NCBI RefSeq assembly: GCF_900156265.1
Contig: NZ_FTNE01000002.1
Span: 164,813 to 228,812 of the forward strand
DNA length: 64,000 nt
DNA from: Acidiphilium rubrum
GTDB lineage: Bacteria > Pseudomonadota > Alphaproteobacteria > Acetobacterales > Acetobacteraceae
Direction: 5' to 3'
Part shown: one piece after another, positions 1 through 64,000 of the stretch
Numbering within the stretch: the first letter of the stretch is position 1
How the letters are laid out: each line of letters begins with the position of its first letter
Position numbers and translations under genes: made by a program
The notes under the pieces: generated by a model
What the model saw: the letters and a program-made list of their open reading frames with translations, nothing else
Databases searched by the model: none
What the model was told of the DNA's origin: nothing

Positions 1-190
1 GGATGGGGCCGCGGGCGAGGGCGGCGAGGAAGCGGGTGGTGAGGTTTTGCAGGCGGGTCCAGATCAGATTGACCATCGGGACGGGGACGTAACCGGCGGG
101 GCCGTGTTCGGCCACGGCGTCGCACAGCGCGTTCATCATGACGATGAAGCAGCGGATGACGAACGGGGGCGGGGTTGGGGTTGCTGACAC
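1..190 (-). CDS. hypothetical protein, N-terminal part only
   Basis: The reverse strand is open from a GTG at 190 to the window edge (63 codons). The product contains VIRCFIVMMNALCDAVAEHG and, further on, MVNLIWTRLQNLTTRFLAAL, a plausible amphipathic helical pattern. I do not recognise the family. The reading frame has the strong third-position G/C bias of the neighbouring genes, which supports coding. The gene continues off the left edge. An ATG 17 codons after the GTG is an alternative start. Nothing overlaps it on the other strand. Confidence 0.5.
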   Translation of the reverse strand, partial: MSATPTPPPFVIRCFIVMMNALCDAVAEHGPAGYVPVPMVNLIWTRLQNLTTRFLAALARGPI

Positions 191-258
191 GTTGGTAGCA
201 TAACCCGCCAGGGTGGGGGGTGAGAAAGCGGTTTTTTCGGGATTGCGTGGGCGATGGT

Positions 259-828
259 TCAGGATTGCGGGTCGGGGCGTAGGAGATCGGCCTCGATCTG
301 GTGCAGGGCGCGGGTGAAGACCGCCGCGTCGTTCAGGGCGCGGGCGAGGACGAGGGCGCCCTGGATGGCGAGCACGGCGGTTTCGGCCCGCTGGCTTGCC
401 TGGGACTGGTTGAGGCCGGTGCGGTGCAGGGCGCCTTCGAGCGCGCTGATCCAGCGGCGGAAGTAGATGGCGATCGGGGTTGCGAAGCGGTCGCGCGTGC
501 CGGTCAGGGTGAAGGCGCCGACCAGGCAGATGCGGTTGCCCGATTGGAAATAGGTCTCGACCGACCGCATCATCCGGGCGATGGCTGTGGCGGCATCGCC
601 GGTGCCCAGCGGGGCGAATATTTCGATCTCGAACCAGTGATCGATATGGGCGAGGATGTGGCTTGCCATGTCTTCCTTGCCGCCGGGGAAGAAATGATAG
701 AGGCTGCCTTTGCCGAAGCCGGTGGTTGCCGTGATCTGGGAGAGGCTTGCGCCCTCGTAGCCGTGTTCGCGAAAGACCTCCGCGATTGCGGCCACCACGT
801 CCGATTTTTCGGCCACGATGCGGGGCAT
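259..828 (-). CDS. TetR/AcrR family transcriptional regulator
   Basis: This 189-residue protein has the TetR layout: an N-terminal helix-turn-helix (about residues 8-50, with FGKGSLYHFF at 38-47 as the recognition helix) and a variable ligand-binding C-terminal half. The segment FFPGGKEDM resembles the LmrA/YxaF subgroup, whose members repress their own neighbours in response to small hydrophobic molecules. The gene lies 3 bp downstream of a DUF1348 gene on the same strand, so the two probably form one transcript. A perfect 6-bp-arm palindrome upstream of that gene is the likely operator. The effector cannot be read from sequence. Confidence 0.9.
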   Translation of the reverse strand: MPRIVAEKSDVVAAIAEVFREHGYEGASLSQITATTGFGKGSLYHFFPGGKEDMASHILAHIDHWFEIEIFAPLGTGDAATAIARMMRSVETYFQSGNRICLVGAFTLTGTRDRFATPIAIYFRRWISALEGALHRTGLNQSQASQRAETAVLAIQGALVLARALNDAAVFTRALHQIEADLLRPDPQS

Positions 829-831
829 GGG

Positions 832-1305
832 TTAGAGCCCGAGGTCGGTCAGGCCGGGGTGGTCGGGTGGCCGGGGGGCTGAATTGTTCCAATGAAACAG
901 GCGATCTTCCGGGGCGATCGGGGCGTCGTTGATCGAGGCGTGGCGCTGCGCCATCAGGCCGGACGGGTCGAACAGCCAGTTTTCATTGCCGTAGGCGCGG
1001 AACCATTGGCCGTGATCGTCGTGAAACTCGTAGGCGAAGCGCACGGCGATGCGGTTTTCCGTGCAGGCCCAGAGTTCCTTGATCAGGCGGTAGTCGTGTT
1101 CGCGCGCCCATTTCCGGGTCAGGAATTCGACGATGGCCGGGCGGCCTTTGAGGAATTCGCTGCGGTTTCGCCAGATGCTGTCCGGTGTGTAGGCAAGGGC
1201 GACGCGCGCGGGGTTGCGGGTGTTCCAGGCATCTTCGGCGGCGCGGATTTTCTGGATGGCGGTTGTGGTGGTGAAGGGCGGCAGCGGGGGGCGGGTTTCA
1301 GACAT
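832..1305 (-). CDS. DUF1348 family protein (NTF2-like fold)
   Basis: The 157-residue product matches the DUF1348/nuclear transport factor 2-like family. Its hallmarks are [11 protein letters not shown] near residues 22-32, [10 protein letters not shown] at 39-48, the [16 protein letters not shown] stretch at 64-79, and [21 protein letters not shown] at 90-110 with the final INDAPI. These proteins are small alpha+beta barrel dimers of unknown reaction, often under TetR control. The gene comes first in a two-gene unit with the TetR gene. The palindrome at 1326-1341 sits 21 bp before its ATG. It may handle a small organic molecule sensed by the regulator, but that is inference. Confidence 0.88.
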
Positions 1306-1325
1306 CGACGGGCTCCGATTGGGTT

Positions 1326-1341
1326 TGTACCGATTGGTACA
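1326..1341. promoter_or_regulatory. putative TetR operator palindrome
   Basis: TGTACC-GATT-GGTACA is a perfect inverted repeat with 6-bp arms and a 4-bp spacer, immediately upstream of the DUF1348-tetR unit. Position and symmetry fit autoregulation by the TetR protein. Binding is inferred. Confidence 0.6.
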
Positions 1342-1451
1342 GAATTGGTCAAGTGGCGTTGCGGAAGGCGGCGCGCGTGGGGGACGGCTTCGGGGAGGTT
1401 GCGGACGTTGAGGGCGGGGATGGGTTGCCAGAGAGACCCGATTCGACGGGG

Positions 1452-1844
1452 TTAGTGATCTTCCAGGGTCAGGTGCGCGATGAAGCCGGAGCGGGTTTCT
1501 CCGGCGGCGGCGGCCAGGGCGTCGAGGCGTTTCAGGATGCGGCGGGGCAATGTGATGTTGACGCGGGCGATCGTGTCATCGAGCAGGGCGGGGTCGATCG
1601 TGATGATCCCGAAGGTCCAGCCGGCGTAATCGGGGTTGGTGCGGATCGCATCCAGGCTGGTGGGTTTCGGGATGGGTCCGCCCGCGTCGAGTGTGGCGTC
1701 GATCCAGGCGGCGGCGGCTTGCTCGGCCGCGGTCAGGGCTTCGTCCAGCGTGTCGCCGGCGGAGAAGCAGCCGGGAAGATCGGGGATGGCGACGCCGAAA
1801 GCGGTTTGATCGGTGCCGGGTTCGATGGCGATGGGGTAGCGCAT
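1452..1844 (-). CDS. hicB: HicB family antitoxin
   Basis: The product is 130 residues. The N-terminal part is the HicB degraded RNase-H fold ([10 protein letters not shown], then [20 protein letters not shown] at 18-37). The C-terminal part (about 94-127) looks like a ribbon-helix-helix DNA-binding segment, [20 protein letters not shown]. HicB binds and neutralises the HicA mRNA interferase and represses the operon. It lies 9 bp downstream of hicA on the same strand, the usual toxin-first order for HicAB. The length is normal for the long HicB form. Confidence 0.92.
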
Positions 1845-1853
1845 GGTGATCTC

Positions 1854-2051
1854 CTATAGGCCGGCCTGTTTGCGGATGGCGGCGACCAGGCCGGTGCCGA
1901 GGTCTTTTTTCGGGTGTGGCACCACGATGTGACCGGGACGCGTGGGGTGTTTGAAGACATGGTGGGAGCCGCGCACGCGATTAAGCACCCAACCGGCGCT
2001 TTTCAATTCGCGGATGAGATCGGCGCTCTTCACAATGCGCATCATACACAT
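1854..2051 (-). CDS. hicA: HicA family mRNA interferase toxin
   Basis: The product is 65 residues with the double-stranded-RNA-binding-like HicA fold: KSADLIRELKSAGW at 8-21 and the active-site segment RVRGSHHVFKHP at 25-36, where the family catalytic His lies in GSHH. HicA cleaves mRNA and blocks translation until HicB binds it. Starts at 2051, 2045 and 2042 are all possible; the last would give MRIVKSADL, closest to the usual family N-terminus. It is the first gene of the hicA-hicB pair. Confidence 0.92.
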   Translation of the reverse strand: MCMMRIVKSADLIRELKSAGWVLNRVRGSHHVFKHPTRPGHIVVPHPKKDLGTGLVAAIRKQAGL

Positions 2052-2100
2052 TTACTCGCGCGGTTCCAAGGCGTTGCCAAGGCGGCGGCCCTGATTACCA

Positions 2101-2142
2101 AGAGTTTTTTGGTTCTTTTTTGCAAAAAAGAACGGCTTGCTT
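2101..2142. repeat. 42-bp A/T-hairpin repeat, left flank of vapC module
   Basis: A 42-bp unit contains a perfect 22-bp palindrome at 2112-2133 (GTTCTTTTTTG and its complement). The identical 42 bp recur in the same orientation at 2928-2969, so the VapC/AbrB-type module is bracketed by perfect direct repeats. The hairpin is a single-unit relative of the twin-hairpin repeats at 11434, 24935, 53491 and 63846. Confidence 0.85.
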
Positions 2143-2216
2143 TGGTGGGGTGGTGAGGTGATGGGTCTCAAGGGAGACCCATCCTACCGAGATACTGGCT
2201 GTGGGGCGGGATGGGT

Positions 2217-2600
2217 TCAGAGCAGGCGGATTTTGTTGGTGTGTTTGGCCAGGGTTTCGTCGAATGTGACCAGGTGGTCGGCTTTGGCGCGTTCGGCTTC
2301 GGCGAGGATGACGCCGTCGGCGAAGTCGCTGCCGGTTGCGAGGCATTCGATGCCGGCTTCGATGAGGGGGCGATCGAGTTCGATGGTGGGCATGGTCGTG
2401 AGGTCGCGCAGGATCGGAATGATGGCGGCGGGTTGGAATTTGTAGGCGCGGCGCAGGACCCAGACGGTTTCGCACAGCACGATGGTGGAGAGGATGATGG
2501 TATCGGCCGATTCGATGAGTTTTGCGGCGCGTGGGGATTGGTGTGGATCGTCCCAGGTGAGGTAGCGGACGAGGACGTTGGTATCGAGGGCTAGTCGCAC
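2217..2600 (-). CDS. PIN-domain ribonuclease toxin (VapC-like)
   Basis: This 127-residue PIN-domain protein carries the expected acidic residues: D6 in LALDTNVLVRYL, E44 in LCETVWVLRRAY, D95 in GSDFADGVILAEA, and D114 in VTFDETL. PIN toxins are metal-dependent RNases, usually cutting tRNA or rRNA. The start is GTG. It overlaps the last 10 bp of the upstream AbrB-type antitoxin gene, a standard toxin-antitoxin arrangement. Confidence 0.92.
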   Translation of the reverse strand: MRLALDTNVLVRYLTWDDPHQSPRAAKLIESADTIILSTIVLCETVWVLRRAYKFQPAAIIPILRDLTTMPTIELDRPLIEAGIECLATGSDFADGVILAEAERAKADHLVTFDETLAKHTNKIRLL

Positions 2601-2842
2601 GGGTCGTGCTGTTCGATCGCGTTTTGCATTTCGGCGAGGGTGATCGGGCGTTGGCCGGGGCGTTGCAGGGCGGCTTTGAGGTGGGTGATGGTGGGGGCGG
2701 TGGCGATTGTGCGCAGTTCGACCTTGCCGTCCGGGAGCAAGGCGACGTCGATTTTCTGGCCGGGCCGGACGCCGAGGTGTTGCAGGACGGCGGTGCGGAG
2801 GGTGACCTGGCCTTTGGCGGTGATGGTGAGTTGGAGCGACAT
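2591..2842 (-). CDS. AbrB/MazE-type antitoxin
   Basis: The product is 83 residues with the swapped-hairpin AbrB DNA-binding fold: LQLTITAKGQVTLRTAVLQH at 3-22 and LGVRPGQKIDVALLPDGKVEL at 23-43. The remaining tail (about 50-83, ending MQNAIEQHDPCD) is the expected toxin-binding part. It pairs with the overlapping PIN toxin. An inverted repeat just upstream of its ATG is a likely autoregulatory operator. Confidence 0.9.
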   Translation of the reverse strand: MSLQLTITAKGQVTLRTAVLQHLGVRPGQKIDVALLPDGKVELRTIATAPTITHLKAALQRPGQRPITLAEMQNAIEQHDPCD

Positions 2843-2854
2843 GGGGACCGATTG

Positions 2855-2875
2855 GTAAGGTTAGTACTGCCTTAC
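2855..2875. promoter_or_regulatory. putative antitoxin operator
   Basis: GTAAGG (2855-2860) and CCTTAC (2870-2875) form an inverted repeat with a 9-bp spacer, 12 bp before the antitoxin ATG. AbrB-type antitoxins usually bind such sites. Next to it, ACCGATTGGTA at 2847-2857 repeats the core of the TetR palindrome at 1326, possibly by chance. Confidence 0.5.
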
Positions 2876-2927
2876 TTTAATGCGTGGTGGATGCTGGTTC
2901 AAGACCTTCATGGCCCTATAGCTAAAG

Positions 2928-2969
2928 AGAGTTTTTTGGTTCTTTTTTGCAAAAAAGAACGGCTTGCTT
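2928..2969. repeat. 42-bp A/T-hairpin repeat, right flank of vapC module
   Basis: This is a perfect direct copy of the unit at 2101-2142, lying between the antitoxin operator and purQ. It contains the same 22-bp A/T palindrome. Similarity ends sharply at both sides. Confidence 0.85.
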
Positions 2970-2976
2970 CCTTCCG

Positions 2977-3004
2977 CTTGCCCTGAGCCGGCGGGCAGGG
3001 CAAG
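2977..3004. promoter_or_regulatory. hairpin in the purQ leader
   Basis: CTTGCCCTG (2977-2985) pairs perfectly with CAGGGCAAG (2996-3004) around a 10-nt loop, ending 6 nt before the purQ ribosome-binding region at 3011-3020. It could affect purQ translation or stop incoming transcription. There is no T-run, so a normal terminator is unlikely. Confidence 0.4.
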
Positions 3005-3029
3005 ACGCGCGGAACGGAGGCCCTTATTC

Positions 3030-3722
3030 ATGCAAGCAGGCATCATTGTTTTTCCCGGCATCAATCGCGAGCGCGATATTGCGATGGCGTTGGAGGGGAG
3101 TTTGGGGCGCAGGCCGCGGATGATCTGGCATCGGGAGACTGATTTGGCCGGGGTTGATCTGGTGGTGATACCGGGCGGGTTTTCCTATGGCGATTATCTG
3201 CGGTGCGGGGCGATGGCGGCGCAGTCGCCGGTGATGCGGGCGGTATCGGCGCATGCGGCGCGGGGTGGGTATGTGCTCGGGGTTTGCAACGGGTTTCAGA
3301 TTTTGACCGAGGCGCAGATGTTGCCGGGGGCGTTGCTGCGCAATGCGGGGCTGCGGTTTTTATCGATGGATTGTCATTTGCGGGTGGAGCGGGCGGATAC
3401 GGTGTTTAGTGGGCAGTATCAGCGCGGGCAGGTGTTTCGCGCACCGATGGCGCATGGCGATGGCAATTATTTCGCGGATGCGGACACGCTGGATCGGCTG
3501 GAGGGTGAGGGGTTGGTGGCGTTTCGGTATGTCGATGCTTCGGGCGCGGTTTCGGGTGCGGCGAATTTGAACGGGTCGGCGCGGAATATTGCCGGGGTGT
3601 TGTCGGCGAATTTGCGGGTGTTGGGGTTGATGCCGCATCCGGAGAATCTGGTCGATCCGTTGATGGGCGGGGTGGATGGCAAGCCATTGTTCGACAGTCT
3701 GGCCGCGATTGGAGTGGCGTGA
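3030..3722 (+). CDS. purQ: phosphoribosylformylglycinamidine synthase, glutaminase subunit
   Basis: PurQ hydrolyses glutamine and channels ammonia to PurL for the fourth step of purine synthesis. The 230-residue class I amidotransferase shows the nucleophile C86 in GVCNGFQ and the partner H203 and E205 in MPHPEN. The start ATG at 3030 is chosen because it follows a good ribosome-binding site (GGAACGGAGG, 3011-3020) and gives the usual N-terminus; an in-frame extension back to 2964 only reads repeat-derived sequence. The stop overlaps the purL start. The third subunit gene, purS, is not next to it here and must be elsewhere if present. Confidence 0.97.
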
Positions 3723-5914
3723 TGGATCAATTGGTCGATGCGGCGCTGGGGCGGAGTTTCGGGCTGTCGGGTGAGGAGTATGATCGGGTGCTGGCCATTA
3801 TGGGGCGCACGCCGAGCCTGACGGAGTTGGGGATATTTTCGGTGATGTGGTCCGAGCATTGCTCGTATAAATCATCGCGGGTGTGGCTGAAGACGCTGCC
3901 GACGAGCGCGCCTTGGGTGATTCACGGGCCGGGCGAGAACGCTGGTGTGGTGGATATCGGCGAGGGGTTGGCCGCGATTTTCAAGATGGAGAGCCATAAT
4001 CACCCGAGTTTCATCGAGCCGTTTCAGGGTGCTGCGACCGGGGTGGGCGGGATTTTGCGCGACGTGTTCACCATGGGGGCGCGGCCGATCGCGAATTTGA
4101 ACGCGCTGCGGTTTGGTGACCCGTCGCTCGCGGTGACCAAGCGGGTGGTGGATGGCGTGGTGCGCGGCATCGGCGGGTATGGCAATTGCGTGGGCGTGCC
4201 GACGGTGGGGGGTGAGACCAATTTTCATCGCTCGTACAATGGCAATCCGCTGGTCAATGCGATGACGGTGGGGATTGCGGCACAGGACCGGATTTTTCTG
4301 TCGGCGGCGGCGGGGATTGGGAATCCGGTGGTGTACGTGGGCTCGAAGACCGGGCGGGACGGGATTCATGGCGCGACCATGGCATCGAGCGAGTTTGCCG
4401 CGGATTCCGAGGAGAAGCGGCCGACCGTGCAGGTGGGGGACCCGTTCATCGAGAAACTGCTGATCGAGGCGTGTCTCGAATTGATGGCGACGGATGCGAT
4501 CGTTGCGATTCAGGACATGGGGGCGGCGGGGCTGACGTCGTCCTCGGTGGAGATGGCGGGCAAGGGCGGGGTGGGGATTGAACTCGACCTTGATGCGGTA
4601 CCGCAGCGCGAGGCGGGGATGACGGCGTATGAGATGATGCTGTCGGAAAGCCAGGAGCGGATGTTGATCGTGATCGATCCGGCGCGGGAGGATATGGCGC
4701 GGGCGATTTTCGAGAAATGGGAGCTGGATTTCGCGGTGATCGGGCATATTACCGATACCGGGCGGATCGTTGTGAAGCATCGGGGTGTGGTGGAGGCGGA
4801 TATCGCGCTGGATCCGCTGGCGGAACAGGCGCCGTTGTATGAGCGGCCGTACACCGAGGCGGCGAAGCCGGCGGCGTTGGGGGATGTGGATGATCCGGTG
4901 GGGATCGGGCCAGCGTTGCTGCGGTTGATCGGGTGCCCTGATCTCGCTTCGCGGCGCTGGATCTGGGATCAGTATGACGGAACGGTGGGCGGGCAGACGG
5001 TGAAGCGGCCGGGCCAGGCGGATGCGGCGGTGGTGAAGATTCCGGGGAGCGCGCGGGCGCTGGCGCTGACCACGGATTGCACGCCACGCTATTGTGCGGC
5101 GGACCCGGAGGCGGGCGGCGCGCAGGCGGTGGTGGAGGCGTGGCGGAACATCACCGCGACCGGCGGGGTGCCGCTGGCGGTGACGGATAATCTGAATTTC
5201 GGCAATCCGGAGAAGCCGTTGATCATGGGGCAGATCGTGGCGGCGATCCGGGGCATGGGGGCGGCGTGTACCGCGCTGGATTTCCCGGTCGTTTCGGGGA
5301 ATGTGTCTTTGTATAATGAGACCGAAGGGTCGGGGATTTTGCCGACGCCGGCGATCGGCGGGTTGGGCGTGATCGCGGATGCGGCACAGGCGGTGGGGAT
5401 TGCGCTGGCGCCGGGGCTGGATCTGGTCGTGGTGGGGGCGACGCGCGGCGAGCTTGGCCAGTCGCTGTGGTTGCGCGAGGTGCTGGGGCGGGAGGATGGC
5501 GCGCCACCCGCGCTCGATTTCGCGGTGGAACGGCGCAACGGGGAGTTCGTGCGCGGGTTGATCATCGATGGTGTGGTTACGGCATGTCATGATGTTTCGG
5601 ATGGCGGGTTGCTGGTGGCGGTGGCGGAGATGGTGCTGGCCGGGGATGTCGGGGCGGCGTTGAGCCTGGCACCTGAGGGTACGGCGCCCAAGGTTGGAGC
5701 ACATGGGTTCTGGTTCGGTGAGGATCAGGCGCGGTATGTGCTCGCGGTGGTTGATGGCGCGGCGGTTATGCAGGCAGCGCAGGGCGCCGGCGTACCCGCT
5801 GTCATGCTGGGACGGAGCGGCGGCGATCGATTGACACTGCATGACGGCACCGCCATATCTGTGGCAGAAATGCGAACAGCGCATGAACACTTCTTTGCGC
5901 GCTGGTTCGCCTGA
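3722..5914 (+). CDS. purL: phosphoribosylformylglycinamidine synthase, large subunit
   Basis: PurL is the ATP-dependent synthetase half of FGAM synthase, converting FGAR to FGAM with ammonia from PurQ. At about 730 residues it is the small-type PurL of PurSQL systems, not the 1300-residue fusion. [17 protein letters not shown] at 91-107 and the second-half [11 protein letters not shown] are typical of the duplicated AIRS-like domains. ATG 3722 overlaps the purQ stop (TGATG); a GTG at 3719 is an alternative. The overlap implies translational coupling. The next gene (bolA) starts 19 bp after the stop, so transcription may continue into it. Confidence 0.97.
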
Positions 5915-5933
5915 CGCCACCAAGGATAGCATC

Positions 5934-6167
5934 ATGGCCATGTCGGTCGCTGAAATTGAACAATTGATCAAATCCGCCCTGCCGGACGCGAAAATCACGG
6001 TTGAGGATCTGGCGGGGGATGGCGATCACTACGCCGCGACAGTAACCAGCGAACAGTTCCGGGGCATTCCGCGGGTGCGCCAGCATCAGATGGTGTATGC
6101 CGCGTTGCAGGGCCGGATGGGCGGCGCGTTGCACGCGCTGGCGCTGCAGACCTCGGCACCCGAATAG
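5934..6167 (+). CDS. BolA family protein
   Basis: The product is 77 residues with the BolA signature: [26 protein letters not shown] and the C-terminal [25 protein letters not shown], including the conserved His that takes part in Fe-S ligation. Short BolA proteins of this kind act with monothiol glutaredoxin in Fe-S cluster trafficking and iron sensing. ATG 5934 has AAGGA 7 bp upstream. The glutaredoxin gene follows after 29 bp, the standard bolA-grxD pairing. Confidence 0.93.
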
Positions 6168-6196
6168 CCGATACAACGCGTTTCAGGAGAATTTTC

Positions 6197-6547
6197 ATGA
6201 GCCAGACGACCGACAACCCCGCCTTCACCGCGATCAAGGCCAGCATTACCGAAAATCCGGTCATGCTGTTCATGAAGGGCACCGCGATGTTTCCGCAGTG
6301 CGGGTTCTCCGCGCGGGTGGTGCAGATTTTGACGCATAGCGGCGTGCCGTTCAAGACCGCCAATGTGCTGGAAGATGCGGAATTGCGTGACGGGATCAAG
6401 GCGTTTTCGAACTGGCCGACGATTCCGCAGCTTTATGTCAAGGGCGAGTTCGTCGGTGGCTGCGACATCGTGACCGAGATGTTCCAGTCCGGCGAGTTGC
6501 AGACGCTGTTCGAGCAGAACGGGATCGCGAAGACCGCTGCGACCTAG
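6197..6547 (+). CDS. grxD: monothiol glutaredoxin, Grx4 type
   Basis: The 116-residue product carries the class II active site CGFS at 35-38 within [14 protein letters not shown], the glutathione-binding [19 protein letters not shown] at 73-91, and the family N-terminus. Such proteins bind a bridging [2Fe-2S] cluster with glutathione and pass it on, alone or with BolA. An AGGAGA ribosome-binding site precedes the ATG. The following glycosyltransferase frame may begin inside its last codons. Confidence 0.96.
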
Positions 6548-7745
6548 ACGCTTCAGCTTCGTTACCGATGAGCTGCCGCGACCGGGAACGGCCGGGCATC
6601 TTGCCTATAATCATGCGCTGATCAGCCATTTAAGCGCGCGCGGGCATCGGGTGGATTTGTATTTGACCCGGCCGCGCTTGCCGCTGCCCGTGATGCGGCT
6701 GGCCAAAGGCGGGCCGTTTGCCAGCGTTTCGGGCCCGCGCCTGGTGCAGACCGGGCGGTTTCTGACCGCGGCGGAACCGCGCGCCGCCGGTGCCGCCCTG
6801 GCCCGGGCGGTTCTGCCGGGCCGGCTGTGGCGCGGCGGCCGGCAGGCGCGGGGCAATGATGTGGTGCTCGGGGCTTTCATATCCGATGATGAGGCCGCCT
6901 GGATCGGCGCGCGGATTGCCGCGGCCTCGCCGGATTTTATCCTGATCGACACCATGTTCCGCACCCGCCTGCTGGATCGGCCGGAACTGCACGGTATGCG
7001 CGCGGTCGTGGTGACGCATGATCTGTTCCACCGCCGGCACGCCGCGCTGAAAATGGCGGGCTATCGGGTCGAACCTGCGACTTTGACCCGTCAGGATGAG
7101 GCCGCACTGCTCGACCGGGCCGGGGCGATCGTTGCGATTCAGCCCGAAGAGGCCGAGTTTCTGCGCGACATGTGCCCGGATCGGCCGGTCATTACCGTGC
7201 CGATGCCCGCCGCCACGCAGCCGCGGCCGCAGGGCGTGCGGCGCGATCCTGATCGGCTGGTGTTCGTCGGCAGCGATACGCTCCCGAATCTCGATGGGCT
7301 GCGCTGGTTTTTCGATGCGATCTGGCCGGGATTGCGCGCCGCACGGCCGCAGATCGCGCTCGATCTCGCCGGGGATTGCGGCATCGCCATTGGGCGGATG
7401 CCGCCCGGTGTGCGGCGCCTCGGGCGCGTGGCGGACCTGGCCCCCGCGCTGCACGGCGCGGCCCTGGCGATCGCGCCGCTGCGCACCGGGTCTGGGTTGA
7501 AGGTAAAACTGCTCGATTACGCGCGACACGGGCTTTGGACCGTCGCCACCAACGAGGCTCGCACCGGCCTTGCCTCCGACAGCCGCCCGCCGATTTTCGT
7601 TGCGGATCAGCCCGCGACCTTCGGCGCCACCATCCTTGCCGCGTTGGCACAACAGCCGGTCGAAGACGACGCGCTCGCCTTTATCAGCCGCCATTACGCC
7701 GCTGCTCAGGTCTTTGCACCGCTGACCGATCTGCTGGAGGCTTAG
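6537..7745 (+). CDS. glycosyltransferase (GT1/GT4-like), non-standard start
   Basis: The product has the two-Rossmann architecture of GT4-like enzymes: an N-terminal [20 protein letters not shown] segment, [14 protein letters not shown] in the middle, and a C-terminal nucleotide-sugar half with [20 protein letters not shown], a DLAGDCG loop and [20 protein letters not shown]. The substrate is unknown. The obvious N-terminal homology lies upstream of the first usable GTG (6651), yet no ATG, GTG or TTG exists in frame between the preceding in-frame stop (about 6470) and 6651. I place the start at CTG 6537, overlapping the grxD stop region. If CTG is not used, the product begins at 6651 and lacks the first beta strand. 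Confidence 0.75.
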
Positions 7746-8016
7746 GGCTGGGGGTGGGTGGCCGTTGGGGCAAGGCAGGGAGAGGGCGCTGCCTGGCACT
7801 TTCGGTCGACCTGGCCTATGTCGCCGTCCCGGCGCGCGTCGCGCGCTTTGTTATATGCCCGGCGCGCGTCGCGCGCATTACCATAAGACAGCGGGGATCT
7901 TGCCCGCGGAGCCTTCAACGGGGTTCAAGGGCGGAGGCGCCGAAGGTTCCAGCGACGCTCGTCATGGCTGAAATGGCTTCGGAGGGAGACCCCATGGCCT
8001 TGGTTCCCTGCCAGCG
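7746..8016. repeat. intergenic region with decayed palindrome element and tandem GCGCGC units
   Basis: About 7764-7830 is recognisably related to the loop and inner arms of the elements at 14442 and 22729 (GAGGGCGCTGCCT, ACTTTC, CTGGCCT, GTCGCC in order), but its arms no longer match. It is followed by two identical 19-bp units rich in GCGCGC at 7828-7846 and 7858-7876, 30 bp apart. I see no gene here. Confidence 0.55.
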
Positions 8017-11000
8017 TCACACAAACCGGCGCAGGTCGAGTGTGCTGGGATGTTCGAGGCTGGTGCTGGGGGTTGCGGGGTCGACCGGTCCTGGTGTGTG
8101 GCCGAAGGCGAAGAAGCGGGAGCGGCGACGGGCTTCCGCTTCGTTCGCGTTGACCGGAAACGTCTCGTAGCCGCGGCCGCCGGGGTGGATGGTGTGGTGG
8201 GTCATGCCGCCGAGCGCGCGGGCGGACCAGCGGTCGATCACGTCGAACACGAGCGGCGTTTGGGGCGGGATGAGCGGGTGCAGCGAGGAGGGCGGCGACC
8301 ATGCCTTGAAGCGGACGCCGGCGATGAAGCCGCCGACCGCGCCGGTGGGCGTGAGCGGCACGGTGATGCCGTTGCAGGTCAGGGCGAAGCGTTCATCGAC
8401 CCAGCCGGAGACCGCGATCTGCACGCGTTCCACCGCGCTATCGACGTAGCGGGCGGTGCCGCCGATGGTTTGTTCCTCGCCCAGCACGTGCCAGGGCTCC
8501 AGCGCGTGGCGTAGTTCGAGTTCCATGCCGGCGACGGTGACGGCGCCGAATTTCGGGAAACGGAACTCCTGATGCGGCACGAACCAGGCCGGGTCGATCG
8601 GGAAGCCGCGGGCGGCCAGCTCCTCGAGCGCGTCGCGCAGATCAGCGGCCACGTAATGCGGGAGCATGAACTGATCGTTCAGCCTTGTGCCCCAGCGGAT
8701 CAGCCGGCGCTCGTAGGGGGTCTGCCAGAAGGCGGCGACGCAGGCGCGCATCAGCAGGGCCTGTGCGACCGACATGCGCGCATCCGGCGGCATTTCGAAG
8801 GCGCGGAATTCGACCAGGCCGCGCCGGCCGGAGGCGGAACCGGGGGCGTAGAGCTTGTCGATGCAGAATTCGGTGCGATGGCCGTTGCCGGTCATGTCGG
8901 TCAGGATGTTGCGGAGCAGCCGGTCGATGATCCAGGGCGGGGTTTCGGTGCCGGGCTTGATCTGGCGGAAGGCGGTTTCGAGTTCGAGCAGCGCGTCCTC
9001 CCGCGCCTCGTCGATGCGGGGGTGCTGGCTGGAGGGGCCGATGAACAGGCCGGAGAACAAATACGACAGGCTCGGGTGATTGTGCCAGAATCCGAGCAGG
9101 GATTTCAGCAGATCGGGGCGGCGGAGGAAGGGGCTGTCGGTCGCTTCGGCCGCGCCCATCACGACGTGATTGCCGCCGCCGGTGCCGACGTGGCGGCCAT
9201 CGAGCATGAATTTCTCGGCGGCGAGGCCGGTTTCGCGCGCGAGTTGGTAGAGTTGCAGGGTGCGGCCGACGTGCTCGGCCCAGGTGGCGGCGGGCGGCAG
9301 ATTGACCTCGATCACACCGGGGTCGGGGGTGACGGAAAAGCTCAGCAGGCGCGGATCGTCGGGCGGCTGGTAGCCTTCCAGGAAAATCTTGCGGCTTTGC
9401 ATGGCAGCGACGCGTTCGATCGCCGCGACGAGGGTGAGGAAATCCTCGACCTCGTAGAGCGGTGGCAGAAACACATGCAGCATGCCGCCGCGCGCCTCGA
9501 CCGCCAGGGCGGTGCGGACGATGCCGGGCGCTTCGCCCAGCAATTTTGCGCCCGAAGTACCGGCGCGTTGGGCGGCGACGCGGCCGTTGGGTGGGACGAA
9601 TTCGCGCAGGGCGGCGGCACTCGGCAATGCTTCGTGCGGGGCGAACGGATCGGGCGGGGAGTCGATTTCGGTGGCGGCGGGGTCTTCCCAGGGCAGGCTG
9701 TCGAGCGGCAGGCGCAGCCCGATCGGTGAATCGCCGGGCACCAGCACCAGGTCGCCGCCGCGAAAATTCCAGCGCGCCGATTGCCATTGGCGCCCCGCGT
9801 CATCGGGCACCCGGCGCAGCGGCAGCACGCTGCCGGCGGATTGGCCGAGGTCGCCGGCGAACAGGCGGGCGAGGCGGGCGCGCTCGATCGGGTCGGTAAT
9901 CTTGCTCGCCTCGGCGCGGACGTTGGCCGGCAGGCGGGATTCGCGCCAGAGATAGTAATGCACATCCTCATAGGCCGGCATCACCAGGGCGGGGTCGATG
10001 TGCAGCGTCTCGGCCAGGGCGGCGCAGAAGCGCGCGGCATCGTCGGCGGTTGCGGTGTCGGTGTCGTCATCGCTCGCGAGCCACGCCTGATCCTGCCAGA
10101 CCGGCTCGCCATCGGCCCGCCAATAGGCGTGCAGCGCCCAGCGCGGCAATTGCTCGCCGGGGTATAATTTGCCCTGGGTGTATTGCAGCGCGGCGCCCGG
10201 TGCCCAGGCCGGTGCCAGCCGGCGGAGCAGCCGGCCGGCCATGGTGCGCTTGGTCGGGCCGAGTGCGTCGATATTCCATTCCGGCGCATCGATATCGGTG
10301 GCCGACACAAAGGTCGGCTCGCCGCCCATGGTCAGCCGCACGTCGCCGACCAGCAGCGCGGCATCGACCCGCGCGCCGGTTGCGAGAATATCCTGCCACA
10401 CCGCCTCGCTATAGGGTTTGGTCACGCGCGGCGTTTGTTCGATGCGGCGGATTTCCATCGAGAAATCGAAATCGACGCCACTGGGCTCGACCCCGCCGGA
10501 AATCGGTGCCGCCGAAATCGGGTCCGGGCTTGCCGCCAGCGGAATATGACCCTCGCCGGTCAGCAGGCCGGAGGTGGCATCGAGCCCGATCCAGCCGGCG
10601 CCGGGGAGATAGACCTCGGCCCAGGCGTGCAGATCGGTGAAATCCTGGGTCGGGCCGGCCGGGCCTTCGACCGGCTTCACATCGGCGACCAGCTGGATCA
10701 GGTAGCCGGAACAGAACCGGGCGGCGAAGCCCAGATGTCGCAGCAGATGCACCAGCAGCCAGGCGGAATCGCGGCAGGACCCCCTGCCCTCGCCCAGCGT
10801 GTGGTCCGGCGCCCAGACGCCCGGCTCCATCCGCACCACATAGGCGACGCGCGACTGCACCAAAGCGTTGAGGGCGACCAGCTTGTTGACCGTGGTCGCC
10901 TCGATCGCGCGTCCCTGTTCGATCAGCGCCGCAAGCAGCGGTCCCGGTGCCTCGGTGCGGCGGAACGGGGCCAATTCCTGCTCCAGCACCGGGTCGTAGG

Positions 11001-11313
11001 TGAACGGCCAGGTTTCCGCCTCGGGCTCGAGGAAGAAATCGAACGGGTTGATCGTCGCCATATCCGCGATCAGATCGACCGTGACGACGAACGAGGTCAC
11101 GGGGTCGGGGAACACCACGCGCGCGAGGAAATTGCCTTGCGGGTCCTGCAGCCAGTTCAGGAAATGCGGCTTCGGCTCGACCTTGAGCGTGTAGGCCAGG
11201 ATGGGCGTGCGCGTGTAGGGCGCCGGGCGCAGCCGGATGGTCTGCGGCCCGAGGCGGATCGGCCGATCGTACTGGTAGCTGGTGCGGTGGGTCAGCGCGA
11301 CATGGATCGACAT
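8017..11313 (-). CDS. transglutaminase-like protein with DUF2126 domain
   Basis: The protein is about 1098 residues. The N-terminal third is a bacterial transglutaminase-like unit: a beta-rich N domain (1-100), then a papain-like core with C180 in GRGSCRDSAWLL, H229 in LHAWAEVYLPGAGW and D245 in GLDATSG, a complete triad. The large C-terminal part is DUF2126, of unknown function. Related proteins occur with circularly permuted ATP-grasp and alpha-E genes in predicted peptide-modification operons. No signal peptide is visible. ATG 11313 is preferred over an upstream start at 11328, since SIHVALTHRTSYQYDR is the normal N-terminus. A second transglutaminase gene lies upstream, separated by a twin-hairpin repeat. 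Confidence 0.93.
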   Translation of the reverse strand: MSIHVALTHRTSYQYDRPIRLGPQTIRLRPAPYTRTPILAYTLKVEPKPHFLNWLQDPQGNFLARVVFPDPVTSFVVTVDLIADMATINPFDFFLEPEAETWPFTYDPVLEQELAPFRRTEAPGPLLAALIEQGRAIEATTVNKLVALNALVQSRVAYVVRMEPGVWAPDHTLGEGRGSCRDSAWLLVHLLRHLGFAARFCSGYLIQLVADVKPVEGPAGPTQDFTDLHAWAEVYLPGAGWIGLDATSGLLTGEGHIPLAASPDPISAAPISGGVEPSGVDFDFSMEIRRIEQTPRVTKPYSEAVWQDILATGARVDAALLVGDVRLTMGGEPTFVSATDIDAPEWNIDALGPTKRTMAGRLLRRLAPAWAPGAALQYTQGKLYPGEQLPRWALHAYWRADGEPVWQDQAWLASDDDTDTATADDAARFCAALAETLHIDPALVMPAYEDVHYYLWRESRLPANVRAEASKITDPIERARLARLFAGDLGQSAGSVLPLRRVPDDAGRQWQSARWNFRGGDLVLVPGDSPIGLRLPLDSLPWEDPAATEIDSPPDPFAPHEALPSAAALREFVPPNGRVAAQRAGTSGAKLLGEAPGIVRTALAVEARGGMLHVFLPPLYEVEDFLTLVAAIERVAAMQSRKIFLEGYQPPDDPRLLSFSVTPDPGVIEVNLPPAATWAEHVGRTLQLYQLARETGLAAEKFMLDGRHVGTGGGNHVVMGAAEATDSPFLRRPDLLKSLLGFWHNHPSLSYLFSGLFIGPSSQHPRIDEAREDALLELETAFRQIKPGTETPPWIIDRLLRNILTDMTGNGHRTEFCIDKLYAPGSASGRRGLVEFRAFEMPPDARMSVAQALLMRACVAAFWQTPYERRLIRWGTRLNDQFMLPHYVAADLRDALEELAARGFPIDPAWFVPHQEFRFPKFGAVTVAGMELELRHALEPWHVLGEEQTIGGTARYVDSAVERVQIAVSGWVDERFALTCNGITVPLTPTGAVGGFIAGVRFKAWSPPSSLHPLIPPQTPLVFDVIDRWSARALGGMTHHTIHPGGRGYETFPVNANEAEARRRSRFFAFGHTPGPVDPATPSTSLEHPSTLDLRRFV

Positions 11314-11433
11314 AAGGGTCCTTCGCAACGCAAGGGGATCGGGAGTTCCTGATTTATCGCATGGCGCATTGCGGTACGCCTGACAATCCGAGAGCTGGTG
11401 CCGATGGGGCCGAGATGAGCAAGGGAAAGGAAG

Positions 11434-11560
11434 GTCTTCTTTTTTGTGAACAAAAAAGAAGCAAAAAAAACTTCGCTAATCTGGGCCCGTGCCCGCCAAA
11501 ACGCCCATACCCCAGAGTCAGAAAGTTTTTTGCTTCTTTTTTACAAAAAAGAAGCGCTTT
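11434..11560. repeat. twin A/T-hairpin repeat, copy 1
   Basis: Two hairpins in inverted orientation bracket a GC-rich middle. Hairpin 1 is 11436-11461 (CTTCTTTTTTG/CAAAAAAGAAG, TGAA loop); hairpin 2 is 11532-11555. The whole unit is close to one long imperfect palindrome. Close copies occur at 24935, 53491 and 63846. It separates two transglutaminase genes. Confidence 0.85.
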
Positions 11561-11573
11561 CCTATGTTTCACG

Positions 11574-12440
11574 CTAAGGCTCTGCCGGTGCCAACACGAC
11601 GCTCACCTTGAGCGTATGCCGCCGCCCGCCGAGAATGATCCCGCAGGTCGGGCTGACATCGGTGAAGTCGCGGCCCCAGGCGAGGGTCACGTGTTCGTCG
11701 GACACGATCAGATCGTTGGTCGGGTCGAAATCCACCCAGCCGTGCCGCCAGCCGAGCCAGACCGAAACCCAGGCGTGGGTCTGCTCGGCGCCGGAATAGG
11801 CGGTCTCGCCGCCCACGATCTGGCTGCGCAGATAACCCGATATGTAGCGCGCCGGCAGCTTCAGCGCGCGCAGGCTGGCCAGCATCGCGTGGCTGTAATC
11901 CTGGCAGACGCCCTCACGCCGCGCCAACGCGGCCGGGCCGGTGGTCGTTGTCGTGGTCGAGCCGGGGCGATAGCGGAAACGCGCGTAGAGATCGCGCATC
12001 ATCGCCGTGGTCGCCTCCATCATGTCGGCGCCGGGGGTGAAATGGCTGTGGGCATAGGCCAGCACCGCATCATCCGTGCCGGTCAGTTTGGTCGGCAGCC
12101 GGAATTCGGCGATTCCGGCCGCGCTCGCCGCCGCCGCCGCCACCGCCTCCCACGTGATGCCGGCATGAGCGATCGGCTGCGGTGGTGTCACATCTATGTC
12201 GGCCTCGAGCGTGGCGATGAATTCATCATGCGGCAGATCGAGCTCGACCGAGGTGATATGGTTGCCGAAATAATCGACCTCGTCCCACCGGCTCGACGGT
12301 GCCGGCTCGATTGCCAGCGTGGCCGCTGCCAGCACCTGGCCCGGTCGCACCCGCGGCAGCAGGTGCAGAAAATGCCGCGCGCGGATCGCCGGTGTCTGGT
12401 ACGTGTAGGTGGTGCGATGGGTCAGCCGGTAGCGGATCAT
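11574..12440 (-). CDS. transglutaminase-like family protein
   Basis: The 288-residue protein has the bacterial transglutaminase N-terminal beta domain (YRLTHRTTYTYQTPAIRARH at the start) followed by the cysteine-protease-like core with C179 in REGVCQDYSHAML, H222 in QTHAWVSVWLG and D239 in WVDFDPTND. All three triad residues are present. Such domains act as transglutaminases or, more often in bacteria, as peptidases; the substrate is unknown. No export signal is visible. It is divergently oriented to the transglutaminase gene at 12625, with 184 bp between the starts. Confidence 0.92.
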   Translation of the reverse strand: MIRYRLTHRTTYTYQTPAIRARHFLHLLPRVRPGQVLAAATLAIEPAPSSRWDEVDYFGNHITSVELDLPHDEFIATLEADIDVTPPQPIAHAGITWEAVAAAAASAAGIAEFRLPTKLTGTDDAVLAYAHSHFTPGADMMEATTAMMRDLYARFRYRPGSTTTTTTGPAALARREGVCQDYSHAMLASLRALKLPARYISGYLRSQIVGGETAYSGAEQTHAWVSVWLGWRHGWVDFDPTNDLIVSDEHVTLAWGRDFTDVSPTCGIILGGRRHTLKVSVVLAPAEP

Positions 12441-12624
12441 TCAACTCGTCCAGACGATTCGTTTGATGACAGTATCATTGCGTCCGGCCTGCCGATAGCC
12501 GAATTTTACCGCCGATTCCGGTGGAAACCCGCACCGTAGCGCCACATATACCGTGCTGGCGTAACCGGCAGGACCCCATGCAGACGACCCTTACCCGACC
12601 CATGATCAGGGGAACCGGCGCATC

Positions 12625-13599
12625 ATGTGCCACGATCGTGCGACGCGACGGCGCACGGTACGGTCGCGCCTGATCTTGCCCGTTCTCGAAGTTCGCCACA
12701 TCACCACCTATCGCTACCGCCAGCCGGTCGCGCTGGGCGAACACCGCATGATGTTTCGCCCGCGCGAAGGCCATGATCAGCGCGTTCTGAATGCCAACCT
12801 CATCATCAACCCCGCGCCGATCCGCCAGCGCTGGATGCTCGATGTGTTCGGCAATCACGTGGGTTATGCAAGCTTCGGGGCCCGCACCACCGAATTATGC
12901 TTCGACAGCTCCGTGACGCTGCAACACAACCCGAGCCACGCCGAAGACGGCACGCTGCCGGACCTGACCCTCGAAGACTACGCGCTCACCTACCCCTTCA
13001 CCTACGGCGGCGATGAAATGCCGGACCTGATGCGCCTGATCGAGCGGCATAACCGCGACCCGCATCACGAGGTCGATCGCTGGGCGCGTCGCTTCCTCTC
13101 ACCGAACGGGCCGACCAGCACCAGCGCGCTGCTGCGCGGCATCAACCAGGCGATCTGGCAAGGGTTCACCTACGTTGCGCGCGAGGAAAAAGGCCTGCAG
13201 GAACCGACCACCACGCTGAAACTCGGCAGCGGCAGCTGCCGCGACTTCGCCCTGCTGATGATGGAAGCGGTGCGCGCGCTCGGCCTCGCTGCCCGCTTCG
13301 TATCGGGCTACCTGCACGTGCCCGCCCGCGGCAATCGCTCCAACATCGGCGGTGGCGCCACCCACGCCTGGCTCCAGGTGTTCCTGCCCGGCGCCGGCTG
13401 GGTTGAATTCGATCCGACCAACGGCATCGTCGGCAATCGCGATCTGATCCGCGTTGCCGTCGTCCGCGAGCCCGCACAGGCCGTGCCGCTCTCAGGCACC
13501 TGGGTCGGCGCACCGTCCGATCACCTCGCCATGAACGTCGCCGTGACCGTCACCAGAACCGACCTGCCGCCCTCCGATCCAAGCCCGCAGCCTCGTTGA
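12625..13599 (+). CDS. transglutaminase-like family protein
   Basis: The protein is 324 residues. A beta-rich N domain (EVRHITTYRYRQPVALGEHR at 22-41) precedes a core with an intact triad: C205 in GSGSCRDFALL, H247 in ATHAWLQVFLPGAGW and D263 in EFDPTNG. The core closely resembles that of the neighbour at 11574, so the group probably expanded by duplication. The ATG at 12625 gives about 17 residues unlike the family N-terminus; TTG at 12676 may be the true start. The next transglutaminase gene begins 27 bp after the stop, so they likely share a transcript. Confidence 0.91.
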   Translation: MCHDRATRRRTVRSRLILPVLEVRHITTYRYRQPVALGEHRMMFRPREGHDQRVLNANLIINPAPIRQRWMLDVFGNHVGYASFGARTTELCFDSSVTLQHNPSHAEDGTLPDLTLEDYALTYPFTYGGDEMPDLMRLIERHNRDPHHEVDRWARRFLSPNGPTSTSALLRGINQAIWQGFTYVAREEKGLQEPTTTLKLGSGSCRDFALLMMEAVRALGLAARFVSGYLHVPARGNRSNIGGGATHAWLQVFLPGAGWVEFDPTNGIVGNRDLIRVAVVREPAQAVPLSGTWVGAPSDHLAMNVAVTVTRTDLPPSDPSPQPR

Positions 13600-13626
13600 C
13601 CCCATTTCGCAAGGACCTACTCCATC

Positions 13627-14436
13627 ATGAAAATTCGCGCAGGCTTTGAAATCTCGTTCGACTGCCCCACCCCGATCCCGATGCTGCTGATGCTGAACCT
13701 GCACCCCTCGCGCGAGCCGGACCTACTGACCGAGAGCCGCCTGATGCTCGACCCGCCCGTACCCGTCACCCACTACATCGACGGGTTCGGCAATTGCTGC
13801 AGCCGGATCGTCGCCATGCCGGGCCGCCAGACCATGCGCAGCGACTTCCTGATCCGCGACTACGGCGACCCCGATGTGCAGCCCCACGGCGCGCCGCAAA
13901 TCGCCGTCGAACACCTGCCGACCGATATCCTGGTGTTCCTGCTGGGCAGCCGCTACTGCGAAACCGACCGGCTCTCGGATACCGCGATATCACTGTTCGG
14001 CCACGTCGAACCCGGATGGTCACGCGTGCAGGCGATCTGCGAATACGTCCATAACCGGATCACCTTCGATTATCAGAGCGCCCGCCCGACCAAAACCGCC
14101 TGGGACGCCTTCATGGAACAACGCGGCGTCTGCCGCGACTTCGCCCACCTCGCCATCACGTTCTGCCGCTGCATGAACATCCCCGCCCGCTACTGCACCG
14201 GCTACCTCGGCGATATCGGCGTACCACTCTCGCCCGACCCGATGGACTTCAGCGGCTGGTTCGACGTCTACCTCGGCGGTCGCTGGTACACCTGCGACGC
14301 CCGCCACAACCACCCCCGCATCGGCCGCATCCTGATGGCCCGCGGCCGCGACGCCACCGACGTCGCCATCACCACCACCTTCGGCCAATGCACCCTGACC
14401 GGCTTCACAGTCGTAACCGACGAAGTGGCGTCGTGA
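13627..14436 (+). CDS. transglutaminase-like family protein lacking the usual triad His
   Basis: The 269-residue protein has the same fold order as its neighbours, with C169 in RGVCRDFAHLAITFC and D224 in WYTCDARHN. At the position where the other three have His-Ala-Trp, this one reads Ser209-Gly210-Trp211 (DFSGWFDVYLGG). Either the subfamily uses another residue or the protein is not a typical triad enzyme. H227 and H229 just after D224 are nearby candidates. It follows the preceding gene by 27 bp. The large palindrome element begins 6 bp after its stop. Confidence 0.88.
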   Translation: MKIRAGFEISFDCPTPIPMLLMLNLHPSREPDLLTESRLMLDPPVPVTHYIDGFGNCCSRIVAMPGRQTMRSDFLIRDYGDPDVQPHGAPQIAVEHLPTDILVFLLGSRYCETDRLSDTAISLFGHVEPGWSRVQAICEYVHNRITFDYQSARPTKTAWDAFMEQRGVCRDFAHLAITFCRCMNIPARYCTGYLGDIGVPLSPDPMDFSGWFDVYLGGRWYTCDARHNHPRIGRILMARGRDATDVAITTTFGQCTLTGFTVVTDEVAS

Positions 14437-14441
14437 TTTCG

Positions 14442-14674
14442 GGGGGTGGGACTTGGGTCAAAAAGGCCAGGGGCTCTGCCCCTGGACCCCGCTAAGGGCT
14501 AGCCCTTAGAACCCGCTAGTTTTAGGCAAGGGGAGGGCGCTGCCTCGGACTTTCAGCTGATCTGGCCTGGGTCGCCCTCCCCTTGCCTAAAACTAATGGA
14601 TTTTAAAGGCTCCGCCTTTAACGGGGGTCCAGGGGGCAGAGCCCCCTGGCCTTTTTGACCCAAGTCCCACCCCC
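14442..14674. repeat. 233-bp nested palindrome element, copy A
   Basis: Perfect 32-bp terminal inverted repeats (14442-14473 and 14643-14674) enclose a second perfect 23-bp inverted pair (14517-14539 and 14573-14595) and smaller hairpins, such as CCAGGGGC/GCCCCTGG near 14467-14485 and TTAAAGGC/GCCTTTAA near 14602-14620. It fills the convergent gap between a transglutaminase gene and serA, so it can act as a bidirectional terminator. Copy B at 22729 shares the inner part almost exactly, but its outer arms differ. Confidence 0.88.
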
Positions 14675-14678
14675 GATT

Positions 14679-16265
14679 TCAGAACGCCAACTGTGTCGCT
14701 TGCATGACTTGGGGCAGGTGGCGGATGGCGGTGAGGGCGGGGTCGGGCAGGGTTTCGTCGATCGAGATCAGGCAGACGGCGTCGCCGCCCTGGGTGGCGC
14801 GGCCGAGGTGGAAGGTGGCGATGTTGATGCCTTGATCGGCCAGGATGGCGCTGCATTTGGCGATGAAGCCGGGTTTGTCCTGGTTGGTGACGTAGAGCAT
14901 GTGGCGGCCGAAATCGGCTTCGACCTTGATGCCTTTGACTTCGACGAGGCGGGGTTTGGCCCCGCCGAACAGCGTGCCGGAGACGGTACGGGTCTGCTCG
15001 CCGGTGGTGACCGAGATGCGCACGAGGGTTTGGTATTCACTGTCACGGTCGTGGACGGTTTCGGACATGTCGATGCCGTGATCGCGCGCGAAGACCGGCG
15101 CGTTGACCATGTTGACGCCTTCCATCATCGGCGCGAGCAGGCCGGCGAACAGGGCGGCGGAGAGCGGGCGGTGGTTGAGGTGCGCGGCGGCGCCTTCGTA
15201 TTCGATGCCGACCTTGGTGATGACGCCGTGGCGCGCTTCGGTGAGTTGCCCGGCGAAGCTGCCGAGCAACTGGCACAGTTGCATGTAGGGTTTCAGCCTG
15301 GGCGCGTCTTCGGCGGAGACCGATGCCATGTTGACGGCGTTGGTGATGGCGCCGGTGAGCAGGAAGTCGCTGATCTGTTCGGCGACCTGGAGGGCGACGT
15401 TTTCCTGTGCTTCGGTGGTGGCAGCACCAAGATGCGGGGTGCAGACGACGTTGTCGAGCGTGAACAGCGGGCTTTCGGTCGCGGGTTCGACCTCGAACAC
15501 ATCGAGGGCGGCGCCGGCGACCTGGCCGGATTGCAGGGCGTCGTAGAGTGCGACCTCGTCGATCAAACCGCCGCGGGCGCAGTTGACGATCCGCACGCCT
15601 TTTTTGGTTTTGGCGAGGTTTTCACGCGAGAGAATGTTGCGGGTCTGTTCGGTGAGCGGGGTGTGCAGCGTGATGAAATCGGCGCGGGCGAGCAGGGTGT
15701 CGAGATCGACCTTCTCGATGCCGAGCACGGTGGCGCGGGCTTCGGTGAGGTAGGGATCGTAGGCGACGACGCGCATTTTCAACCCGACCGCGCGGTCCGC
15801 GACGATCGAGCCGATATTGCCGGCGCCGATCAGGCCGAGCGTCTTGTTGGTGAGTTCGACGCCCATGAAGCGGTTTTTCTCCCATTTGCCGGCCTTGGTC
15901 GAGGCGGAGGCTTCGGGCAGTTGCCGGGCGAGCGCGAACATCAGGCCGATCGCGTGTTCGGCGGTGGTGATGGCGTTGCCGTAGGGCGTGTTCATCACGA
16001 CCACGCCGCGGGCGGTGGCGGATTTGACATCGACGTTATCGATGCCGATGCCGGCGCGGCCGATGACTTTCAGGTTGGTGGCGGCATCGAGCAATTCGCG
16101 GGTCACCTTGGTGGCGGAGCGGATCGCCAGACCATCGAACTCACCGATGATCGCGCGCAGTTCGGCGGGTGTGAGGCCGGGTTTGACGACGACATCGACG
16201 CCGCGCTGCTTGAAGATGTCGATGGCGGCGGGCGACAATTTGTCGCTGATCAGAACTTTGGGCAT
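14679..16265 (-). CDS. serA: D-3-phosphoglycerate dehydrogenase
   Basis: SerA oxidises 3-phosphoglycerate to 3-phosphohydroxypyruvate, the first step of serine synthesis. The 528-residue long form has the catalytic/NAD domains (GLIGAGNIG at 144-152, active-site R231, E260 and H278), an ASB intervening domain (about 320-450) and a C-terminal ACT domain (VEADFGRHMLYVTNQDKPGF onward) that normally senses serine. The start at 16265 has GAGGA upstream and gives the standard MPKVLISDKLS. It is the last gene of serC-phzF-serA, 28 bp after the PhzF-like gene. Confidence 0.97.
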   Translation of the reverse strand: MPKVLISDKLSPAAIDIFKQRGVDVVVKPGLTPAELRAIIGEFDGLAIRSATKVTRELLDAATNLKVIGRAGIGIDNVDVKSATARGVVVMNTPYGNAITTAEHAIGLMFALARQLPEASASTKAGKWEKNRFMGVELTNKTLGLIGAGNIGSIVADRAVGLKMRVVAYDPYLTEARATVLGIEKVDLDTLLARADFITLHTPLTEQTRNILSRENLAKTKKGVRIVNCARGGLIDEVALYDALQSGQVAGAALDVFEVEPATESPLFTLDNVVCTPHLGAATTEAQENVALQVAEQISDFLLTGAITNAVNMASVSAEDAPRLKPYMQLCQLLGSFAGQLTEARHGVITKVGIEYEGAAAHLNHRPLSAALFAGLLAPMMEGVNMVNAPVFARDHGIDMSETVHDRDSEYQTLVRISVTTGEQTRTVSGTLFGGAKPRLVEVKGIKVEADFGRHMLYVTNQDKPGFIAKCSAILADQGINIATFHLGRATQGGDAVCLISIDETLPDPALTAIRHLPQVMQATQLAF

Positions 16266-16293
16266 GGGAAATCCTCGGGGGAAAGGGAGAGTC

Positions 16294-17184
16294 TCAATCG
16301 ATCGAGAGATGGCCTTCGGCGATGACGACGCAGGTGCCGCCGATGGTGACGGTGCCGGCGGGGTCCACGGTGGCGCGCAGGCGGCTGGGCCGGCCCATCG
16401 CATCGCCCTGGGCGATGCGCAGCACCAGATCGCCGGGCGGACGGGTGGAGGCGATCAATGCGGCGAGTGCTGCGTTGGCGGCACCGGTGGCCGGATCTTC
16501 GGCAATGCCATCGAGCGGCGCGAACATCCGGCAATGGATGTCGAGGCCGGTGGTCGCGGCGTCCGGGTCCCAAGCATACACATGCAGCCCGCGCGCGAGG
16601 GGCGGGAAGGCGTGGAATGCAGCTGTGTTCATCGTGATACGGTCGAGCGTGGCCCGGTCGCGCAGTTCCGCGAACACCAGATCGGCGCCGACCGAGGCGA
16701 TGCAGGGCGCATGGGTCTTCGTGACGATGTCGCTGTGGTCGAGCCCAAGGCAGGCGGCGATGGCGTCGACCGGGATGGTCTCACCGCGCATCAGGCGCTT
16801 CGGCGCGGTGACATCGGCGCCGACCACATTGCCCTCGTGGTGGATCGCCGTGATCGGCACCAGTCCTGCCAGTTCCTCGAACACCAGGCGATCGCCCAGC
16901 GGCCGGCCGAACGCCTCGCCCTGGCGGGCGAGCCAGAATCCGGTGCCGACATTGGGGTGCCCGGCGAAGGGCATTTCCATCACCGGGTTGAAAATGCGCA
17001 CGTTGGCCGTGTTTGCCGGATCGGCGGGCGGCAGGACGAAGGTGGTTTCGGAATAATTGAACTCTTTGGCAATCGCCTGCATCGTCGTTGTGCTCAGCCC
17101 TTCGGCATCGAGCACGATCGCCAGCGGATTGCCGCCGAACACCCGATCGGTGAAGACATCGACCGTCGCGAAGCGGCGTTTCAT
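16294..17184 (-). CDS. PhzF family isomerase/epimerase-like protein
   Basis: The 296-residue protein is the two-domain diaminopimelate-epimerase-like fold of Phz[21 protein letters not shown] at 5-24, the catalytic-type Glu46 in NYSETTFV, the [15 protein letters not shown] motif and [13 protein letters not shown] in the second half. PhzF itself isomerises a phenazine precursor; most relatives have unknown substrates. Its start overlaps the serC stop (ATGA) and serA follows, so it is co-expressed with serine synthesis genes. A role there, for instance in repairing a side product, is only suggested by context. Confidence 0.9.
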
Positions 17185-18353
17185 CGCGCGCCCGCCGCTT
17201 GATCGATCGCCCAGTCGATCCAGGGCAGCAGCGCCTCGATATTGGCGGTATCGACCGTCGCGCCGCCCCAGATGCGCAGGCCGGGCGGTGCATCGCGATA
17301 GGCGGCGACATCGTAGGCCACGCCTTCGGCTTCCAGCAGCGCGGCGATCCGTTTCGCCGCCTTGGCCTGGTCCTCCGCAGCGAGGGCGGCGAACCAGGGT
17401 GCCGCGATGGTCAGACAGATCGAGGTGCAGGAGCGGATCGCCGGGTCGGTCGCGAGGAACGCAACCCGGTCGTTCGCCGCCGCCCACGCCGCGACCGCCG
17501 CGAGATTGGCCTCGCTGCGCGCGATCAGGGCCGGCAGACCGCCGATGCCCTCGGCCCAGCGCAGCCCATCGAGCGCATCCTCGGCCGCCAGCATCGAGGG
17601 CGTGTTGATGGTTTCGCCGACGAACAAGCCCTCGGTCAGTTTGCCGCCGGAGGTCATGCGGAAGATTTTCGGCAGCGGCCATGCGGGCTTGTAGGTGGTC
17701 AGCCGCTCGACAGCGCGGGGGCTCAGCGCGAGCATGCCGTGCGCCGCCTCGCCGCCCAGCACCTTCTGCCATGACCAGGTCACCACATCGAGTTTCGCGA
17801 ACGGCAAGTCCATCGCGAACGCGGCCGAGGTGGCATCCGCGATCACCAGGCCGGTGCGGTCATCGGCGATCCAGTCGCCATTGGGGATGCGGGCGCCGGA
17901 GGTGGTGCCGTTCCAGGCGAGCACGATGTCATGGCTGAAATCGACCGCGGCCAGATCGGGTAGCTGGCCATAGGGTGCCGTCAGCACCCGCGCATCGGCC
18001 AGTTTCAACTGCTTGATGACATCGGTGGCCCAGGCTTCGGAAAAACTCTCGAACGCCAGCACATCGACCGGGCGGGCACCCAGCATCGACCACAGCGCCA
18101 TCTCGACCGCCCCGGTATCCGAAGCGGGTACGATGCCGAGGCGCCAATCGGCCGGCAGGCCCAGAACGGCGCGCGACCGCGTGATGATCTCGGCGAGCTT
18201 CGCCTTGGGCTCCTTCGCCCGGTGGCTGCGGCCGAGCAGCGCACCGCTCAGCGCCTCCAGCGCATAACCAGGGCGCTTGGCACACGGGCCAGACGAAAAA
18301 TTGGGGTTGGCAGGACGCACAGCAGGCTTTGCCGGCACGGACATATCCATCAT
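17181..18353 (-). CDS. serC: phosphoserine aminotransferase
   Basis: SerC transfers the amino group from glutamate to 3-phosphohydroxypyruvate using PLP. The 390-residue protein is the shorter-loop type common in alphaproteobacteria, with [14 protein letters not shown] at 17-30, [11 protein letters not shown] at 43-53 and the PLP lysine K197 in [15 protein letters not shown]. The first ATG follows AAGGGAGA; ATG codons at 18350 and 18344 are alternatives. It heads the serC-phzF-serA operon, with the PhzF-like gene overlapping its end. Confidence 0.96.
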
Positions 18354-18437
18354 CGGTCTCCCTTGCAGAAGAAAAGCGTCCCGGTGGGGGGACGTGACCC
18401 GCTGCGGGCATTAGCCGATGATGGTGGGGAACGCAAC

Positions 18438-18466
18438 AAGGCCAGGGGGCCGAGCCCCCTGGCCTT
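18438..18466. terminator. strong bidirectional hairpin
   Basis: AAGGCCAGGGGGC (18438-18450) pairs perfectly with GCCCCCTGGCCTT (18454-18466) over a 3-nt loop. It lies directly after the stop of the glucan synthase-like gene and upstream of serC, so it likely ends the former transcript. Its arms match the outer-hairpin motif of the 233-bp elements. Confidence 0.65.
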
Positions 18467-18469
18467 CGA

Positions 18470-21196
18470 TCAGTCGCCCGCCGCGGTGCGGGCCGAGATC
18501 GGCATGCGTGACACGGGGAGCAGCGCGGGCGTCGGGGCCGGCAAGGCCTTGACGACTTTGGCCGGCAGCGCCGCCACGATCGAGACGCCGACCGAAGCAA
18601 GGTAGGGCAGCGACTGGGTGAACAGCACGACGCACCACAATTTGCTTTCCGGCGTCGCCCAGTGATGCCCGATGCCAACGCCGAGCAGCGCGCCCCAGGT
18701 GAGGGCCAGCAGCACGAGTTCCTCGCGCGCCATCACCAATCCCTGCACCAAAGCGGGGGCGTCCTTCATTTTCGGCGTCCGCAGGAACGGCAGTTTGTTG
18801 GTGAACAGGCCCTTCCAGACGGCTTTGCCGATCGTGTGCGACAGGGCGAGGCCCGCGACGGCGGCGCCGATCCGGTCGCGCAGGCCGCAGTTCACCCGCG
18901 CCGAATAGAGCGCGAGGATCTGCACGATCTTGAAGCCGAACAGACCGACCGAGGGCAACATGAACAGGATGATCGGGAATTCGAAGCGCACGGGGTCGAG
19001 GATCAGCCCGGCCGACCAGGCGAGGCCGAGGAACAGGAAGGCAAGGCCCAGCGCATCGCCCATCCAGGGCAGCCAGCCGGTCACGAAATGCCAGCGCTGG
19101 CCGAGCGTGAGCGTGCGGTCGAACGGCGAGAGCAGGGCTTTCCAATGCTTGCGGGTGATGCGCATGGCGCCATAGGCCCAGCGATAGCGCTGCTTGCGGA
19201 AGGCGTTGAAATCATCCGGCATCACACCGCGGCCGAAGCTGCGCTTGGAATAGACCGCCTCATACCCATCGCGGAACAGGCGCATGCCAAGCTCGCTGTC
19301 TTCGGTGATGCACCATTCGGCCCAGCCGCCCGCTTGATCGCCCGCGGGCTTGAGCAGTGCGTCCTTGCGGACGAGCGTCATCGTGCCGTGCTGGATGATC
19401 GCGTTGCGCTCGTTGCGATTGACCATGCCGATCTGGAAGAAGCCGGCGTATTCCCAGAACATCATGCGCTTGAAGATCGAGCCGTCGTTGTCGCGATAAT
19501 CCTGCGGTGACTGGGTGAAGCCCACCACGGGGTCGGCGAAGGCCGGCACCATGCAGCGCAGCCAGTCGGGATCGACGATGTAGTCGCTGTCGAGCACACC
19601 GATGATCTCGGCATCCGGCGCGGTTTCACGCAAGGCGAAGTTGAGCGCGCCCGCCTTGAAGCCGGGGTATTGGCCGAGGGTGAAGAAGCGGAATTTCGCA
19701 CCCAGCCGCGCACAATGCGCCGCCACCGGCTCCCACACCGCGCTGTCCTTGGTGTTGTTGTCGATCACCAGGACTTCGTAGTTCTCGTAGTCGAGGGCGG
19801 CGAGCGCGTTCAGCGTCTGTTTCACCATGTCGGCCGGTTCGTTGCAGATCGGCAGATGCAGCGAGACTTTCGGAAGCTTCATGCCATGGGGCGCCGGCAC
19901 CGGCTCGAAATGGCGTTTCCGCACCCGGCCGAACAGCGTCTCGGTCAAGTCGAAACTATCGGCGATCAGCAGGAACAGCAGCAGCGCCTGGCCCAGGGCG
20001 AGGGTGGACCACACCGCGGCGGCCGACCAGGACAGATAGGTCTCGCCCATCGTCATCAGCAGCATGGCGAGCGCGGTGCCGAAGCCCTGCACCAGCACGG
20101 CGAAGATCAGCTTGCCGGCAACCCGCATATCCGGCCGGCGCGAGAGCAGGCCGATGGTGATCAGCAGACCCAGCAGCGATGCACCGGCCGCCCAGGGCAG
20201 CCATGCGCGGTTCTGCAGGACCGGGCCGGTCAGCGACCATTTCGGCTGACGCGACTGCGACCACATGCCCCAATACCCGGCGGCACGGCCTTCGAAGCTG
20301 GTCTTCCAGGGCTGGTCGAACGCTTCCATCACGAAATAATTGAGATGCTCTTTCTGGGCGATGTTGAAAAAGTCGCGCAGAAACGCCGCCTGATAGACGC
20401 GCGAGGCCCGGGCACCGCCGATGTCGATGCCATCGGACGGCCAGCCGATCTCACCGATCACGACGCGCTTGCCCGGGAAGGCGCGCTGGACCTGATGCAG
20501 ACGGTGCAAGGCATATTGCACGGCGGTTTTCTCCGGCACGCCTTCCCAATAGGGCAGCAGATGCACGGTGATGAAATCGACCGATTTGGCGAGTTCGGGA
20601 TGATGCAGCCAGGTGTGCCACGGCTCGGCGGTCGAAACAGGCACATGGACGCGGGATTTGACGTAATCGATGTCGGCGGCGAGTTCGGCGACGGTGAGAT
20701 TGCGGCGGAGGATCACCTCGTTGCCGACCATGACGGATTTAACGTCGGCATTCGCGTTGGCGATTTTCACCACCTTCTGCAACTCGGCCTCGTTGGCCTT
20801 GGGGTGCTGGTCGAGCCACGCGCCGAGCGTGACATTCAGGTGATATTTCGCGGCCAGTGCCGGAATGTCACCCAGGTCGTTCTGCACAGTATAGGTGCGG
20901 ATATTATGGGTCTTGGTCGCCACCAGCGCGAGGTCGGCGTTGATCTGCTTGACGCTGGGGTAGACATTGCTCTGCGGGCTTTCGCCGGCATGGAACGGCG
21001 AGAACGCAAAACCCCCGATCTCACCGCTGTAGCCCGGCAGATTGGTCACCGGCCGGTTCAGCGCAGCCCAGATGCCGAAGGTCGCTCCGGCGGTGGCAAA
21101 AGCTGCCAGCCACGAAGCGGGATTGCGCCAGCCCGAGCGGGCACGCGGCCGGCTGACCTGGGGAGCGAGAGGGCGAAGCTGCGATTGATGCGTCAT
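18470..21196 (-). CDS. GH17-GT2 fusion, NdvB-like beta-1,3-glucan synthase
   Basis: The 908-residue membrane protein joins two enzymes. After a first membrane helix (about 28-46), residues 60-310 form a GH17 beta-1,3-glucanase/transglycosylase-like domain with E160 in VMVGNE and E249 in VVIGEIGWPSDG. Membrane helices (about 334-415) lead to a GT2 domain with D536-x-D538, TED at 631-633 and QRYRW at 669-673, followed by four or five more helices. Proteins of this type make periplasmic cyclic or linear beta-1,3(-1,6)-glucans, with the GH17 part branching or cyclising the chain. It stands alone and diverges from the CNNM gene. Confidence 0.9.
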   Translation of the reverse strand: MTHQSQLRPLAPQVSRPRARSGWRNPASWLAAFATAGATFGIWAALNRPVTNLPGYSGEIGGFAFSPFHAGESPQSNVYPSVKQINADLALVATKTHNIRTYTVQNDLGDIPALAAKYHLNVTLGAWLDQHPKANEAELQKVVKIANANADVKSVMVGNEVILRRNLTVAELAADIDYVKSRVHVPVSTAEPWHTWLHHPELAKSVDFITVHLLPYWEGVPEKTAVQYALHRLHQVQRAFPGKRVVIGEIGWPSDGIDIGGARASRVYQAAFLRDFFNIAQKEHLNYFVMEAFDQPWKTSFEGRAAGYWGMWSQSRQPKWSLTGPVLQNRAWLPWAAGASLLGLLITIGLLSRRPDMRVAGKLIFAVLVQGFGTALAMLLMTMGETYLSWSAAAVWSTLALGQALLLFLLIADSFDLTETLFGRVRKRHFEPVPAPHGMKLPKVSLHLPICNEPADMVKQTLNALAALDYENYEVLVIDNNTKDSAVWEPVAAHCARLGAKFRFFTLGQYPGFKAGALNFALRETAPDAEIIGVLDSDYIVDPDWLRCMVPAFADPVVGFTQSPQDYRDNDGSIFKRMMFWEYAGFFQIGMVNRNERNAIIQHGTMTLVRKDALLKPAGDQAGGWAEWCITEDSELGMRLFRDGYEAVYSKRSFGRGVMPDDFNAFRKQRYRWAYGAMRITRKHWKALLSPFDRTLTLGQRWHFVTGWLPWMGDALGLAFLFLGLAWSAGLILDPVRFEFPIILFMLPSVGLFGFKIVQILALYSARVNCGLRDRIGAAVAGLALSHTIGKAVWKGLFTNKLPFLRTPKMKDAPALVQGLVMAREELVLLALTWGALLGVGIGHHWATPESKLWCVVLFTQSLPYLASVGVSIVAALPAKVVKALPAPTPALLPVSRMPISARTAAGD

Positions 21197-21401
21197 GAAC
21201 CATCATCCGGTTAGGCGCAGAACCATCCTGCGTTGGACACCAGATGCGTGTGCAGTGCGGCATCGCACGGGCCGGATTGTGGCGAAACCTTGGCATTTAT
21301 AACGGTTTCGGCGTGTCTGCCGTGCTAGCATGGCCTTGTGTTATGACGTGGCTTAGATCGTCTATGCTATGTACGACTTATCGTTTCATCTCAAGGTCTT
21401 C

Positions 21402-22694
21402 ATGCAAATCATTGCTGAAATTGGTCTTTTATTTTTTCTGATCCTGCTGAACGCCGGGTTTTCCCTGGCCGAAATGGCGCTGGTGTCGTCCCGCCGGGCC
21501 GCGCTCGCGCTGATGGCGCAAAAACAAATTTCCGGCGCCGCTCGTGCGCGCACGCTGGCCGACAAGCCGGACCGGTTCCTGCCCACCGTGCAGATCGGCA
21601 TCACCGCCATCAGCGTCCTGACCGGCGTGGTCGGCGGCGCGCAACTCGCCCAGGCACTCACCCCCGAACTCAAGCACATTACGACCATCGCACCGATCGC
21701 GAGCACACTGTCGCTGATCATCACCGTCGTGACCGTGACGTTCCTGACCCTGGTGTTCGGCGAACTGGTGCCCAAACAACTCGCCCTGCGCAACGCCGAA
21801 CGCATTGCCTGCCTCGTCGCCCTGCCGCTCGACCTGTTCGCGCGCGCCGCCGCCCCGCTGGTGCTGGTGCTGCGCGGTACCACCCATGTCGTGCTGCGGG
21901 CGTTCGGCCCGGTCGACCCGCATCGCCGGGCCGTCAGTGAAGAGGAACTCAAAGCCATCCTCGCCGAAGGTACTGAATCCGGCATGCTGGAGTCCGAAGA
22001 GCGCGACATGATGGAACGCGTCATGCGCCTCGCCGACAAGCCGGTCCGCGCCATCATGACACCTCGCCAGGACATCGCCTGGCTCGACCGCACCGCCCCG
22101 CGCGGCCAGGTCATCACCGCCCTCAAATCGGCCCCCCACTCCCGCTTCGTGGTGTGCGACCGGAGCATCGACAACGTCGTCGGCATCGTCCAAGCCAAGG
22201 ATATTCTCGACCGCATGCTCGACGGCAAAGACATCTCGATCGCCACCTCGCTCCGCCAACCCCTCGCCGTGCCCGATGCCATCTCGGCACTCGACGCGCT
22301 CGAACGCCTGAAATCCGACCCGCTCGGCGTCGCCTTCGTGCTCGATGAATACGGCAGCTTCGAAGGCATGGTTACCGTCGGCGACCTGCTCGAAGCCATC
22401 GTCGGCGACGTCGAAGAACCCTCCCTCACCGAAACCGGCGAAGACGTGCCCGACCGCTTCGACCTCGACGGGCTGGAACCCGTCGATGAAGTGGCACACC
22501 GCCTTAAACTCGGCGACCTGCCGGCCCACGGCTCCTACCACACACTCGGCGGCTTCCTGCTCGCCCTGCTGAAACGCGTGCCCCGCCAAGGCGACGCCAT
22601 CGCCTACGGCGGCTGGCGATTCGAAGTCCTCGCCATGAACGGCCGCCGCGTCGAACGCGTCCGCATCAGCCGCGACCCTACCGTCGTTCCCTGA
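21402..22694 (+). CDS. CNNM/CorC (HlyC) family membrane protein with CBS pair
   Basis: The protein has an N-terminal CNNM (DUF21) transmembrane domain starting MQIIAEIGLLFFLILLNAGF, with SLAEMALVSSRRA and the FGELVPKQLALRNAE motif, then a CBS-domain pair (about 205-325, including PVRAIMTPRQDI and VLDEYGSFEGMVTVGDLLEAIVGD) and a C-terminal CorC_HlyC domain. Relatives act in Mg2+ or Co2+ efflux. I prefer ATG 21402 because it fits the family N-terminus and follows AAGG; ATG 21369 would add 11 residues. The second palindrome element lies just after the stop. Confidence 0.93.
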   Translation: MQIIAEIGLLFFLILLNAGFSLAEMALVSSRRAALALMAQKQISGAARARTLADKPDRFLPTVQIGITAISVLTGVVGGAQLAQALTPELKHITTIAPIASTLSLIITVVTVTFLTLVFGELVPKQLALRNAERIACLVALPLDLFARAAAPLVLVLRGTTHVVLRAFGPVDPHRRAVSEEELKAILAEGTESGMLESEERDMMERVMRLADKPVRAIMTPRQDIAWLDRTAPRGQVITALKSAPHSRFVVCDRSIDNVVGIVQAKDILDRMLDGKDISIATSLRQPLAVPDAISALDALERLKSDPLGVAFVLDEYGSFEGMVTVGDLLEAIVGDVEEPSLTETGEDVPDRFDLDGLEPVDEVAHRLKLGDLPAHGSYHTLGGFLLALLKRVPRQGDAIAYGGWRFEVLAMNGRRVERVRISRDPTVVP

Positions 22695-22728
22695 ACCCTC
22701 GGGCAGGAGAGTTGGACTGATCGCGGGT

Positions 22729-22963
22729 GGGTGGGGCTCTTGGAGGAAGCAAGGCGGGGGGCTTTGCCCCCTCGACCCCCACTAAGGGCGGAGCCCTTAG
22801 AACCCGCTAGTTTTAGGCAAGGGGAGGGCGCTGCCTCGGATTTTCCGTCGATCTGGCCTGTGTCGCCCTCCCCTTGCCTAAAACTAATGGATTTTAAAGG
22901 CTCCGCCTTTAACGGGGTCCAGGGGCAGAGCCCCTGGCCTTCCTTGCTCCTAAAGCCCCCACC
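22729..22963. repeat. ~235-bp nested palindrome element, copy B
   Basis: The inner perfect 23-bp pair (22808-22830 and 22864-22886) is identical to copy A, and the 3' portion with the TTTAAAGGC hairpin is nearly identical. The outer arms (about 22729-22755 and 22937-22963) pair imperfectly with each other but differ from those of copy A. It fills the convergent gap between the CNNM gene and proC. Confidence 0.85.
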
Positions 22964-22976
22964 ACCAGCGATCGAT

Positions 22977-23792
22977 CTAACCCTCCTGCCCGAGGGCGCG
23001 GGAGCGGGCGGTTGCGGCGTCGATGGCGGTGTTGATTGCGTGTGGCCAGCTGTCGGGTGCCATCAGGATTGCCAGGGCGCGTTCGGTGGTGCCGTTGGGG
23101 CTGGTGACGGCGCGCCGCAGGTCGGCAGCGGATTCGGGGCTGGCGGCGAGGAGTCCGGCGGCGCCGATGATGGTCTGGCGCGCCAGTTGCGTGGCCAGTT
23201 GTGGCGGGATTCCTTGGTCGATTGCGGCGGCTTCGAGCAGTTCGACCAGCAGGAACACGTAGGCGGGGCCGCCGCCGGAGACGGCGGTGACGGGGTCGAG
23301 CAATTTTTCCGCGGTGACGAATTCGATGGCACCGACGGCTGCGAGCAGTGTTTCGGCCAGATCGCGTTGCGTGGGCGCGACGGCGGGGCCGGCGCAGGCG
23401 ACCGTGATACCTTGGCGGATCGCGGCGGGGGTATTGGGCATGGCCCGCACGATCGCGGCGTTGCCGCCCAGGTGGGCGGCGAGCCAATCGATGGTTTTGC
23501 CGGCCATGATCGAGACGAACAGGGCGCTGCCGGCGAACCGTGCCAGCGGCGGCACGGCGATGGCTGCGATTTGCGGTTTAACGGCGAGCACGATGGCCTG
23601 TGGTGCGAAATCCGCCGGCACATCGGCAAGCGACGCAACGATGTCCACGCCATCCCCCGCAAGCGCCTGGGCACCGGCGCCGGGATCGAGCACGACGACG
23701 CGGGTGATGCCGCGCTCGCGCCAACCGGCAAGCATTGCGGCGCCCATTTTACCGCCGCCGACCAGCAGCAGCGGCGGCAATCGGGTTATCAT
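22977..23792 (-). CDS. proC: pyrroline-5-carboxylate reductase
   Basis: ProC reduces pyrroline-5-carboxylate to proline with NAD(P)H. The 271-residue protein has the Rossmann motif LLLVGGGKMGAAML at 8-21, the RAMPNTPAAIRQG substrate region and the dimerisation signature DPVTAVSGGGPAYVFLLVE. ATG 23792 overlaps the stop of the upstream YbjN gene (ATGA) and gives the standard N-terminus; extending to 23807 adds only MRRRS. The pairing with ybjN is common in alphaproteobacteria. Confidence 0.96.
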   Translation of the reverse strand: MITRLPPLLLVGGGKMGAAMLAGWRERGITRVVVLDPGAGAQALAGDGVDIVASLADVPADFAPQAIVLAVKPQIAAIAVPPLARFAGSALFVSIMAGKTIDWLAAHLGGNAAIVRAMPNTPAAIRQGITVACAGPAVAPTQRDLAETLLAAVGAIEFVTAEKLLDPVTAVSGGGPAYVFLLVELLEAAAIDQGIPPQLATQLARQTIIGAAGLLAASPESAADLRRAVTSPNGTTERALAILMAPDSWPHAINTAIDAATARSRALGQEG

Positions 23793-24292
23793 GCTTCGCC
23801 GACGCACTCCAGCATTGCGGCGGCCAGTGCGTCATCGGGTGATTTGCCGCCCCACAGCACGAACTGGAATGCGGGGAAAAACCGCTCGCATTCGGTGACG
23901 GCGATATCGACCATGTCTTCGACGCTTTCGGCCGAGGCGGCGGTGGCACCGCGCAGGAGGACGGAGTGGCGAAACACCGGCATGCCGTCGTCCTGATCCA
24001 TGCCGAAATGGCCGATCCAGAGTTTTTCGTTGGCGCGCGCCAGCAACTCGTACAACGCCTTGCGGCGGCGTTCCGGCGCTTTCAAATCGAAGGCGCAGGA
24101 GAAATGCATCACGGAGATTTCGTGTGACCAGGAAAAATACAGCCCGTAGTCGCACCAGCGGCCGGGCGCTTCGGCGGCGATTTCGCTGTCGCTGCGGCGA
24201 TCGAACGCCCAATCATTGGCGGCGATGACTTGTTCGACGATATCGAGGGGGTTGCCGACCGGATCGGCGGTCTGGGAGGCCAGGGAGGTCAT
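23789..24292 (-). CDS. YbjN domain-containing protein
   Basis: The 167-residue protein matches the alphaproteobacterial YbjN-like family: NPLDIVEQVIAANDWAFDRR near the start, WCDYGLYFSWSHEISVMHFS in the middle and PAFQFVLWGGKSPDDALAAAM near the end. The family has a type III secretion chaperone-like fold, and its function is not established. It is translationally coupled to proC. Confidence 0.88.
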   Translation of the reverse strand: MTSLASQTADPVGNPLDIVEQVIAANDWAFDRRSDSEIAAEAPGRWCDYGLYFSWSHEISVMHFSCAFDLKAPERRRKALYELLARANEKLWIGHFGMDQDDGMPVFRHSVLLRGATAASAESVEDMVDIAVTECERFFPAFQFVLWGGKSPDDALAAAMLECVGEA

Positions 24293-24410
24293 ACGCGGGG
24301 TCTCCTCCTGAGTGCGGAAGTCAAGCTTACGGCGGGATCGCCGGCGCCGAATCGGAGTCTACCGGAATTTTGCGCCGCACCGCAATCACCGTATGTCAGG
24401 TAAAAGTTAC

Positions 24411-24440
24411 AAAACAATAAACCCGCCACAAAGGACGGGT
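24411..24440 (-). terminator. rho-independent terminator of rpmB
   Basis: Read on the reverse strand, ACCCGTCC and its near-complement GGCGGGT form a stem (24421-24440) followed by TTATTGTTTT (24420-24411), a typical intrinsic terminator 34 bp after the rpmB stop. Confidence 0.75.
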
Positions 24441-24473
24441 CTTTTCGCGAGTCCGACCGGGGCAATCGGCAGA

Positions 24474-24776
24474 TCAGGCGGATTTCGCCTCCCGCTTCGC
24501 GGCCGCCTTGATCACCCGGCGCTTCAGCGTCAGCGCCTCGTCGGTGAGCTTGCGGTTCGGCGTGGTCAACAGAAACGCATCGAGACCGCCCTTGTGCTCG
24601 ATAGTCGAAAGCCCGCGCGGCGTGACCCGCAGGCGCACCGAATGGCCCAGCGCTTCGGACTGCACCGAGCTGTCCTGCAAATTCGGCAGAAACCGCCGGC
24701 GCGACTTGTTGTTCGCGTGGCTGACATTGTTGCCGGTGAGCACGCTCTTGCCAGTGATTTCGCAGCGACGGGTCAT
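24474..24776 (-). CDS. rpmB: 50S ribosomal protein L28
   Basis: The 100-residue protein is bL28 of the large ribosomal subunit: [20 protein letters not shown] at the start, [12 protein letters not shown] and the basic C-terminal [16 protein letters not shown]. The length is normal for alphaproteobacteria. It is a single-gene unit with its own terminator. TATTAT around 24826-24833, read on the reverse strand, may be the -10 box, but no convincing -35 is visible. Confidence 0.97.
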
Positions 24777-25154
24777 AACGCAGGCCTCGATCCAATGCCC
24801 AGCTCACGCCGGGTCGGTGATAGATAATACAAGATCAGCCGCGCTACGGACCCCGTGACGCGGTGTTGCGCCGCTATATCGCCAAATCCGCCGCGCGGGT
24901 CAAGCGCCCGGCGAAAAAGGGGTAAGGCAGGGCAGGAGTAAGGTCTTCTTTTTTGTGAACAAAAAAAGAAGCAAAAAAAACTTTATCAATCTGGGCCCGT
25001 GCCAGTGAAACCGCCCGTGCCCCAGATTCAGAAAGTTTTTTGCTTCTTTTTTTTCAAAAAAGAAGCGCTTCACTTCACCTTGCTTTTACCAGAATCGGCC
25101 TCGCCGTCGATGCGTGATAGACTACACGCTCAACCCCCGTCACAGGAGTTGCGC
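24777..25154. repeat. intergenic region containing twin A/T-hairpin repeat copy 2
   Basis: This 378-bp gap between divergent genes contains one full repeat at about 24935-25072: hairpin CTTCTTTTTTG/CAAAAAAAGAAG near 24943-24973 and the inverted hairpin GCTTCTTTTTTT/AAAAAAGAAGC near 25042-25066. The middle, CTGGGCCCGTGCCAGTGAAA onward, matches the copies at 53491 (inverted) and 63846. The rest is the rpmB leader and the 80-bp leader of the debranching-type gene. No gene is seen. Confidence 0.8.
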
Positions 25155-27272
25155 ATGACCAATCCTAACCCGCTGGACGACAAGACTTTCCCCGTCGCGG
25201 CCGATGCCATTCATGCCGAAGATCGCCCCTATACGCTGAAATCGGACGATTGCTTCGCCATTCTCGGCATCACCGGCGACATGAGCGCCGGCAGCGAAGG
25301 CGTCTATTTCCACGACACGCGCCATCTTTCGCGCCTTACCGTGACGTTGAACGGCGCGCGGCCGCGCCTGCTGAGCGGTGCGATCAGCACCGACAACGCG
25401 ACCCTGGTCTGCGATCTGGCCGCCGCCGCGCCCGATGGCGTGACCGATATGGGCGACGATGCCAATGAAATTTCGCTCCGGCGCGAAACCTTTCTCTGGC
25501 GCGGCACCCGCCACGATGCGCTCACGCTCGGCAACTGGTCGCGCACACCCCAGACCCTTACTGTCGGGATCGGTTTCGCGGCCGATTTTGCCGATCTGTT
25601 CGAAATCCGCGGCACGAAGCGCGCCCGCCATGGTATGCTCGAGGCGCCGAGCACCAGCGCCCATTGCGCGACGCTCGCCTGCCGGGGCCTCGATGGCGTG
25701 CGCCGCTGGACCCGGCTCGATTTCGACCCGAAACCGGCGCGGATCGAGGGCGATGAAGCGCAGTACCGCCTTACCCTCGCGCCGGGTGCGACCGCGCGCA
25801 TCGCGATCGCCGCGCAATGCGGTGCCGATGACGATCAGGCCTGCATCGAAAACTTTCGTGCCGCCCATAAGGCCGCCGCGCGCGGCCGGCGCGCGCTGCG
25901 CCGGCAGGCCGCGAGCGTGATCACCGGCAATGCGCTGGTCAACACAGCCCTGCTGCGCGCCCGCGATGATCTGATCATGCTGACCACCGCGACCGAATAC
26001 GGCCCCTACCCCTATGCCGGCGTGCCGTGGTTCTCCACCGCGTTCGGCCGCGATGCGATCATCACCGCGCTGCAGGTGCTCTGGCTGGCCCCCGGCCTCG
26101 CGCGCGGCGTGCTCGGCTTCCTCGCCGCCAACCAGGCCACGACCACCGATGCAAGCGCCGATGCCGAGCCCGGCAAAATCCTGCACGAATGCCGCGATGG
26201 TGAAATGGCCCGGCTCGGCGAAGTGCCGTTCCGCCGGTATTACGGTTCGGTCGATGCCACGCCGCTGTTCGTCATGCTCGCAGGCGCCTACCATGCGCGC
26301 ACGGGTGATACCGCGTTCATCCGCAGCATCTGGCCGAACATCGAAGCCGCATTGGGCTGGATCGACGGGCCGGGCGATGAAGACGGCGACGGTTTCGTCG
26401 AATACGGCCGCAAGACAGGCCACGGCCTCGCCAACCAGGGTTGGAAGGACAGCCGTGATTCCATTTTCCACGCGGATGGGACGCTCGCCACCGGCCCGAT
26501 CGCGCTGTGCGAAGTGCAGGCCTACGTCTATGGCGCGAAAACCGCCGCCGCCGGCATGGCCGCCGCGCTGGGTGATGCGGACCGCGCGACATTTCTTACC
26601 ACCCAGGCCGCCGGGTTGCGTGCCCGGTTCGATGAGCTGTTCTGGGACGATGAACAACAGTTTTACGTCCTCGCCCTCGATGGCGCGAAACGCCCCTGCC
26701 GCGTGCTTGCCTCCAACGCCGGCCACGCGCTGTTCACCGGCATCGCCCTGCCCGGCCGTGCTGAAGCCGTCGCTACTCGGCTGATGGGGCCCGATTTCTT
26801 CTCCGGCTGGGGCATCCGCACGCTCGCGCGCGGCCAGCCCCGCTTCAACCCGATGTCCTATCACAACGGCTCGGTCTGGCCGCACGACAACGCGCTGATC
26901 GGCCTTGGCCTCGCCCGTTATGGCTACCGGGCGGCGGCGGCGCATCTGTTCGATGCCATGCTCGCGACCAGTGCCTGGGCCGAGCGCTACCGGCTGCCCG
27001 AATTGTTCTGCGGCTTTCCGCGCAAGCCCGGCCATGCGCCAACCGCTTACCCGGTCGCCTGCGCGCCACAGGCCTGGGCGGCGGGCACGCTGCCCGCCCT
27101 GCTCGATGCCTGCCTCGGCATCAGGCTCGATCCGGCCAGCGGTCGCGCGACCGCCGATAGCCCGGTACTGCCCGCCGGGATCGACCGGCTGACGATCGAA
27201 AACCTCGGCCTCGGCGGTCAGCCGGTCGCGCTGTCGTTCATCCGCACCGAAGGCGGCATCATCGTCGGCTGA
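25155..27272 (+). CDS. amylo-alpha-1,6-glucosidase / glycogen debranching-type enzyme
   Basis: The 705-residue protein has an N-terminal beta-rich debranching domain (RPYTLKSDDCFAILGITGDM at 25-44, EGVYFHDTRHLSRL just after) and a C-terminal (alpha/alpha)6 barrel with WFSTAFGRDAIITALQ, EYGRKTGHGLANQGWKDSRDS and the closing MSYHNGSVWPHDNALI. It likely hydrolyses alpha-1,6 or related glucosidic bonds in storage or compatible-solute glucans. ATG 25155 follows CAGGAG; longer frames read into the repeat. Its 3' end overlaps the convergent MFS gene by 55 bp. Confidence 0.93.
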   Translation: MTNPNPLDDKTFPVAADAIHAEDRPYTLKSDDCFAILGITGDMSAGSEGVYFHDTRHLSRLTVTLNGARPRLLSGAISTDNATLVCDLAAAAPDGVTDMGDDANEISLRRETFLWRGTRHDALTLGNWSRTPQTLTVGIGFAADFADLFEIRGTKRARHGMLEAPSTSAHCATLACRGLDGVRRWTRLDFDPKPARIEGDEAQYRLTLAPGATARIAIAAQCGADDDQACIENFRAAHKAAARGRRALRRQAASVITGNALVNTALLRARDDLIMLTTATEYGPYPYAGVPWFSTAFGRDAIITALQVLWLAPGLARGVLGFLAANQATTTDASADAEPGKILHECRDGEMARLGEVPFRRYYGSVDATPLFVMLAGAYHARTGDTAFIRSIWPNIEAALGWIDGPGDEDGDGFVEYGRKTGHGLANQGWKDSRDSIFHADGTLATGPIALCEVQAYVYGAKTAAAGMAAALGDADRATFLTTQAAGLRARFDELFWDDEQQFYVLALDGAKRPCRVLASNAGHALFTGIALPGRAEAVATRLMGPDFFSGWGIRTLARGQPRFNPMSYHNGSVWPHDNALIGLGLARYGYRAAAAHLFDAMLATSAWAERYRLPELFCGFPRKPGHAPTAYPVACAPQAWAAGTLPALLDACLGIRLDPASGRATADSPVLPAGIDRLTIENLGLGGQPVALSFIRTEGGIIVG

Positions 27273-28465
27273 GCCGGCTCGGTCTCGGGCATCAGCAACC
27301 ACACCAGCAAAGTCGCGATCAACCCGGCCGCGGCGAGCGCGAAAAACGCCGCGTGATCGCCGATCCGGCTGGCGATTGCCCCGGCCGCCGCCGTGCTTAC
27401 CGTCGCCCCCAGCCCGACCGCCAGCCCGATCGCCCCCATGATCAGGTTGAAATGCCCCCGCTCGCGCGCGATATCCGCCGCGATCAACGGCAGCAACACC
27501 CCGATCACCGCGGCACTGATCCCATCGATCGACTGGATCAGCACCACCGGCACCGGCGCCGCGACCAGGCCGAACAGCACGGCGCGCACCGGTTCGGCGC
27601 CGAACCCCAGCAGCAGCACCGCCCGCCGGCCATAGCGCTGCGCCGCGCGGCCGACCCAGGGCGACATCAGCGCCACCACCGCCTGTGGTGCCACGATGCA
27701 TGCCGCGATCACCAGATTGGCGACATTGCCCGCCTTCGCCGCCAGTTCACTGCCGACGAACGGCAGCATCGCCGCATCCGCCATCTGAAACATCACGACG
27801 CAGACCATGAATGCCAGCAACCGCCGATCAAGGAACAAGGCGCGCAACTCGGCAATCGTGCCGCGCTGCGGCTGCGTCGCCACCATCCGCGCTCGCACCG
27901 TGCGCTGCGATTCGATCCGCGACAGCGCGAACAGCGAGGGCGCGCCGAGCAGCGCGGTCAGCCAGAACACCGAGCCCGGTGCGAAATAATAGCCGCACGC
28001 GCCCATCACCGCCGCCGCGACGCCGTTGCCGAGCGAGGCATAGCGCGCATTCCGCCCCAACCGCTCGCCGAGCGCGGCGGAGCCGACCATCGTGATGGTC
28101 ACCGCCGCGATCGCCGGGTTCAGCATGCAACTGGCGAAACCGTGCATCACCTCGGCCAGGCCGATGCCGAAATGGCTCGGCATCAGCACGAACAGCAGGG
28201 CGCTCGCGGTGATGGCGCCGATCGCCATGGCCGCCGCCAGCCGTTTGCTCGGCATCCAGTCCACCAGCGCGCCGGCCGGCAACTGGCTGGCCATGGCGAC
28301 CAGCGTGCCGAGCGAGAGCACGCTGCCGATCGCGAGATCAGTCCAGCGCTGGGTGGTCAGATAGATCGCGATGAACGGGCCGAAGCCGGTCTGGACATCG
28401 GCCACGCAAAAATTCAGCCAGTCCAGCCCGCGCAGGCTGCGTTGCGAACCCTGGGCCTCGCTCAA
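27218..28465 (-). CDS. MFS transporter
   Basis: The 415-residue protein has 12 predicted membrane helices in two halves with a cytoplasmic loop around 185-205 (RIESQRTVRARMVATQPQRG). Features include FGPFIAIYLTTQRWTDLAIG near the first helices, QLPAGALVDWMPSKR between helices 2 and 3, and LPLIAADIARERGHFNLIMG in the second half. The substrate is unknown. Its C-terminal codons overlap the convergent debranching-type gene by 55 bp. Its start overlaps the stop of the PRC-barrel gene (ATGA), so these two are coupled. Confidence 0.92.
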   Translation of the reverse strand: MSEAQGSQRSLRGLDWLNFCVADVQTGFGPFIAIYLTTQRWTDLAIGSVLSLGTLVAMASQLPAGALVDWMPSKRLAAAMAIGAITASALLFVLMPSHFGIGLAEVMHGFASCMLNPAIAAVTITMVGSAALGERLGRNARYASLGNGVAAAVMGACGYYFAPGSVFWLTALLGAPSLFALSRIESQRTVRARMVATQPQRGTIAELRALFLDRRLLAFMVCVVMFQMADAAMLPFVGSELAAKAGNVANLVIAACIVAPQAVVALMSPWVGRAAQRYGRRAVLLLGFGAEPVRAVLFGLVAAPVPVVLIQSIDGISAAVIGVLLPLIAADIARERGHFNLIMGAIGLAVGLGATVSTAAAGAIASRIGDHAAFFALAAAGLIATLLVWLLMPETEPAQPTMMPPSVRMNDSATG

Positions 28466-28953
28466 GGGGCCGCTTTGGTATCAGATGGGGGCGGTTTTTG
28501 GGACCTGGCCACGGCGACCGGCACAGAACGGTCGGTCGCCTGATATTCCGGCAACGCCTTGAGCTTCGCGGCGTCGAGCGTCACCACGATCGCGATCTGC
28601 TCCTTGACCACGGAAAAATGCAATGCGCTCCACGCCACCGCGATTTTGCGATCGCCAACGCCGAGAAACCCGGCAAACTCCACCACCGCTGCCTTCGGCT
28701 TGCCTGACTGATCGATCAGCACATTGACCACGTGGCCGATCACCGCGCCTTTCGCATCCACCACCGGCTGGCCGAGCAGGCCCTCGGCATGAACCTTGGG
28801 CAGATGCTCGAGCTTCGGCGGCTTGGGTTGCGGCGGCAGCACGATCGGCGGCGGCGGCGGCAGTTGCGCGGTCGGCCCGGCGCCATAGGGCGTCTGTGCC
28901 GCCGCGGGCAGCGTGGACGCCAGCATCAAGGCCACCACCAGGCTATTCCGCAT
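28462..28953 (-). CDS. secreted PRC-barrel domain protein
   Basis: The 163-residue product has a cleavable signal peptide (about 1-19, MRNSLVVALMLASTLPAAAQ), a proline-rich linker of about 30 residues, then a PRC-barrel (about 57-135: GLLGQPVVDAKGAVIGHVVN, IDQSGKPKAAVVEFAGFLGVGDRKIAV). PRC-barrel proteins of this type are periplasmic and of unknown function. It lies between a short-chain dehydrogenase gene (11-bp overlap upstream) and the MFS gene (4-bp overlap). Confidence 0.88.
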   Translation of the reverse strand: MRNSLVVALMLASTLPAAAQTPYGAGPTAQLPPPPPIVLPPQPKPPKLEHLPKVHAEGLLGQPVVDAKGAVIGHVVNVLIDQSGKPKAAVVEFAGFLGVGDRKIAVAWSALHFSVVKEQIAIVVTLDAAKLKALPEYQATDRSVPVAVARSQKPPPSDTKAAP

Positions 28954-29656
28954 AGATCATCTTGCGCGTCATGCCGCCATCGGCGACGAATTCGGCCCCG
29001 GTGATGAAGCCGCTTTCGGCCCCGAGCAGAAATGCCGCCAGCGCGGCGATATCATCGACCGTGCCGACCCGCCCGACCGGGTGCTGCGCATGATCGCGCG
29101 CGGATAACGCATGGCCCTGCGTGTCGATCCAGCCGGGGCTGATGCAGTTCACCCGCACGTCCGGCCCCAGCGACATCGCCAGCGCATGGGTCAGCGCGAC
29201 GATGCCGCCCTTGGCCGCCGCATAGGATTCCGTGTCGGGCTCGGACATCCGTGCCCGGGTCGAGGCCATGGTGACCACGGCACCCTTTGCCGCGCGCAGC
29301 AGCGGCTCGGCCGCCCGCACCAGCAGAAAAATACTGGTCAGATGCGTATCGATCACCGATCGCCATTCCGCCAGACTCAACTGGCCGATCGGCTTGCGGA
29401 TCATGAACCCCGCATTGCACACCAGCGCATCGAGCCGGCCGTGTTCGGCGCGCACGCGATCGAGCAACGCCGCCACCGCCGCCTCATCGCCGACATCGCA
29501 GGCCACCAAGCGCACACCATCCGGTGCCGTCAGGCCGGCGATATCGCGATCCGCCGTAATCACCGCATGGCCCGACACCGCCAAGCGCGCCGCGATCGCC
29601 GCCCCGATGCCGCGCCCGCCACCCGAGACCAATGCAACCCGCCGTGCTTCATCCAT
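28943..29656 (-). CDS. short-chain dehydrogenase/reductase
   Basis: The 237-residue protein is a classical SDR: cofactor motif SGGGRGIGAA at 11-20, NAG at 81-83, catalytic S132 and Y145-x3-K149, and the C-terminal GAEFVADGGMTRKM. D37 after the second strand suggests NAD preference. The substrate is unknown. It is the first gene of the SDR-PRC-MFS set and diverges from the vapBC pair, sharing a 120-bp intergenic region with its operator. Confidence 0.93.
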   Translation of the reverse strand: MDEARRVALVSGGGRGIGAAIAARLAVSGHAVITADRDIAGLTAPDGVRLVACDVGDEAAVAALLDRVRAEHGRLDALVCNAGFMIRKPIGQLSLAEWRSVIDTHLTSIFLLVRAAEPLLRAAKGAVVTMASTRARMSEPDTESYAAAKGGIVALTHALAMSLGPDVRVNCISPGWIDTQGHALSARDHAQHPVGRVGTVDDIAALAAFLLGAESGFITGAEFVADGGMTRKMIYAE

Positions 29657-29728
29657 GGCTCATCCCCGCTCGTGGTTCCTGCACGACATGGCCAGCGGCG
29701 GCGGCGTTTCCAACTCTTGTCCCGGTCA

Positions 29729-29758
29729 GAATATCCAATTACTCTAAATCGGATATTC
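29729..29758. promoter_or_regulatory. vapBC operator palindrome
   Basis: GAATATCC (29729-29736) and GGATATTC (29751-29758) form a perfect inverted repeat with a 14-bp spacer, 18 bp before the vapB ATG. It also lies within 75-100 bp of the divergent SDR start. Position and symmetry fit autoregulation by VapBC. Confidence 0.65.
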
Positions 29759-29776
29759 AACCGGTCAGGACTCCCG

Positions 29777-30016
29777 ATGCCGCTCTATATCAAGGATGAC
29801 GAAGCCGCCGCCCTGGTCGCCGAACTTGCGCGGACACGCGGCTGCACCAAGCAGGACGCGGTCAAACAAGCCGTCCGCGCCGCGCTCGATCACGATCGGG
29901 CAGCGATTCCGCTGCGCGACCAGCTACGCCAACTCTGGGCGGAATTTCCGTTGCCGCCGAAAACCGGCCTGGCGGCCGATAAGGCATTCTTCGACGATCT
30001 GTCGGGCGAGCCGTGA
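29777..30016 (+). CDS. vapB: VapB-type antitoxin
   Basis: The 79-residue product is of the Rv0623-like VapB family: MPLYIKDDEAAALVAELART is a short strand plus helix used for DNA binding, and the tail around residues 55-79 (AEFPLPPKTG, DKAFFDDLSGEP) is the expected VapC-binding segment. It represses its own operon with VapC. Its stop overlaps the GTG start of vapC. Confidence 0.9.
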   Translation: MPLYIKDDEAAALVAELARTRGCTKQDAVKQAVRAALDHDRAAIPLRDQLRQLWAEFPLPPKTGLAADKAFFDDLSGEP

Positions 30017-30420
30017 AAATCTTTGCGGACGCCTCCGCTTTGGTCGCAATCCTCGCGCGCGAGCCCGATGCCATCGCTCTGGCAGATCGGCTGGAGGCCG
30101 CGCAGGACCGGCTGTATTCCGCCGTTTCGGCATGGGAAACCACCGCCGCCCTGTGCCGCAGTTACGCGATGCCGCCCGATCTGGCGCGCAACCGCGTCGA
30201 GCACTTTCTCGCCCGCCTCAGCCTGCGCATGGTGCCCATCGCCGCCGCCGAATTCGCCCTCGCCGCCGAAGCCTATGCGCGGTTCGGCACGGGTCGCCAC
30301 AAAGCCGGCCTCACCATGGGCGATTGCTTCGCCTATGCCTGTGCGCGCAGCAACGACGCCAAACTTCTGTTCCTGGGCGAGGGCTTCACCCATACCGACA
30401 TCGCCGCTGCACCGATCTGA
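30013..30420 (+). CDS. vapC: VapC-type PIN-domain toxin
   Basis: The 135-residue PIN ribonuclease has acidic residues D6 in MKIFADASALVAIL, E42 in SAWETTAAL and D104 in LTMGDCFAYACAR. The start is GTG overlapping the vapB stop (GTGA). The tail LFLGEGFTHTDIAAA is typical of this subfamily. Only the operon order and overlap, not sequence, link it with the PIN toxin at 2217, which belongs to a different subgroup. Confidence 0.92.
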   Translation: MKIFADASALVAILAREPDAIALADRLEAAQDRLYSAVSAWETTAALCRSYAMPPDLARNRVEHFLARLSLRMVPIAAAEFALAAEAYARFGTGRHKAGLTMGDCFAYACARSNDAKLLFLGEGFTHTDIAAAPI

Positions 30421-30487
30421 CCGCAATTTCGCAAATTCGAGCACGGATCTTTACGAAATCTTCATCAATTACGGTCATTCTGTGCAG

Positions 30488-31231
30488 ATGAGACCGACCC
30501 TGAAATCTACCATCGGCGCCATGCTCGACAGTTTCGGCACACACCGCGCCACCACCCCGCCGTCCGGCGACATTGCCATGGCCGCGCACCTCGCCGCGCT
30601 GTTCAAATCCCTGAAGATCGACCTCGTGATCGATGTGGGGGCGGATCAGGGCCAGTTCGGCACGCTCTTGCGCGATCACGTCGGCTACACCGGCCCGATC
30701 GCCTCGTTCGAGCCGATCCCCGCATCCTTCGCCACCCTCCAGCACCGCGCCAGCATCGACCCAATGTGGCAGGTCGAACATGCCGCACTCGGCGAGGCCC
30801 TCGGCGACCTGCCGCTCAACGTGATCGACCTCCAGAATTTTCGCCCGGCGCCCCCGCCCAACACGCAACGGCTTCCCGCCCGTCACACGGCCCAGATCAA
30901 ACGCCAGACAATCCCGGTCCGCACGCTCGACGACATCGTTCCCGCGCTGCGGACACGCACCAGAGCACGACATATTTTCCTGAAACTCGATACCAACGCG
31001 CGCGATCGCGCCATATTACACGGTGGCGAGCACGCGCTCGGTACCATCGCCGCCATCCAGACTGAACTCTACACCGATCGCCAGTTCGAAGATCTGCCCC
31101 ACTATCTCGGGCTGCTCTCCTATTTTCAGGCGAAGCATTTCACCCCGAACCAGTTCTTTCCCACCGCCGCCGAAACCAACACCCAACCCACCCACTTCAC
31201 CTGCTGCATGGTCAACACCAGCCACCGGTAA
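30488..31231 (+). CDS. FkbM family methyltransferase
   Basis: The 247-residue protein has the SAM-binding motif DVGADQGQFG at 49-58, E75 in ASFEPIPASF and the C-terminal FLKLDTNARDRAILHGG segment of the FkbM family, which methylates sugar or polyketide hydroxyls. The start ATG 30488 is chosen because upstream in-frame sequence is the shadow of vapC; GTG 30482 is a near alternative. It stands between vapBC and the pqq operon, with no obvious partner. Confidence 0.87.
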   Translation: MRPTLKSTIGAMLDSFGTHRATTPPSGDIAMAAHLAALFKSLKIDLVIDVGADQGQFGTLLRDHVGYTGPIASFEPIPASFATLQHRASIDPMWQVEHAALGEALGDLPLNVIDLQNFRPAPPPNTQRLPARHTAQIKRQTIPVRTLDDIVPALRTRTRARHIFLKLDTNARDRAILHGGEHALGTIAAIQTELYTDRQFEDLPHYLGLLSYFQAKHFTPNQFFPTAAETNTQPTHFTCCMVNTSHR

Positions 31232-31373
31232 ACCTCGCGGCAAACTTGGCCATTGTTGGGGCCGCGACCGGGGCTTGCATAGAAAAATTGTCGTCTTATG
31301 GTTGAATATCTCCGCATACGTGGGGACAAGGTGGGCAACACCGCCGCTAACGCAACAACTAGGAGAAACAACC

Positions 31374-31451
31374 ATGTGGACGAAACCGAAGCTGGTCGAA
31401 ATCGCCGTTGGCACCGAGATCAACTGCTACGCCTGCGCCGACATCGACTGA
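31374..31451 (+). CDS. pqqA: PQQ precursor peptide PqqA
   Basis: This 25-residue peptide, MWTKPKLVEIAVGTEINCYA followed by CADID, carries the Glu15-x3-Tyr19 pair whose side chains are cross-linked and become PQQ. An AGGAG site lies just upstream of the ATG. pqqB starts 59 bp downstream. As usual, pqqA is separate and probably more abundantly expressed than the rest. Confidence 0.95.
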   Translation: MWTKPKLVEIAVGTEINCYACADID

Positions 31452-31510
31452 TTGACTGACAGGCGCCGGGACCGGTGCGTGCCACCGGTTCCGGCAATTT
31501 TCAACCAACC

Positions 31511-32434
31511 ATGAAACTGATCATCCTTGGTGCGGCCGCAGGTGGCGGTTTTCCGCAATGGAATTGCGCATGCCGGAACTGCGCGCGTGCGCGCTCCGGC
31601 GATCCGGCCGCGCGGCCGCGCACGCAAGCGGCCATTGCGGTCAGCGGCAACGGTTCGGATTACGTGATTTTCAACGCCTCGCCCGATCTGCGCGAGCAGA
31701 TTCTGGCCACCAAGGTGTTGCACCCGCGCCAGGGCCTGCGCGACAGCCCGATTGCCGCGGTCGTGCTGACCGGCGGCGATGTCGATTTCACGGCAGGGCT
31801 GCTCAATCTGCGCGAGGGCCAGCGATTCGCCTTGTACGCGGGGCAGCGGATTCTCGATCTGCTCGATGCCAGCGTGATCTTTCGGGTGCTTGCCCCCGAT
31901 CTGGTGCCGCGCCGGCGGCTCGATCAGAACCACACGACGCCCTTGCAGGATGCGGCGGGACAGGATCTGGGCATCACGGTCGAGCCGTTCGCGGTGCCCG
32001 GCAAAGTGGCACTCTATGCCGAGGATACCAGCCGCGCCGATCTGGGCTCATCGGAAGGCGATACGCTGGGGGTGAAAATCACCGGCGCCGACGGTGCCTG
32101 CCTCTACTACATCCCGGCCTGTGCCGCGGTGACCCCGGATCTGGCAGCCCGCCTGCGCGGCGCGCCGGTCGTGTTGTTCGATGGCACGCTCTGGCACGAC
32201 AACGAGATGATCGATGCCGGTTTGCTGCCGAAAACCGGCCGCCGCATGGGGCATATCAGCGTCAGCGGGCCGGACGGCACGCTCGCCGCAATGGAAGGGC
32301 TCGGCATCGGCCGCAAGATTTTCGTCCATATCAACAACAGCAACCCGATGATCCTGGATGATTCGCCCGAGCGCGAGCAGGCGGAACGCGCCGGATGGAC
32401 CATCGCCCATGACGGACTGGAACTGAGCCTATGA
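31511..32434 (+). CDS. pqqB: PQQ biosynthesis hydroxylase PqqB
   Basis: The 307-residue metallo-beta-lactamase-fold protein hydroxylates the tyrosine moiety in PQQ assembly. It opens with KLIILGAAAGGGFPQWNCAC and has the NCxxC site (N18-C19-x-C21), ASPDLREQIL, LTGGDVDFTAGLL and HINNSNPMILDDSPE near the end. The length is normal. It overlaps pqqC by 4 bp (ATGA). Confidence 0.96.
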   Translation: MKLIILGAAAGGGFPQWNCACRNCARARSGDPAARPRTQAAIAVSGNGSDYVIFNASPDLREQILATKVLHPRQGLRDSPIAAVVLTGGDVDFTAGLLNLREGQRFALYAGQRILDLLDASVIFRVLAPDLVPRRRLDQNHTTPLQDAAGQDLGITVEPFAVPGKVALYAEDTSRADLGSSEGDTLGVKITGADGACLYYIPACAAVTPDLAARLRGAPVVLFDGTLWHDNEMIDAGLLPKTGRRMGHISVSGPDGTLAAMEGLGIGRKIFVHINNSNPMILDDSPEREQAERAGWTIAHDGLELSL

Positions 32435-33171
32435 CCGTGCTGATGAGCCCCGACGAACTCGAAGCCGAACTCCGCGCCCTCGGTGCGGCGCGGTACCACA
32501 ATCGCCATCCGTTTCACCAGTTGCTGCATGGCGGCGCGCTGAACAAGCGCCAGGTGCAGGCCTGGGCGCTCAACCGCTATTGCTATCAGGCGGCGATCCC
32601 GATCAAGGACGCAACGCTGATCGCCCGCACCGAGGACGCTGATTTGCGGCGTCTGTGGCGCCAGCGGCTGGTCGATCACGACGGGATGGCCGAAGGCGAG
32701 GGCGGCATCGTGCGCTGGATCGCGCTGACCGAAGGGCTGGGCCTCGATCGGGACATGGTGACCAGCCGGCACCGCGCCCTGCCGGCAACAAGGTTTGCGG
32801 TGCAGGCCTATATCGATTTCGTGCGCGACAAACCGCTGCTCGAAGCGGTCGCCTCGTCGCTCACCGAAATGTTCTCGCCCGGCATCATCTCCGAGCGGGT
32901 CTCCGGCATGCTGGCAAGTTATTCGTTCATCACCAAGGAAACGCTGGCCTATTTCAACGCGCGGCTCGACCAGGCGCCGCGCGATGCGGATTTCGCGCTC
33001 GATTACGTCAAGCGCCACGCCCGGACGCCCGAGCAGCAGCGCGCGGTGATCGCGGCGCTGGGTTTCAAATGCGATGTGCTGTGGGCGCAGCTCGATGCAT
33101 TGCACCATGCCTATGTGTTGCCCGGCATGATCCCGCCGGGCGCGTTCGGCCATGGCGGCGACTGGTCGTGA
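32431..33171 (+). CDS. pqqC: pyrroloquinoline-quinone synthase PqqC
   Basis: The 246-residue, all-helical, cofactor-free oxidase catalyses the last step, ring closure and oxidation to PQQ. YHNRHPFHQLLHGGALNKRQ, WALNRYCYQAAIPIKDA and the YSFITKETLAYFNARLDQAP region are characteristic. It is translationally coupled on both sides by 4-bp overlaps. Confidence 0.97.
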   Translation: MTVLMSPDELEAELRALGAARYHNRHPFHQLLHGGALNKRQVQAWALNRYCYQAAIPIKDATLIARTEDADLRRLWRQRLVDHDGMAEGEGGIVRWIALTEGLGLDRDMVTSRHRALPATRFAVQAYIDFVRDKPLLEAVASSLTEMFSPGIISERVSGMLASYSFITKETLAYFNARLDQAPRDADFALDYVKRHARTPEQQRAVIAALGFKCDVLWAQLDALHHAYVLPGMIPPGAFGHGGDWS

Positions 33172-33443
33172 GCCTGACCGCGGCCAGTGTTCCACGTCTC
33201 GCGCGGCATGTGCGTTTCCGATTCGATGCCGCGCGCAACTGCCACGTGCTGCTGGCGCCGGAACGGGTGATCATGCCGGATGCGATCGCGGTTGCGGTGC
33301 TCGAATGCTGCGATGGCGTGGTGAACGTGGCCGAGATCGCCGATCGTCTCGCCACGCGTTACGAAGCGCCACGCGATGCGGTGCTGGCCGATTGCCTCGA
33401 AATGCTCAACGACCTTGCCGACAAGAGTATGATCGCATCATGA
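33168..33443 (+). CDS. pqqD: PqqA-binding chaperone PqqD
   Basis: The 91-residue winged-helix peptide chaperone (RiPP recognition element) delivers PqqA to PqqE. PRLARHVRFRFDAARNCHVL and LLAPERVIMPDAIAVAVLECCDG are typical. GTG 33168 overlaps the pqqC stop and gives the normal length. Confidence 0.95.
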   Translation: MSLTAASVPRLARHVRFRFDAARNCHVLLAPERVIMPDAIAVAVLECCDGVVNVAEIADRLATRYEAPRDAVLADCLEMLNDLADKSMIAS

Positions 33444-34528
33444 ACGCTCCGCTTTCACCTCCTTTGGCAATGCTGATGGAACTGACTCATCGCTGTCCGC
33501 TGAAATGCCCCTATTGTTCCAACCCGCTCGCGCTGGAGCGGGCGCGCGACGAGCTGGATACCGCGACCTGGAAGCGCGTGATCACCGAGGCCGCCGGCAT
33601 CGGCATTCTCCAGGCGCATTTTTCCGGCGGCGAGCCGATGGTGCGGTCCGACCTGCCGGAGCTCGTGCGCCACGCCCGCGCCGAAGGGCTCTACACCAAT
33701 CTGATCACCTCGGCGGTGCTGCTGAACCCGGCGCGGATGGCCGAACTGGCCGAGGCCGGGCTCGACCATGTGCAGATCAGTTTCCAGGGCGCCGATGCGG
33801 CGGTGGCCGACCATGTCGCCGGGTTTCGCGATGCCCATGAAAAAAAACTGGCCGCGGCGCAACTGGTGCGCGACGCGGGGTTGGCGCTGACCCTGAACGC
33901 CGTGGTGCACCGCCAGAACCTGCATCAGCTGAGCGCCATGATCGATCTCGCGGTCGATGCCGGCGCGCAGCGGATCGAGGTTGCCCACGTCCAGTATTAC
34001 GGCTGGGCGCTGAAAAATCGCGCCGCGCTGATCCCGACGCGGGCGCAGCTCGACGAGGCGACCCGTATCGTCACGGCGGCGCGCGCGAACCTCGCCGGCA
34101 CGCTGACGATCGATTACGTGGTGCCCGATTACTATGCGGCGCGGCCGAAAGCCTGCATGGGCGGCTGGGCGCGGCAGTTTTTCAACATCACCCCCTCCGG
34201 CAAGATGCTACCCTGCCACGCGGCGGAAACGCTGCCAGGTCTGGTGTTCGAGCGGGTGACCGAGCGCAGCGTCGGTGAAATCTGGGCGCACTCATCCGCG
34301 TTCGAAAAATATCGCGGCACCGGCTGGATGGCACCACCCTGCCAGGGCTGCGCCCGCGCCGAAATCGACTGGGGCGGCTGCCGCTGCCAGGCGCTCGCCC
34401 TGACCGGCGATGCCGGCGCGACCGACCCGGCCTGCGGCCTCTCGCCCGATCACGCCATGATGGCGGCGCTCGCGATCGCCGAAAGCGGCGCCGCGGTCGA
34501 TGACTTCGCCTATCGAATGATCTCGTAA
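33440..34528 (+). CDS. pqqE: PqqA peptide cyclase PqqE (radical SAM)
   Basis: PqqE forms the carbon-carbon bond between Glu and Tyr of PqqA. The 362-residue protein has the radical-SAM cysteines C19, C23 and C26 (RCPLKCPYCSNPL), HFSGGEPMVRSDL, and C-terminal SPASM cysteines for auxiliary clusters, including KACMGGW, LPCHAAE and CQGCARAEIDWGGCRCQ. ATG 33440 overlaps the pqqD stop. Its last 19 bp overlap the convergent rlmB gene. Confidence 0.97.
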   Translation: MNAPLSPPLAMLMELTHRCPLKCPYCSNPLALERARDELDTATWKRVITEAAGIGILQAHFSGGEPMVRSDLPELVRHARAEGLYTNLITSAVLLNPARMAELAEAGLDHVQISFQGADAAVADHVAGFRDAHEKKLAAAQLVRDAGLALTLNAVVHRQNLHQLSAMIDLAVDAGAQRIEVAHVQYYGWALKNRAALIPTRAQLDEATRIVTAARANLAGTLTIDYVVPDYYAARPKACMGGWARQFFNITPSGKMLPCHAAETLPGLVFERVTERSVGEIWAHSSAFEKYRGTGWMAPPCQGCARAEIDWGGCRCQALALTGDAGATDPACGLSPDHAMMAALAIAESGAAVDDFAYRMIS

Positions 34529-35313
34529 AGCGCGACGGCGGCGGCGGCTGAAACGTTCAGACTCTCCATGCCACCCGGCATGGCGAGCGAAACCAGCTCA
34601 TCGCAGGTCTCCCGCGTCAGGCGGCGCAGGCCCTCGCCCTCAGCCCCCAGCACCAAAGCCGCGCGCCGCCCACCCAGCGACGGGCCGGACAAGCGGGTGC
34701 TGCCGGCAGCATCCAGCCCCATCACCCAGAGATCGGCGGCTTTCAGGGCGATCAGCGCGCGCGCGATATTCACCGTGCGCAACAGGGGAATCCGTTCGAG
34801 CGCGCCGGACGCGGCCTTGGCGAGTGCGCCGCCCTCCTCGGGCGCGTTGCGTTCCTGCGCGATCACCAGCGCCGCACCGAACGCCTGGGCGGAGCGCATG
34901 ATCGCTCCGACATTGCGCGGATCGGTGATCTGATCGAGCACCAGCACCGGGCCGGGGCGCTTGAGCGCGTCGGCCAGGCTGGGCGAGGCCAGCGGGTCGG
35001 TCTGCAGCGCCATGCCCTGATGCACGATGCCGCGTCCGAGCATCGCATCGAGCCGGTCGCGATCGATCCGCTCCGCCTGGATCGCCCAGGGTTTCGGCAG
35101 GCGCGCGGCCAGTGCGGCCTCGGCCTCCTCGGTCAGCACCAGGCGGCGCAGGCGGCGGGCAGGGTTGGCAAGTGCTGCTTCGACCGGATGCATCCCGTAG
35201 AGCCACAGACCGGCAGCGGCAGCCGGGCGGCGTTCGCCCTCGTGGCGGCCGCGCTGCGGCGGCGGGCCAGAGTGGCGTGGCTTCGGTTTACGGTGGGGGT
35301 CGCGCTGGTCCAT
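34510..35313 (-). CDS. rlmB: 23S rRNA (guanosine-2'-O-)-methyltransferase RlmB-like
   Basis: The 267-residue SpoU-type SPOUT methyltransferase has an N-terminal basic tail (about 1-35), a substrate-binding domain with LYGMHPVEAALANPARR, and the trefoil-knot motifs DQITDPRNVGAIMRSAQAFG, LVLGAEGEGLRRLTRETCD and MPGGMESLNVSAAAAVALYE. It most likely methylates a 23S rRNA guanosine 2'-OH (G2251 in E. coli numbering). It is convergent with and overlaps pqqE. Confidence 0.92.
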   Translation of the reverse strand: MDQRDPHRKPKPRHSGPPPQRGRHEGERRPAAAAGLWLYGMHPVEAALANPARRLRRLVLTEEAEAALAARLPKPWAIQAERIDRDRLDAMLGRGIVHQGMALQTDPLASPSLADALKRPGPVLVLDQITDPRNVGAIMRSAQAFGAALVIAQERNAPEEGGALAKAASGALERIPLLRTVNIARALIALKAADLWVMGLDAAGSTRLSGPSLGGRRAALVLGAEGEGLRRLTRETCDELVSLAMPGGMESLNVSAAAAVALYEIIR

Positions 35314-35475
35314 GCGGCTGTCTAGCCTGTGGATCGCCGCGTTGACAACGATGCTGCCCCGCCCGCTTCAATGCAGACAGGTCCGCACCAATTTCAGTCA
35401 AAACGAGCCGAAACTTTTTTGGAATACCGGCCCCGTGCTTTCAACGCGTGGCCCCCATCAATGCGTACGGCGGCG

Positions 35476-35504
35476 TTGACAAGGCTGCGCTGATCGCAGA
35501 TTAC
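35476..35504 (+). promoter_or_regulatory. putative promoter of tRNA-Tyr
   Basis: TTGACA at 35476-35481, a 17-bp spacer and GATTAC at 35499-35504 precede the tRNA by 7 bp. The -35 is perfect and the -10 is weak. Confidence 0.5.
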
Positions 35505-35511
35505 GGGCGGC

Positions 35512-35597
35512 GGAAGGGTGCCCGAGTGGCTAAAGGGGGCGGACTGTAAATCCGCTGGCGTACGCCTACGTTGGTTCGAATCCAACCCCTTCCACCA
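35512..35597 (+). tRNA. tRNA-Tyr (anticodon GTA)
   Basis: The acceptor arms GGAAGGG (35512-35518) and CCCTTCC (35587-35593) pair, followed by discriminator A and an encoded CCA. The anticodon GTA is at 35546-35548 in the stem GCGGA/TCCGC. A long variable arm (CTGGCGTACGCCTAC) and the T-loop GGTTCGAATCC are present. Length and long variable arm fit a class II tyrosine tRNA. Confidence 0.97.
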
Positions 35598-35676
35598 TCA
35601 CCGAAATCTTGAAACATCAAGCTGCCGGCGCCGATATCCCGGCCCATCGTGATGGGCCGGGTTTCGCGCTCCCGTG

Positions 35677-37275
35677 TTACGGGATCATCCATGGCACCAG
35701 ATATTGTTGTGCCATCACCATCACGCCGAGCAAAGCGGTCAGGATGACGCTGTGCTTGAACGTGCGGGCGAAGACGATGCCTTCCTTGCCCTTGAGGTCG
35801 GTGGTCGAAACGCCGGTCGAGATGTTCTGCGGTGAGATCATTTTCGCCATCACGCCGCCGGAAGAGTTGGTCGCGGCGATCAGGACTGGGTTGAGGTGAA
35901 GCTGATTGGCGGCGACGACCTGCAAATTGCCGAACAAGGCATTGCCCGAGGTATCGCTGCCGGACAGGAACACGGCCACCCAGCCAAGGAACGGGGAGAC
36001 CAGCGGAAACAGCACGCCGATCGAGGCAACGCCGAGGCCGAGGGTGTAGTTCATGCCCGAGTAGTTCATCAGATAGGCAAGGCCGATGATCAGCGCCACG
36101 GTGAAGATCGCGATGCGGCTCTGCCGCCAGGTGGTGCCGATCGCCTTGATGAAGCCGGCAGGCCCGACGCCGACGAGGGCGGCGGTGATCACCGCGGCGA
36201 GCAGAATGGCCGTGCCGGTTGCCAGCGGCTGGAACACCCAGAGCGCGGCATAAGGCTTATGATACAGCGTGATGAACACGGCATTGTTCAGCCCGGGCCA
36301 TTTGATCACCTGCTGGCCGATCGCGAAGATTTTCAGATCGGTCCAGATGATGACGACGGCGGACACCACCACCCAGGGGATCCAGCCGCGCCAGCTCGGA
36401 ATGCCGCTGGCGCGATGGCCCGCGAGCGCTTCGGCGCGAATCGCGAATTGCGCGTCCGGCGCCGGGCGCCAGACCTGCAGGAACCCGATGGTGATGACCA
36501 GCGACACCAGCGAGGCCAGCACGTCGGTCAGCGCGTAGCTGATGTAATTCGAGGTCACGAACTGCGTGATCGCAAAACTCGCGCCGGCGACCAGCAGCAT
36601 CGGGAACAGCGCCTTGACCGAGCGCATGCCGCCGTACACGCCGATCACATAGAACGGCAGCAGGAAGGCAAAGAACGGCAGCTGGCGGCCGACCATCTGG
36701 CCCAGCGTGACAGCGTGCAGCCCGGTCACCTGACCGAGCACCGTGATCGGCACGCCCAGCGCGCCGAACGCGACCGGTGCGGTATCGAAAATCAGCGTGA
36801 ACGTGAGCGCTTCCAGCGTCGGGAAGCCGACCATGATCAGCAACGCGCTGGTGATGGCGACCGGCGTGCCGAAGCCGGCGATGCCTTCGAGCAGACAGCC
36901 GAAGCAGAAACCCACCACCACGAGCACCACGCGGCGATCGTTCGGCAGATGCTCGATGATCCATTCGCGGAATGCATCGAAATGACCGGAGGCGACCGCA
37001 ATGTTATAGAGCAGCAGCGCGTTGACCACGATCCACATGATCGGCCAGAGGGCGAACACCACGCCGGCGGCGACGCTGTTGAGTGCTAGAAAAGCCGGAA
37101 AGCGCCAGACGACAGTTGCGATGACCAGAGCGGTAATCAGGCCACCCAGCGATGATTGCCAGGCCGGGCGGCGCAGCACACCGAGCATGACCAGCACCAC
37201 GGCGATGGGCACGGCCGCGACGACGAAGGACAGCCCGAGGCTGCCCCCGACCGGGGTTAGTAGCTGATGAAACAT
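35677..37275 (-). CDS. L-lactate permease family transporter
   Basis: The 532-residue protein of the LctP family has about 13 membrane helices. Marked segments are PIMWIVVNALLLYNIAVASG, CFGCLLEGIAGFGTPVAITS, PVAFGALGVPITVLGQVTGL and the C-terminal ALFGNLQVVAANQLHLNPVL. It imports lactate or glycolate with protons. ATG 37275 follows GGGAG at proper spacing; a TTG at 37287 is possible. The gene stands alone with no lactate dehydrogenase beside it. Confidence 0.94.
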   Translation of the reverse strand: MFHQLLTPVGGSLGLSFVVAAVPIAVVLVMLGVLRRPAWQSSLGGLITALVIATVVWRFPAFLALNSVAAGVVFALWPIMWIVVNALLLYNIAVASGHFDAFREWIIEHLPNDRRVVLVVVGFCFGCLLEGIAGFGTPVAITSALLIMVGFPTLEALTFTLIFDTAPVAFGALGVPITVLGQVTGLHAVTLGQMVGRQLPFFAFLLPFYVIGVYGGMRSVKALFPMLLVAGASFAITQFVTSNYISYALTDVLASLVSLVITIGFLQVWRPAPDAQFAIRAEALAGHRASGIPSWRGWIPWVVVSAVVIIWTDLKIFAIGQQVIKWPGLNNAVFITLYHKPYAALWVFQPLATGTAILLAAVITAALVGVGPAGFIKAIGTTWRQSRIAIFTVALIIGLAYLMNYSGMNYTLGLGVASIGVLFPLVSPFLGWVAVFLSGSDTSGNALFGNLQVVAANQLHLNPVLIAATNSSGGVMAKMISPQNISTGVSTTDLKGKEGIVFARTFKHSVILTALLGVMVMAQQYLVPWMIP

Positions 37276-37409
37276 AATATCTCCCAAGACGAATTAATTC
37301 ACGGACGCTCGGGGTGATAGGCGATTCGGCGCGGCTTTACACTACCTCGTGATCGGCAGAGCTCGAAAAACCGGCCGTGCCGTCGGTCAGGGTGCGGCCG
37401 CCAGAAGCT

Positions 37410-38117
37410 TTATTGCGCGGCGGCACCCAGGATCGTGCCGTCGTCCTGCTGAACCACCACCGCGATATGGGCGGCAGAACCGGGGGCGATCGGGTGTTCG
37501 AACGTCCGGCCGGTCCATGCGCCGAGCGTGGTGATGGCACGCACGACGTGGATCTGGCGCAGATCGGCGCCGCGGTTTTCACCGCCGCCGATCGCGGTAC
37601 GGTCAGCCGCGTCATAGTGAAAGACCTCGATTTGCGCTGGATGATCGGGCATCGCGCCAGTGATCGACAGGTCCCAGCCAGTGCCGAGGCGATGGATCGC
37701 GATGTGAACCGCCGGGTGCGCCGCGCGGGCGAGGTTCTTGGCAATGGCGGCGGTGACGGCGGGCCGGTCCGAGCCGACCGCCACGCTGCGACCATCGATG
37801 ATCGCCTGCGGCGTGTAGATACCATGCGCGCCATGCAGTGCTGCATACCATTTCTGCCGTGCGGTTGCGGCCGCCAGGGCAAACCGATCGGTCCAGCGCG
37901 GACCATCGAAATAGCCGACATGCTCCGTGAGCACCAGAATGGCGGGGTCGGCCGCCTGCAGGCGGGCCATCAGCGCCTCCGCCGGCGGGCAGTCGGAGCA
38001 GGATTGCGAGGTGTACAATTCGACCACCACGGGACGGGCTGCGCCCGACGCGGCGGCGGCCGGCGCGCCAAACGCGGCTGCCGCCGCGATGGCCAGCAAA
38101 GCGCGCGGGAGCCTCAT
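37410..38117 (-). CDS. DUF1223 domain secreted protein
   Basis: The 235-residue protein has a signal peptide (about 1-23), then a thioredoxin-like domain with C40 and C43 in ELYTSQSCSDCPPAEALM, typical of DUF1223 proteins, and HVGYFDGPRWTDRFA further on. The family is probably periplasmic and of unknown activity; the CxxC pair suggests thiol chemistry. Its ATG overlaps the stop of the molybdoenzyme gene (ATGA). Context suggests a helper for that enzyme, though this is inference. Confidence 0.88.
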   Translation of the reverse strand: MRLPRALLAIAAAAAFGAPAAAASGAARPVVVELYTSQSCSDCPPAEALMARLQAADPAILVLTEHVGYFDGPRWTDRFALAAATARQKWYAALHGAHGIYTPQAIIDGRSVAVGSDRPAVTAAIAKNLARAAHPAVHIAIHRLGTGWDLSITGAMPDHPAQIEVFHYDAADRTAIGGGENRGADLRQIHVVRAITTLGAWTGRTFEHPIAPGSAAHIAVVVQQDDGTILGAAAQ

Positions 38118-38836
38118 GATCCGCCGAACCAGTTGTAGCCCTGTTTTTCCCAATAACCGCTGGCGAACTGGTTGGTGACACCGAGGGCGACGATCGATTT
38201 GGCGTTCTTGTAGCCGAGCTTGGTGGGAATCCGCAGCCGCAGCGGTGCGCCGAACGGCGCCGTGAGCGGCGCACCCAGAAAATCGAGCGCAAGGATGGTT
38301 TGCGGATGCAGGGCCGATTCCATGTCGATGCTCTCGAAATACCCATCGGCGCATTGAAACGAGACATAGCGCGCCTTGGTATCGGCATTGATCCGGCGCA
38401 GGAAGTCGCCCAGCCTCACGCCGCTCCACTGGCCGACGACGCGCCAGCCTTCGACGCAGATCAGCCGGGTGATCTGGCTTTCCTGCGGCAGGGCGCGCAG
38501 CTGCGCGATCCGCCAGGGCTGCTTGTTGCCGATCCGCCCGGTCAGACCCAGCCGCCAGGTCGCAAGGTCAACCTGCGGTGCCTTGTCGATATCATAAAAC
38601 GCATTGAACCGTGCCGGCCGCGTGATGGCCGAGGCCGGGAACGTCGGCGCCAGCGTGTGCGGGTTGAACAGGGCGGCCTGCACCTCGTCGTTCCAGTGCG
38701 ACATGGCGTTGAGCACCCGATCCACCACGTCGGGGTGCGACGGATCGTCGAAATCACAGCCGGTCAGCGTGGTGGCGGCGCCAAGCGCGAGGGCGCGACC
38801 GAGCAGATTGCGGCGGTTGAGATTGAGGACGGGCAT
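38114..38836 (-). CDS. MsrP/sulfite-oxidase-like molybdopterin enzyme
   Basis: The 240-residue protein has a twin-arginine signal (NRRNLLGRALALGAA at 7-21) and a sulfite-oxidase-fold molybdopterin domain with the likely Mo ligand C127 in RLICVEGWRVVGQWSGV, GYFESIDMESAL and PLRLRIPTKLGYKNAKSI. It is shorter than MsrP, and TLTGC (C27) could also be a lipobox. It is adjacent to a cytochrome b gene, which probably supplies electrons in place of MsrQ. The native substrate is unknown; methionine sulfoxide is a possibility. Confidence 0.9.
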   Translation of the reverse strand: MPVLNLNRRNLLGRALALGAATTLTGCDFDDPSHPDVVDRVLNAMSHWNDEVQAALFNPHTLAPTFPASAITRPARFNAFYDIDKAPQVDLATWRLGLTGRIGNKQPWRIAQLRALPQESQITRLICVEGWRVVGQWSGVRLGDFLRRINADTKARYVSFQCADGYFESIDMESALHPQTILALDFLGAPLTAPFGAPLRLRIPTKLGYKNAKSIVALGVTNQFASGYWEKQGYNWFGGS

Positions 38837-38840
38837 GGGG

Positions 38841-39464
38841 CTACTCCGCGGCTTCGGATTCAGGGGTCGGCAGGCGGCCGCCGGTGATCATCGCGGGCAG
38901 GACCCGCGGCACCAGGGCGACCAGCAACAGATGAACGACCAGGAACAGTGCAATCCCGGCCATGGCGATGAAATGGATCACCCGCGAGACGAAAAACCCG
39001 CCGAACAGGTCCGACAGCGGCCAGAGTTGCACCGGCTTCCACACCGCGAGCCCGCTCAGCACGGCGAGCACGCCGAGCCCGATCACGCCGAGGTAGAGCA
39101 GACGTTGCACCGCGTTATAGACGCCCGGCCGATGCGGCAGATGAAACCGCGCCGCCGCGATCGCATCGCGCAGCACCGCGCGCGGGGTCAGCGGCAGCAG
39201 CTTGCGCCGGAAATGCCCGGTCGCGAGCCCCCAGCCGAGATACAGTGCACCGTTCAGCATCAGCAGCCAGATCGCGGCCAGATGCCAGGCGATCGCGCCG
39301 CCAAGCCATTGGCCGATCGTGGCCCATTGAGGGAAGGTGAAGGGCAGGAAGGGCGATGCGTCGTAAATCTCCCACCCGCTGCCGATCAGGGTGACGATGG
39401 CGATGGCGTTGAGCCAGTGCATCACCCGCAGGGCAAGCGGGTGGATCGGTCGGCGGTGCACCAT
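38841..39464 (-). CDS. cytochrome b/b6-type membrane protein
   Basis: The 207-residue membrane protein has about four helices of the cytochrome b561 (Ni-hydrogenase-type) family. Haem ligand histidines lie in HPLALRVMHWLNAIAI, WHLAAIWLLMLNGALY, VSRVIHFIAMAGIALF and VVHLLLVALVP. ATG 39464 is chosen for its AGGAGA ribosome-binding site. The molybdoenzyme gene follows 4 bp after the stop, so the pair likely forms a membrane-bound redox complex. Confidence 0.9.
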   Translation of the reverse strand: MVHRRPIHPLALRVMHWLNAIAIVTLIGSGWEIYDASPFLPFTFPQWATIGQWLGGAIAWHLAAIWLLMLNGALYLGWGLATGHFRRKLLPLTPRAVLRDAIAAARFHLPHRPGVYNAVQRLLYLGVIGLGVLAVLSGLAVWKPVQLWPLSDLFGGFFVSRVIHFIAMAGIALFLVVHLLLVALVPRVLPAMITGGRLPTPESEAAE

Positions 39465-39659
39465 GGGTCGGTCTCCTGCAATCGTGACGATGTCTGCCTG
39501 CCCTTCATGCGCGCGGCGGACTGCCCGCGTCGAGGTATCGAAACCATGCCCAATCGGCATTGGCCGTCAGCGCGTCGCTGCGGCACATCATCAAGGCGTC
39601 GGACGGCCCCAGCGGTCGCCGCCGCATCGGACCCGATCATCAACCGCACGGAGACTGTC

Positions 39660-39896
39660 ATGAACCGAATTCTGCTCGCTCGCGCTCTGACGCTGGGCAC
39701 ACTTATCCTCGCCGCCGGCGGCGTCGCCCACGCCCAAACCGCCAGCAGCATGGCCAAGCCGGACACGATGAGCCACAGCACGATGAAACACTCGACAATG
39801 AAGCACTCGACGATGAAACATTCGACGATGAAACACTCAACGATGAAGCACTCAACGATGAAGCACAGCGCGATGGGCCACACGGCCGCGCAGTAA
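39660..39896 (+). CDS. secreted Met/His-rich MKHST pentapeptide-repeat protein
   Basis: The 78-residue protein has a signal peptide (about 1-26, cleaving after AHA), a short linker, then MSHST, six MKHST-type units in tandem and AMGHTAAQ. The underlying DNA is a 15-bp tandem repeat. The pattern recalls the MxKDx pentapeptide-repeat family, but with His instead of Asp. Regular Met and His every five residues suggest metal (copper or silver) binding in the periplasm; this is inference. GGAG precedes the ATG. It diverges from the cytochrome b operon. Confidence 0.8.
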   Translation: MNRILLARALTLGTLILAAGGVAHAQTASSMAKPDTMSHSTMKHSTMKHSTMKHSTMKHSTMKHSTMKHSAMGHTAAQ

Positions 39897-39998
39897 CCCC
39901 CTCTACCCCGATCACCGAGCGTCATCCCGGCGATCGGGGCACCTTCCTACCCGGAGGGCGAACTATGGCAGAATTTCAGAACGGCGTATGATCAGGAT

Positions 39999-40649
39999 AT
40001 GAGCCTCCAGGACAAGCTCGATGCCGAACGCACCCTCCGTCTCGTCAACGAGGCGTTGCGCGCGGCCTATGAAGAGACCATCACGACGCTCGGCCGCAAC
40101 GGCTTGATGCCCGGCGTATTGGTCGAGGAAGCGCCGTTTCCCGACTTCATTCTGCCAAACATCGAGGGAAAACTGGTCTCCCTATCCGCCCTGCTCGCGC
40201 GCGGTCCGGTGATCGTGCAGTTTTTTCGCGGCGAATGGTGCCCCTATTGCCGCCTGATGCTTGACGCGCTGGTAGCCGCGCTCCCGGAAATCGAGGCTCA
40301 GGGAGCGTCGCTGGTCGCGCTGACGCCCGACACCGGTCCTCCTGCGCGCGACGCCAAAGTCAACCATAGCGCCACGTTCGAGGTGTTATCAGATATCGAT
40401 TGTGGAGTCGGGCTGGCCGCAGGTGTCGTATTTCGTCTCCCGCCGCTCTACCGGGCGCGAATGCAAGCCGTCGGGACCGACGTGCCTAGCCGCCACGGCA
40501 ATGATTCCTGGTTCCTGCCGATCCCAGCCACTTTCGTGCTCGATCGTGACGGGCGCGTTGCCTGGCGGTTCGCCGATGTCGATTTCACGCGCCGCGCCGC
40601 GCCAGAACGGATCTTGGCGGCATTACGCCAGTTGGCCGCGCCGGATTAG
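39999..40649 (+). CDS. AhpC/TSA-type peroxiredoxin-like protein
   Basis: The 216-residue protein has a thioredoxin-fold peroxiredoxin-like domain, with C81 and C84 in FFRGEWCPYCRLMLDAL and TFVLDRDGRVAWRFADVDF near the end. The CPYC pair is closer to thioredoxin/BCP-like AhpC-TSA proteins than to 2-Cys AhpC. It probably reduces peroxides or thiols in the cytoplasm; no signal peptide is seen. The LysR gene starts 5 bp downstream, which suggests regulated co-expression. Confidence 0.88.
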   Translation: MSLQDKLDAERTLRLVNEALRAAYEETITTLGRNGLMPGVLVEEAPFPDFILPNIEGKLVSLSALLARGPVIVQFFRGEWCPYCRLMLDALVAALPEIEAQGASLVALTPDTGPPARDAKVNHSATFEVLSDIDCGVGLAAGVVFRLPPLYRARMQAVGTDVPSRHGNDSWFLPIPATFVLDRDGRVAWRFADVDFTRRAAPERILAALRQLAAPD

Positions 40650-40653
40650 CGCC

Positions 40654-41532
40654 GTGGAACTCACCCAGGTCCGCTATTTCGTCGCGCTCAGCCGCTCGCT
40701 GAACTTTACCCGCGCGGCCGAGGCGTGCAACGTCACCCAGCCAGCTTTGACCCGCGCGATCCAGCGGCTCGAGGAGGAACTCGGCGGCCCGCTGCTGTAT
40801 CGTGAACGCAGCACGACACAGTTGACCGAACTCGGCCGCACCATGCTGCCACATCTCGATGCGATGCTGATGGCTGCGGACAGCGCGGCCGCCCTGGCCG
40901 ATGCGCGGAGGCGCCAGCCGGTGGCGAGCCTGAAAATCGGCCTCGCACCGGGCATCGGCTGCGCCGCGATCGCCTTTGCGGTGCGCGAAGTCGCCGCAAT
41001 CCTGCCCGACCTGATGATCCGGCTCGATGAGGCGGCGGCTGCCATGCTGATCGAGTCGATGCTGGCCGACATGCTGGATTGCGCCTTGCTGCCCCAGGAT
41101 TGCGATCTGCCCGACCGTTTCAACCACTGGCCGCTGTACGATGATCGCGCCGTGGCGGTGCTGCCGGCCTGCCACGCCCTGGCCGACCGCACCACGATCA
41201 CCGCCGATGATCTGCGCGGCGAGACCCTGCTGCACGGCGAACGCTGCGGCGGCTTCGCTTGCCTGTTCGATGCCACGTGGCAAGGGCAGGCCCGGCTGCG
41301 GCGCTGCGACGGCGCGATCGGCCATCTGCTGGACCTGGTCGACGCGGGGCTCGGCCTCGCCCTGCTCTCCGAACGCATCGTCCTGCCTGCACGATTGGTC
41401 GCGCTGCCGATTATCGAACCCACGCTGACCCGGCGGGTCCGGCTGGTCGCCATCGCCGGCCGGCCGCAGGGGGCCGCGGTGTCCGGGTTCGTGAAATTAT
41501 GCCGTGCCCGGCGCGGTCCGGACGGCCCCTAG
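40654..41532 (+). CDS. LysR family transcriptional regulator
   Basis: The 292-residue protein has the N-terminal winged HTH (LTQVRYFVALSRSLNFTRAA, then CNVTQPALTRAIQRLEEELG) and a periplasmic-binding-like effector domain. GTG 40654 is chosen for the standard MELTQVRYF start. The effector is unknown; pairing with a peroxiredoxin-like gene suggests an oxidant response like OxyR, but the OxyR cysteine arrangement is not evident. Confidence 0.92.
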   Translation: MELTQVRYFVALSRSLNFTRAAEACNVTQPALTRAIQRLEEELGGPLLYRERSTTQLTELGRTMLPHLDAMLMAADSAAALADARRRQPVASLKIGLAPGIGCAAIAFAVREVAAILPDLMIRLDEAAAAMLIESMLADMLDCALLPQDCDLPDRFNHWPLYDDRAVAVLPACHALADRTTITADDLRGETLLHGERCGGFACLFDATWQGQARLRRCDGAIGHLLDLVDAGLGLALLSERIVLPARLVALPIIEPTLTRRVRLVAIAGRPQGAAVSGFVKLCRARRGPDGP

Positions 41533-41560
41533 GGCGTTATGCTTTCAGCTTAACGCTCTA
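41532..41560. terminator. hairpin after LysR gene
   Basis: GCGTTA (41534-41539) and TAACGC (41551-41556) form an inverted repeat flanked by TAGGG and TCTAGG. It lies in the convergent gap between the LysR and rlmN genes and may terminate either. No strong T-run follows. Confidence 0.45.
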
Positions 41561-41631
41561 GGGCTGTATTTTGTCGATCGATTTCATGCGATGATGTTAA
41601 CGCTGTCGCGTCAACTTAATCGCATATCGCT

Positions 41632-42792
41632 CTAGCAACCCGCCGCCACGCTCGATTTCAACTGGCCGCAGGCGGCGAGAATATCGCGGCCGCGCGGTGT
41701 GCGCACCGGCGCGGCATAGCCGGCGTTCATCACGATATCGGCGAAGCGGTGGATCGCGTTGCCGCTCGAAGTTTCATAGGTCGACCCCGGCCATGGATTG
41801 AACGGAATCAGGTTCACCTTGGCGGGAATCCCCGCGATCAATCGCACCAGTTCATGCGCGTCGGCCTCGCTGTCATTGATGCCTTTGAGCATGACGTATT
41901 CGAACGTGATGCGTCTGGCGTTCGAGGCGGCGGGATAGCGCCGGCAGGCGGCGATCAGTTCGGCGATATTGTATTTGCGGTTGAGCGGCACGATCACGTC
42001 GCGCACCTCATCGCGCACGGCGTGCAGCGACACCGCAAGGTTCACGCCGAGTTCCGCACCGCACCGATCCATCATCGGTACCACGCCGGAGGTCGAAAGC
42101 GTGATCCGCCGACGCGACAGGCCGATGCCTTCGCCGTCCATGATGATCTTCATCGCGGCGGCGACGTTCTCGTAATTATACAGCGGCTCGCCCATGCCCA
42201 TCAGCACGATGGTCGAGAGCAGGCGCGGCGTTTCGCCTTTCGGGCTCGGCCACTCGCCATAGGCATCGCGCATCGCCATGAACTGGCCGACGATTTCGGC
42301 CGCGGACAAATTGCGCGTCAGCCGCTGCGTGCCGGTATGGCAGAACCGGCACGACAATGTGCAGCCCACCTGCGATGAAATGCACACGGCCCCCCGATCC
42401 TCGGTGACATCGGGGATATAGACGGTCTCGACCGCCTCGTTATCGCGAAACCGGAACAGCATTTTGCGCGTCTGATCGGTGCTGAGCTGATCCGCCGCGA
42501 CCGATGGCCGGCCGATCACGAAATGCTCCGCGAGTTTTTCACGCAGCGGCTTGGCGATATTCGCCATCGCGGCGAAATCGGTCACCCCCTGGTGATAGAT
42601 CCAGTGCCACAATTGCTTGGCGCGAAACGCCGCCTCGCCGATCGAGGCGACCGCCTCGCCAAGCTCTGCGCGTGACAGTCCAACCAGGTCACGCCGGCCA
42701 TCCGCCAGCAAGGCCGGCGGCGGCGCGAACAGGGCGGCCTTGGCCAGAATGCGCGTGCGCTCGGCCTCGTCGAGATCGAGCGTGATCGACAT
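41632..42792 (-). CDS. rlmN: 23S rRNA/tRNA (adenine-C2)-methyltransferase RlmN
   Basis: This radical-SAM enzyme methylates A2503 of 23S rRNA and A37 of some tRNAs at C2. The 386-residue protein has the cluster cysteines C144, C148 and C151 ([13 protein letters not shown]), [27 protein letters not shown] and the C-terminal methyl-carrying C375 in [15 protein letters not shown]. The IalB-like gene lies 3 bp upstream on the same strand, a frequent alphaproteobacterial pairing. Confidence 0.97.
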
Positions 42793-42795
42793 GAT

Positions 42796-43329
42796 CTAGC
42801 TCTTTTTCGGCGCGGCGCTCGCCGGGCAGGCCTTCTCGATCGCCTTATAGGCGTCGGAGAAGCCATCGAGGCCGAATGTATCGGTCACCGGCTTGCCTGC
42901 CGGCGCGGTCGCGGTTGCCAACACCGAGGAACCGCCGAGAAACGCCTGCGTGGTCGCGGCACCCTTCATGGCGTAGGCCATATTATCCTTGGTGAAGAAC
43001 GCCAGCTTGTTGCTGCCGACCGCGAGCGTCACCTTGGCGTCCTTGGTGTAGGTGATGCCCTGGCTGAGCGAGATTTCATCGCGAAACCCGGTACGCTCGG
43101 TCACCGTCAGCATCGCGGGCGTGGCCTTGCTGCCTTTCGGCAACTTGCTGGTGGTGAAGGCGTAACAGGCCCGATCCGCACCGCTGCCATAGGTCGCGGC
43201 GGTCCAGGATTTGAAGACACCGAGCGGTTTCGGTGCATCGGTGGCGGGAGCGGTCGTGGTCGCGGCGAGCGCGCAGCCGGGGGCGGCCAGAACCGTCAGG
43301 GCGAGGACAAGGGCGGGGGCGTGTTTCAT
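42796..43329 (-). CDS. invasion-associated locus B-like secreted protein
   Basis: The 177-residue protein has a signal peptide (about 1-22) and an IalB-like domain: VFKSWTAATYGSGADRACYA, SLSQGITYTKDAKVTLAVGS and FGLDGFSDAYKAIEKAC at the end. The name is historical; most relatives are periplasmic proteins of unknown function. ATG 43329 gives a normal signal peptide. Confidence 0.85.
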   Translation of the reverse strand: MKHAPALVLALTVLAAPGCALAATTTAPATDAPKPLGVFKSWTAATYGSGADRACYAFTTSKLPKGSKATPAMLTVTERTGFRDEISLSQGITYTKDAKVTLAVGSNKLAFFTKDNMAYAMKGAATTQAFLGGSSVLATATAPAGKPVTDTFGLDGFSDAYKAIEKACPASAAPKKS

Positions 43330-43376
43330 AACAGCTAAAATACGCGCCCCGCCCCGCCGCGACAAGCGTCGCCCGC

Positions 43377-43622
43377 TTATCGGCCGACCCGAATGCCGAG
43401 ATCGACCTGCCGGATCGCCGCATTCACCGCCTGCAACGCCGCAACCCGGTGCCCGCCCTTGTTCATCCGCGATACCTGAAGCTGCGACCGTGCGGCATAC
43501 AGCGCGTTGCGCGCCGCGAACATATGGCTCTGATACGCCATCGCCACGCCGCCCATCAGACCGCCGGCCATCAGGGTCGCCCCGACAATCGCCGCCAGAC
43601 GCGTCTTGCCCAAATTCATCAT
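43377..43622 (-). CDS. small secreted hypothetical protein
   Basis: The 81-residue product has a signal sequence (MMNLGKTRLAAIVGATLMAG, cleavage probably near AMA at 28) and a helical mature part, MFAARNALYAARSQLQVSRM ending AAIRQVDLGIRVGR. I do not recognise a family. G/C bias and the signal peptide support a real gene. It lies 47 bp upstream of the IalB-like gene. Confidence 0.65.
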   Translation of the reverse strand: MMNLGKTRLAAIVGATLMAGGLMGGVAMAYQSHMFAARNALYAARSQLQVSRMNKGGHRVAALQAVNAAIRQVDLGIRVGR

Positions 43623-43725
43623 CGATCTCCGTTGGTTGTTGAACGCACGGAGATTTTATCGAGCCCGATCATGGCTACGTTCGGGCAACGAAGTAACAAA
43701 GTGCAAGTACGCCGTCATGGGACGC

Positions 43726-44520
43726 TTAATGCTGACCCCGATAGTGCTGGAACTGAATCGTAACGATCACATTGCGATTGATCTTTTCATGCAATGGCGG
43801 CGAGGGCTTTCCTCCCAATGGTTGAGTGCTACCGTGAGACACGACCTTCATCAGCGATCGATCAACACCGTGCGCCGCGAGAAAATCCGCCACCGCCTCA
43901 GCCCGCCGAAGGCCGAGTGCACGGTCGAATGCTGCACTCCCGGCCCGATCTGTGTTGCCAGCAATCGAGATCGGCGCAGAATGGTGCTGTTTGATCCTTC
44001 GAACACAATTACTCAAAGTACTTCGCGCAACCTGGCTCAGACTCGAAGAATCCGTCGAAAAAAACACGAGCCAATAGTGCGCCGGTGGCGATGCGCATCC
44101 GCAAGATACGGGAGGCGGCCCGACCGACCCAAAATACAAATAGCCGTTTGCACCATCGGCAAGACGAAAATGAGCAATACCGGATTTTGCATCGTTATGC
44201 AGTCGATCCACGATGATAAACCCTGTCGTCCCGTCGCTACAGTGCAACGGAACGGTGATTTTCACCGGAACCGGATTGAAGTCATAGGGTCCAGCACAAG
44301 CGACGCGACGTGGCCCAGCACCGACCGGCGAAAGTACAAGATGAAGACCAATCCGGTCGCCGAAAATTGAACTTTCGAGGCGGCCAGTGCCGCCAACATA
44401 GCCGGATCGCGGCGACGCCGGATCGATGTGAACGACTTGGGACGCCGCGCAAGCCGATAAAAGAAAGGCGGCAAGAACAAAAATACCCCAACGTCGTAGA
44501 AACAAACGGACCATCAGCAT
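43726..44520 (-). CDS. OmpA-family lipoprotein
   Basis: The 264-residue protein has a lipoprotein signal with the lipobox LLSAC (C24) and a C-terminal OmpA-like peptidoglycan-binding domain (about 150-255): YWLVFFSTDSSSL, then GNTDRAGSAAFDRALGLRRA and FLAAHGVDRSLMKVVSHGST. The middle part (25-140) is not recognised. Base composition is visibly less GC-rich than around it, so it may be a later arrival. Confidence 0.85.
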   Translation of the reverse strand: MLMVRLFLRRWGIFVLAAFLLSACAASQVVHIDPASPRSGYVGGTGRLESSIFGDRIGLHLVLSPVGAGPRRVACAGPYDFNPVPVKITVPLHCSDGTTGFIIVDRLHNDAKSGIAHFRLADGANGYLYFGSVGPPPVSCGCASPPAHYWLVFFSTDSSSLSQVARSTLSNCVRRIKQHHSAPISIAGNTDRAGSAAFDRALGLRRAEAVADFLAAHGVDRSLMKVVSHGSTQPLGGKPSPPLHEKINRNVIVTIQFQHYRGQH

Positions 44521-44651
44521 TTCCGCAAATCAGAGGTCAACATTTAGCACGCCTTCACCGTCGCAAAACAAGATCAAACCGCGATGACCGCCCCTGTCGC
44601 CCGAATCGTAACGATTGCGCCGCTGCCACATGAAGTGTTACCGTTAGAACC

Positions 44652-44849
44652 ATGAAACCGCTTGTTTTTATTCTGGCGTTGTTCACGAGTTTGATCCTGT
44701 CCGGCTGCGCCGACAGCACCACCACTTATTACCACAAGCATCCGCATCAATTGATGCGGGAAATCGTCAATTGTGAGAACAATGGCGGCGCGTTGGCCAA
44801 CACGCCCCGCTGCCGCAAGGCGCTGGCGATCAACGCCCAATTGTTTTGA
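44652..44849 (+). CDS. small lipoprotein, EexN-like
   Basis: The 65-residue protein has a lipoprotein signal (LSGC, C19) and a mature part with YYHKHPHQLMREIVNCENNG and TPRCRKALAINAQ, resembling the EexN entry-exclusion lipoprotein pattern (His-Pro, then two spaced Cys and an Ala-rich end). No conjugation genes are nearby, so a true entry-exclusion role is doubtful. Its stop is 2 bp from the stop of the convergent dehydrogenase gene. Confidence 0.72.
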   Translation: MKPLVFILALFTSLILSGCADSTTTYYHKHPHQLMREIVNCENNGGALANTPRCRKALAINAQLF

Positions 44850-44851
44850 TA

Positions 44852-45721
44852 TTATTTCGACGCACCCAATCGCGCGATCAGCGACGAAGTATCCCACCGC
44901 CGGCCGCCCATCGCCTGCACATCGGCGTAGAATTGATCGACCAGCGCCGTCACCGGCAGACGCGCTCCGGTCTCCTTCGCTTGTTCCAGGCAGATGCCCA
45001 GATCCTTGCGCATCCAGTCCACCGCAAAACCGAAGTCGAATGTGCCGGAAACCATGGTTTTCCAGCGGTTTTCCATCTGCCAGCTTTGCGCCGCACCCTT
45101 CGAAATCGCGCCGATCACCGCCTCGGGGTCGAGCCCCGCCGCCTGCGCGAAGGCGAGCCCTTCGGCCAATCCCTGCACCGCGCCGGCGATGCAGATCTGA
45201 TTGACCATTTTCGCCAACTGCCCGGCACCGGCCGCGCCGATATGGCTGATATTGGCGCCATAGCACCCGATCACCGGCTTCGCGCGCGCGAAATCATCAG
45301 CACCGCCGCCGATCATCACGGTCAGCCGGCCGTTCTCCGCCCCGGCCTGGCCGCCGGAAACCGGCGCATCCAGCACGCCGAATTTTCCGTCCGCCGCCGC
45401 CGCCAATTCCCGCGCCACGGTCGCCGAAGCGGTAGTGTGATCAATGAACAACGCCCCCGCCGCCATGCCCGCAAACGCGCCATCTGCCCCGATCGTGACG
45501 GAGCGCAGATCGTCATCGTTGCCGACGCAGGCAAACACGAACTCCTGCCCCTCGGCCGCCGCACGCGGCGTCGCCGCCGCCCGCCCACCGTGCTTGGCCA
45601 CCCACGCCTCGGCCTTCGCCGCCGAGCGATTATACACCGTCACGTCATGGCCACCGGCGGCCAGATGCCCCGCCATCGGAAATCCCATCACGCCGAGGCC
45701 GATGAACGCCACTTGAGCCAT
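44852..45721 (-). CDS. beta-hydroxyacid dehydrogenase (3-hydroxyisobutyrate dehydrogenase family)
   Basis: The 289-residue NAD(P)-dependent enzyme has the Rossmann signature VAFIGLGVMGFPMAGHLAAG at 4-23, the DAPVSGGQAGAENGRLTVM substrate motif and the catalytic Lys in AGQLAKMVNQICIAG. Family members reduce 3-hydroxyisobutyrate, tartronate semialdehyde or similar compounds; the exact substrate is not evident. It follows the OsmC gene by 2 bp and may share its transcript. Confidence 0.92.
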   Translation of the reverse strand: MAQVAFIGLGVMGFPMAGHLAAGGHDVTVYNRSAAKAEAWVAKHGGRAAATPRAAAEGQEFVFACVGNDDDLRSVTIGADGAFAGMAAGALFIDHTTASATVARELAAAADGKFGVLDAPVSGGQAGAENGRLTVMIGGGADDFARAKPVIGCYGANISHIGAAGAGQLAKMVNQICIAGAVQGLAEGLAFAQAAGLDPEAVIGAISKGAAQSWQMENRWKTMVSGTFDFGFAVDWMRKDLGICLEQAKETGARLPVTALVDQFYADVQAMGGRRWDTSSLIARLGASK

Positions 45722-45723
45722 GT

Positions 45724-46233
45724 CTAAATCCTAGAAGTTAAAGTTTCATGAATATCCGTTGCATCCGCCCGCACAATGCACGGTTCGTGATGCACCGGCA
45801 GGTTGAGCGAGCGCGCGATGAAGCACATCGCATTGGCATCATGGTGCAATCGAAGTGCCGCCGCCGCATCCGATGTCGCAGCGATCGTCACGCGCGGCCG
45901 CAGCGTCACGGCAGTAAACTGCCCCGCGCCGGACGCCTCCTCGGTCAAGATCGCTTCGGCATCGTCCTGATAATTCAGCACGACAACACCGGCCTCCGCG
46001 CACAGATGCAGATACCAGAGTTGATGACACGACGATATCGCCGCCAGCAACAGCAATTCCGGGTTCCACCGTGCCGGATCACCCCGAAACGCCGGGTCGG
46101 ACGACAGCAACAGGTCAGGCCGCCCGGCAGCCCCCACCGCATGATCACGTCCGTAAGCGCGATAGGCGCTGGTGCCGGAACCGGCGTTACCAGTCCAGCG
46201 CAGGCGGGTGCGATACTGATGCGCCCGGCTCAT
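45724..46233 (-). CDS. OsmC family protein
   Basis: The 169-residue protein has the OsmC/Ohr fold: the first redox Cys C69 in LLAAISSCHQLWYLH and a second near residue 136 in ANAMCFIARSLNLPV. Such proteins reduce organic hydroperoxides with thiols. The sequence is closer to generic OsmC-like (SACOL1771-type) members than to Ohr. The gene lies 10 bp downstream of the SDHAF4 gene on the same strand. Confidence 0.9.
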   Translation of the reverse strand: MSRAHQYRTRLRWTGNAGSGTSAYRAYGRDHAVGAAGRPDLLLSSDPAFRGDPARWNPELLLLAAISSCHQLWYLHLCAEAGVVVLNYQDDAEAILTEEASGAGQFTAVTLRPRVTIAATSDAAAALRLHHDANAMCFIARSLNLPVHHEPCIVRADATDIHETLTSRI

Positions 46234-46243
46234 CGACGAACGC

Positions 46244-46378
46244 TCAGAAATCCGTGCACCGCCCGTTGCGTTCCCAATCGCCGTACCGCGTCGGCTCGGG
46301 GCCTTTCGGGCCGCCGATCTCCTTGGGCATCGGCTTCGGTTCGGGTTTGGTCTCGGTCGGCTTCGTCGTTTCGGTCAT
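46244..46378 (-). CDS. succinate dehydrogenase assembly factor 4 (DUF1674)
   Basis: The 44-residue protein ends with the hallmark GPEPTRYGDWERNGRCTDF of DUF1674/SDHAF4, which in mitochondria and alphaproteobacteria helps flavinylated SdhA join SdhB. The front half is a Lys/Pro/Glu tail. Its ATG overlaps the ccmI stop (ATGA), so it is coupled to cytochrome c maturation. No sdh genes lie in the window. Confidence 0.9.
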   Translation of the reverse strand: MTETTKPTETKPEPKPMPKEIGGPKGPEPTRYGDWERNGRCTDF

Positions 46379-47127
46379 GGTTTTGATGTGGCATCGCCCT
46401 GCGGCGCCGGCAAGGTCACCGCCGCCTCGCGCAGCCGCTGTTCGGCCAGCGAGCGCCACGGCGCATTCGCCGGTGCCTTGTCCAGCGCCTGATGAAACAG
46501 GGTCAGCGCCGTCGGCGTCACATGGCCGGCCGCCTCGGTTTCCGCCTCGGCGGTCTCCGCCGCCAGGGTCGCGTTGAACTTCAACCCCAACGCGACGGTC
46601 CACGCCTTCGCCGCCGCCGCCAGTTTGTTCTGGCTCACCAGCGCCTGGCCCAGCAGCAGATACCCCTGCCGCGCCTGCTCGGAATGCGGCGGAATCTGCG
46701 ATAATTTCTGCTCCAGCTTCGCAATCAGCGCATCATCCTGCGCCCGCGCCGCCGATTGCGCGTGCAGCACCGCCGAATGCGGCTCCGATGGCACGAACGG
46801 CAAGCCGCCCGGCACGAACAGCGCAACCGCGGCAACCGGAATCGCCACCAGCGTCGCGATCAGCAGACCACGCGCCCGCCCATCCGCCGCCGGCTCGGGA
46901 ATCGAATCCGCCACCAGCAGCCGGCGCTGCACCTCGAGCTTCGCACCCTGGAACTCGGCCTCCGGCAGCCGCCCATCCACCCGGTCGCGCTCGATTTCTT
47001 CGAGCTGCGACCGATGCAGCGCCACCGCCGTATCCCGCCGATACCGGATCGTGCCGCGCCGCAGCCACACAACCAACACCGGTGCCACCGCCACCAGCGA
47101 CAGCACCGTCATCCATAGCCAGATCAC
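46375..47127 (-). CDS. ccmI: cytochrome c biogenesis protein CcmI
   Basis: The 250-residue protein has two N-terminal membrane helices (about 3-21 and 88-108) around a cytoplasmic loop with ALHRSQLEEIERDRVDGRLP, then a periplasmic TPR domain (about 120-245) that holds apocytochrome c C-termini for haem ligation. It is the last gene of the ccm set and starts with a 4-bp overlap with ccmH. Confidence 0.93.
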   Translation of the reverse strand: MIWLWMTVLSLVAVAPVLVVWLRRGTIRYRRDTAVALHRSQLEEIERDRVDGRLPEAEFQGAKLEVQRRLLVADSIPEPAADGRARGLLIATLVAIPVAAVALFVPGGLPFVPSEPHSAVLHAQSAARAQDDALIAKLEQKLSQIPPHSEQARQGYLLLGQALVSQNKLAAAAKAWTVALGLKFNATLAAETAEAETEAAGHVTPTALTLFHQALDKAPANAPWRSLAEQRLREAAVTLPAPQGDATSKP

Positions 47128-47588
47128 GACAGCAATTCCTTCAGACGATCACGCTCGTCGGGCGAAAGCGGGGGTGCCCCCTGTTGTTTGCGCCGCCGCG
47201 CCAGCAGCAGCACCAGCAGGCCCAACGCCAGCGCGATCACCGGCGAAAACCACAGCAGCCAGGTCAGCGGGATCAACGGCGGCTTCAGCAGCACAAAAAT
47301 CCCATAGCGATGCACCATGAAATCGACGATCTGCTGGTTGGTCTCGCCCTTCACCACCCGCCGGCGGATGATGCCGCGAAACTGCTTGGCAAGCCCGGCC
47401 TGTGAATTCTCCACCGTCTCGTTCTGGCACACCAGACACCGCAGCCGATCGCCGATCACCTCGGCGCGCTTTTCCTGCGGAATCGTCAGCACCACCCCGT
47501 CGCGCCGGATCGTGGTCGGCGTATCGGCCGCCGCAATCCCGAGCGCCAGACCCAGCCCGACCAGCGCCATGACCACCAGGCGCTTCAT
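47124..47588 (-). CDS. ccmH: cytochrome c maturation protein CcmH (CycL type)
   Basis: The 154-residue protein has a signal peptide (1-21), the thiol pair C51-x2-C54 in RLRCLVCQNETVENSQAGLA, and a membrane helix (about 105-130). It reduces apocytochrome cysteines and works with CcmF. The short form is consistent with a separate CcmI. It overlaps ccmG and ccmI. Confidence 0.95.
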   Translation of the reverse strand: MKRLVVMALVGLGLALGIAAADTPTTIRRDGVVLTIPQEKRAEVIGDRLRCLVCQNETVENSQAGLAKQFRGIIRRRVVKGETNQQIVDFMVHRYGIFVLLKPPLIPLTWLLWFSPVIALALGLLVLLLARRRKQQGAPPLSPDERDRLKELLS

Positions 47589-48145
47589 GTCAGCCGCTGC
47601 AATGCCGGCTTGAGCTGATCCTCGATGATCTCCGGAAACAACGGCCCGGCGGTATGCCAGCGCACCTCGCCGCCCGGCGCGATCAGGAAACTCTCAGGCA
47701 CGCCATAAACCCCCCAGTTGATCGCAACCCGCCCCTCGGCATCACTCGCGAGCCGCCGGTACGGATCGCCGTTCTTCGCCAGATACAAATCGAGCGGCGC
47801 TGCCTTGTCCTGATAGGCAATGCCCCAGATATCCAGCCCCGATTTGGCGATCGCATCGAGATACGGCGCCTCTTCGACGCAAGGCACACACCAGGAGGCG
47901 AAAAAATTCACCAGCAACGGGCGCTTCTGCCCCATGATCGCCGCCTGATCGAACCCGGCATGCCCGTCATGCCCCGGCAGCGCAAACTCGGGCACCTTGT
48001 GCCCGACCAGCGGATTGTTGAACGCCTGCGGATTATACGTCCCCCGGCCCATCCGCTCCAGCAGCGCGTAGGATGCCACGCCCCCCGCCGCCACCACGAC
48101 GAGCGGCAGGCCGAACATCAGCCGTCGGGTCAGCATCGTGGCCAT
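47585..48145 (-). CDS. ccmG: thiol:disulfide interchange protein CcmG/DsbE
   Basis: The 186-residue membrane-anchored thioredoxin has an N-terminal helix (about 10-30) and active-site C86-Val-Pro-C89 in NFFASWCVPCVEEAP, plus YGVPESFLIAPGGEV. It keeps apocytochrome c or CcmH reduced in the periplasm. It starts 7 bp after the ccmF stop. Confidence 0.95.
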   Translation of the reverse strand: MATMLTRRLMFGLPLVVVAAGGVASYALLERMGRGTYNPQAFNNPLVGHKVPEFALPGHDGHAGFDQAAIMGQKRPLLVNFFASWCVPCVEEAPYLDAIAKSGLDIWGIAYQDKAAPLDLYLAKNGDPYRRLASDAEGRVAINWGVYGVPESFLIAPGGEVRWHTAGPLFPEIIEDQLKPALQRLT

Positions 48146-48152
48146 GACGCTG

Positions 48153-50126
48153 CTAGACCGTGGCCGAACCGGCCGGCTTGCGCAGCTTCACCCGCGCCGG
48201 CGCCCCGATGCGGAACCGCCGGTCGCTCAACGAAATCGCCCCGCCCAGCGCCATGATGAACCCGCCCAGCCAGATCTCGGGGGCGAACGGATGCACATTG
48301 AACCGGAACTCGCCGCCGCCGGAATTATCCTCGCCGGCAAACGTCGCGAACATGTTGCGCACGCCATTGGTGCGGATCGCCGCCGCCACGGTTTTGACCT
48401 TCTGCGCCGTGAAATAGCGCCGCTCGGGTTTCAGCACCATCACCAGCTTGCCATGCCGCGTCACGGTAATCGTCGCCTTGCGCGCGGTATAATTCGGCCC
48501 GGTGGCGGGCACGATCGAATCGAGCTTCCAGTTGAAACCGCCCAGCGCGACCGACTGGCCGGGATGCAGCACCGTCACGTCATGCACCCGCAAAGTCATC
48601 CCCGCGATGCCGAGCACCACCACCCCGAACCCGAAATGGCCGAGCGCCGCACCCACCGAAGCCCGCGGGATCGTGCCCAGCCGCGCGAACGATTGCCCGA
48701 GCGGCACGCGGAACAACCGCACCCGCTCACCGATATCGATCAACGCGCCGATCATTACCCACACCGCACCGGCCAGCCCGAGCGCGGCGATGAAATGGCG
48801 CTGGAACGCGTAATAGGCGAACACAATCAGCGCCGCGACGGCGGCGTACCACACCTTGACCAGCGCCGGCCCGATCGCGCCGCGCTTCCACGGCAGCATC
48901 GGCCCCACCGCCATCGCCAGGATCAGCGGTGCGACCATCGGCAACACCGCCTGGTCATAGAACGGCGCGCCCACCGAAATCTGCATCCCGAACGCCAGAT
49001 CGACGAACGGCGGATACATCGTGCCGGTGAACACCACGGCCGCGATGATGCACAGGAACACATTGTTCAAAATCAGCGCGCCCTCGCGCGAAACCGGCGC
49101 GAACATCCCCGTCGCCGCCAGCACCGGCGCGCGGATCGCAAACAACAGCAACGACCCGCCGATGGTCAGCGCCAGCAGCACCAGAATGAACAGACCCTGA
49201 TTAGGCGAAGCCGCAAACGCATGCACCGAATTCAGCAGCCCCGAGCGCACCAGGAAGGTGCCGCACAGGCTGAGCGAAAACGTCGCGATCGCGAGCAGCA
49301 CGCTCCAGGTCTTCAGCGCCTCGCGCTTCTCGACCACGATCGCGGAATGCAGCAGCGCGGTGCCGGTCAGCCACGGCAGCAACGCCACGTTCTCAACCGG
49401 GTCCCAGAACCAGAACCCGCCCCAGCCCAGCGTGTAGTACGACCAGAGCGACCCGAAACAAATCCCGCAGGTCAGGAAAATCCACGACACCAGCGTCCAC
49501 GGCCGCACCCAGCGCCCCCAGGCGGCATCGACCCGCCCCTCGATCAACGCCGCCACCGCAAAGGCAAACGCGATCGAAAAGCCGACATAGCCGGTGTAGA
49601 GAATAGGCGGATGCACCGCGAGCCCCGGGTCCTGCAAAATCGGGTTCACCCCCGCGCCATGCAGCGGTGGCGGCCAGATCCGGCGGAACGGGTCGGACAC
49701 GGCAAGCGTGAACAGCAAAAACCCGCCCGAAACCAGCCCGAGCACGCCCAGCACGCGGGCGCGCAGGCTGGTCGGAATATTGTTGCCGAACACCCCCACC
49801 GTCGCGCCGCACAGCGACAATATCAGGCACCACAGCAGCATCGAGCCGTCATGATTGCCCCAGGTGCCGGTGATCCGGTAAAACAGCGGCGTCGTGCTCG
49901 ATGAAAATTCGGCGACATTACGCACCGTGAAATCCGATACCACGCCCGACCACACCAGCGCCGCAAACGCCAAGCCCAGCATGATGAACTGGCTGATCGC
50001 CAGCGCCGGCGCCGCCCGCAGCACCAGCCGGTCCCGCAGCATCGGCCCGAACAACCCGATCACCGCCTGCGCCGCGGCGATCGCCAGCGCGAGCGCGAGG
50101 ACAAAATGACCCAGCGCGGGAATCAT
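48153..50126 (-). CDS. ccmF: haem lyase subunit CcmF
   Basis: CcmF is the core of the haem-apocytochrome c ligase. The 657-residue protein has about 15 membrane helices, the tryptophan-rich WWD motif (LGWGGFWFWDPVENVALLPW) and conserved histidines such as in TWGNHDGSMLLWCLIL and GVNPILQDPGLAVHPPILYT. It sits between ccmE (33 bp) and ccmG (7 bp). Confidence 0.97.
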   Translation of the reverse strand: MIPALGHFVLALALAIAAAQAVIGLFGPMLRDRLVLRAAPALAISQFIMLGLAFAALVWSGVVSDFTVRNVAEFSSSTTPLFYRITGTWGNHDGSMLLWCLILSLCGATVGVFGNNIPTSLRARVLGVLGLVSGGFLLFTLAVSDPFRRIWPPPLHGAGVNPILQDPGLAVHPPILYTGYVGFSIAFAFAVAALIEGRVDAAWGRWVRPWTLVSWIFLTCGICFGSLWSYYTLGWGGFWFWDPVENVALLPWLTGTALLHSAIVVEKREALKTWSVLLAIATFSLSLCGTFLVRSGLLNSVHAFAASPNQGLFILVLLALTIGGSLLLFAIRAPVLAATGMFAPVSREGALILNNVFLCIIAAVVFTGTMYPPFVDLAFGMQISVGAPFYDQAVLPMVAPLILAMAVGPMLPWKRGAIGPALVKVWYAAVAALIVFAYYAFQRHFIAALGLAGAVWVMIGALIDIGERVRLFRVPLGQSFARLGTIPRASVGAALGHFGFGVVVLGIAGMTLRVHDVTVLHPGQSVALGGFNWKLDSIVPATGPNYTARKATITVTRHGKLVMVLKPERRYFTAQKVKTVAAAIRTNGVRNMFATFAGEDNSGGGEFRFNVHPFAPEIWLGGFIMALGGAISLSDRRFRIGAPARVKLRKPAGSATV

Positions 50127-50159
50127 GCGGCCAACCTGCGGGTCACTACGATCGATCGA

Positions 50160-50681
50160 TCATCCATTGTTATCAGCCTCGATGGTGCGCGGTGATTTAT
50201 CATCCCAGGTCGCCGCATTGGGCGCCGGCCCGAATTTCGGGTTCCACTTGCCCGCCTTGCGCAACGCCTGCTCGACCGGTGCCGGCATATAGCTCGCGCC
50301 ATGCTTCGCCAGCACGGTATCGGCCATGAACTCCCGATCGCCCTTGGCCATCGTCCCCACCGTCACCACCCCCTGCCCCTGGCGGAACAGCCCGGGCAGC
50401 ACGCCGGTAAACACCACCGGGATCGAGGCCTGGCCATCGGTAATCCGGAATGTCGTGTACGGACGGCTATCGCGCGTGCCCATCACCACGGTATTGGCCT
50501 GCACCACCCCGCCCAGCCGGAATACCATGCCCGGCGCGGGATGCTTGGCGATCACCTCCTGCGGTGAGAGAAAAAACGACAGGCTGGATCGAAACGCGAC
50601 CAGCATCAGCGCCGTCGCGCACGAAACCCCCGCGCCGCACGCCACCACCAGCCACAACCGGCGCGTCTTGCGACTCATCAT
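50160..50681 (-). CDS. ccmE: haem chaperone CcmE
   Basis: The 173-residue membrane-anchored OB-fold protein receives haem covalently on H127 and carries it to CcmF; the HxxxY motif reads H127-G-A-S-Y131 in LAKHGASYMP. One N-terminal helix lies at about 9-29. Its start overlaps the ccmD stop. ATG codons at 50681 and 50678 both work. Confidence 0.96.
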   Translation of the reverse strand: MMSRKTRRLWLVVACGAGVSCATALMLVAFRSSLSFFLSPQEVIAKHPAPGMVFRLGGVVQANTVVMGTRDSRPYTTFRITDGQASIPVVFTGVLPGLFRQGQGVVTVGTMAKGDREFMADTVLAKHGASYMPAPVEQALRKAGKWNPKFGPAPNAATWDDKSPRTIEADNNG

Positions 50682-50851
50682 GACTGTTCACCCTGCATCG
50701 CATCCCGCCCCCGCCGCCCGCGTGGCTCCACCGCGGCCAACCGCCGCCGCGCCGCGCGATAACGCAGCAGCGATGTCAGCGACAAAACCCCGAGAATCAC
50801 GATCGTGGCGCCATAACTACCAACCACGTAGGGCATAACATGTTTTATCAC
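50678..50851 (-). CDS. ccmD: haem exporter protein CcmD
   Basis: This small membrane protein (57 residues from GTG 50851; 52 from ATG 50836) starts near MPYVVGSYGATIVILGVLSL and has one helix followed by a basic tail (RYRAARRRLAAVEPRGRRGR), the CcmD pattern. It links CcmC and CcmE in haem transfer. GTG overlaps the ccmC stop and its end overlaps ccmE. Confidence 0.88.
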   Translation of the reverse strand: MIKHVMPYVVGSYGATIVILGVLSLTSLLRYRAARRRLAAVEPRGRRGRDAMQGEQS

Positions 50852-51660
50852 GCCCCACCCCGCTCGGCCCGCGCCAGCAGCAGCGCGCGCGCCCGGTTCT
50901 CCATGATCCCGCTCGAAATCCGCCCCAGACACATCGCCGCAAACGCCAGATAAAACCCGACCGTGCAGATGATCAGCGGATACAGCATGGTCACATAAAT
51001 CTTCGATGGCCCGGTTACCGAAATCGAATTGCCCTGATGCAGCGTGTTCCACCAGTAAACACTGAACACGATGATCGGCAGATTGACCGCACCCACCAGC
51101 CCGAGAATCGCCGCCGCCCGATAGCCATGCTGCGGATTATCGAACGCGCGGATCAGCGCCATATGCCCAAGATACAAAAACAATAAAATCAGAACCGAGG
51201 TCAGCCGCGCATCCCAAACCCAGTATGTGCCCCATTCAGGCCGCCCCCACAGCGAGCCGGAAATCAGGCAGAGCGCGGTAAACCCCGCACCCACCGGCCC
51301 GATCTCCTTGGCCGCGATATCCGCCAACGGATGCCGCCACACGATCGACAGCAGCGAACAGATCGCCAGCGCCGCATACCCGTTCATCGCCACCCAGGCG
51401 GCCGGGATGTGCACATACATGATGCGTGAAGCGATGCCCTGCTGCCAGTCCGCCGGCGCGTAGAAAAACCCCCACACCAGCCCGACCACGGTGGTCACGA
51501 ATGCCACCATTGTCAGCCACGGCAGAATCGGCTGCACCAGGCGCTGGAACCGCCCCGGATTGGCGAAGCGATGCAGCCACGCCCCCGCCTTCGACTGCGG
51601 TGCACCGATCGGTCTGGCATCGATATCCCCGGTGTAATCCGGCATTCCTGTCCGTCCCAT
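50848..51660 (-). CDS. ccmC: haem-handling protein CcmC
   Basis: The protein is about 270 residues with six membrane helices and the WWD motif WGTYWVWDARLTSVLILLFL; haem-ligand histidines are expected in MYVHIPAAWVAMNG and STYWWNTLHQG-like segments. It loads haem onto CcmE. ATG 51660 is used; TTG 51666 and ATG 51645 are alternatives. It heads the cluster. ccmA and ccmB, normally upstream, are absent here. Confidence 0.95.
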   Translation of the reverse strand: MGRTGMPDYTGDIDARPIGAPQSKAGAWLHRFANPGRFQRLVQPILPWLTMVAFVTTVVGLVWGFFYAPADWQQGIASRIMYVHIPAAWVAMNGYAALAICSLLSIVWRHPLADIAAKEIGPVGAGFTALCLISGSLWGRPEWGTYWVWDARLTSVLILLFLYLGHMALIRAFDNPQHGYRAAAILGLVGAVNLPIIVFSVYWWNTLHQGNSISVTGPSKIYVTMLYPLIICTVGFYLAFAAMCLGRISSGIMENRARALLLARAERGGA

Positions 51661-51800
51661 GCGCAAGGTCTAATACGAAATCGACGCTTTGCCATCCCCT
51701 TTGCCGCGTTTGCGCCGGCCACGCCGATCACATCTTGGCGTTGTTATATATCATACAATCGTGGCAGACACGGCGTGACCGAAAATAAAAGGAGATCGCC

Positions 51801-52094
51801 ATGCAATTCATCCTGATCGCCCACGACCGCGCCGATGGTCTGCCCATCCGCAAACAGACCAGGCCGGACCACATCGCCTACCTCACCGAAATCGCCGGCA
51901 ACATCGTCTTCGGCGGTCCTCTGCTCGATGACGACGGCAATCCCTGTGGCTCGACCATCATCTACGAAGCACCCGATCGCGCGATGGCCGAAACGCTGGT
52001 CGCCAACGACCCCTATTCCCGCGCCGGCCTGTTCGATCGCGTCGAAATCCGCGCGTTCCGCACCGTCGTGCGCGACGGCGCCATCACACCCTGA
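51801..52094 (+). CDS. YciI family protein
   Basis: The 97-residue ferredoxin-like fold protein of the YciI family has MQFILIAHDRADGLPIRKQT, then RPDHIAYLTEIAGNIVFGGP and the active-site-like NDPYSRAGLFDRVEIRAF. These are small dimers with a His-Asp pair, of unknown substrate. The EVE gene follows 8 bp later, which suggests one transcript. AAGGAGA precedes the ATG. Confidence 0.92.
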   Translation: MQFILIAHDRADGLPIRKQTRPDHIAYLTEIAGNIVFGGPLLDDDGNPCGSTIIYEAPDRAMAETLVANDPYSRAGLFDRVEIRAFRTVVRDGAITP

Positions 52095-52102
52095 GCCGCC
52101 CG

Positions 52103-52531
52103 ATGCCCAACTACTGGCTGGTCAAATCAGAGCCCGACGCCTTCTCGTGGGACCAGCAGGTCGCGAACCGCATCGAGCCCTGGACCGGCGTGCGCAACCA
52201 CATGGCGAAAAGCAACCTCAAATCCATGCGGTTGGGCGATCTCGCGTTCTTCTACCACTCCAACATCGGCCGCGAGATCGTCGGCGTGGTCGAGATCGTG
52301 CGCGAAGCCTACCCCGACCCCAGCATGGAGCCCGGGCCCAAACCGCAGGACTGGGTCGCCGTCGATATGCAGGCCCGCGCCCCGCTGCCCCAGCCGGTCA
52401 CCCTGGCCACCATCAAATCCGACCCCGCCCTCACCGGCATCGCCCTGATCCGCCTGTCCCGCCTGTCGGTCTGCCCGATCAGCCCCGAACACTGGGCGCA
52501 TATCTGCACACTGGGCGGCTACGGCGCCTGA
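52103..52531 (+). CDS. EVE domain-containing protein
   Basis: The 142-residue protein is a single EVE domain: MPNYWLVKSEPDAFSWDQQV, then VRNHMAKSNLKSMRLGDLAF, FFYHSNIGREIVGVVEIVRE and YPDPSMEPGPKPQDWVAVD. EVE domains bind modified nucleic-acid bases, and stand-alone members are widespread with unclear roles. It follows the YciI gene. Confidence 0.92.
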   Translation: MPNYWLVKSEPDAFSWDQQVANRIEPWTGVRNHMAKSNLKSMRLGDLAFFYHSNIGREIVGVVEIVREAYPDPSMEPGPKPQDWVAVDMQARAPLPQPVTLATIKSDPALTGIALIRLSRLSVCPISPEHWAHICTLGGYGA

Positions 52532-52705
52532 CGCAGCCAGCCGCCGAACGTCGCCTCGGCGCATCCACCACTCGCAAGCCGCACCACCCACTCAACCGCA
52601 TTTGGCGCCGGCGCCGTGGCAGCCTTTCCATCAACAGGCAGGAACTACACGCAAGATGCCCAGGCGGTGCGCACGATACCATGCCTCGGCTGGAATCGCG
52701 CGCAC

Positions 52706-53464
52706 CTACCCCAAAAACCCCTCCAACGCCGCCACCACCGCCTGTGGCTTCTCGGCATGCAGCCAATGCCCGGTCTCCTCGATCGTCTCGATCACCGCCG
52801 CCGGAAAATATCGCCGAATCGCGCCATACGCCGACTCCGGCACATAAGACGACAGCGCCCCCCGCAAGAACAGCGCACCCCCCTGATACGACCCCGACAA
52901 CCCCTCAGGCCACGAAACCAGATCGCCCATGGCCCCGGCAATCTCATCCAGCCCCAACCGCCAGCGCGGCGCGGCACCCAACACCAGATTATGCAGCAGA
53001 AACCCCCGCAACGCCGGATCAGGGATCGCCCCCGCCAACGCCGCATCGGCCTGCTGCCGGGTCAAATCCGGCGATAACGCCAAGCCCCGCATCGAAGCGA
53101 CAAACAAATCATGCTCATGCCCATACGCGACCGGCGCAATATCCAGCACCGCCAACCGCTCGACCAGCGCCGGATCCACCAAGGCCAGCATCATCGCGAT
53201 CTTGCCGCCCATCGAATGCCCGACCACCCGCGCCCGCCCCACCCCCAGCGCCGCCATCGTCTCCGCCACATCCGCCGCCATCGTCGCATACCGCATGTCC
53301 GCGGCATGACCGCTCGCACCATGATTGCGCGCATCGAGCGCAATCACCCGAAACCGCCCCGCCAAACCGCGCGCGATCACACCCAGATTGCGGCCCGAGC
53401 CGAACAGCCCGTGCAACAACACCACATCCGGGCCGGTGCCGGTGATGGTTGCCTGGAGGCGCAT
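52706..53464 (-). CDS. alpha/beta hydrolase (YbfF-like esterase)
   Basis: The 252-residue alpha/beta hydrolase has LLHGLFGSGRNLGVIARGLA (oxyanion region), LDARNHGASGH, the nucleophile S84 in VVGHSMGGKIAM, and the final His in IEETGHWLHAEKPQAV. It resembles YbfF-type short acyl esterases; the substrate is not known. ATG 53464 is preferred because codons further upstream (to 53527) are translated from the twin-hairpin repeat. Confidence 0.93.
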   Translation of the reverse strand: MRLQATITGTGPDVVLLHGLFGSGRNLGVIARGLAGRFRVIALDARNHGASGHAADMRYATMAADVAETMAALGVGRARVVGHSMGGKIAMMLALVDPALVERLAVLDIAPVAYGHEHDLFVASMRGLALSPDLTRQQADAALAGAIPDPALRGFLLHNLVLGAAPRWRLGLDEIAGAMGDLVSWPEGLSGSYQGGALFLRGALSSYVPESAYGAIRRYFPAAVIETIEETGHWLHAEKPQAVVAALEGFLG

Positions 53465-53490
53465 CAGGCGTGCGTCCAGCGGCAAGAAAG

Positions 53491-53620
53491 GCAAGCGAAA
53501 GACTTCTTTTTTGGAAAAAAGAAGCAAAAAACTTTTTGCCTCGGGGGCATGGGCGGTTTCACCGGCATGGGCCCAGACAAATAAAGTTTTTTTGCTTCTT
53601 TTTTTTCAAAAAAAGAAGTC
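53491..53620. repeat. twin A/T-hairpin repeat, copy 3 (inverted)
   Basis: Hairpins near 53502-53524 and 53594-53619 flank a middle that is the reverse complement of the middle of copies at 24935 and 63846 (GGGCCCATGCCGGTGAAACC when read on the reverse strand). It lies between divergent genes: the hydrolase and the methyltransferase. Confidence 0.85.
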
Positions 53621-53702
53621 TACCCCGATCCTTTCTCATCCTTACCCTCGCCTTAAAGTTGAATTCGCTTGAAACTAATCCCCACCAAGCTAGAGTCACC
53701 CC

Positions 53703-54281
53703 ATGAACCCCGCAATGCAAGCCGACGACACCCGCCTCACACGCCTGATCACCCGCCAGGCTCAGAAGCGTCACCTCGCCGCCCTCTGGGCCGCAGCCGC
53801 CGGCATCGCCCCGGGCATGATCGTGCTCGACATCGGTGCCGGCTCCGGCGCGCTCTCGTTCGAATACGCTGCCCTGGTCGCCCCCGGCGGCCGGATCATC
53901 GCGATCGACCCCGATGCCGAATGCATCGCCCACATCAACGAACAAGCCACCAACCGCGCGCTGCCACTGCACGCCATCACCGGCACCGCCGAAGCCCTGC
54001 CGCCCCTACCCGCACCCCCCGATCGCGTCATGCTGACCGACGCGCTGCACCACATGAACGACCCGACCACCGCCCTGCGCCGCCTGCACGCCATCATGCC
54101 GCCTCACGCCATCCTGTTCATCGCGGAATACGACCCCGCCGGTGCCGGTGCCATGGGTGCGAAACTCAGCCGCCGCACCGCCCCCGCCACCGTCGCCGCG
54201 TTGCTCGCCGCCGCCGGCTTCACCATCCAGGCCCAGGCCGCGGCACCCGACGAGCATTACACCATCACTGCCATCCCATGA
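53703..54281 (+). CDS. class I SAM-dependent methyltransferase
   Basis: The 192-residue protein has the SAM motif MIVLDIGAGSGALSFEYA at 39-56, the acidic IIAIDPDAECIAH after strand 2, and MLTDALHHMNDPTTALRRLH as motif IV region. It belongs to the Methyltransf_11/25 group; the substrate is unknown. Its stop TGA overlaps the first ATG of the 14-bp relay leading to the O-antigen ligase-like gene. Confidence 0.9.
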   Translation: MNPAMQADDTRLTRLITRQAQKRHLAALWAAAAGIAPGMIVLDIGAGSGALSFEYAALVAPGGRIIAIDPDAECIAHINEQATNRALPLHAITGTAEALPPLPAPPDRVMLTDALHHMNDPTTALRRLHAIMPPHAILFIAEYDPAGAGAMGAKLSRRTAPATVAALLAAAGFTIQAQAAAPDEHYTITAIP

Positions 54282-54309
54282 TCGCCCCACCATGATCGCC
54301 CCACCATGA
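54278..54309 (+). repeat. 14-bp tandem repeat forming a chain of coupled mini-ORFs
   Basis: ATGATCGCCCCACC occurs twice (54278-54291, 54292-54305) and a third ATGATC begins the next gene at 54306. Each unit encodes Met-Ile-Ala-Pro-Pro-stop, and each stop TGA overlaps the next ATG. Ribosomes ending the methyltransferase could restart three times to reach the O-antigen ligase-like frame. Confidence 0.8.
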
Positions 54310-55631
54310 TCACAATCGCCCGGCGCGACCCGATCGCCACGGCCGCCATCACCGCCCTGCTCGGCGTCGGCGCCATCGCCTGGCTGATGCCGCCGCTGAT
54401 CATCCCGCTCCTGTTCGCCCTCGCCCTCGCCGTCGCCGCCACCATCGCCTACGCCCGCCCGGTCGCCGCCATGGCGCTCTGGCTCATCCTGGTCGAAACC
54501 ACGCCGGAAATGTGGCTGTCGGACCTGATCGGCGCGCACGAACTCATCATCGCCCTGCTCAAATCCGCCGGCCTGCTGATCATCGCCCTCGCCGCCCTGC
54601 GCACCGCCCCGCGCGCCGACCGTTTCAACCCCTCCTACGCCTTCATCGTCATGTTCATCGATGGCGCGATCCACGGCCTCTGGCCCGGCCTGACCCCGAT
54701 GGCCTCGCTCCGCTCGCTGATCGGCTCGGCCGCCCCCTTCGCCGCCGGCTACCTCCGCCTCAGTCCGGCGATGCGCGCCACCATCATCCGCTGCACCATC
54801 ATCGGCCCCGCCATCACGGTCGGCTTCGGCATCGCCCTCGCCGCCCCCGGCATCCGCCCACTCTACGGTACCCAACTCGGCGCCATCCGCCTCGCCGCCT
54901 CCAGCGCCCCGGCCTTTCTCGGCGGCTTCGCCATGATCGCCATCTTCGCCGGCCTGCTCGAATATCTGCGCACCGGCCGGCCGCGCAACCTGGCCTGGAT
55001 CGGCCTGAACTATATCATCCTGATCGCCACCGGCGCGCGCTCGCCGCTCGCCATGGCCGGCTTCATCACCCTCGCCACTCTGCTGATCACACCCTCACCC
55101 TTCCTCACCCCCGCCCGCCGCTTCGCAATCCTCGCCCTCGGCAGCGCCAGCCTCGGCATCGTGCTGATGGCCGCCTCCGCCCTGAGGGTCATCCGCGTGG
55201 TCGATCTGATCAACCTCGGCGACGCCGGCAGCCTGTCCAACCGCCAGCTCATTTGGCCCTTCTTCGAAGCCGCCGCCCGCCAATCCCCCTGGCTCGGCTG
55301 GGGCGTCGGCGCCGGCAAGGTCGTCGTCTCGATGAAATCCCACATCGGCCGCCTGCTCGGCACCAACGCCGCCCATAACGAATATCTGCGCATCACCGTC
55401 GAAGGCGGCGTGATCGGCGCGCTCCTCTTGTTCGCCATGCTCACCCTGTGGCTATGGCGGGGCAGCGCTGCGCTGCCCACCGCCCAGCGCCGCATCATCC
55501 GGCTTGTCTTCCTCGCGTTTGCCGTGCAATCCTTCACCGACAATACTTTGATCGCAACGACTAGCCTCGTGTTCTTCACCTGGGCGCGCGCGGTCTTCGT
55601 GAACCCCGATGAAAGCCCACCACCCGCATGA
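54306..55631 (+). CDS. O-antigen ligase family membrane protein
   Basis: The 441-residue protein has 11-12 membrane helices and a Wzy_C-type domain with the periplasmic loop SNRQLIWPFFEAAARQSPWL, then GWGVGAGK and NAAHNEYLRITVEGGVIGAL. Relatives join O-antigen or other glycans to lipid A, sugars or proteins. Third ATG of the 14-bp relay is the start. Its stop overlaps the beta-propeller gene start (ATGA). No other surface-polysaccharide operon is near. Confidence 0.9.
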   Translation: MITIARRDPIATAAITALLGVGAIAWLMPPLIIPLLFALALAVAATIAYARPVAAMALWLILVETTPEMWLSDLIGAHELIIALLKSAGLLIIALAALRTAPRADRFNPSYAFIVMFIDGAIHGLWPGLTPMASLRSLIGSAAPFAAGYLRLSPAMRATIIRCTIIGPAITVGFGIALAAPGIRPLYGTQLGAIRLAASSAPAFLGGFAMIAIFAGLLEYLRTGRPRNLAWIGLNYIILIATGARSPLAMAGFITLATLLITPSPFLTPARRFAILALGSASLGIVLMAASALRVIRVVDLINLGDAGSLSNRQLIWPFFEAAARQSPWLGWGVGAGKVVVSMKSHIGRLLGTNAAHNEYLRITVEGGVIGALLLFAMLTLWLWRGSAALPTAQRRIIRLVFLAFAVQSFTDNTLIATTSLVFFTWARAVFVNPDESPPPA

Positions 55632-56698
55632 CCGGTTCAGCCTCGCTCCCCCGCCGCACCCTGCTCGCCGCACCGTCCCTGCTCGCCCTGCCCGCGCTCG
55701 CGCGCGCCGCCGCCAAACCGTCCATCGCGCCCGCGGCACAGCCGCCTATCGCGCCCGCGGCACAGCCGCCCATCGCGCCCGCGGCACAGCCGCCCATCGC
55801 GATCGTCCTGAATTCCGGCGGTGCGACCGTCTCGATCATCGACATGGCCACCCGCAAAATCCTGCGCGACGAACCCACTTTCCGCGAACCGAGCCACTGG
55901 GCCCTCACGCCGGACGCCAAAAAACTTCTGATCGCCGATTCCGCCGGCAACGCCATCTTCTTCCTCGACCCCGCAACCGGCACCGAACTCGGCCATAAAC
56001 TCATCCCCGACCCTTACCAGCTCTGGTTCAGCCCGGATGGCACCTACCTCACCATCACCTGCCTCCGCCTCAACCACGTCGATGTCTACCACGCCGCCAG
56101 CCTCACCCTGGCGCACCGCTTCAAACTCGGCTCGATGCCCTCGCACCTCAGCTACACGCCCGATTCCAAAACCGTCTTCGTCTCGATGCAGGACAGCGGC
56201 ACCCTGGTCGCGATCGACCTCGCGAGCATGACCCCGCGCTGGACCACCAAAGTCGGCAAAACCCCCGCCGGCGTCATGTGGCACGACGGCGTCGTCCTCA
56301 CCGCCATCATGGGCAGCGACCATGTCGCCGTGCTCGACCCCGCAACCGGCCGCATCACCCGCACCATCCTGACCGACAAGGGTGCCCACAACATCTTCCT
56401 CACCCCCGATCGCACCCAGCTCTACGTCACCAACCGCGTCGCCGGCTCCCTCACCGTGCTCGATGCCAAAACCCTCGGCTTCGTCAAACGCATCGCCATG
56501 CCCGGCGGCCCGGATGATCTCTGCTTCGCGCCCGACGGCAAACTCTGGATTGCGCTGCGCTTCGCCTCGCGCGTCGCCATCCACGACCCCGTCACCGGCG
56601 CCACCGACCATATCACCGTCGGCCGCTCGCCCCATGGCATCTTCATCTCCACCCTGCTGACCGACCGGCCAGCCCTCGCCGCCATGCGCCTCGCCTGA
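55628..56698 (+). CDS. exported YVTN-type beta-propeller protein
   Basis: The 356-residue protein has a twin-arginine-like signal (LPRRTLLAAPSLLALPALAR), then a tandem IAPAAQPP repeat (three units, 24-bp DNA repeats), and a seven-bladed propeller of YVTN/NHL type (for example LTPDAKKLLIADSAGNAIFF, FSPDGTYLTITCLRLNHVDV, LTPDRTQLYVTNRVAGSLTV). Such periplasmic propellers bind partners or cofactors; no enzymatic residues are evident. It overlaps both neighbours by 1-4 bp, so it is co-translated. Confidence 0.88.
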   Translation: MTGSASLPRRTLLAAPSLLALPALARAAAKPSIAPAAQPPIAPAAQPPIAPAAQPPIAIVLNSGGATVSIIDMATRKILRDEPTFREPSHWALTPDAKKLLIADSAGNAIFFLDPATGTELGHKLIPDPYQLWFSPDGTYLTITCLRLNHVDVYHAASLTLAHRFKLGSMPSHLSYTPDSKTVFVSMQDSGTLVAIDLASMTPRWTTKVGKTPAGVMWHDGVVLTAIMGSDHVAVLDPATGRITRTILTDKGAHNIFLTPDRTQLYVTNRVAGSLTVLDAKTLGFVKRIAMPGGPDDLCFAPDGKLWIALRFASRVAIHDPVTGATDHITVGRSPHGIFISTLLTDRPALAAMRLA

Positions 56699-57657
56699 TG
56701 CTGATCATGGCACATGTGCTCTCGCACATACCGGCCCACCCGTTCAACGACATCGCCGGCTGGATCGAGCAGATCGCCGTCCTGCCCATCCTTTACCGCG
56801 CCGGTCTCATGCAATGGAGCGAGCTGTCCTTCGGCTGGACCCTCGTTGCGGTCTACGGCATCACGCAGATGATCCTCGCCTACGCCGTCTGCGTCCCGCT
56901 CGAACGCCTCCGCCCGCTCGAACGCTGGACCACAAGCAAACCCATCCTGGTCGACGTGTTCTACACCTTCCTCGCGCGCGTCGGCGTGCTGCCGATCATG
57001 ACCTTCGTGCTGTTCTACGCCGCCCAGGTTCAACTCGATGGCTTCCTCGCCGACCGCGGCTACGTCCCGCCGATGCTCGAAACCATCATCCCCGCCCTGT
57101 TCGGCCACCCGATCATCACCTTTGCCATCTACGCCCTCATCCTCGACTTCACCGATTACTGGCGCCACCGCCTGTCGCACCGGTTTTCGATCTGGTACGC
57201 GCTCCACGCCGTCCATCACGCCCAGCGCCAGATGACCTTCTGGTCCGACGACCGGAACCACATCATCGATGAAATCCTGAGCTTCCTCTGGTTCATGCTG
57301 ATCGGCCTGCTCATCGGCATCCCACCCCTGCAATTTCCCATCCTGATCCTGATGCTGCGCTTCGTCGAAAGCCTCAGCCACGCCAACACCACACTCTCGT
57401 TCGGTAAAATCGGCGACCGCCTGCTCGTCTCGCCACGCTTCCACCGCACCCACCACGGCATCCTCGCCGCCGGCCAGAAATCCTGCAACTACGGCGCCGT
57501 CTTCCCGCTCTGGGATATCATCTTCCAAACCGCCGACTTCACCCGAACCCCAACCCCGACCGGCGACCCCACCGCCCCCGAAGCCATGGCCACCGGTACC
57601 TATCTGGCCCAGCAATGGTCCGGCATCGCCCACACCGTCCGGGCGTTGCGCGGCTAA
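56698..57657 (+). CDS. fatty acid hydroxylase/sterol desaturase family protein
   Basis: The 319-residue membrane protein has 4-6 helices and the di-iron histidine boxes HRLSHR, HAVHHAQRQ and HRTHHG, with FVESLSHANTTLSFG between the last two. Family members hydroxylate or desaturate lipids with O2. ATG 56698 overlaps the propeller gene stop (TGATG). It ends the overlapping four-gene unit. The lipid substrate is unknown. Confidence 0.93.
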   Translation: MLIMAHVLSHIPAHPFNDIAGWIEQIAVLPILYRAGLMQWSELSFGWTLVAVYGITQMILAYAVCVPLERLRPLERWTTSKPILVDVFYTFLARVGVLPIMTFVLFYAAQVQLDGFLADRGYVPPMLETIIPALFGHPIITFAIYALILDFTDYWRHRLSHRFSIWYALHAVHHAQRQMTFWSDDRNHIIDEILSFLWFMLIGLLIGIPPLQFPILILMLRFVESLSHANTTLSFGKIGDRLLVSPRFHRTHHGILAAGQKSCNYGAVFPLWDIIFQTADFTRTPTPTGDPTAPEAMATGTYLAQQWSGIAHTVRALRG

Positions 57658-57694
57658 GCCGCCAGGCGCCAACCGCAAATCCGCCTGGTAAACC

Positions 57695-58063
57695 TCATCC
57701 CAGCGCCACGATCGCTGACACAAGCGCGATCGCCGTGATCGCCACGCTTGCGTGCGCGCCGATCACCACGCCCGACAAACGCTTGCCCCGCCACGCCGCC
57801 ATGATCACCAGCAGCCCCAGCAAAATCGCAAGCCCGAGCAACACCTCCGCCCCGACGCCAAACCCCGCCACCCCGGCGGACGCCGGCGGCGGATGCCGTT
57901 CGAGCCCGATCACCAGCTCCAGCAGCCCGGCCGCGCCCACCACGCCATGCACCAGCCCCAACATCCACCCCGCGGCCGGCGGCGGTGTGCCGCGCAGATA
58001 GCCAATCGACAGATAACCGCCGAGTGTGGCGGCCAGGAGCAGGAAAACCAGGGCAATCGTCAT
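57695..58063 (-). CDS. small membrane protein of unknown function
   Basis: The 122-residue protein has four predicted helices (about 2-20, 35-55, 72-94, 100-120; for example IALVFLLLAATLGGYLSIGY). No family is recognised. ATG 58063 gives a membrane N-terminus; an upstream start at 58105 is possible. It is convergent with the hydroxylase gene. Confidence 0.7.
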   Translation of the reverse strand: MTIALVFLLLAATLGGYLSIGYLRGTPPPAAGWMLGLVHGVVGAAGLLELVIGLERHPPPASAGVAGFGVGAEVLLGLAILLGLLVIMAAWRGKRLSGVVIGAHASVAITAIALVSAIVALG

Positions 58064-58120
58064 GCGCAAGCTCGTATCATTGCTGCTGCTCCCTGATAAA
58101 GACACGAAAAGGTTAAGAAA

Positions 58121-58155
58121 GGCCTTCTTTTTTCAAAAACAGGACCAAAAAATTC
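58121..58155. repeat. decayed A/T-hairpin repeat
   Basis: GGCCTTCTTTTTTCAAAAAC followed by ACCAAAAAATTCCCCTG resembles one half of the twin-hairpin repeat but lacks its partner and has mismatches in the stem. Confidence 0.5.
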
Positions 58156-58243
58156 CCCTGCGTCCAATCAGCCGACAAGGCCGATACCGCCCGGTCGCAG
58201 TTTGCAACACTTCGCTACGCGCCACCCTGGTAATACCCAGTTC

Positions 58244-59575
58244 ATGGACAGCGACATCACCCACGCCATGATCCGCTTCGGCTTCGGTGCCGGCGGCACC
58301 GCACCGGCCGCCACCAATGCGCGCGACTGGCTGCACGCCCAGCTCAAGGGACCAGACCCGGCCCTCGCCGATCCCTCCTTCGCCAACCTGCCCAGCGGGG
58401 CGGATGCGCTGCAGGCCCGCCGCACGGACGCGATGCAACGCAAACGCATCCTCGCCGCCGGCCAGCCCCTCAAGGGCAATTTCAAACCGCTCAGCCGCGC
58501 GATGTTCCTCGGCGACGCCAAAGCCCAGCTCGACTGGACGATCGACACCCCTTCCCCGTTCCGCGAGCGCCTGGTCTGGTTCTGGGCCAATCACTTCACC
58601 ACCTCGATCCGCCAGGGCGGCATCGAAGCCCTGGTCGGCCCCTTCATCCGTGAAGCGATCCGCCCGCACGTGACCGGCAACTTCACCAATATGGTGCTCG
58701 CCGCCGAACGCCACCCCGCCATGCTGCTCTACCTCGCCAACGCTTTCTCGGTCGGCCCGAACAGCCCCGCCGGCCTGCGCTTTCATCGTGGCTTGAACGA
58801 AAACCTCGGCCGCGAATGCATGGAACTCCACACCGTCAGCCTGCGCGCCGGCTACACCCAGACCGACGTGACCAACATGGCCAAGCTGCTCACCGGCTGG
58901 TCGGTCAATCCGCAAAACCAACCCACCGGCTTCATGTTTCGCCCCTTCGCACACGAACCCGGCCCGCAAACCGTGCTCGGTCGTCAATTCCCGCCCGGCG
59001 AGGCCGGCGGCATCGCCGCCCTGCGCTTCCTGGCCACCCACCCCACCACCTACCAATCCCTCGCCAGCAAACTCGCCTGGCATTTCTGCGGCGATCATCC
59101 ACCCCAAGCCGCGGTTGACCATCTCGCCACCGTGCTCACCGATACCAAAGGCAACCTCGGTGCCGCTGCCGCCGCATTGATCGACCTGCCCGCCGCCTGG
59201 CAACCGCTGACCAAAATCAAAACCCCGTTCGACTACACCATCTCGCTCGCCCGCGCCGCCGGCATCACCAACGCCCCGGTCGGCTTTCATCTCGGCACGC
59301 TCCGCAAACTCGGCCAGCCGCTCTGGGCCGCCCCGCTGCCGAACGGCTGGTCCGATCACGGTGCGGACTGGACCGGGTCGGACGCGGTGCTCGCAAGGGT
59401 CGATTTCGGCTTCACCGCCGCCGCCCGCGCGCAAAGCACCACGCCGATGGATGTCGCCCGCTCATCGCTCGGCCCCCTGCTGCACCCGGCCACCGCAACC
59501 GCCATCGCCACCGCCGGTTCGCCGCGCGAAGCCCTGGCCATGCTGTTCGCCGCCCCCGAATTCCAAAGGAGATAG
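58244..59575 (+). CDS. DUF1800 family protein
   Basis: The 443-residue protein has the DUF1800 layout: MIRFGFGAGGTAPAA at the start, FRERLVWFWANHFTTSI, NFTNMVLAAERHPAMLLYL, ENLGRECMELHTVSLRAGYT and LASKLAWHFCGDHPPQ. The function is not established; it is nearly always followed by a DUF1501 gene, as here 6 bp later. No signal peptide is clear. ATG 58244 is preferred; 58202 would add 14 residues. Confidence 0.92.
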   Translation: MDSDITHAMIRFGFGAGGTAPAATNARDWLHAQLKGPDPALADPSFANLPSGADALQARRTDAMQRKRILAAGQPLKGNFKPLSRAMFLGDAKAQLDWTIDTPSPFRERLVWFWANHFTTSIRQGGIEALVGPFIREAIRPHVTGNFTNMVLAAERHPAMLLYLANAFSVGPNSPAGLRFHRGLNENLGRECMELHTVSLRAGYTQTDVTNMAKLLTGWSVNPQNQPTGFMFRPFAHEPGPQTVLGRQFPPGEAGGIAALRFLATHPTTYQSLASKLAWHFCGDHPPQAAVDHLATVLTDTKGNLGAAAAALIDLPAAWQPLTKIKTPFDYTISLARAAGITNAPVGFHLGTLRKLGQPLWAAPLPNGWSDHGADWTGSDAVLARVDFGFTAAARAQSTTPMDVARSSLGPLLHPATATAIATAGSPREALAMLFAAPEFQRR

Positions 59576-59581
59576 GCCGCG

Positions 59582-60805
59582 ATGAAGATCGCCCAGGATT
59601 CCATGAACATCGCCCTCACCCGCCGCGCCAGCCTGCTCGGCCTCGCCACCATCGCCGTCGCCGGCCGCGCCAAACTCGCCCTCGCCAGCGCGCCTACCGA
59701 GCAACGCCTCGTCGTCGTCCTCCTGCGCGGCGCGCTCGATGGCATGGCCGCCGTCGTGCCCTACGGCGATCCCAATTTGCAATCCCTGCGTGCCGCCCTG
59801 GTGCCGCCGCAATCCACCCTGCTCGACCTCGGCGGCTTCTTCGCCTTCCACCCCGCGCTGAAAAACCTGCACGCACTCTATCAGCAAAACGAGGTCCTGC
59901 CGGTCCACGCCATCGCCGGCCCCTATCGCACCCGCAGCCATTTCGAAGCGCAGGACTTCCTGCAAACCGGTATCGATCAGGTCGGCATCACCTCCGGCTG
60001 GCTCAACCGCCTGATCGCGGAACTCCCGTCCGGCGGCGTCACCGGCCAGGGCCTCGCGGTCGGCATGGGCATGCCGCTGCTGCTGCGCGGCCCCACCCCC
60101 GTCGCCTCCTACGCCCCGGCCGGGTTCGCCAAACCTTCACCCGCACTCTACGCCAACATCGCCGCCCTCAACCGGCCTGACCCCATGTTCGGCCCCGCCA
60201 TCGCCGAAGGCCTGCGCGCCGCCCGCTTCGATCACGCCACCCTCGATGACCCCTCGATGGACGACGCCGCCGACCACACCATGGCAGCACCACCCCAGGC
60301 CTACGGTTTCCCCGCCCTCGCCCGCGCCGCCGGCACCCTGCTCGCAGCCCCCGGCGGCCCGCGCATCGCCGCCTTCCAACTCGAAGGCTGGGACACCCAC
60401 GGCAACCAGATGAACCTGCTCCACCCCCCCCTCGCCGATCTCGATGCCGGTATCGCAACCCTGCGCACCGCCATGGGCCCGGCCTGGGCCAACACCACAA
60501 TCCTGGTCATCACCGAATTCGGCCGCACCGCCCGCATCAACGGCACCCACGGCACCGATCACGGCACCGCAACCGTCGCGTTCCTCGCCGGCGGCTGCGT
60601 CGCCGGCGGCAAAATCCGCACCACCTGGCCCGGCCTCAACCCCACCCAGCTCTTCCAAAACCGCGACCTCGCCCCCACCGCCGATATCCGCAGCCTCGCC
60701 AAAGGCGTGATCCAGGCCCAGTTCCACCTCACCCCCACCGCCCTCGCCCGCGTCTTCCCCAACAGCAGCGATGCGGCACCGATGGCCGGATTGCTGCGGG
60801 TCTGA
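59582..60805 (+). CDS. DUF1501 family exported protein
   Basis: The 407-residue protein has a twin-arginine-like signal (TRRASLLGLATIAVAG at 13-28) and the alkaline-phosphatase/sulfatase-like DUF1501 domain: RLVVVLLRGALDGMAAVVPY, FEAQDFLQTG, FQLEGWDTHGNQ and LVITEFGRTARINGTHGTDHG, with Asp/His residues likely binding metal. The substrate is unknown. Forms a unit with the DUF1800 gene. Confidence 0.93.
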   Translation: MKIAQDSMNIALTRRASLLGLATIAVAGRAKLALASAPTEQRLVVVLLRGALDGMAAVVPYGDPNLQSLRAALVPPQSTLLDLGGFFAFHPALKNLHALYQQNEVLPVHAIAGPYRTRSHFEAQDFLQTGIDQVGITSGWLNRLIAELPSGGVTGQGLAVGMGMPLLLRGPTPVASYAPAGFAKPSPALYANIAALNRPDPMFGPAIAEGLRAARFDHATLDDPSMDDAADHTMAAPPQAYGFPALARAAGTLLAAPGGPRIAAFQLEGWDTHGNQMNLLHPPLADLDAGIATLRTAMGPAWANTTILVITEFGRTARINGTHGTDHGTATVAFLAGGCVAGGKIRTTWPGLNPTQLFQNRDLAPTADIRSLAKGVIQAQFHLTPTALARVFPNSSDAAPMAGLLRV

Positions 60806-60818
60806 ACCGTAGGAGCGG

Positions 60819-61511
60819 CTACATCGCGTCCTTAATACCGGTTTTAACCAGCACCCAGTTCATCGGATACGCCGTGGCAAACCCGATGATCATGCCGATC
60901 TGCATCATGAACCAGAATACCGGCGTGTCTGGTTTCGGCGGCGTCGTGAAAAACCCGAACTGCATCAGCGCCATCCAACCGAACAACCCGATCTCGAATG
61001 CGGTCAGCGAGAGCGCGTCGGCCTTGAATGCCGCGATCACGCCGGCCACCGGTTTCAGCCCGCGCATCGGTACGATCGAGGCGTATTGAAACCCGACGCC
61101 AAGGAGGAACGCAAACGCGTAATCGAGCACCAGTTGCGCCCCGAACGTCGAGCCGGCGATGGTGATGCCCGCGAAAAACACCAGAAATTCCGCGAAAATA
61201 TCACCCAGCGTGCAGCCGGCGCCGCAATGGGTGGAGCCCACGAAGGTCTGCATCCAGAACGGCTTTGCCTCCTTGTGTTCATGATGATGCGCGTGGTCGT
61301 GGCCTGACATGGCAGGGCTGGCCTGCCGCCCCATCGTCCAATACGCCCATAGCGCCAACGGCCCGAAATACAGCGCCGTGATCGGCCACACCGGGTTCAT
61401 CACCGCCATCGATTGTGGATGCCGGCGCAGATCGAGCGCGATGACGACGGCCGTAACGGCGGCGACCACCAGCGACACTATGGAAAGCCAGGTCAACCAC
61501 GACGCGATCAT
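60819..61511 (-). CDS. DUF4396 membrane protein with His-rich loop
   Basis: The 230-residue protein has about six helices. A cytoplasmic or periplasmic loop after helix 2 holds [11 protein letters not shown] at 71-81 and then C96-x3-C100 in [17 protein letters not shown], followed by more helices. DUF4396 proteins have no known role. ATG 61511 overlaps the copA stop (ATGA), so it is translationally coupled to the copper exporter; the His and Cys clusters suggest copper binding (inference). Confidence 0.88.
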
Positions 61512-63763
61512 GATTGCACCGCCGCCGGTCGCCATCGCCGCAGCAGCAAGGAGTTGGTCACCACGATCACGCTCGAAGCCGCCATCGCCGCCCCCGCGAT
61601 CATCGGGTTGAGCAAGCCGAACGCGGCCAGCGGGATGCCGATGACGTTGAACGCAAACGCCCAGACCAGCCCCTGGCGGATCTTGCCGAAGGTCTTGCGC
61701 GCCACATCCAGCGCCCCGGCAACCAAAGCAGGATCGCCGCGCATCAACGTGATGCCGGCGGTGTGCATCGCGATGTCGGACCCGGTCGCCATTGCGATAC
61801 CAAGATCGGCCGCGGCCAGTGCCGGCGCATCGTTCACACCATCGCCGACCATCGCGACCTGCCGCCCGTCGCCGCGCAGACGCTTGATGTGGGCCGCCTT
61901 CTGCTCCGGCAGGATATTGGCCATGACTTCATCGATTCCGAGCGCCGCCGCCGCAACTGCAGCGGCCCCCTGATTGTCGCCGGTCAGCAGCACGACTCGA
62001 ATATTCTGGGCCCGCAACGCCGCGACGGCCGCCCGCGCTGTCGGTTTTACCGCATCGCCGAACGCGATGAGGCCGATAATTTTGGCAGCATCGGCCACAT
62101 CGACCCCGCCACGATCGATCAACCACGCGATCGTGCGACCTTCGGCTTCCAAAGCGGCGGCGCGATCGGCCAGCGCCCCGGCATCGAGATCGGCTTCAGT
62201 GAGCAACCGACTGCTGCCGAGCACGACGCGCCGGCCCTCGACCTGCCCCTCGATCCCTCGCCCGGGCAACGCCTTCACCGCCTGCGCATGCGGCGCCTGA
62301 ACACCATCCGCCGTCGCGCGCGCCAGCACGGCACGCGCCAGCGGGTGTTCGCTACCCTGCTGCAATGCAGCGGCGATTCGCAACAGCGCAACCGGATCAG
62401 CCCCCGGCGCCGCTTCCAGCGCCACGACGGCCGGTTGGCCTTCGGTCAACGTGCCGGTCTTGTCGAACGCGACGGTATCGATCGACCGTGCCCGCTCCAG
62501 GGTTTCCGCATCCTTGATCAGAATACCATGCGTCGCCGCCACACCGGTTCCCGCCATCACCGCCGTCGGTGTCGCAAGGCCGAGCGAGCACGGGCAGGCG
62601 ATCACCAGCACCGCGACGGCGGTCAGCACCGCGTGCTCCACCGTTGCGCCCACAATCAGCCAACCGACCAACGTGATCAGTGCCACGACCAGCACCGCAG
62701 GCACGAACACCGCCGCCACCCGATCGACCAGCGCCTGGATCGGCGCCTTGCCGGCCTGCGCGCTTTCCACCAGCCGAATGATCCGCGCCAGCGTCGTCTC
62801 GCCGCCGACCGCCGTGGTCTCGACCAGCAGCACCCCATCGCCGTTGATCGCCCCGCCCGTCACCGGATCGCCGACGCTTTTGCTCACCGGCACGCTCTCG
62901 CCGGTCAGCATCGACAGATCGATTGCGCTATCCCCCGCGCGGATCGTGCCATCCACCGCGATCCGCTCGCCCGGCTTGACCACAACGAGATCACCCAGCC
63001 GGATCGCGCTCACCGCCACCTGCCGTTCCGTGCCATCCGCCGCCCGCAGCGTCGCCCGCTCCGGCCGCAGCGCGGTCAGTGCCTGCAGCGCCGCCCCGGT
63101 CTGGCGCTTGCCGCGCTGCTCCAGCAATTTGCCGAACAGGATCAGCGTGATCACCACGGTCGATGAATCGAAATACAGCACCGGCCGCCCGCCGATCATC
63201 CAGGACCGCACCAGCAAATACAGGCTCATGCCATAAGCGGCCGAGGTGCCGAGCGCGACCAGCACATCCATATTCGCGCTGCCCGCACGCAGCGCCTTGT
63301 ACCCGGCCCGATAGAACCGCGCGCCGATCCAGAACTGCACCGGCGTCGCCAACGCCAGCGCGAGCCATCCCGGCAGCATGAACCGCGCCCCGGCCAGATC
63401 CGCGATCATCCCAATTACCAGCGGCGCCGTCAGCACTGCCGAGACCGCCAGCACCGCATAATCCCGCCGCGCCGCCCGATCGCGCAGCGCCGCCTCATCG
63501 GCATCGCCCGCCGGATCAATCACATGCGCGCCGTACCCCGCCCGCTCCACCGCCGCGATCATCGCCGCCGCATCCACCCCGCGCGCTACCACGCGCGCGG
63601 TTTCACTGGCCAGATTGACCTCGGCAAGCCCAACACCGTCCAGCTTTCGCAACGCCCGCTCGACCCGCCCGGAGCACGAGGCGCAAGTCATCCCCTCGAT
63701 CGCCAGATCCACACTGATTTCGTCGGCTGCGGCCCGGTTGGGCATCGGCGTGAGCATGTTCAT
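61508..63763 (-). CDS. copA: copper-exporting P1B-type ATPase CopA
   Basis: CopA pumps Cu(I) out of the cytoplasm. The 751-residue protein has one N-terminal heavy-metal-binding domain (C27-x2-C30 in [11 protein letters not shown]), eight helices, the membrane motif CPC in [20 protein letters not shown], the phosphorylation site DKTGTLTEG, and [10 protein letters not shown] near the C-terminus. Start ATG 63763 follows AAGGA. The DUF4396 gene is coupled downstream. No CueR gene is nearby. Confidence 0.95.
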
Positions 63764-63845
63764 GGGAAAATCCTTGCCATCACCGTGGATATGGTGATTC
63801 CCACGATGGGAAGGTCAAGCCTGCGACATCAAACGCAAGGCGAGG

Positions 63846-63981
63846 CAGGAAGTGTCTTCTTTTTTGTGAACAAAAAAGAAGCAAAAAAAACTTTGTTAAT
63901 CTAGGCCCGTGCCGGTGAAACGGCCCGTGCCCCTGAATCAGAAAGTTCTTTGCTTCTTTTTTCCAAAAAAGAAGCCTTCCT
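63846..63981. repeat. twin A/T-hairpin repeat, copy 4
   Basis: Hairpins near 63856-63881 and 63950-63975 with the shared middle (CCCGTGCCGGTGAAACGGCC) make this closest to copy 2. It is the last feature before the window edge, upstream of copA. Confidence 0.85.
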
Positions 63982-64000
63982 ACCCACCCAGCAGCAGCAT

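Follow-up and report, generated by a model that had tools for sequence, protein, structure and literature searches.

What do four transglutaminase-like genes do when they lie side by side, and do they act alone? This question is raised by positions 8017-14436 of the window, the whole stretch of 64,000 nucleotides of Acidiphilium rubrum DNA that was analysed. Operons combining alpha-E, circularly permuted ATP-grasp, transglutaminase and DUF2126 genes were predicted by Iyer et al. 2009, as cited in PMC5666114 and PMC3597751. An earlier note had connected the four genes with predicted peptide-ligase operons, had found no ATP-grasp or alpha-E partners at the locus, and had suggested that the quartet works with several activities on a single substrate. 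The locus is composed as follows.

8017-11328, minus strand: TG1, transglutaminase-like domain fused to DUF2126 (DUF2126 part about 8020-10482), from ORF and Pfam
11431-11559: copy of a dispersed palindromic repeat, ~120 bp, between TG2 and TG1
11574-12440, minus strand: TG2, Bact_transglu_N and Transglut_core, from ORF and Pfam
12441-12624, 184 bp: divergent intergenic region TG2/TG3, between the oppositely read pairs
12625-13599, plus strand: TG3, Bact_transglu_N and Transglut_core, first gene of the TG3-TG4 pair, from ORF and Pfam
13627-14436, plus strand: TG4, Transglut_core only, from ORF and Pfam

The open reading frames lie where the earlier note had placed them, and the Pfam matches agree. 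Its two divergent pairs are two co-directional pairs pointing apart from a single 184-bp region, in which the promoters of both transcripts are expected. Bact_transglu_N and Transglut_core were matched in TG1 (2.7e-24 and 2.2e-16, with DUF2126 at E=0), TG2 (9.8e-20 and 1.8e-17) and TG3 (8.6e-23 and 3.4e-18), and TG4 contains Transglut_core (5.5e-19) and no other domain. The quartet accounts for every Bact_transglu_N gene of the genome, three in number, and for four of the five Transglut_core matches. The Cys-His-Asp triad of PF01841 enzymes is intact in TG1 (C180/H229/D245, numbered from Met6 of the long ORF, which is its second start), TG2 (C179/H222/D239) and TG3 (C205/H247/D263), while TG4 keeps C169 and D224 and has Ser209 at the catalytic His position; these residues had been numbered correctly before. 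In a tree, the four cores form four old, separate clades and are not local duplicates. Local gene duplication, which had been considered as the origin of the quartet, is ruled out by this tree.

The DUF2126 (PF09899) profile was matched over its full length in TG1, with 1226 bits at positions 3-826 of 826. The family is classed as a putative amidoligase family, and a putative ligase is therefore present at the quartet locus itself. In a search for a glutamine-synthetase- or GCS-like ligase fold, the profile gave no match in the PDB up to E = 10 and none by hhalign to the GCS2 protein of the same genome. DUF2126 was not found in viral contigs. An AlphaFold model of the domain, built from only three sequences, had a pLDDT of 31.7, too low to be informative.

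The absence of ATP-grasp and alpha-E partners holds at the window locus but not genome-wide. A search of the whole genome found both on another contig, C50, which carries an intact circularly permuted ATP-grasp gene (PF14403, 1.2e-158, above the cut-off), an alpha-E (DUF403) gene (4.9e-81) and, divergent from these, an ATP-grasp/alpha-E fusion gene; alpha-E genes on C50 number two. The analysis also singles out an ATP-grasp half that is probably dead and a transglutaminase, TG4, without the catalytic His. A gamma-glutamyltranspeptidase-like gene lies near the C50 set.

The two sets of genes are inherited together. Among 120 genomes of the order, TG1-DUF2126 orthologues occur in 45. The ATP-grasp/alpha-E fusion was found in 42 of these 45 genomes versus 0/75 without DUF2126, and in 42/42 genomes with TG2 versus 0/78 without it. 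In the same survey, alpha-E accompanies DUF2126 (45/45), TG4 (34/34) and TG3 (29/29), and neither TG3 nor TG4 occurs without it. All this co-inheritance is confounded by phylogeny, as small acetic-acid genomes lost all parts. TG3 and TG4 are also found where the DUF2126/fusion/TG2 part is absent; joint action with that part is therefore not required.

In the known system of alpha-E, circularly permuted ATP-grasp and transglutaminase proteins, the quartet is thus probably the half with the transglutaminases and the amidoligase, split by rearrangement from the C50 half. The analysis shows that the genes exist, are conserved, are inherited together and have been rearranged; the mechanism is our inference. 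The cytoplasmic circularly permuted ATP-grasp from C50 would activate carboxylates at the expense of ATP, as would TG1 through its DUF2126 domain, and both would make amide bonds on a Glu-rich peptide or a gamma-glutamyl type compound, with the alpha-E proteins as presumed helical partners. TG1, TG2 and TG3, with their intact triads, would cleave or transfer those bonds. TG4, which lacks the catalytic His, may either bind to TG3 as a partner or be a non-canonical enzyme itself.

Gene order in relatives bears on the rearrangement. TG2 adjoins the fusion gene in 40 of 42 genomes and has moved away from it in this one. DUF2126, the fusion, TG2, ATP-grasp and alpha-E lie within about 13 kb in G041 and G062, and a single locus is also indicated by coordinates in G008, G027, G071 and G074. 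Here, the quartet is on contig C39 and the ATP-grasp/alpha-E genes are on C50. In genome g31, and likewise in two members of the window's own genus, the TG2-fusion pair is divergent from ATP-grasp-alpha-E, which is the C50 layout plus TG2, and in Acidisphaera and G051 ATP-grasp, alpha-E, TG3 and TG4 occur together.

It is possible, though unlikely, that TG2-TG1 and TG3-TG4 are accidental neighbours joined by rearrangement with no joint function. The dispersed repeat between TG2 and TG1 would fit such an event, as would the finding that the two pairs lie apart in most relatives; in G131 of the same genus, the TG2-TG1 pair stands by itself at its locus and TG4 lies alone elsewhere. However, the quartet order is kept in three further genomes of the genus, four in all, down to 72% protein identity (TG2), and the cluster is therefore not chance; all four gene families, moreover, co-occur with alpha-E.

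The most likely role of the split system is in nitrogen scavenging or turnover, judging from neighbour genes and from other bacteria, because TG3-TG4 travels with a purine-linked hydrolase gene and equivalent operons are NtrC-controlled elsewhere. TG3-TG4 was found with an N-formylglutamate-amidohydrolase-like (FGase) gene in at least 13 loci, and the FGase gene of this genome sits in a purine-degradation cluster. The pair is best read as a separate module beside the split system. In Burkholderia cenocepacia, the DUF404/407, DUF403, TG and large TG genes (I35_5080-5083) are activated by NtrC/sigma-54 (PMC5491218), as are PP_2685-2688 of Pseudomonas putida (PMC7801951, PMC3325844). Near the window and C50 genes no sigma-54 sites were found, only weak matches inside coding sequence, and NtrC control is therefore carried over here from the other species.

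TG4 may add chemistry of its own. Its His position is Ser or Ala in 43/43 homologues, in which Cys and Asp are invariant. The nearest solved relative, the transglutaminase-like putative cysteine protease 3ISR of Cytophaga hutchinsonii (sequence 9e-40, fold TM 0.84), has His where TG4 has Ser. An in-frame TGA in three TG4 relatives proved to be merely the terminal stop. We tentatively suggest that TG4 heads a widespread transglutaminase-fold family (Alpha-, Beta- and Gammaproteobacteria, Acidobacteria) in which Cys and Asp are kept and His never occurs, and which would form, with TG3 and the FGase-like enzyme, a distinct nitrogen-scavenging module tied to purine breakdown. If so, its chemistry would be unlike that of known transglutaminases and cysteine peptidases.

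Rather doubtful is a nitrogen reserve, in which a storage compound of gamma-glutamyl or isopeptide type would be built by ATP-grasp and DUF2126 and degraded by the FGase-like hydrolase together with the transglutaminase-like peptidases. The FGase neighbours, a gamma-glutamyl cyclotransferase neighbour in three loci, the transpeptidase-like gene near the C50 set and nitrogen-starvation induction in other bacteria point this way. Neighbour genes are hints only, though, and starvation induction fits scavenging better than storage. No such polymer is known.

A self-contained four-protein system, independent of ATP-grasp and alpha-E and exerting several activities on one substrate, is improbable: the order kept within the genus and the presence of only the transglutaminase half at the locus would agree with it, but this genome also holds the partners, which are inherited together with the quartet genes, and the quartet is patchy in the genus (4/13 genomes), G131 having only the TG2-TG1 pair joined. 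From the earlier interpretation, four linked, differentiated genes remain; the missing partners do not, given the putative ligase at the locus and the co-inherited C50 genes, a finding that the earlier note had itself named as refuting its reading. The transglutaminase quartet is no stand-alone system, which removes a false puzzle. For the half-system proposed instead, the FGase-like hydrolase, the purine-degradation cluster and nitrogen-starvation control provide a handle on the old question of alpha-E/ATP-grasp/transglutaminase function, in genes present in very many bacteria.

Among known systems, defence-system models gave no match to the seven proteins. The B. cenocepacia I35 cluster has a similar content, DUF404/407, DUF403, TG and a large TG protein that is probably a DUF2126 fusion; there and in P. 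putida the genes form one cluster, whereas here they are split and have no sigma-54 site that could be found. The Anbu operon of Pseudomonas, Yersinia and Hyphomicrobium has ATP-grasp, alpha-E and a transglutaminase-like protein in common with this genome (PMC5666114, PMC6376114), and the Yersinia ATP-grasp was shown to release phosphate from ATP (PMC6376114). Protein tagging and degradation as suggested for the Anbu operon, in which tagged proteins would be removed or degraded by a proteasome-like peptidase, is very unlikely here despite the shared partner families, as published assays of Anbu showed no peptidase activity (PMC6376114) and this genome is without it, its sole PF00227 match being HslV beside HslU; a DUF2126 fusion and several transglutaminase-like genes are present instead. 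The connection with the operons of Iyer et al. is borne out: Bact_transglu_N with Transglut_core, DUF2126, CP_ATPgrasp and Alpha-E are all present and co-inherited. Compared with those operons, the transglutaminase/DUF2126 and ATP-grasp/alpha-E genes are on separate contigs here, and the TG3-TG4 pair is joined to the transglutaminase/DUF2126 genes.

Four genes with a transglutaminase core (open reading frames plus Pfam) lie at 8017-14436, as two co-directional pairs diverging from a 184-bp intergenic region:

8017-11328, minus strand: TG1, transglutaminase-like protein fused to DUF2126
11574-12440, minus strand: TG2
12625-13599, plus strand: TG3
13627-14436, plus strand: TG4

The quartet is conserved, and its flanks carry unrelated genes (purL, a glycosyltransferase gene, serA and a PhzF-family gene). 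Pfam names DUF2126 a putative amidoligase. Only three Bact_transglu_N genes were found in the whole genome, all in the window; TG4 lacks this domain. A near-identical pair of terminator-like hairpins (CCAGGGG..CAGAG..CCCCTGGCCTTTTTGAC) lies on opposite strands at 14465-14485 and 14629-14649, in the space that separates TG4 from serA, two genes that converge on it. A dispersed element of about 120 bp, bounded by palindromes (CTTCTTTTTTG...CAAAAAAGAAGC), has similar strings at other loci of the genome and four copies in the window:

11431-11559: first copy
24945-25066: second copy
53503-53619: third copy
63856-63975: fourth copy

The catalytic residues assigned to the four proteins in the earlier note proved correct on checking. 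TG4 has Ser where the other three have the catalytic His. All 43 TG4 homologues retain C169 and D224, and none has His at position 209, which is Ser in 36 and Ala in 7. The TG4 model (pLDDT 87) superimposes on 3ISR, its nearest solved structure, with a TM of 0.84, and 3ISR has His at that position. Judged by sequence, TG4 may be either a pseudoenzyme or an enzyme using other residues.

In a 72-row tree of the cores, TG1, TG3 and TG4 form well-supported clades. TG2 proper is also a clade, with a few transglutaminases of ATP-grasp/alpha-E operons near it. The cores are thus old families of separate origins, and local duplication is rejected in favor of assembly. TG3 and TG4 of the window group with Acidisphaera, where both directly follow ATP-grasp and alpha-E (DUF403) genes (L045).

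The absence of ATP-grasp/alpha-E partners noticed earlier holds at the quartet locus but not for the genome. On another contig, C50, a whole-genome search found two partner genes, one for alpha-E and one for a circularly permuted ATP-grasp that is intact (PF14403, 1.2e-158). Divergent from them is a gene that fuses alpha-E to a diverged ATP-grasp (L006:9973-12228), and the genome has no alpha-E genes beyond the separate one and this fusion. Anbu was not found in the genome, HslV, adjoining HslU, being the only proteasome-family match. The fusion has lost residues at several positions that never vary in the separate ATP-grasp, e.g., K447 and D398/D399/K400; in this genome and a related genus, the stretch of about 447-460, including the Lys447 region, is deleted. 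Its ATP-grasp half is therefore probably a pseudo-ATP-grasp, and the separate ATP-grasp and DUF2126 are probably the active ligases.

These partners are co-inherited with the quartet genes, which, by the earlier note's own test, argues against a stand-alone system and for the known system split up. Among 120 genomes of the order, DUF2126 occurs in 45, the fusion in 42, TG2 in 42, TG3 in 29, TG4 in 34 and the separate, ATP-grasp-linked alpha-E in 85. Fusion and TG2 coincide exactly (42/42, none without); 42 of the 45 DUF2126 genomes have the fusion, no fusion genome of this sample lacks DUF2126, and alpha-E is present wherever TG3 or TG4 is. Fisher values are small (DUF2126/fusion 3e-29; TG4/alpha-E 7e-7) but overstate the association, because of kinship among the genomes and the loss of the whole set from many small ones. 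Three genomes (G004 at L087, G061, G108) have DUF2126-TG1 without fusion and TG2. In the window's genus, G124 (L106) and G126 (L107) have fusion and TG2 and gave no TG1 match in the search. TG1-like cores without DUF2126 stand divergent from ATP-grasp/alpha-E at L093:839-1816 and L094:3429-4574, in genomes lacking DUF2126.

Arrangements differ among relatives. TG2 and the fusion gene are neighbours in 40 of 42 genomes; one of the two exceptions is the genome of the window. DUF2126 is no more than 9 kb from the fusion in 30 of 42, contig ends cutting some of the others, and G041 and G062 hold all parts in about 13 kb. In the related genus and two genomes of the window's genus, TG2-fusion diverges from ATP-grasp-alpha-E, an arrangement like that on C50 except that TG2 is retained. 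In G131, of the window's genus, TG2 adjoins TG1 and TG4 stands alone elsewhere; the complete quartet occurs in G000, G120, G121 and G129. On the simplest reading, TG2 would have moved away from the ATP-grasp/alpha-E genes to a place next to TG1, and TG3-TG4 would have been placed beside them in most of these genomes.

An N-formylglutamate-amidohydrolase-like (FGase) gene (PF05013, 3.2e-45) neighbours TG3/TG4 in Acetobacteraceae and Rhizobiales, at no fewer than 13 loci, and in two further, distant loci of Accumulibacter; in G022 it is directly 3' of TG4, on the same strand. Chance adjacency is unlikely because each genome has about three such genes, even if five loci among those of Rhizobiales are closely related. 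Those five have a urate oxidase gene close by, and four an OHCU decarboxylase/HIUase gene. The window genome's orthologue (50%; L098:7780-8535, contig C72) is away from TG3-TG4, at one end of a purine-degradation cluster with XdhC, HIUase, urate oxidase, OHCU decarboxylase, guanine deaminase and allantoinase PuuE. It is not HutG, for which it scores 40 bits where the cut-off is 279. A GGACT (gamma-glutamyl cyclotransferase-like) gene lies directly 3' of TG4 at L053:10847-11227, as is common to L063 and L070.

No sigma-54 site was found near the window genes. We infer that the quartet and its partners act jointly, in amide-bond chemistry with a role in nitrogen metabolism. The quartet belongs to an already known kind of system, here in rearranged form. 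Published nitrogen-limitation data agree with the FGase/purine link. In Burkholderia cenocepacia under nitrogen limitation, a cluster of DUF404/407, DUF403, transglutaminase and large transglutaminase genes is 6- to 9-fold down in an ntrC mutant, and urease, xanthine dehydrogenase and urate oxidase fall with it (PMC5491218). In marine metagenomes, urea domains co-vary with Bact_transglu_N and DUF403/404/407 (PMC3597751). Pseudomonas putida PP_2686-2688 rise 11- to 15-fold on nitrogen limitation (first strain column; PMC7801951) and have been assigned to NtrB/NtrC (PMC7801951; also PMC3325844).
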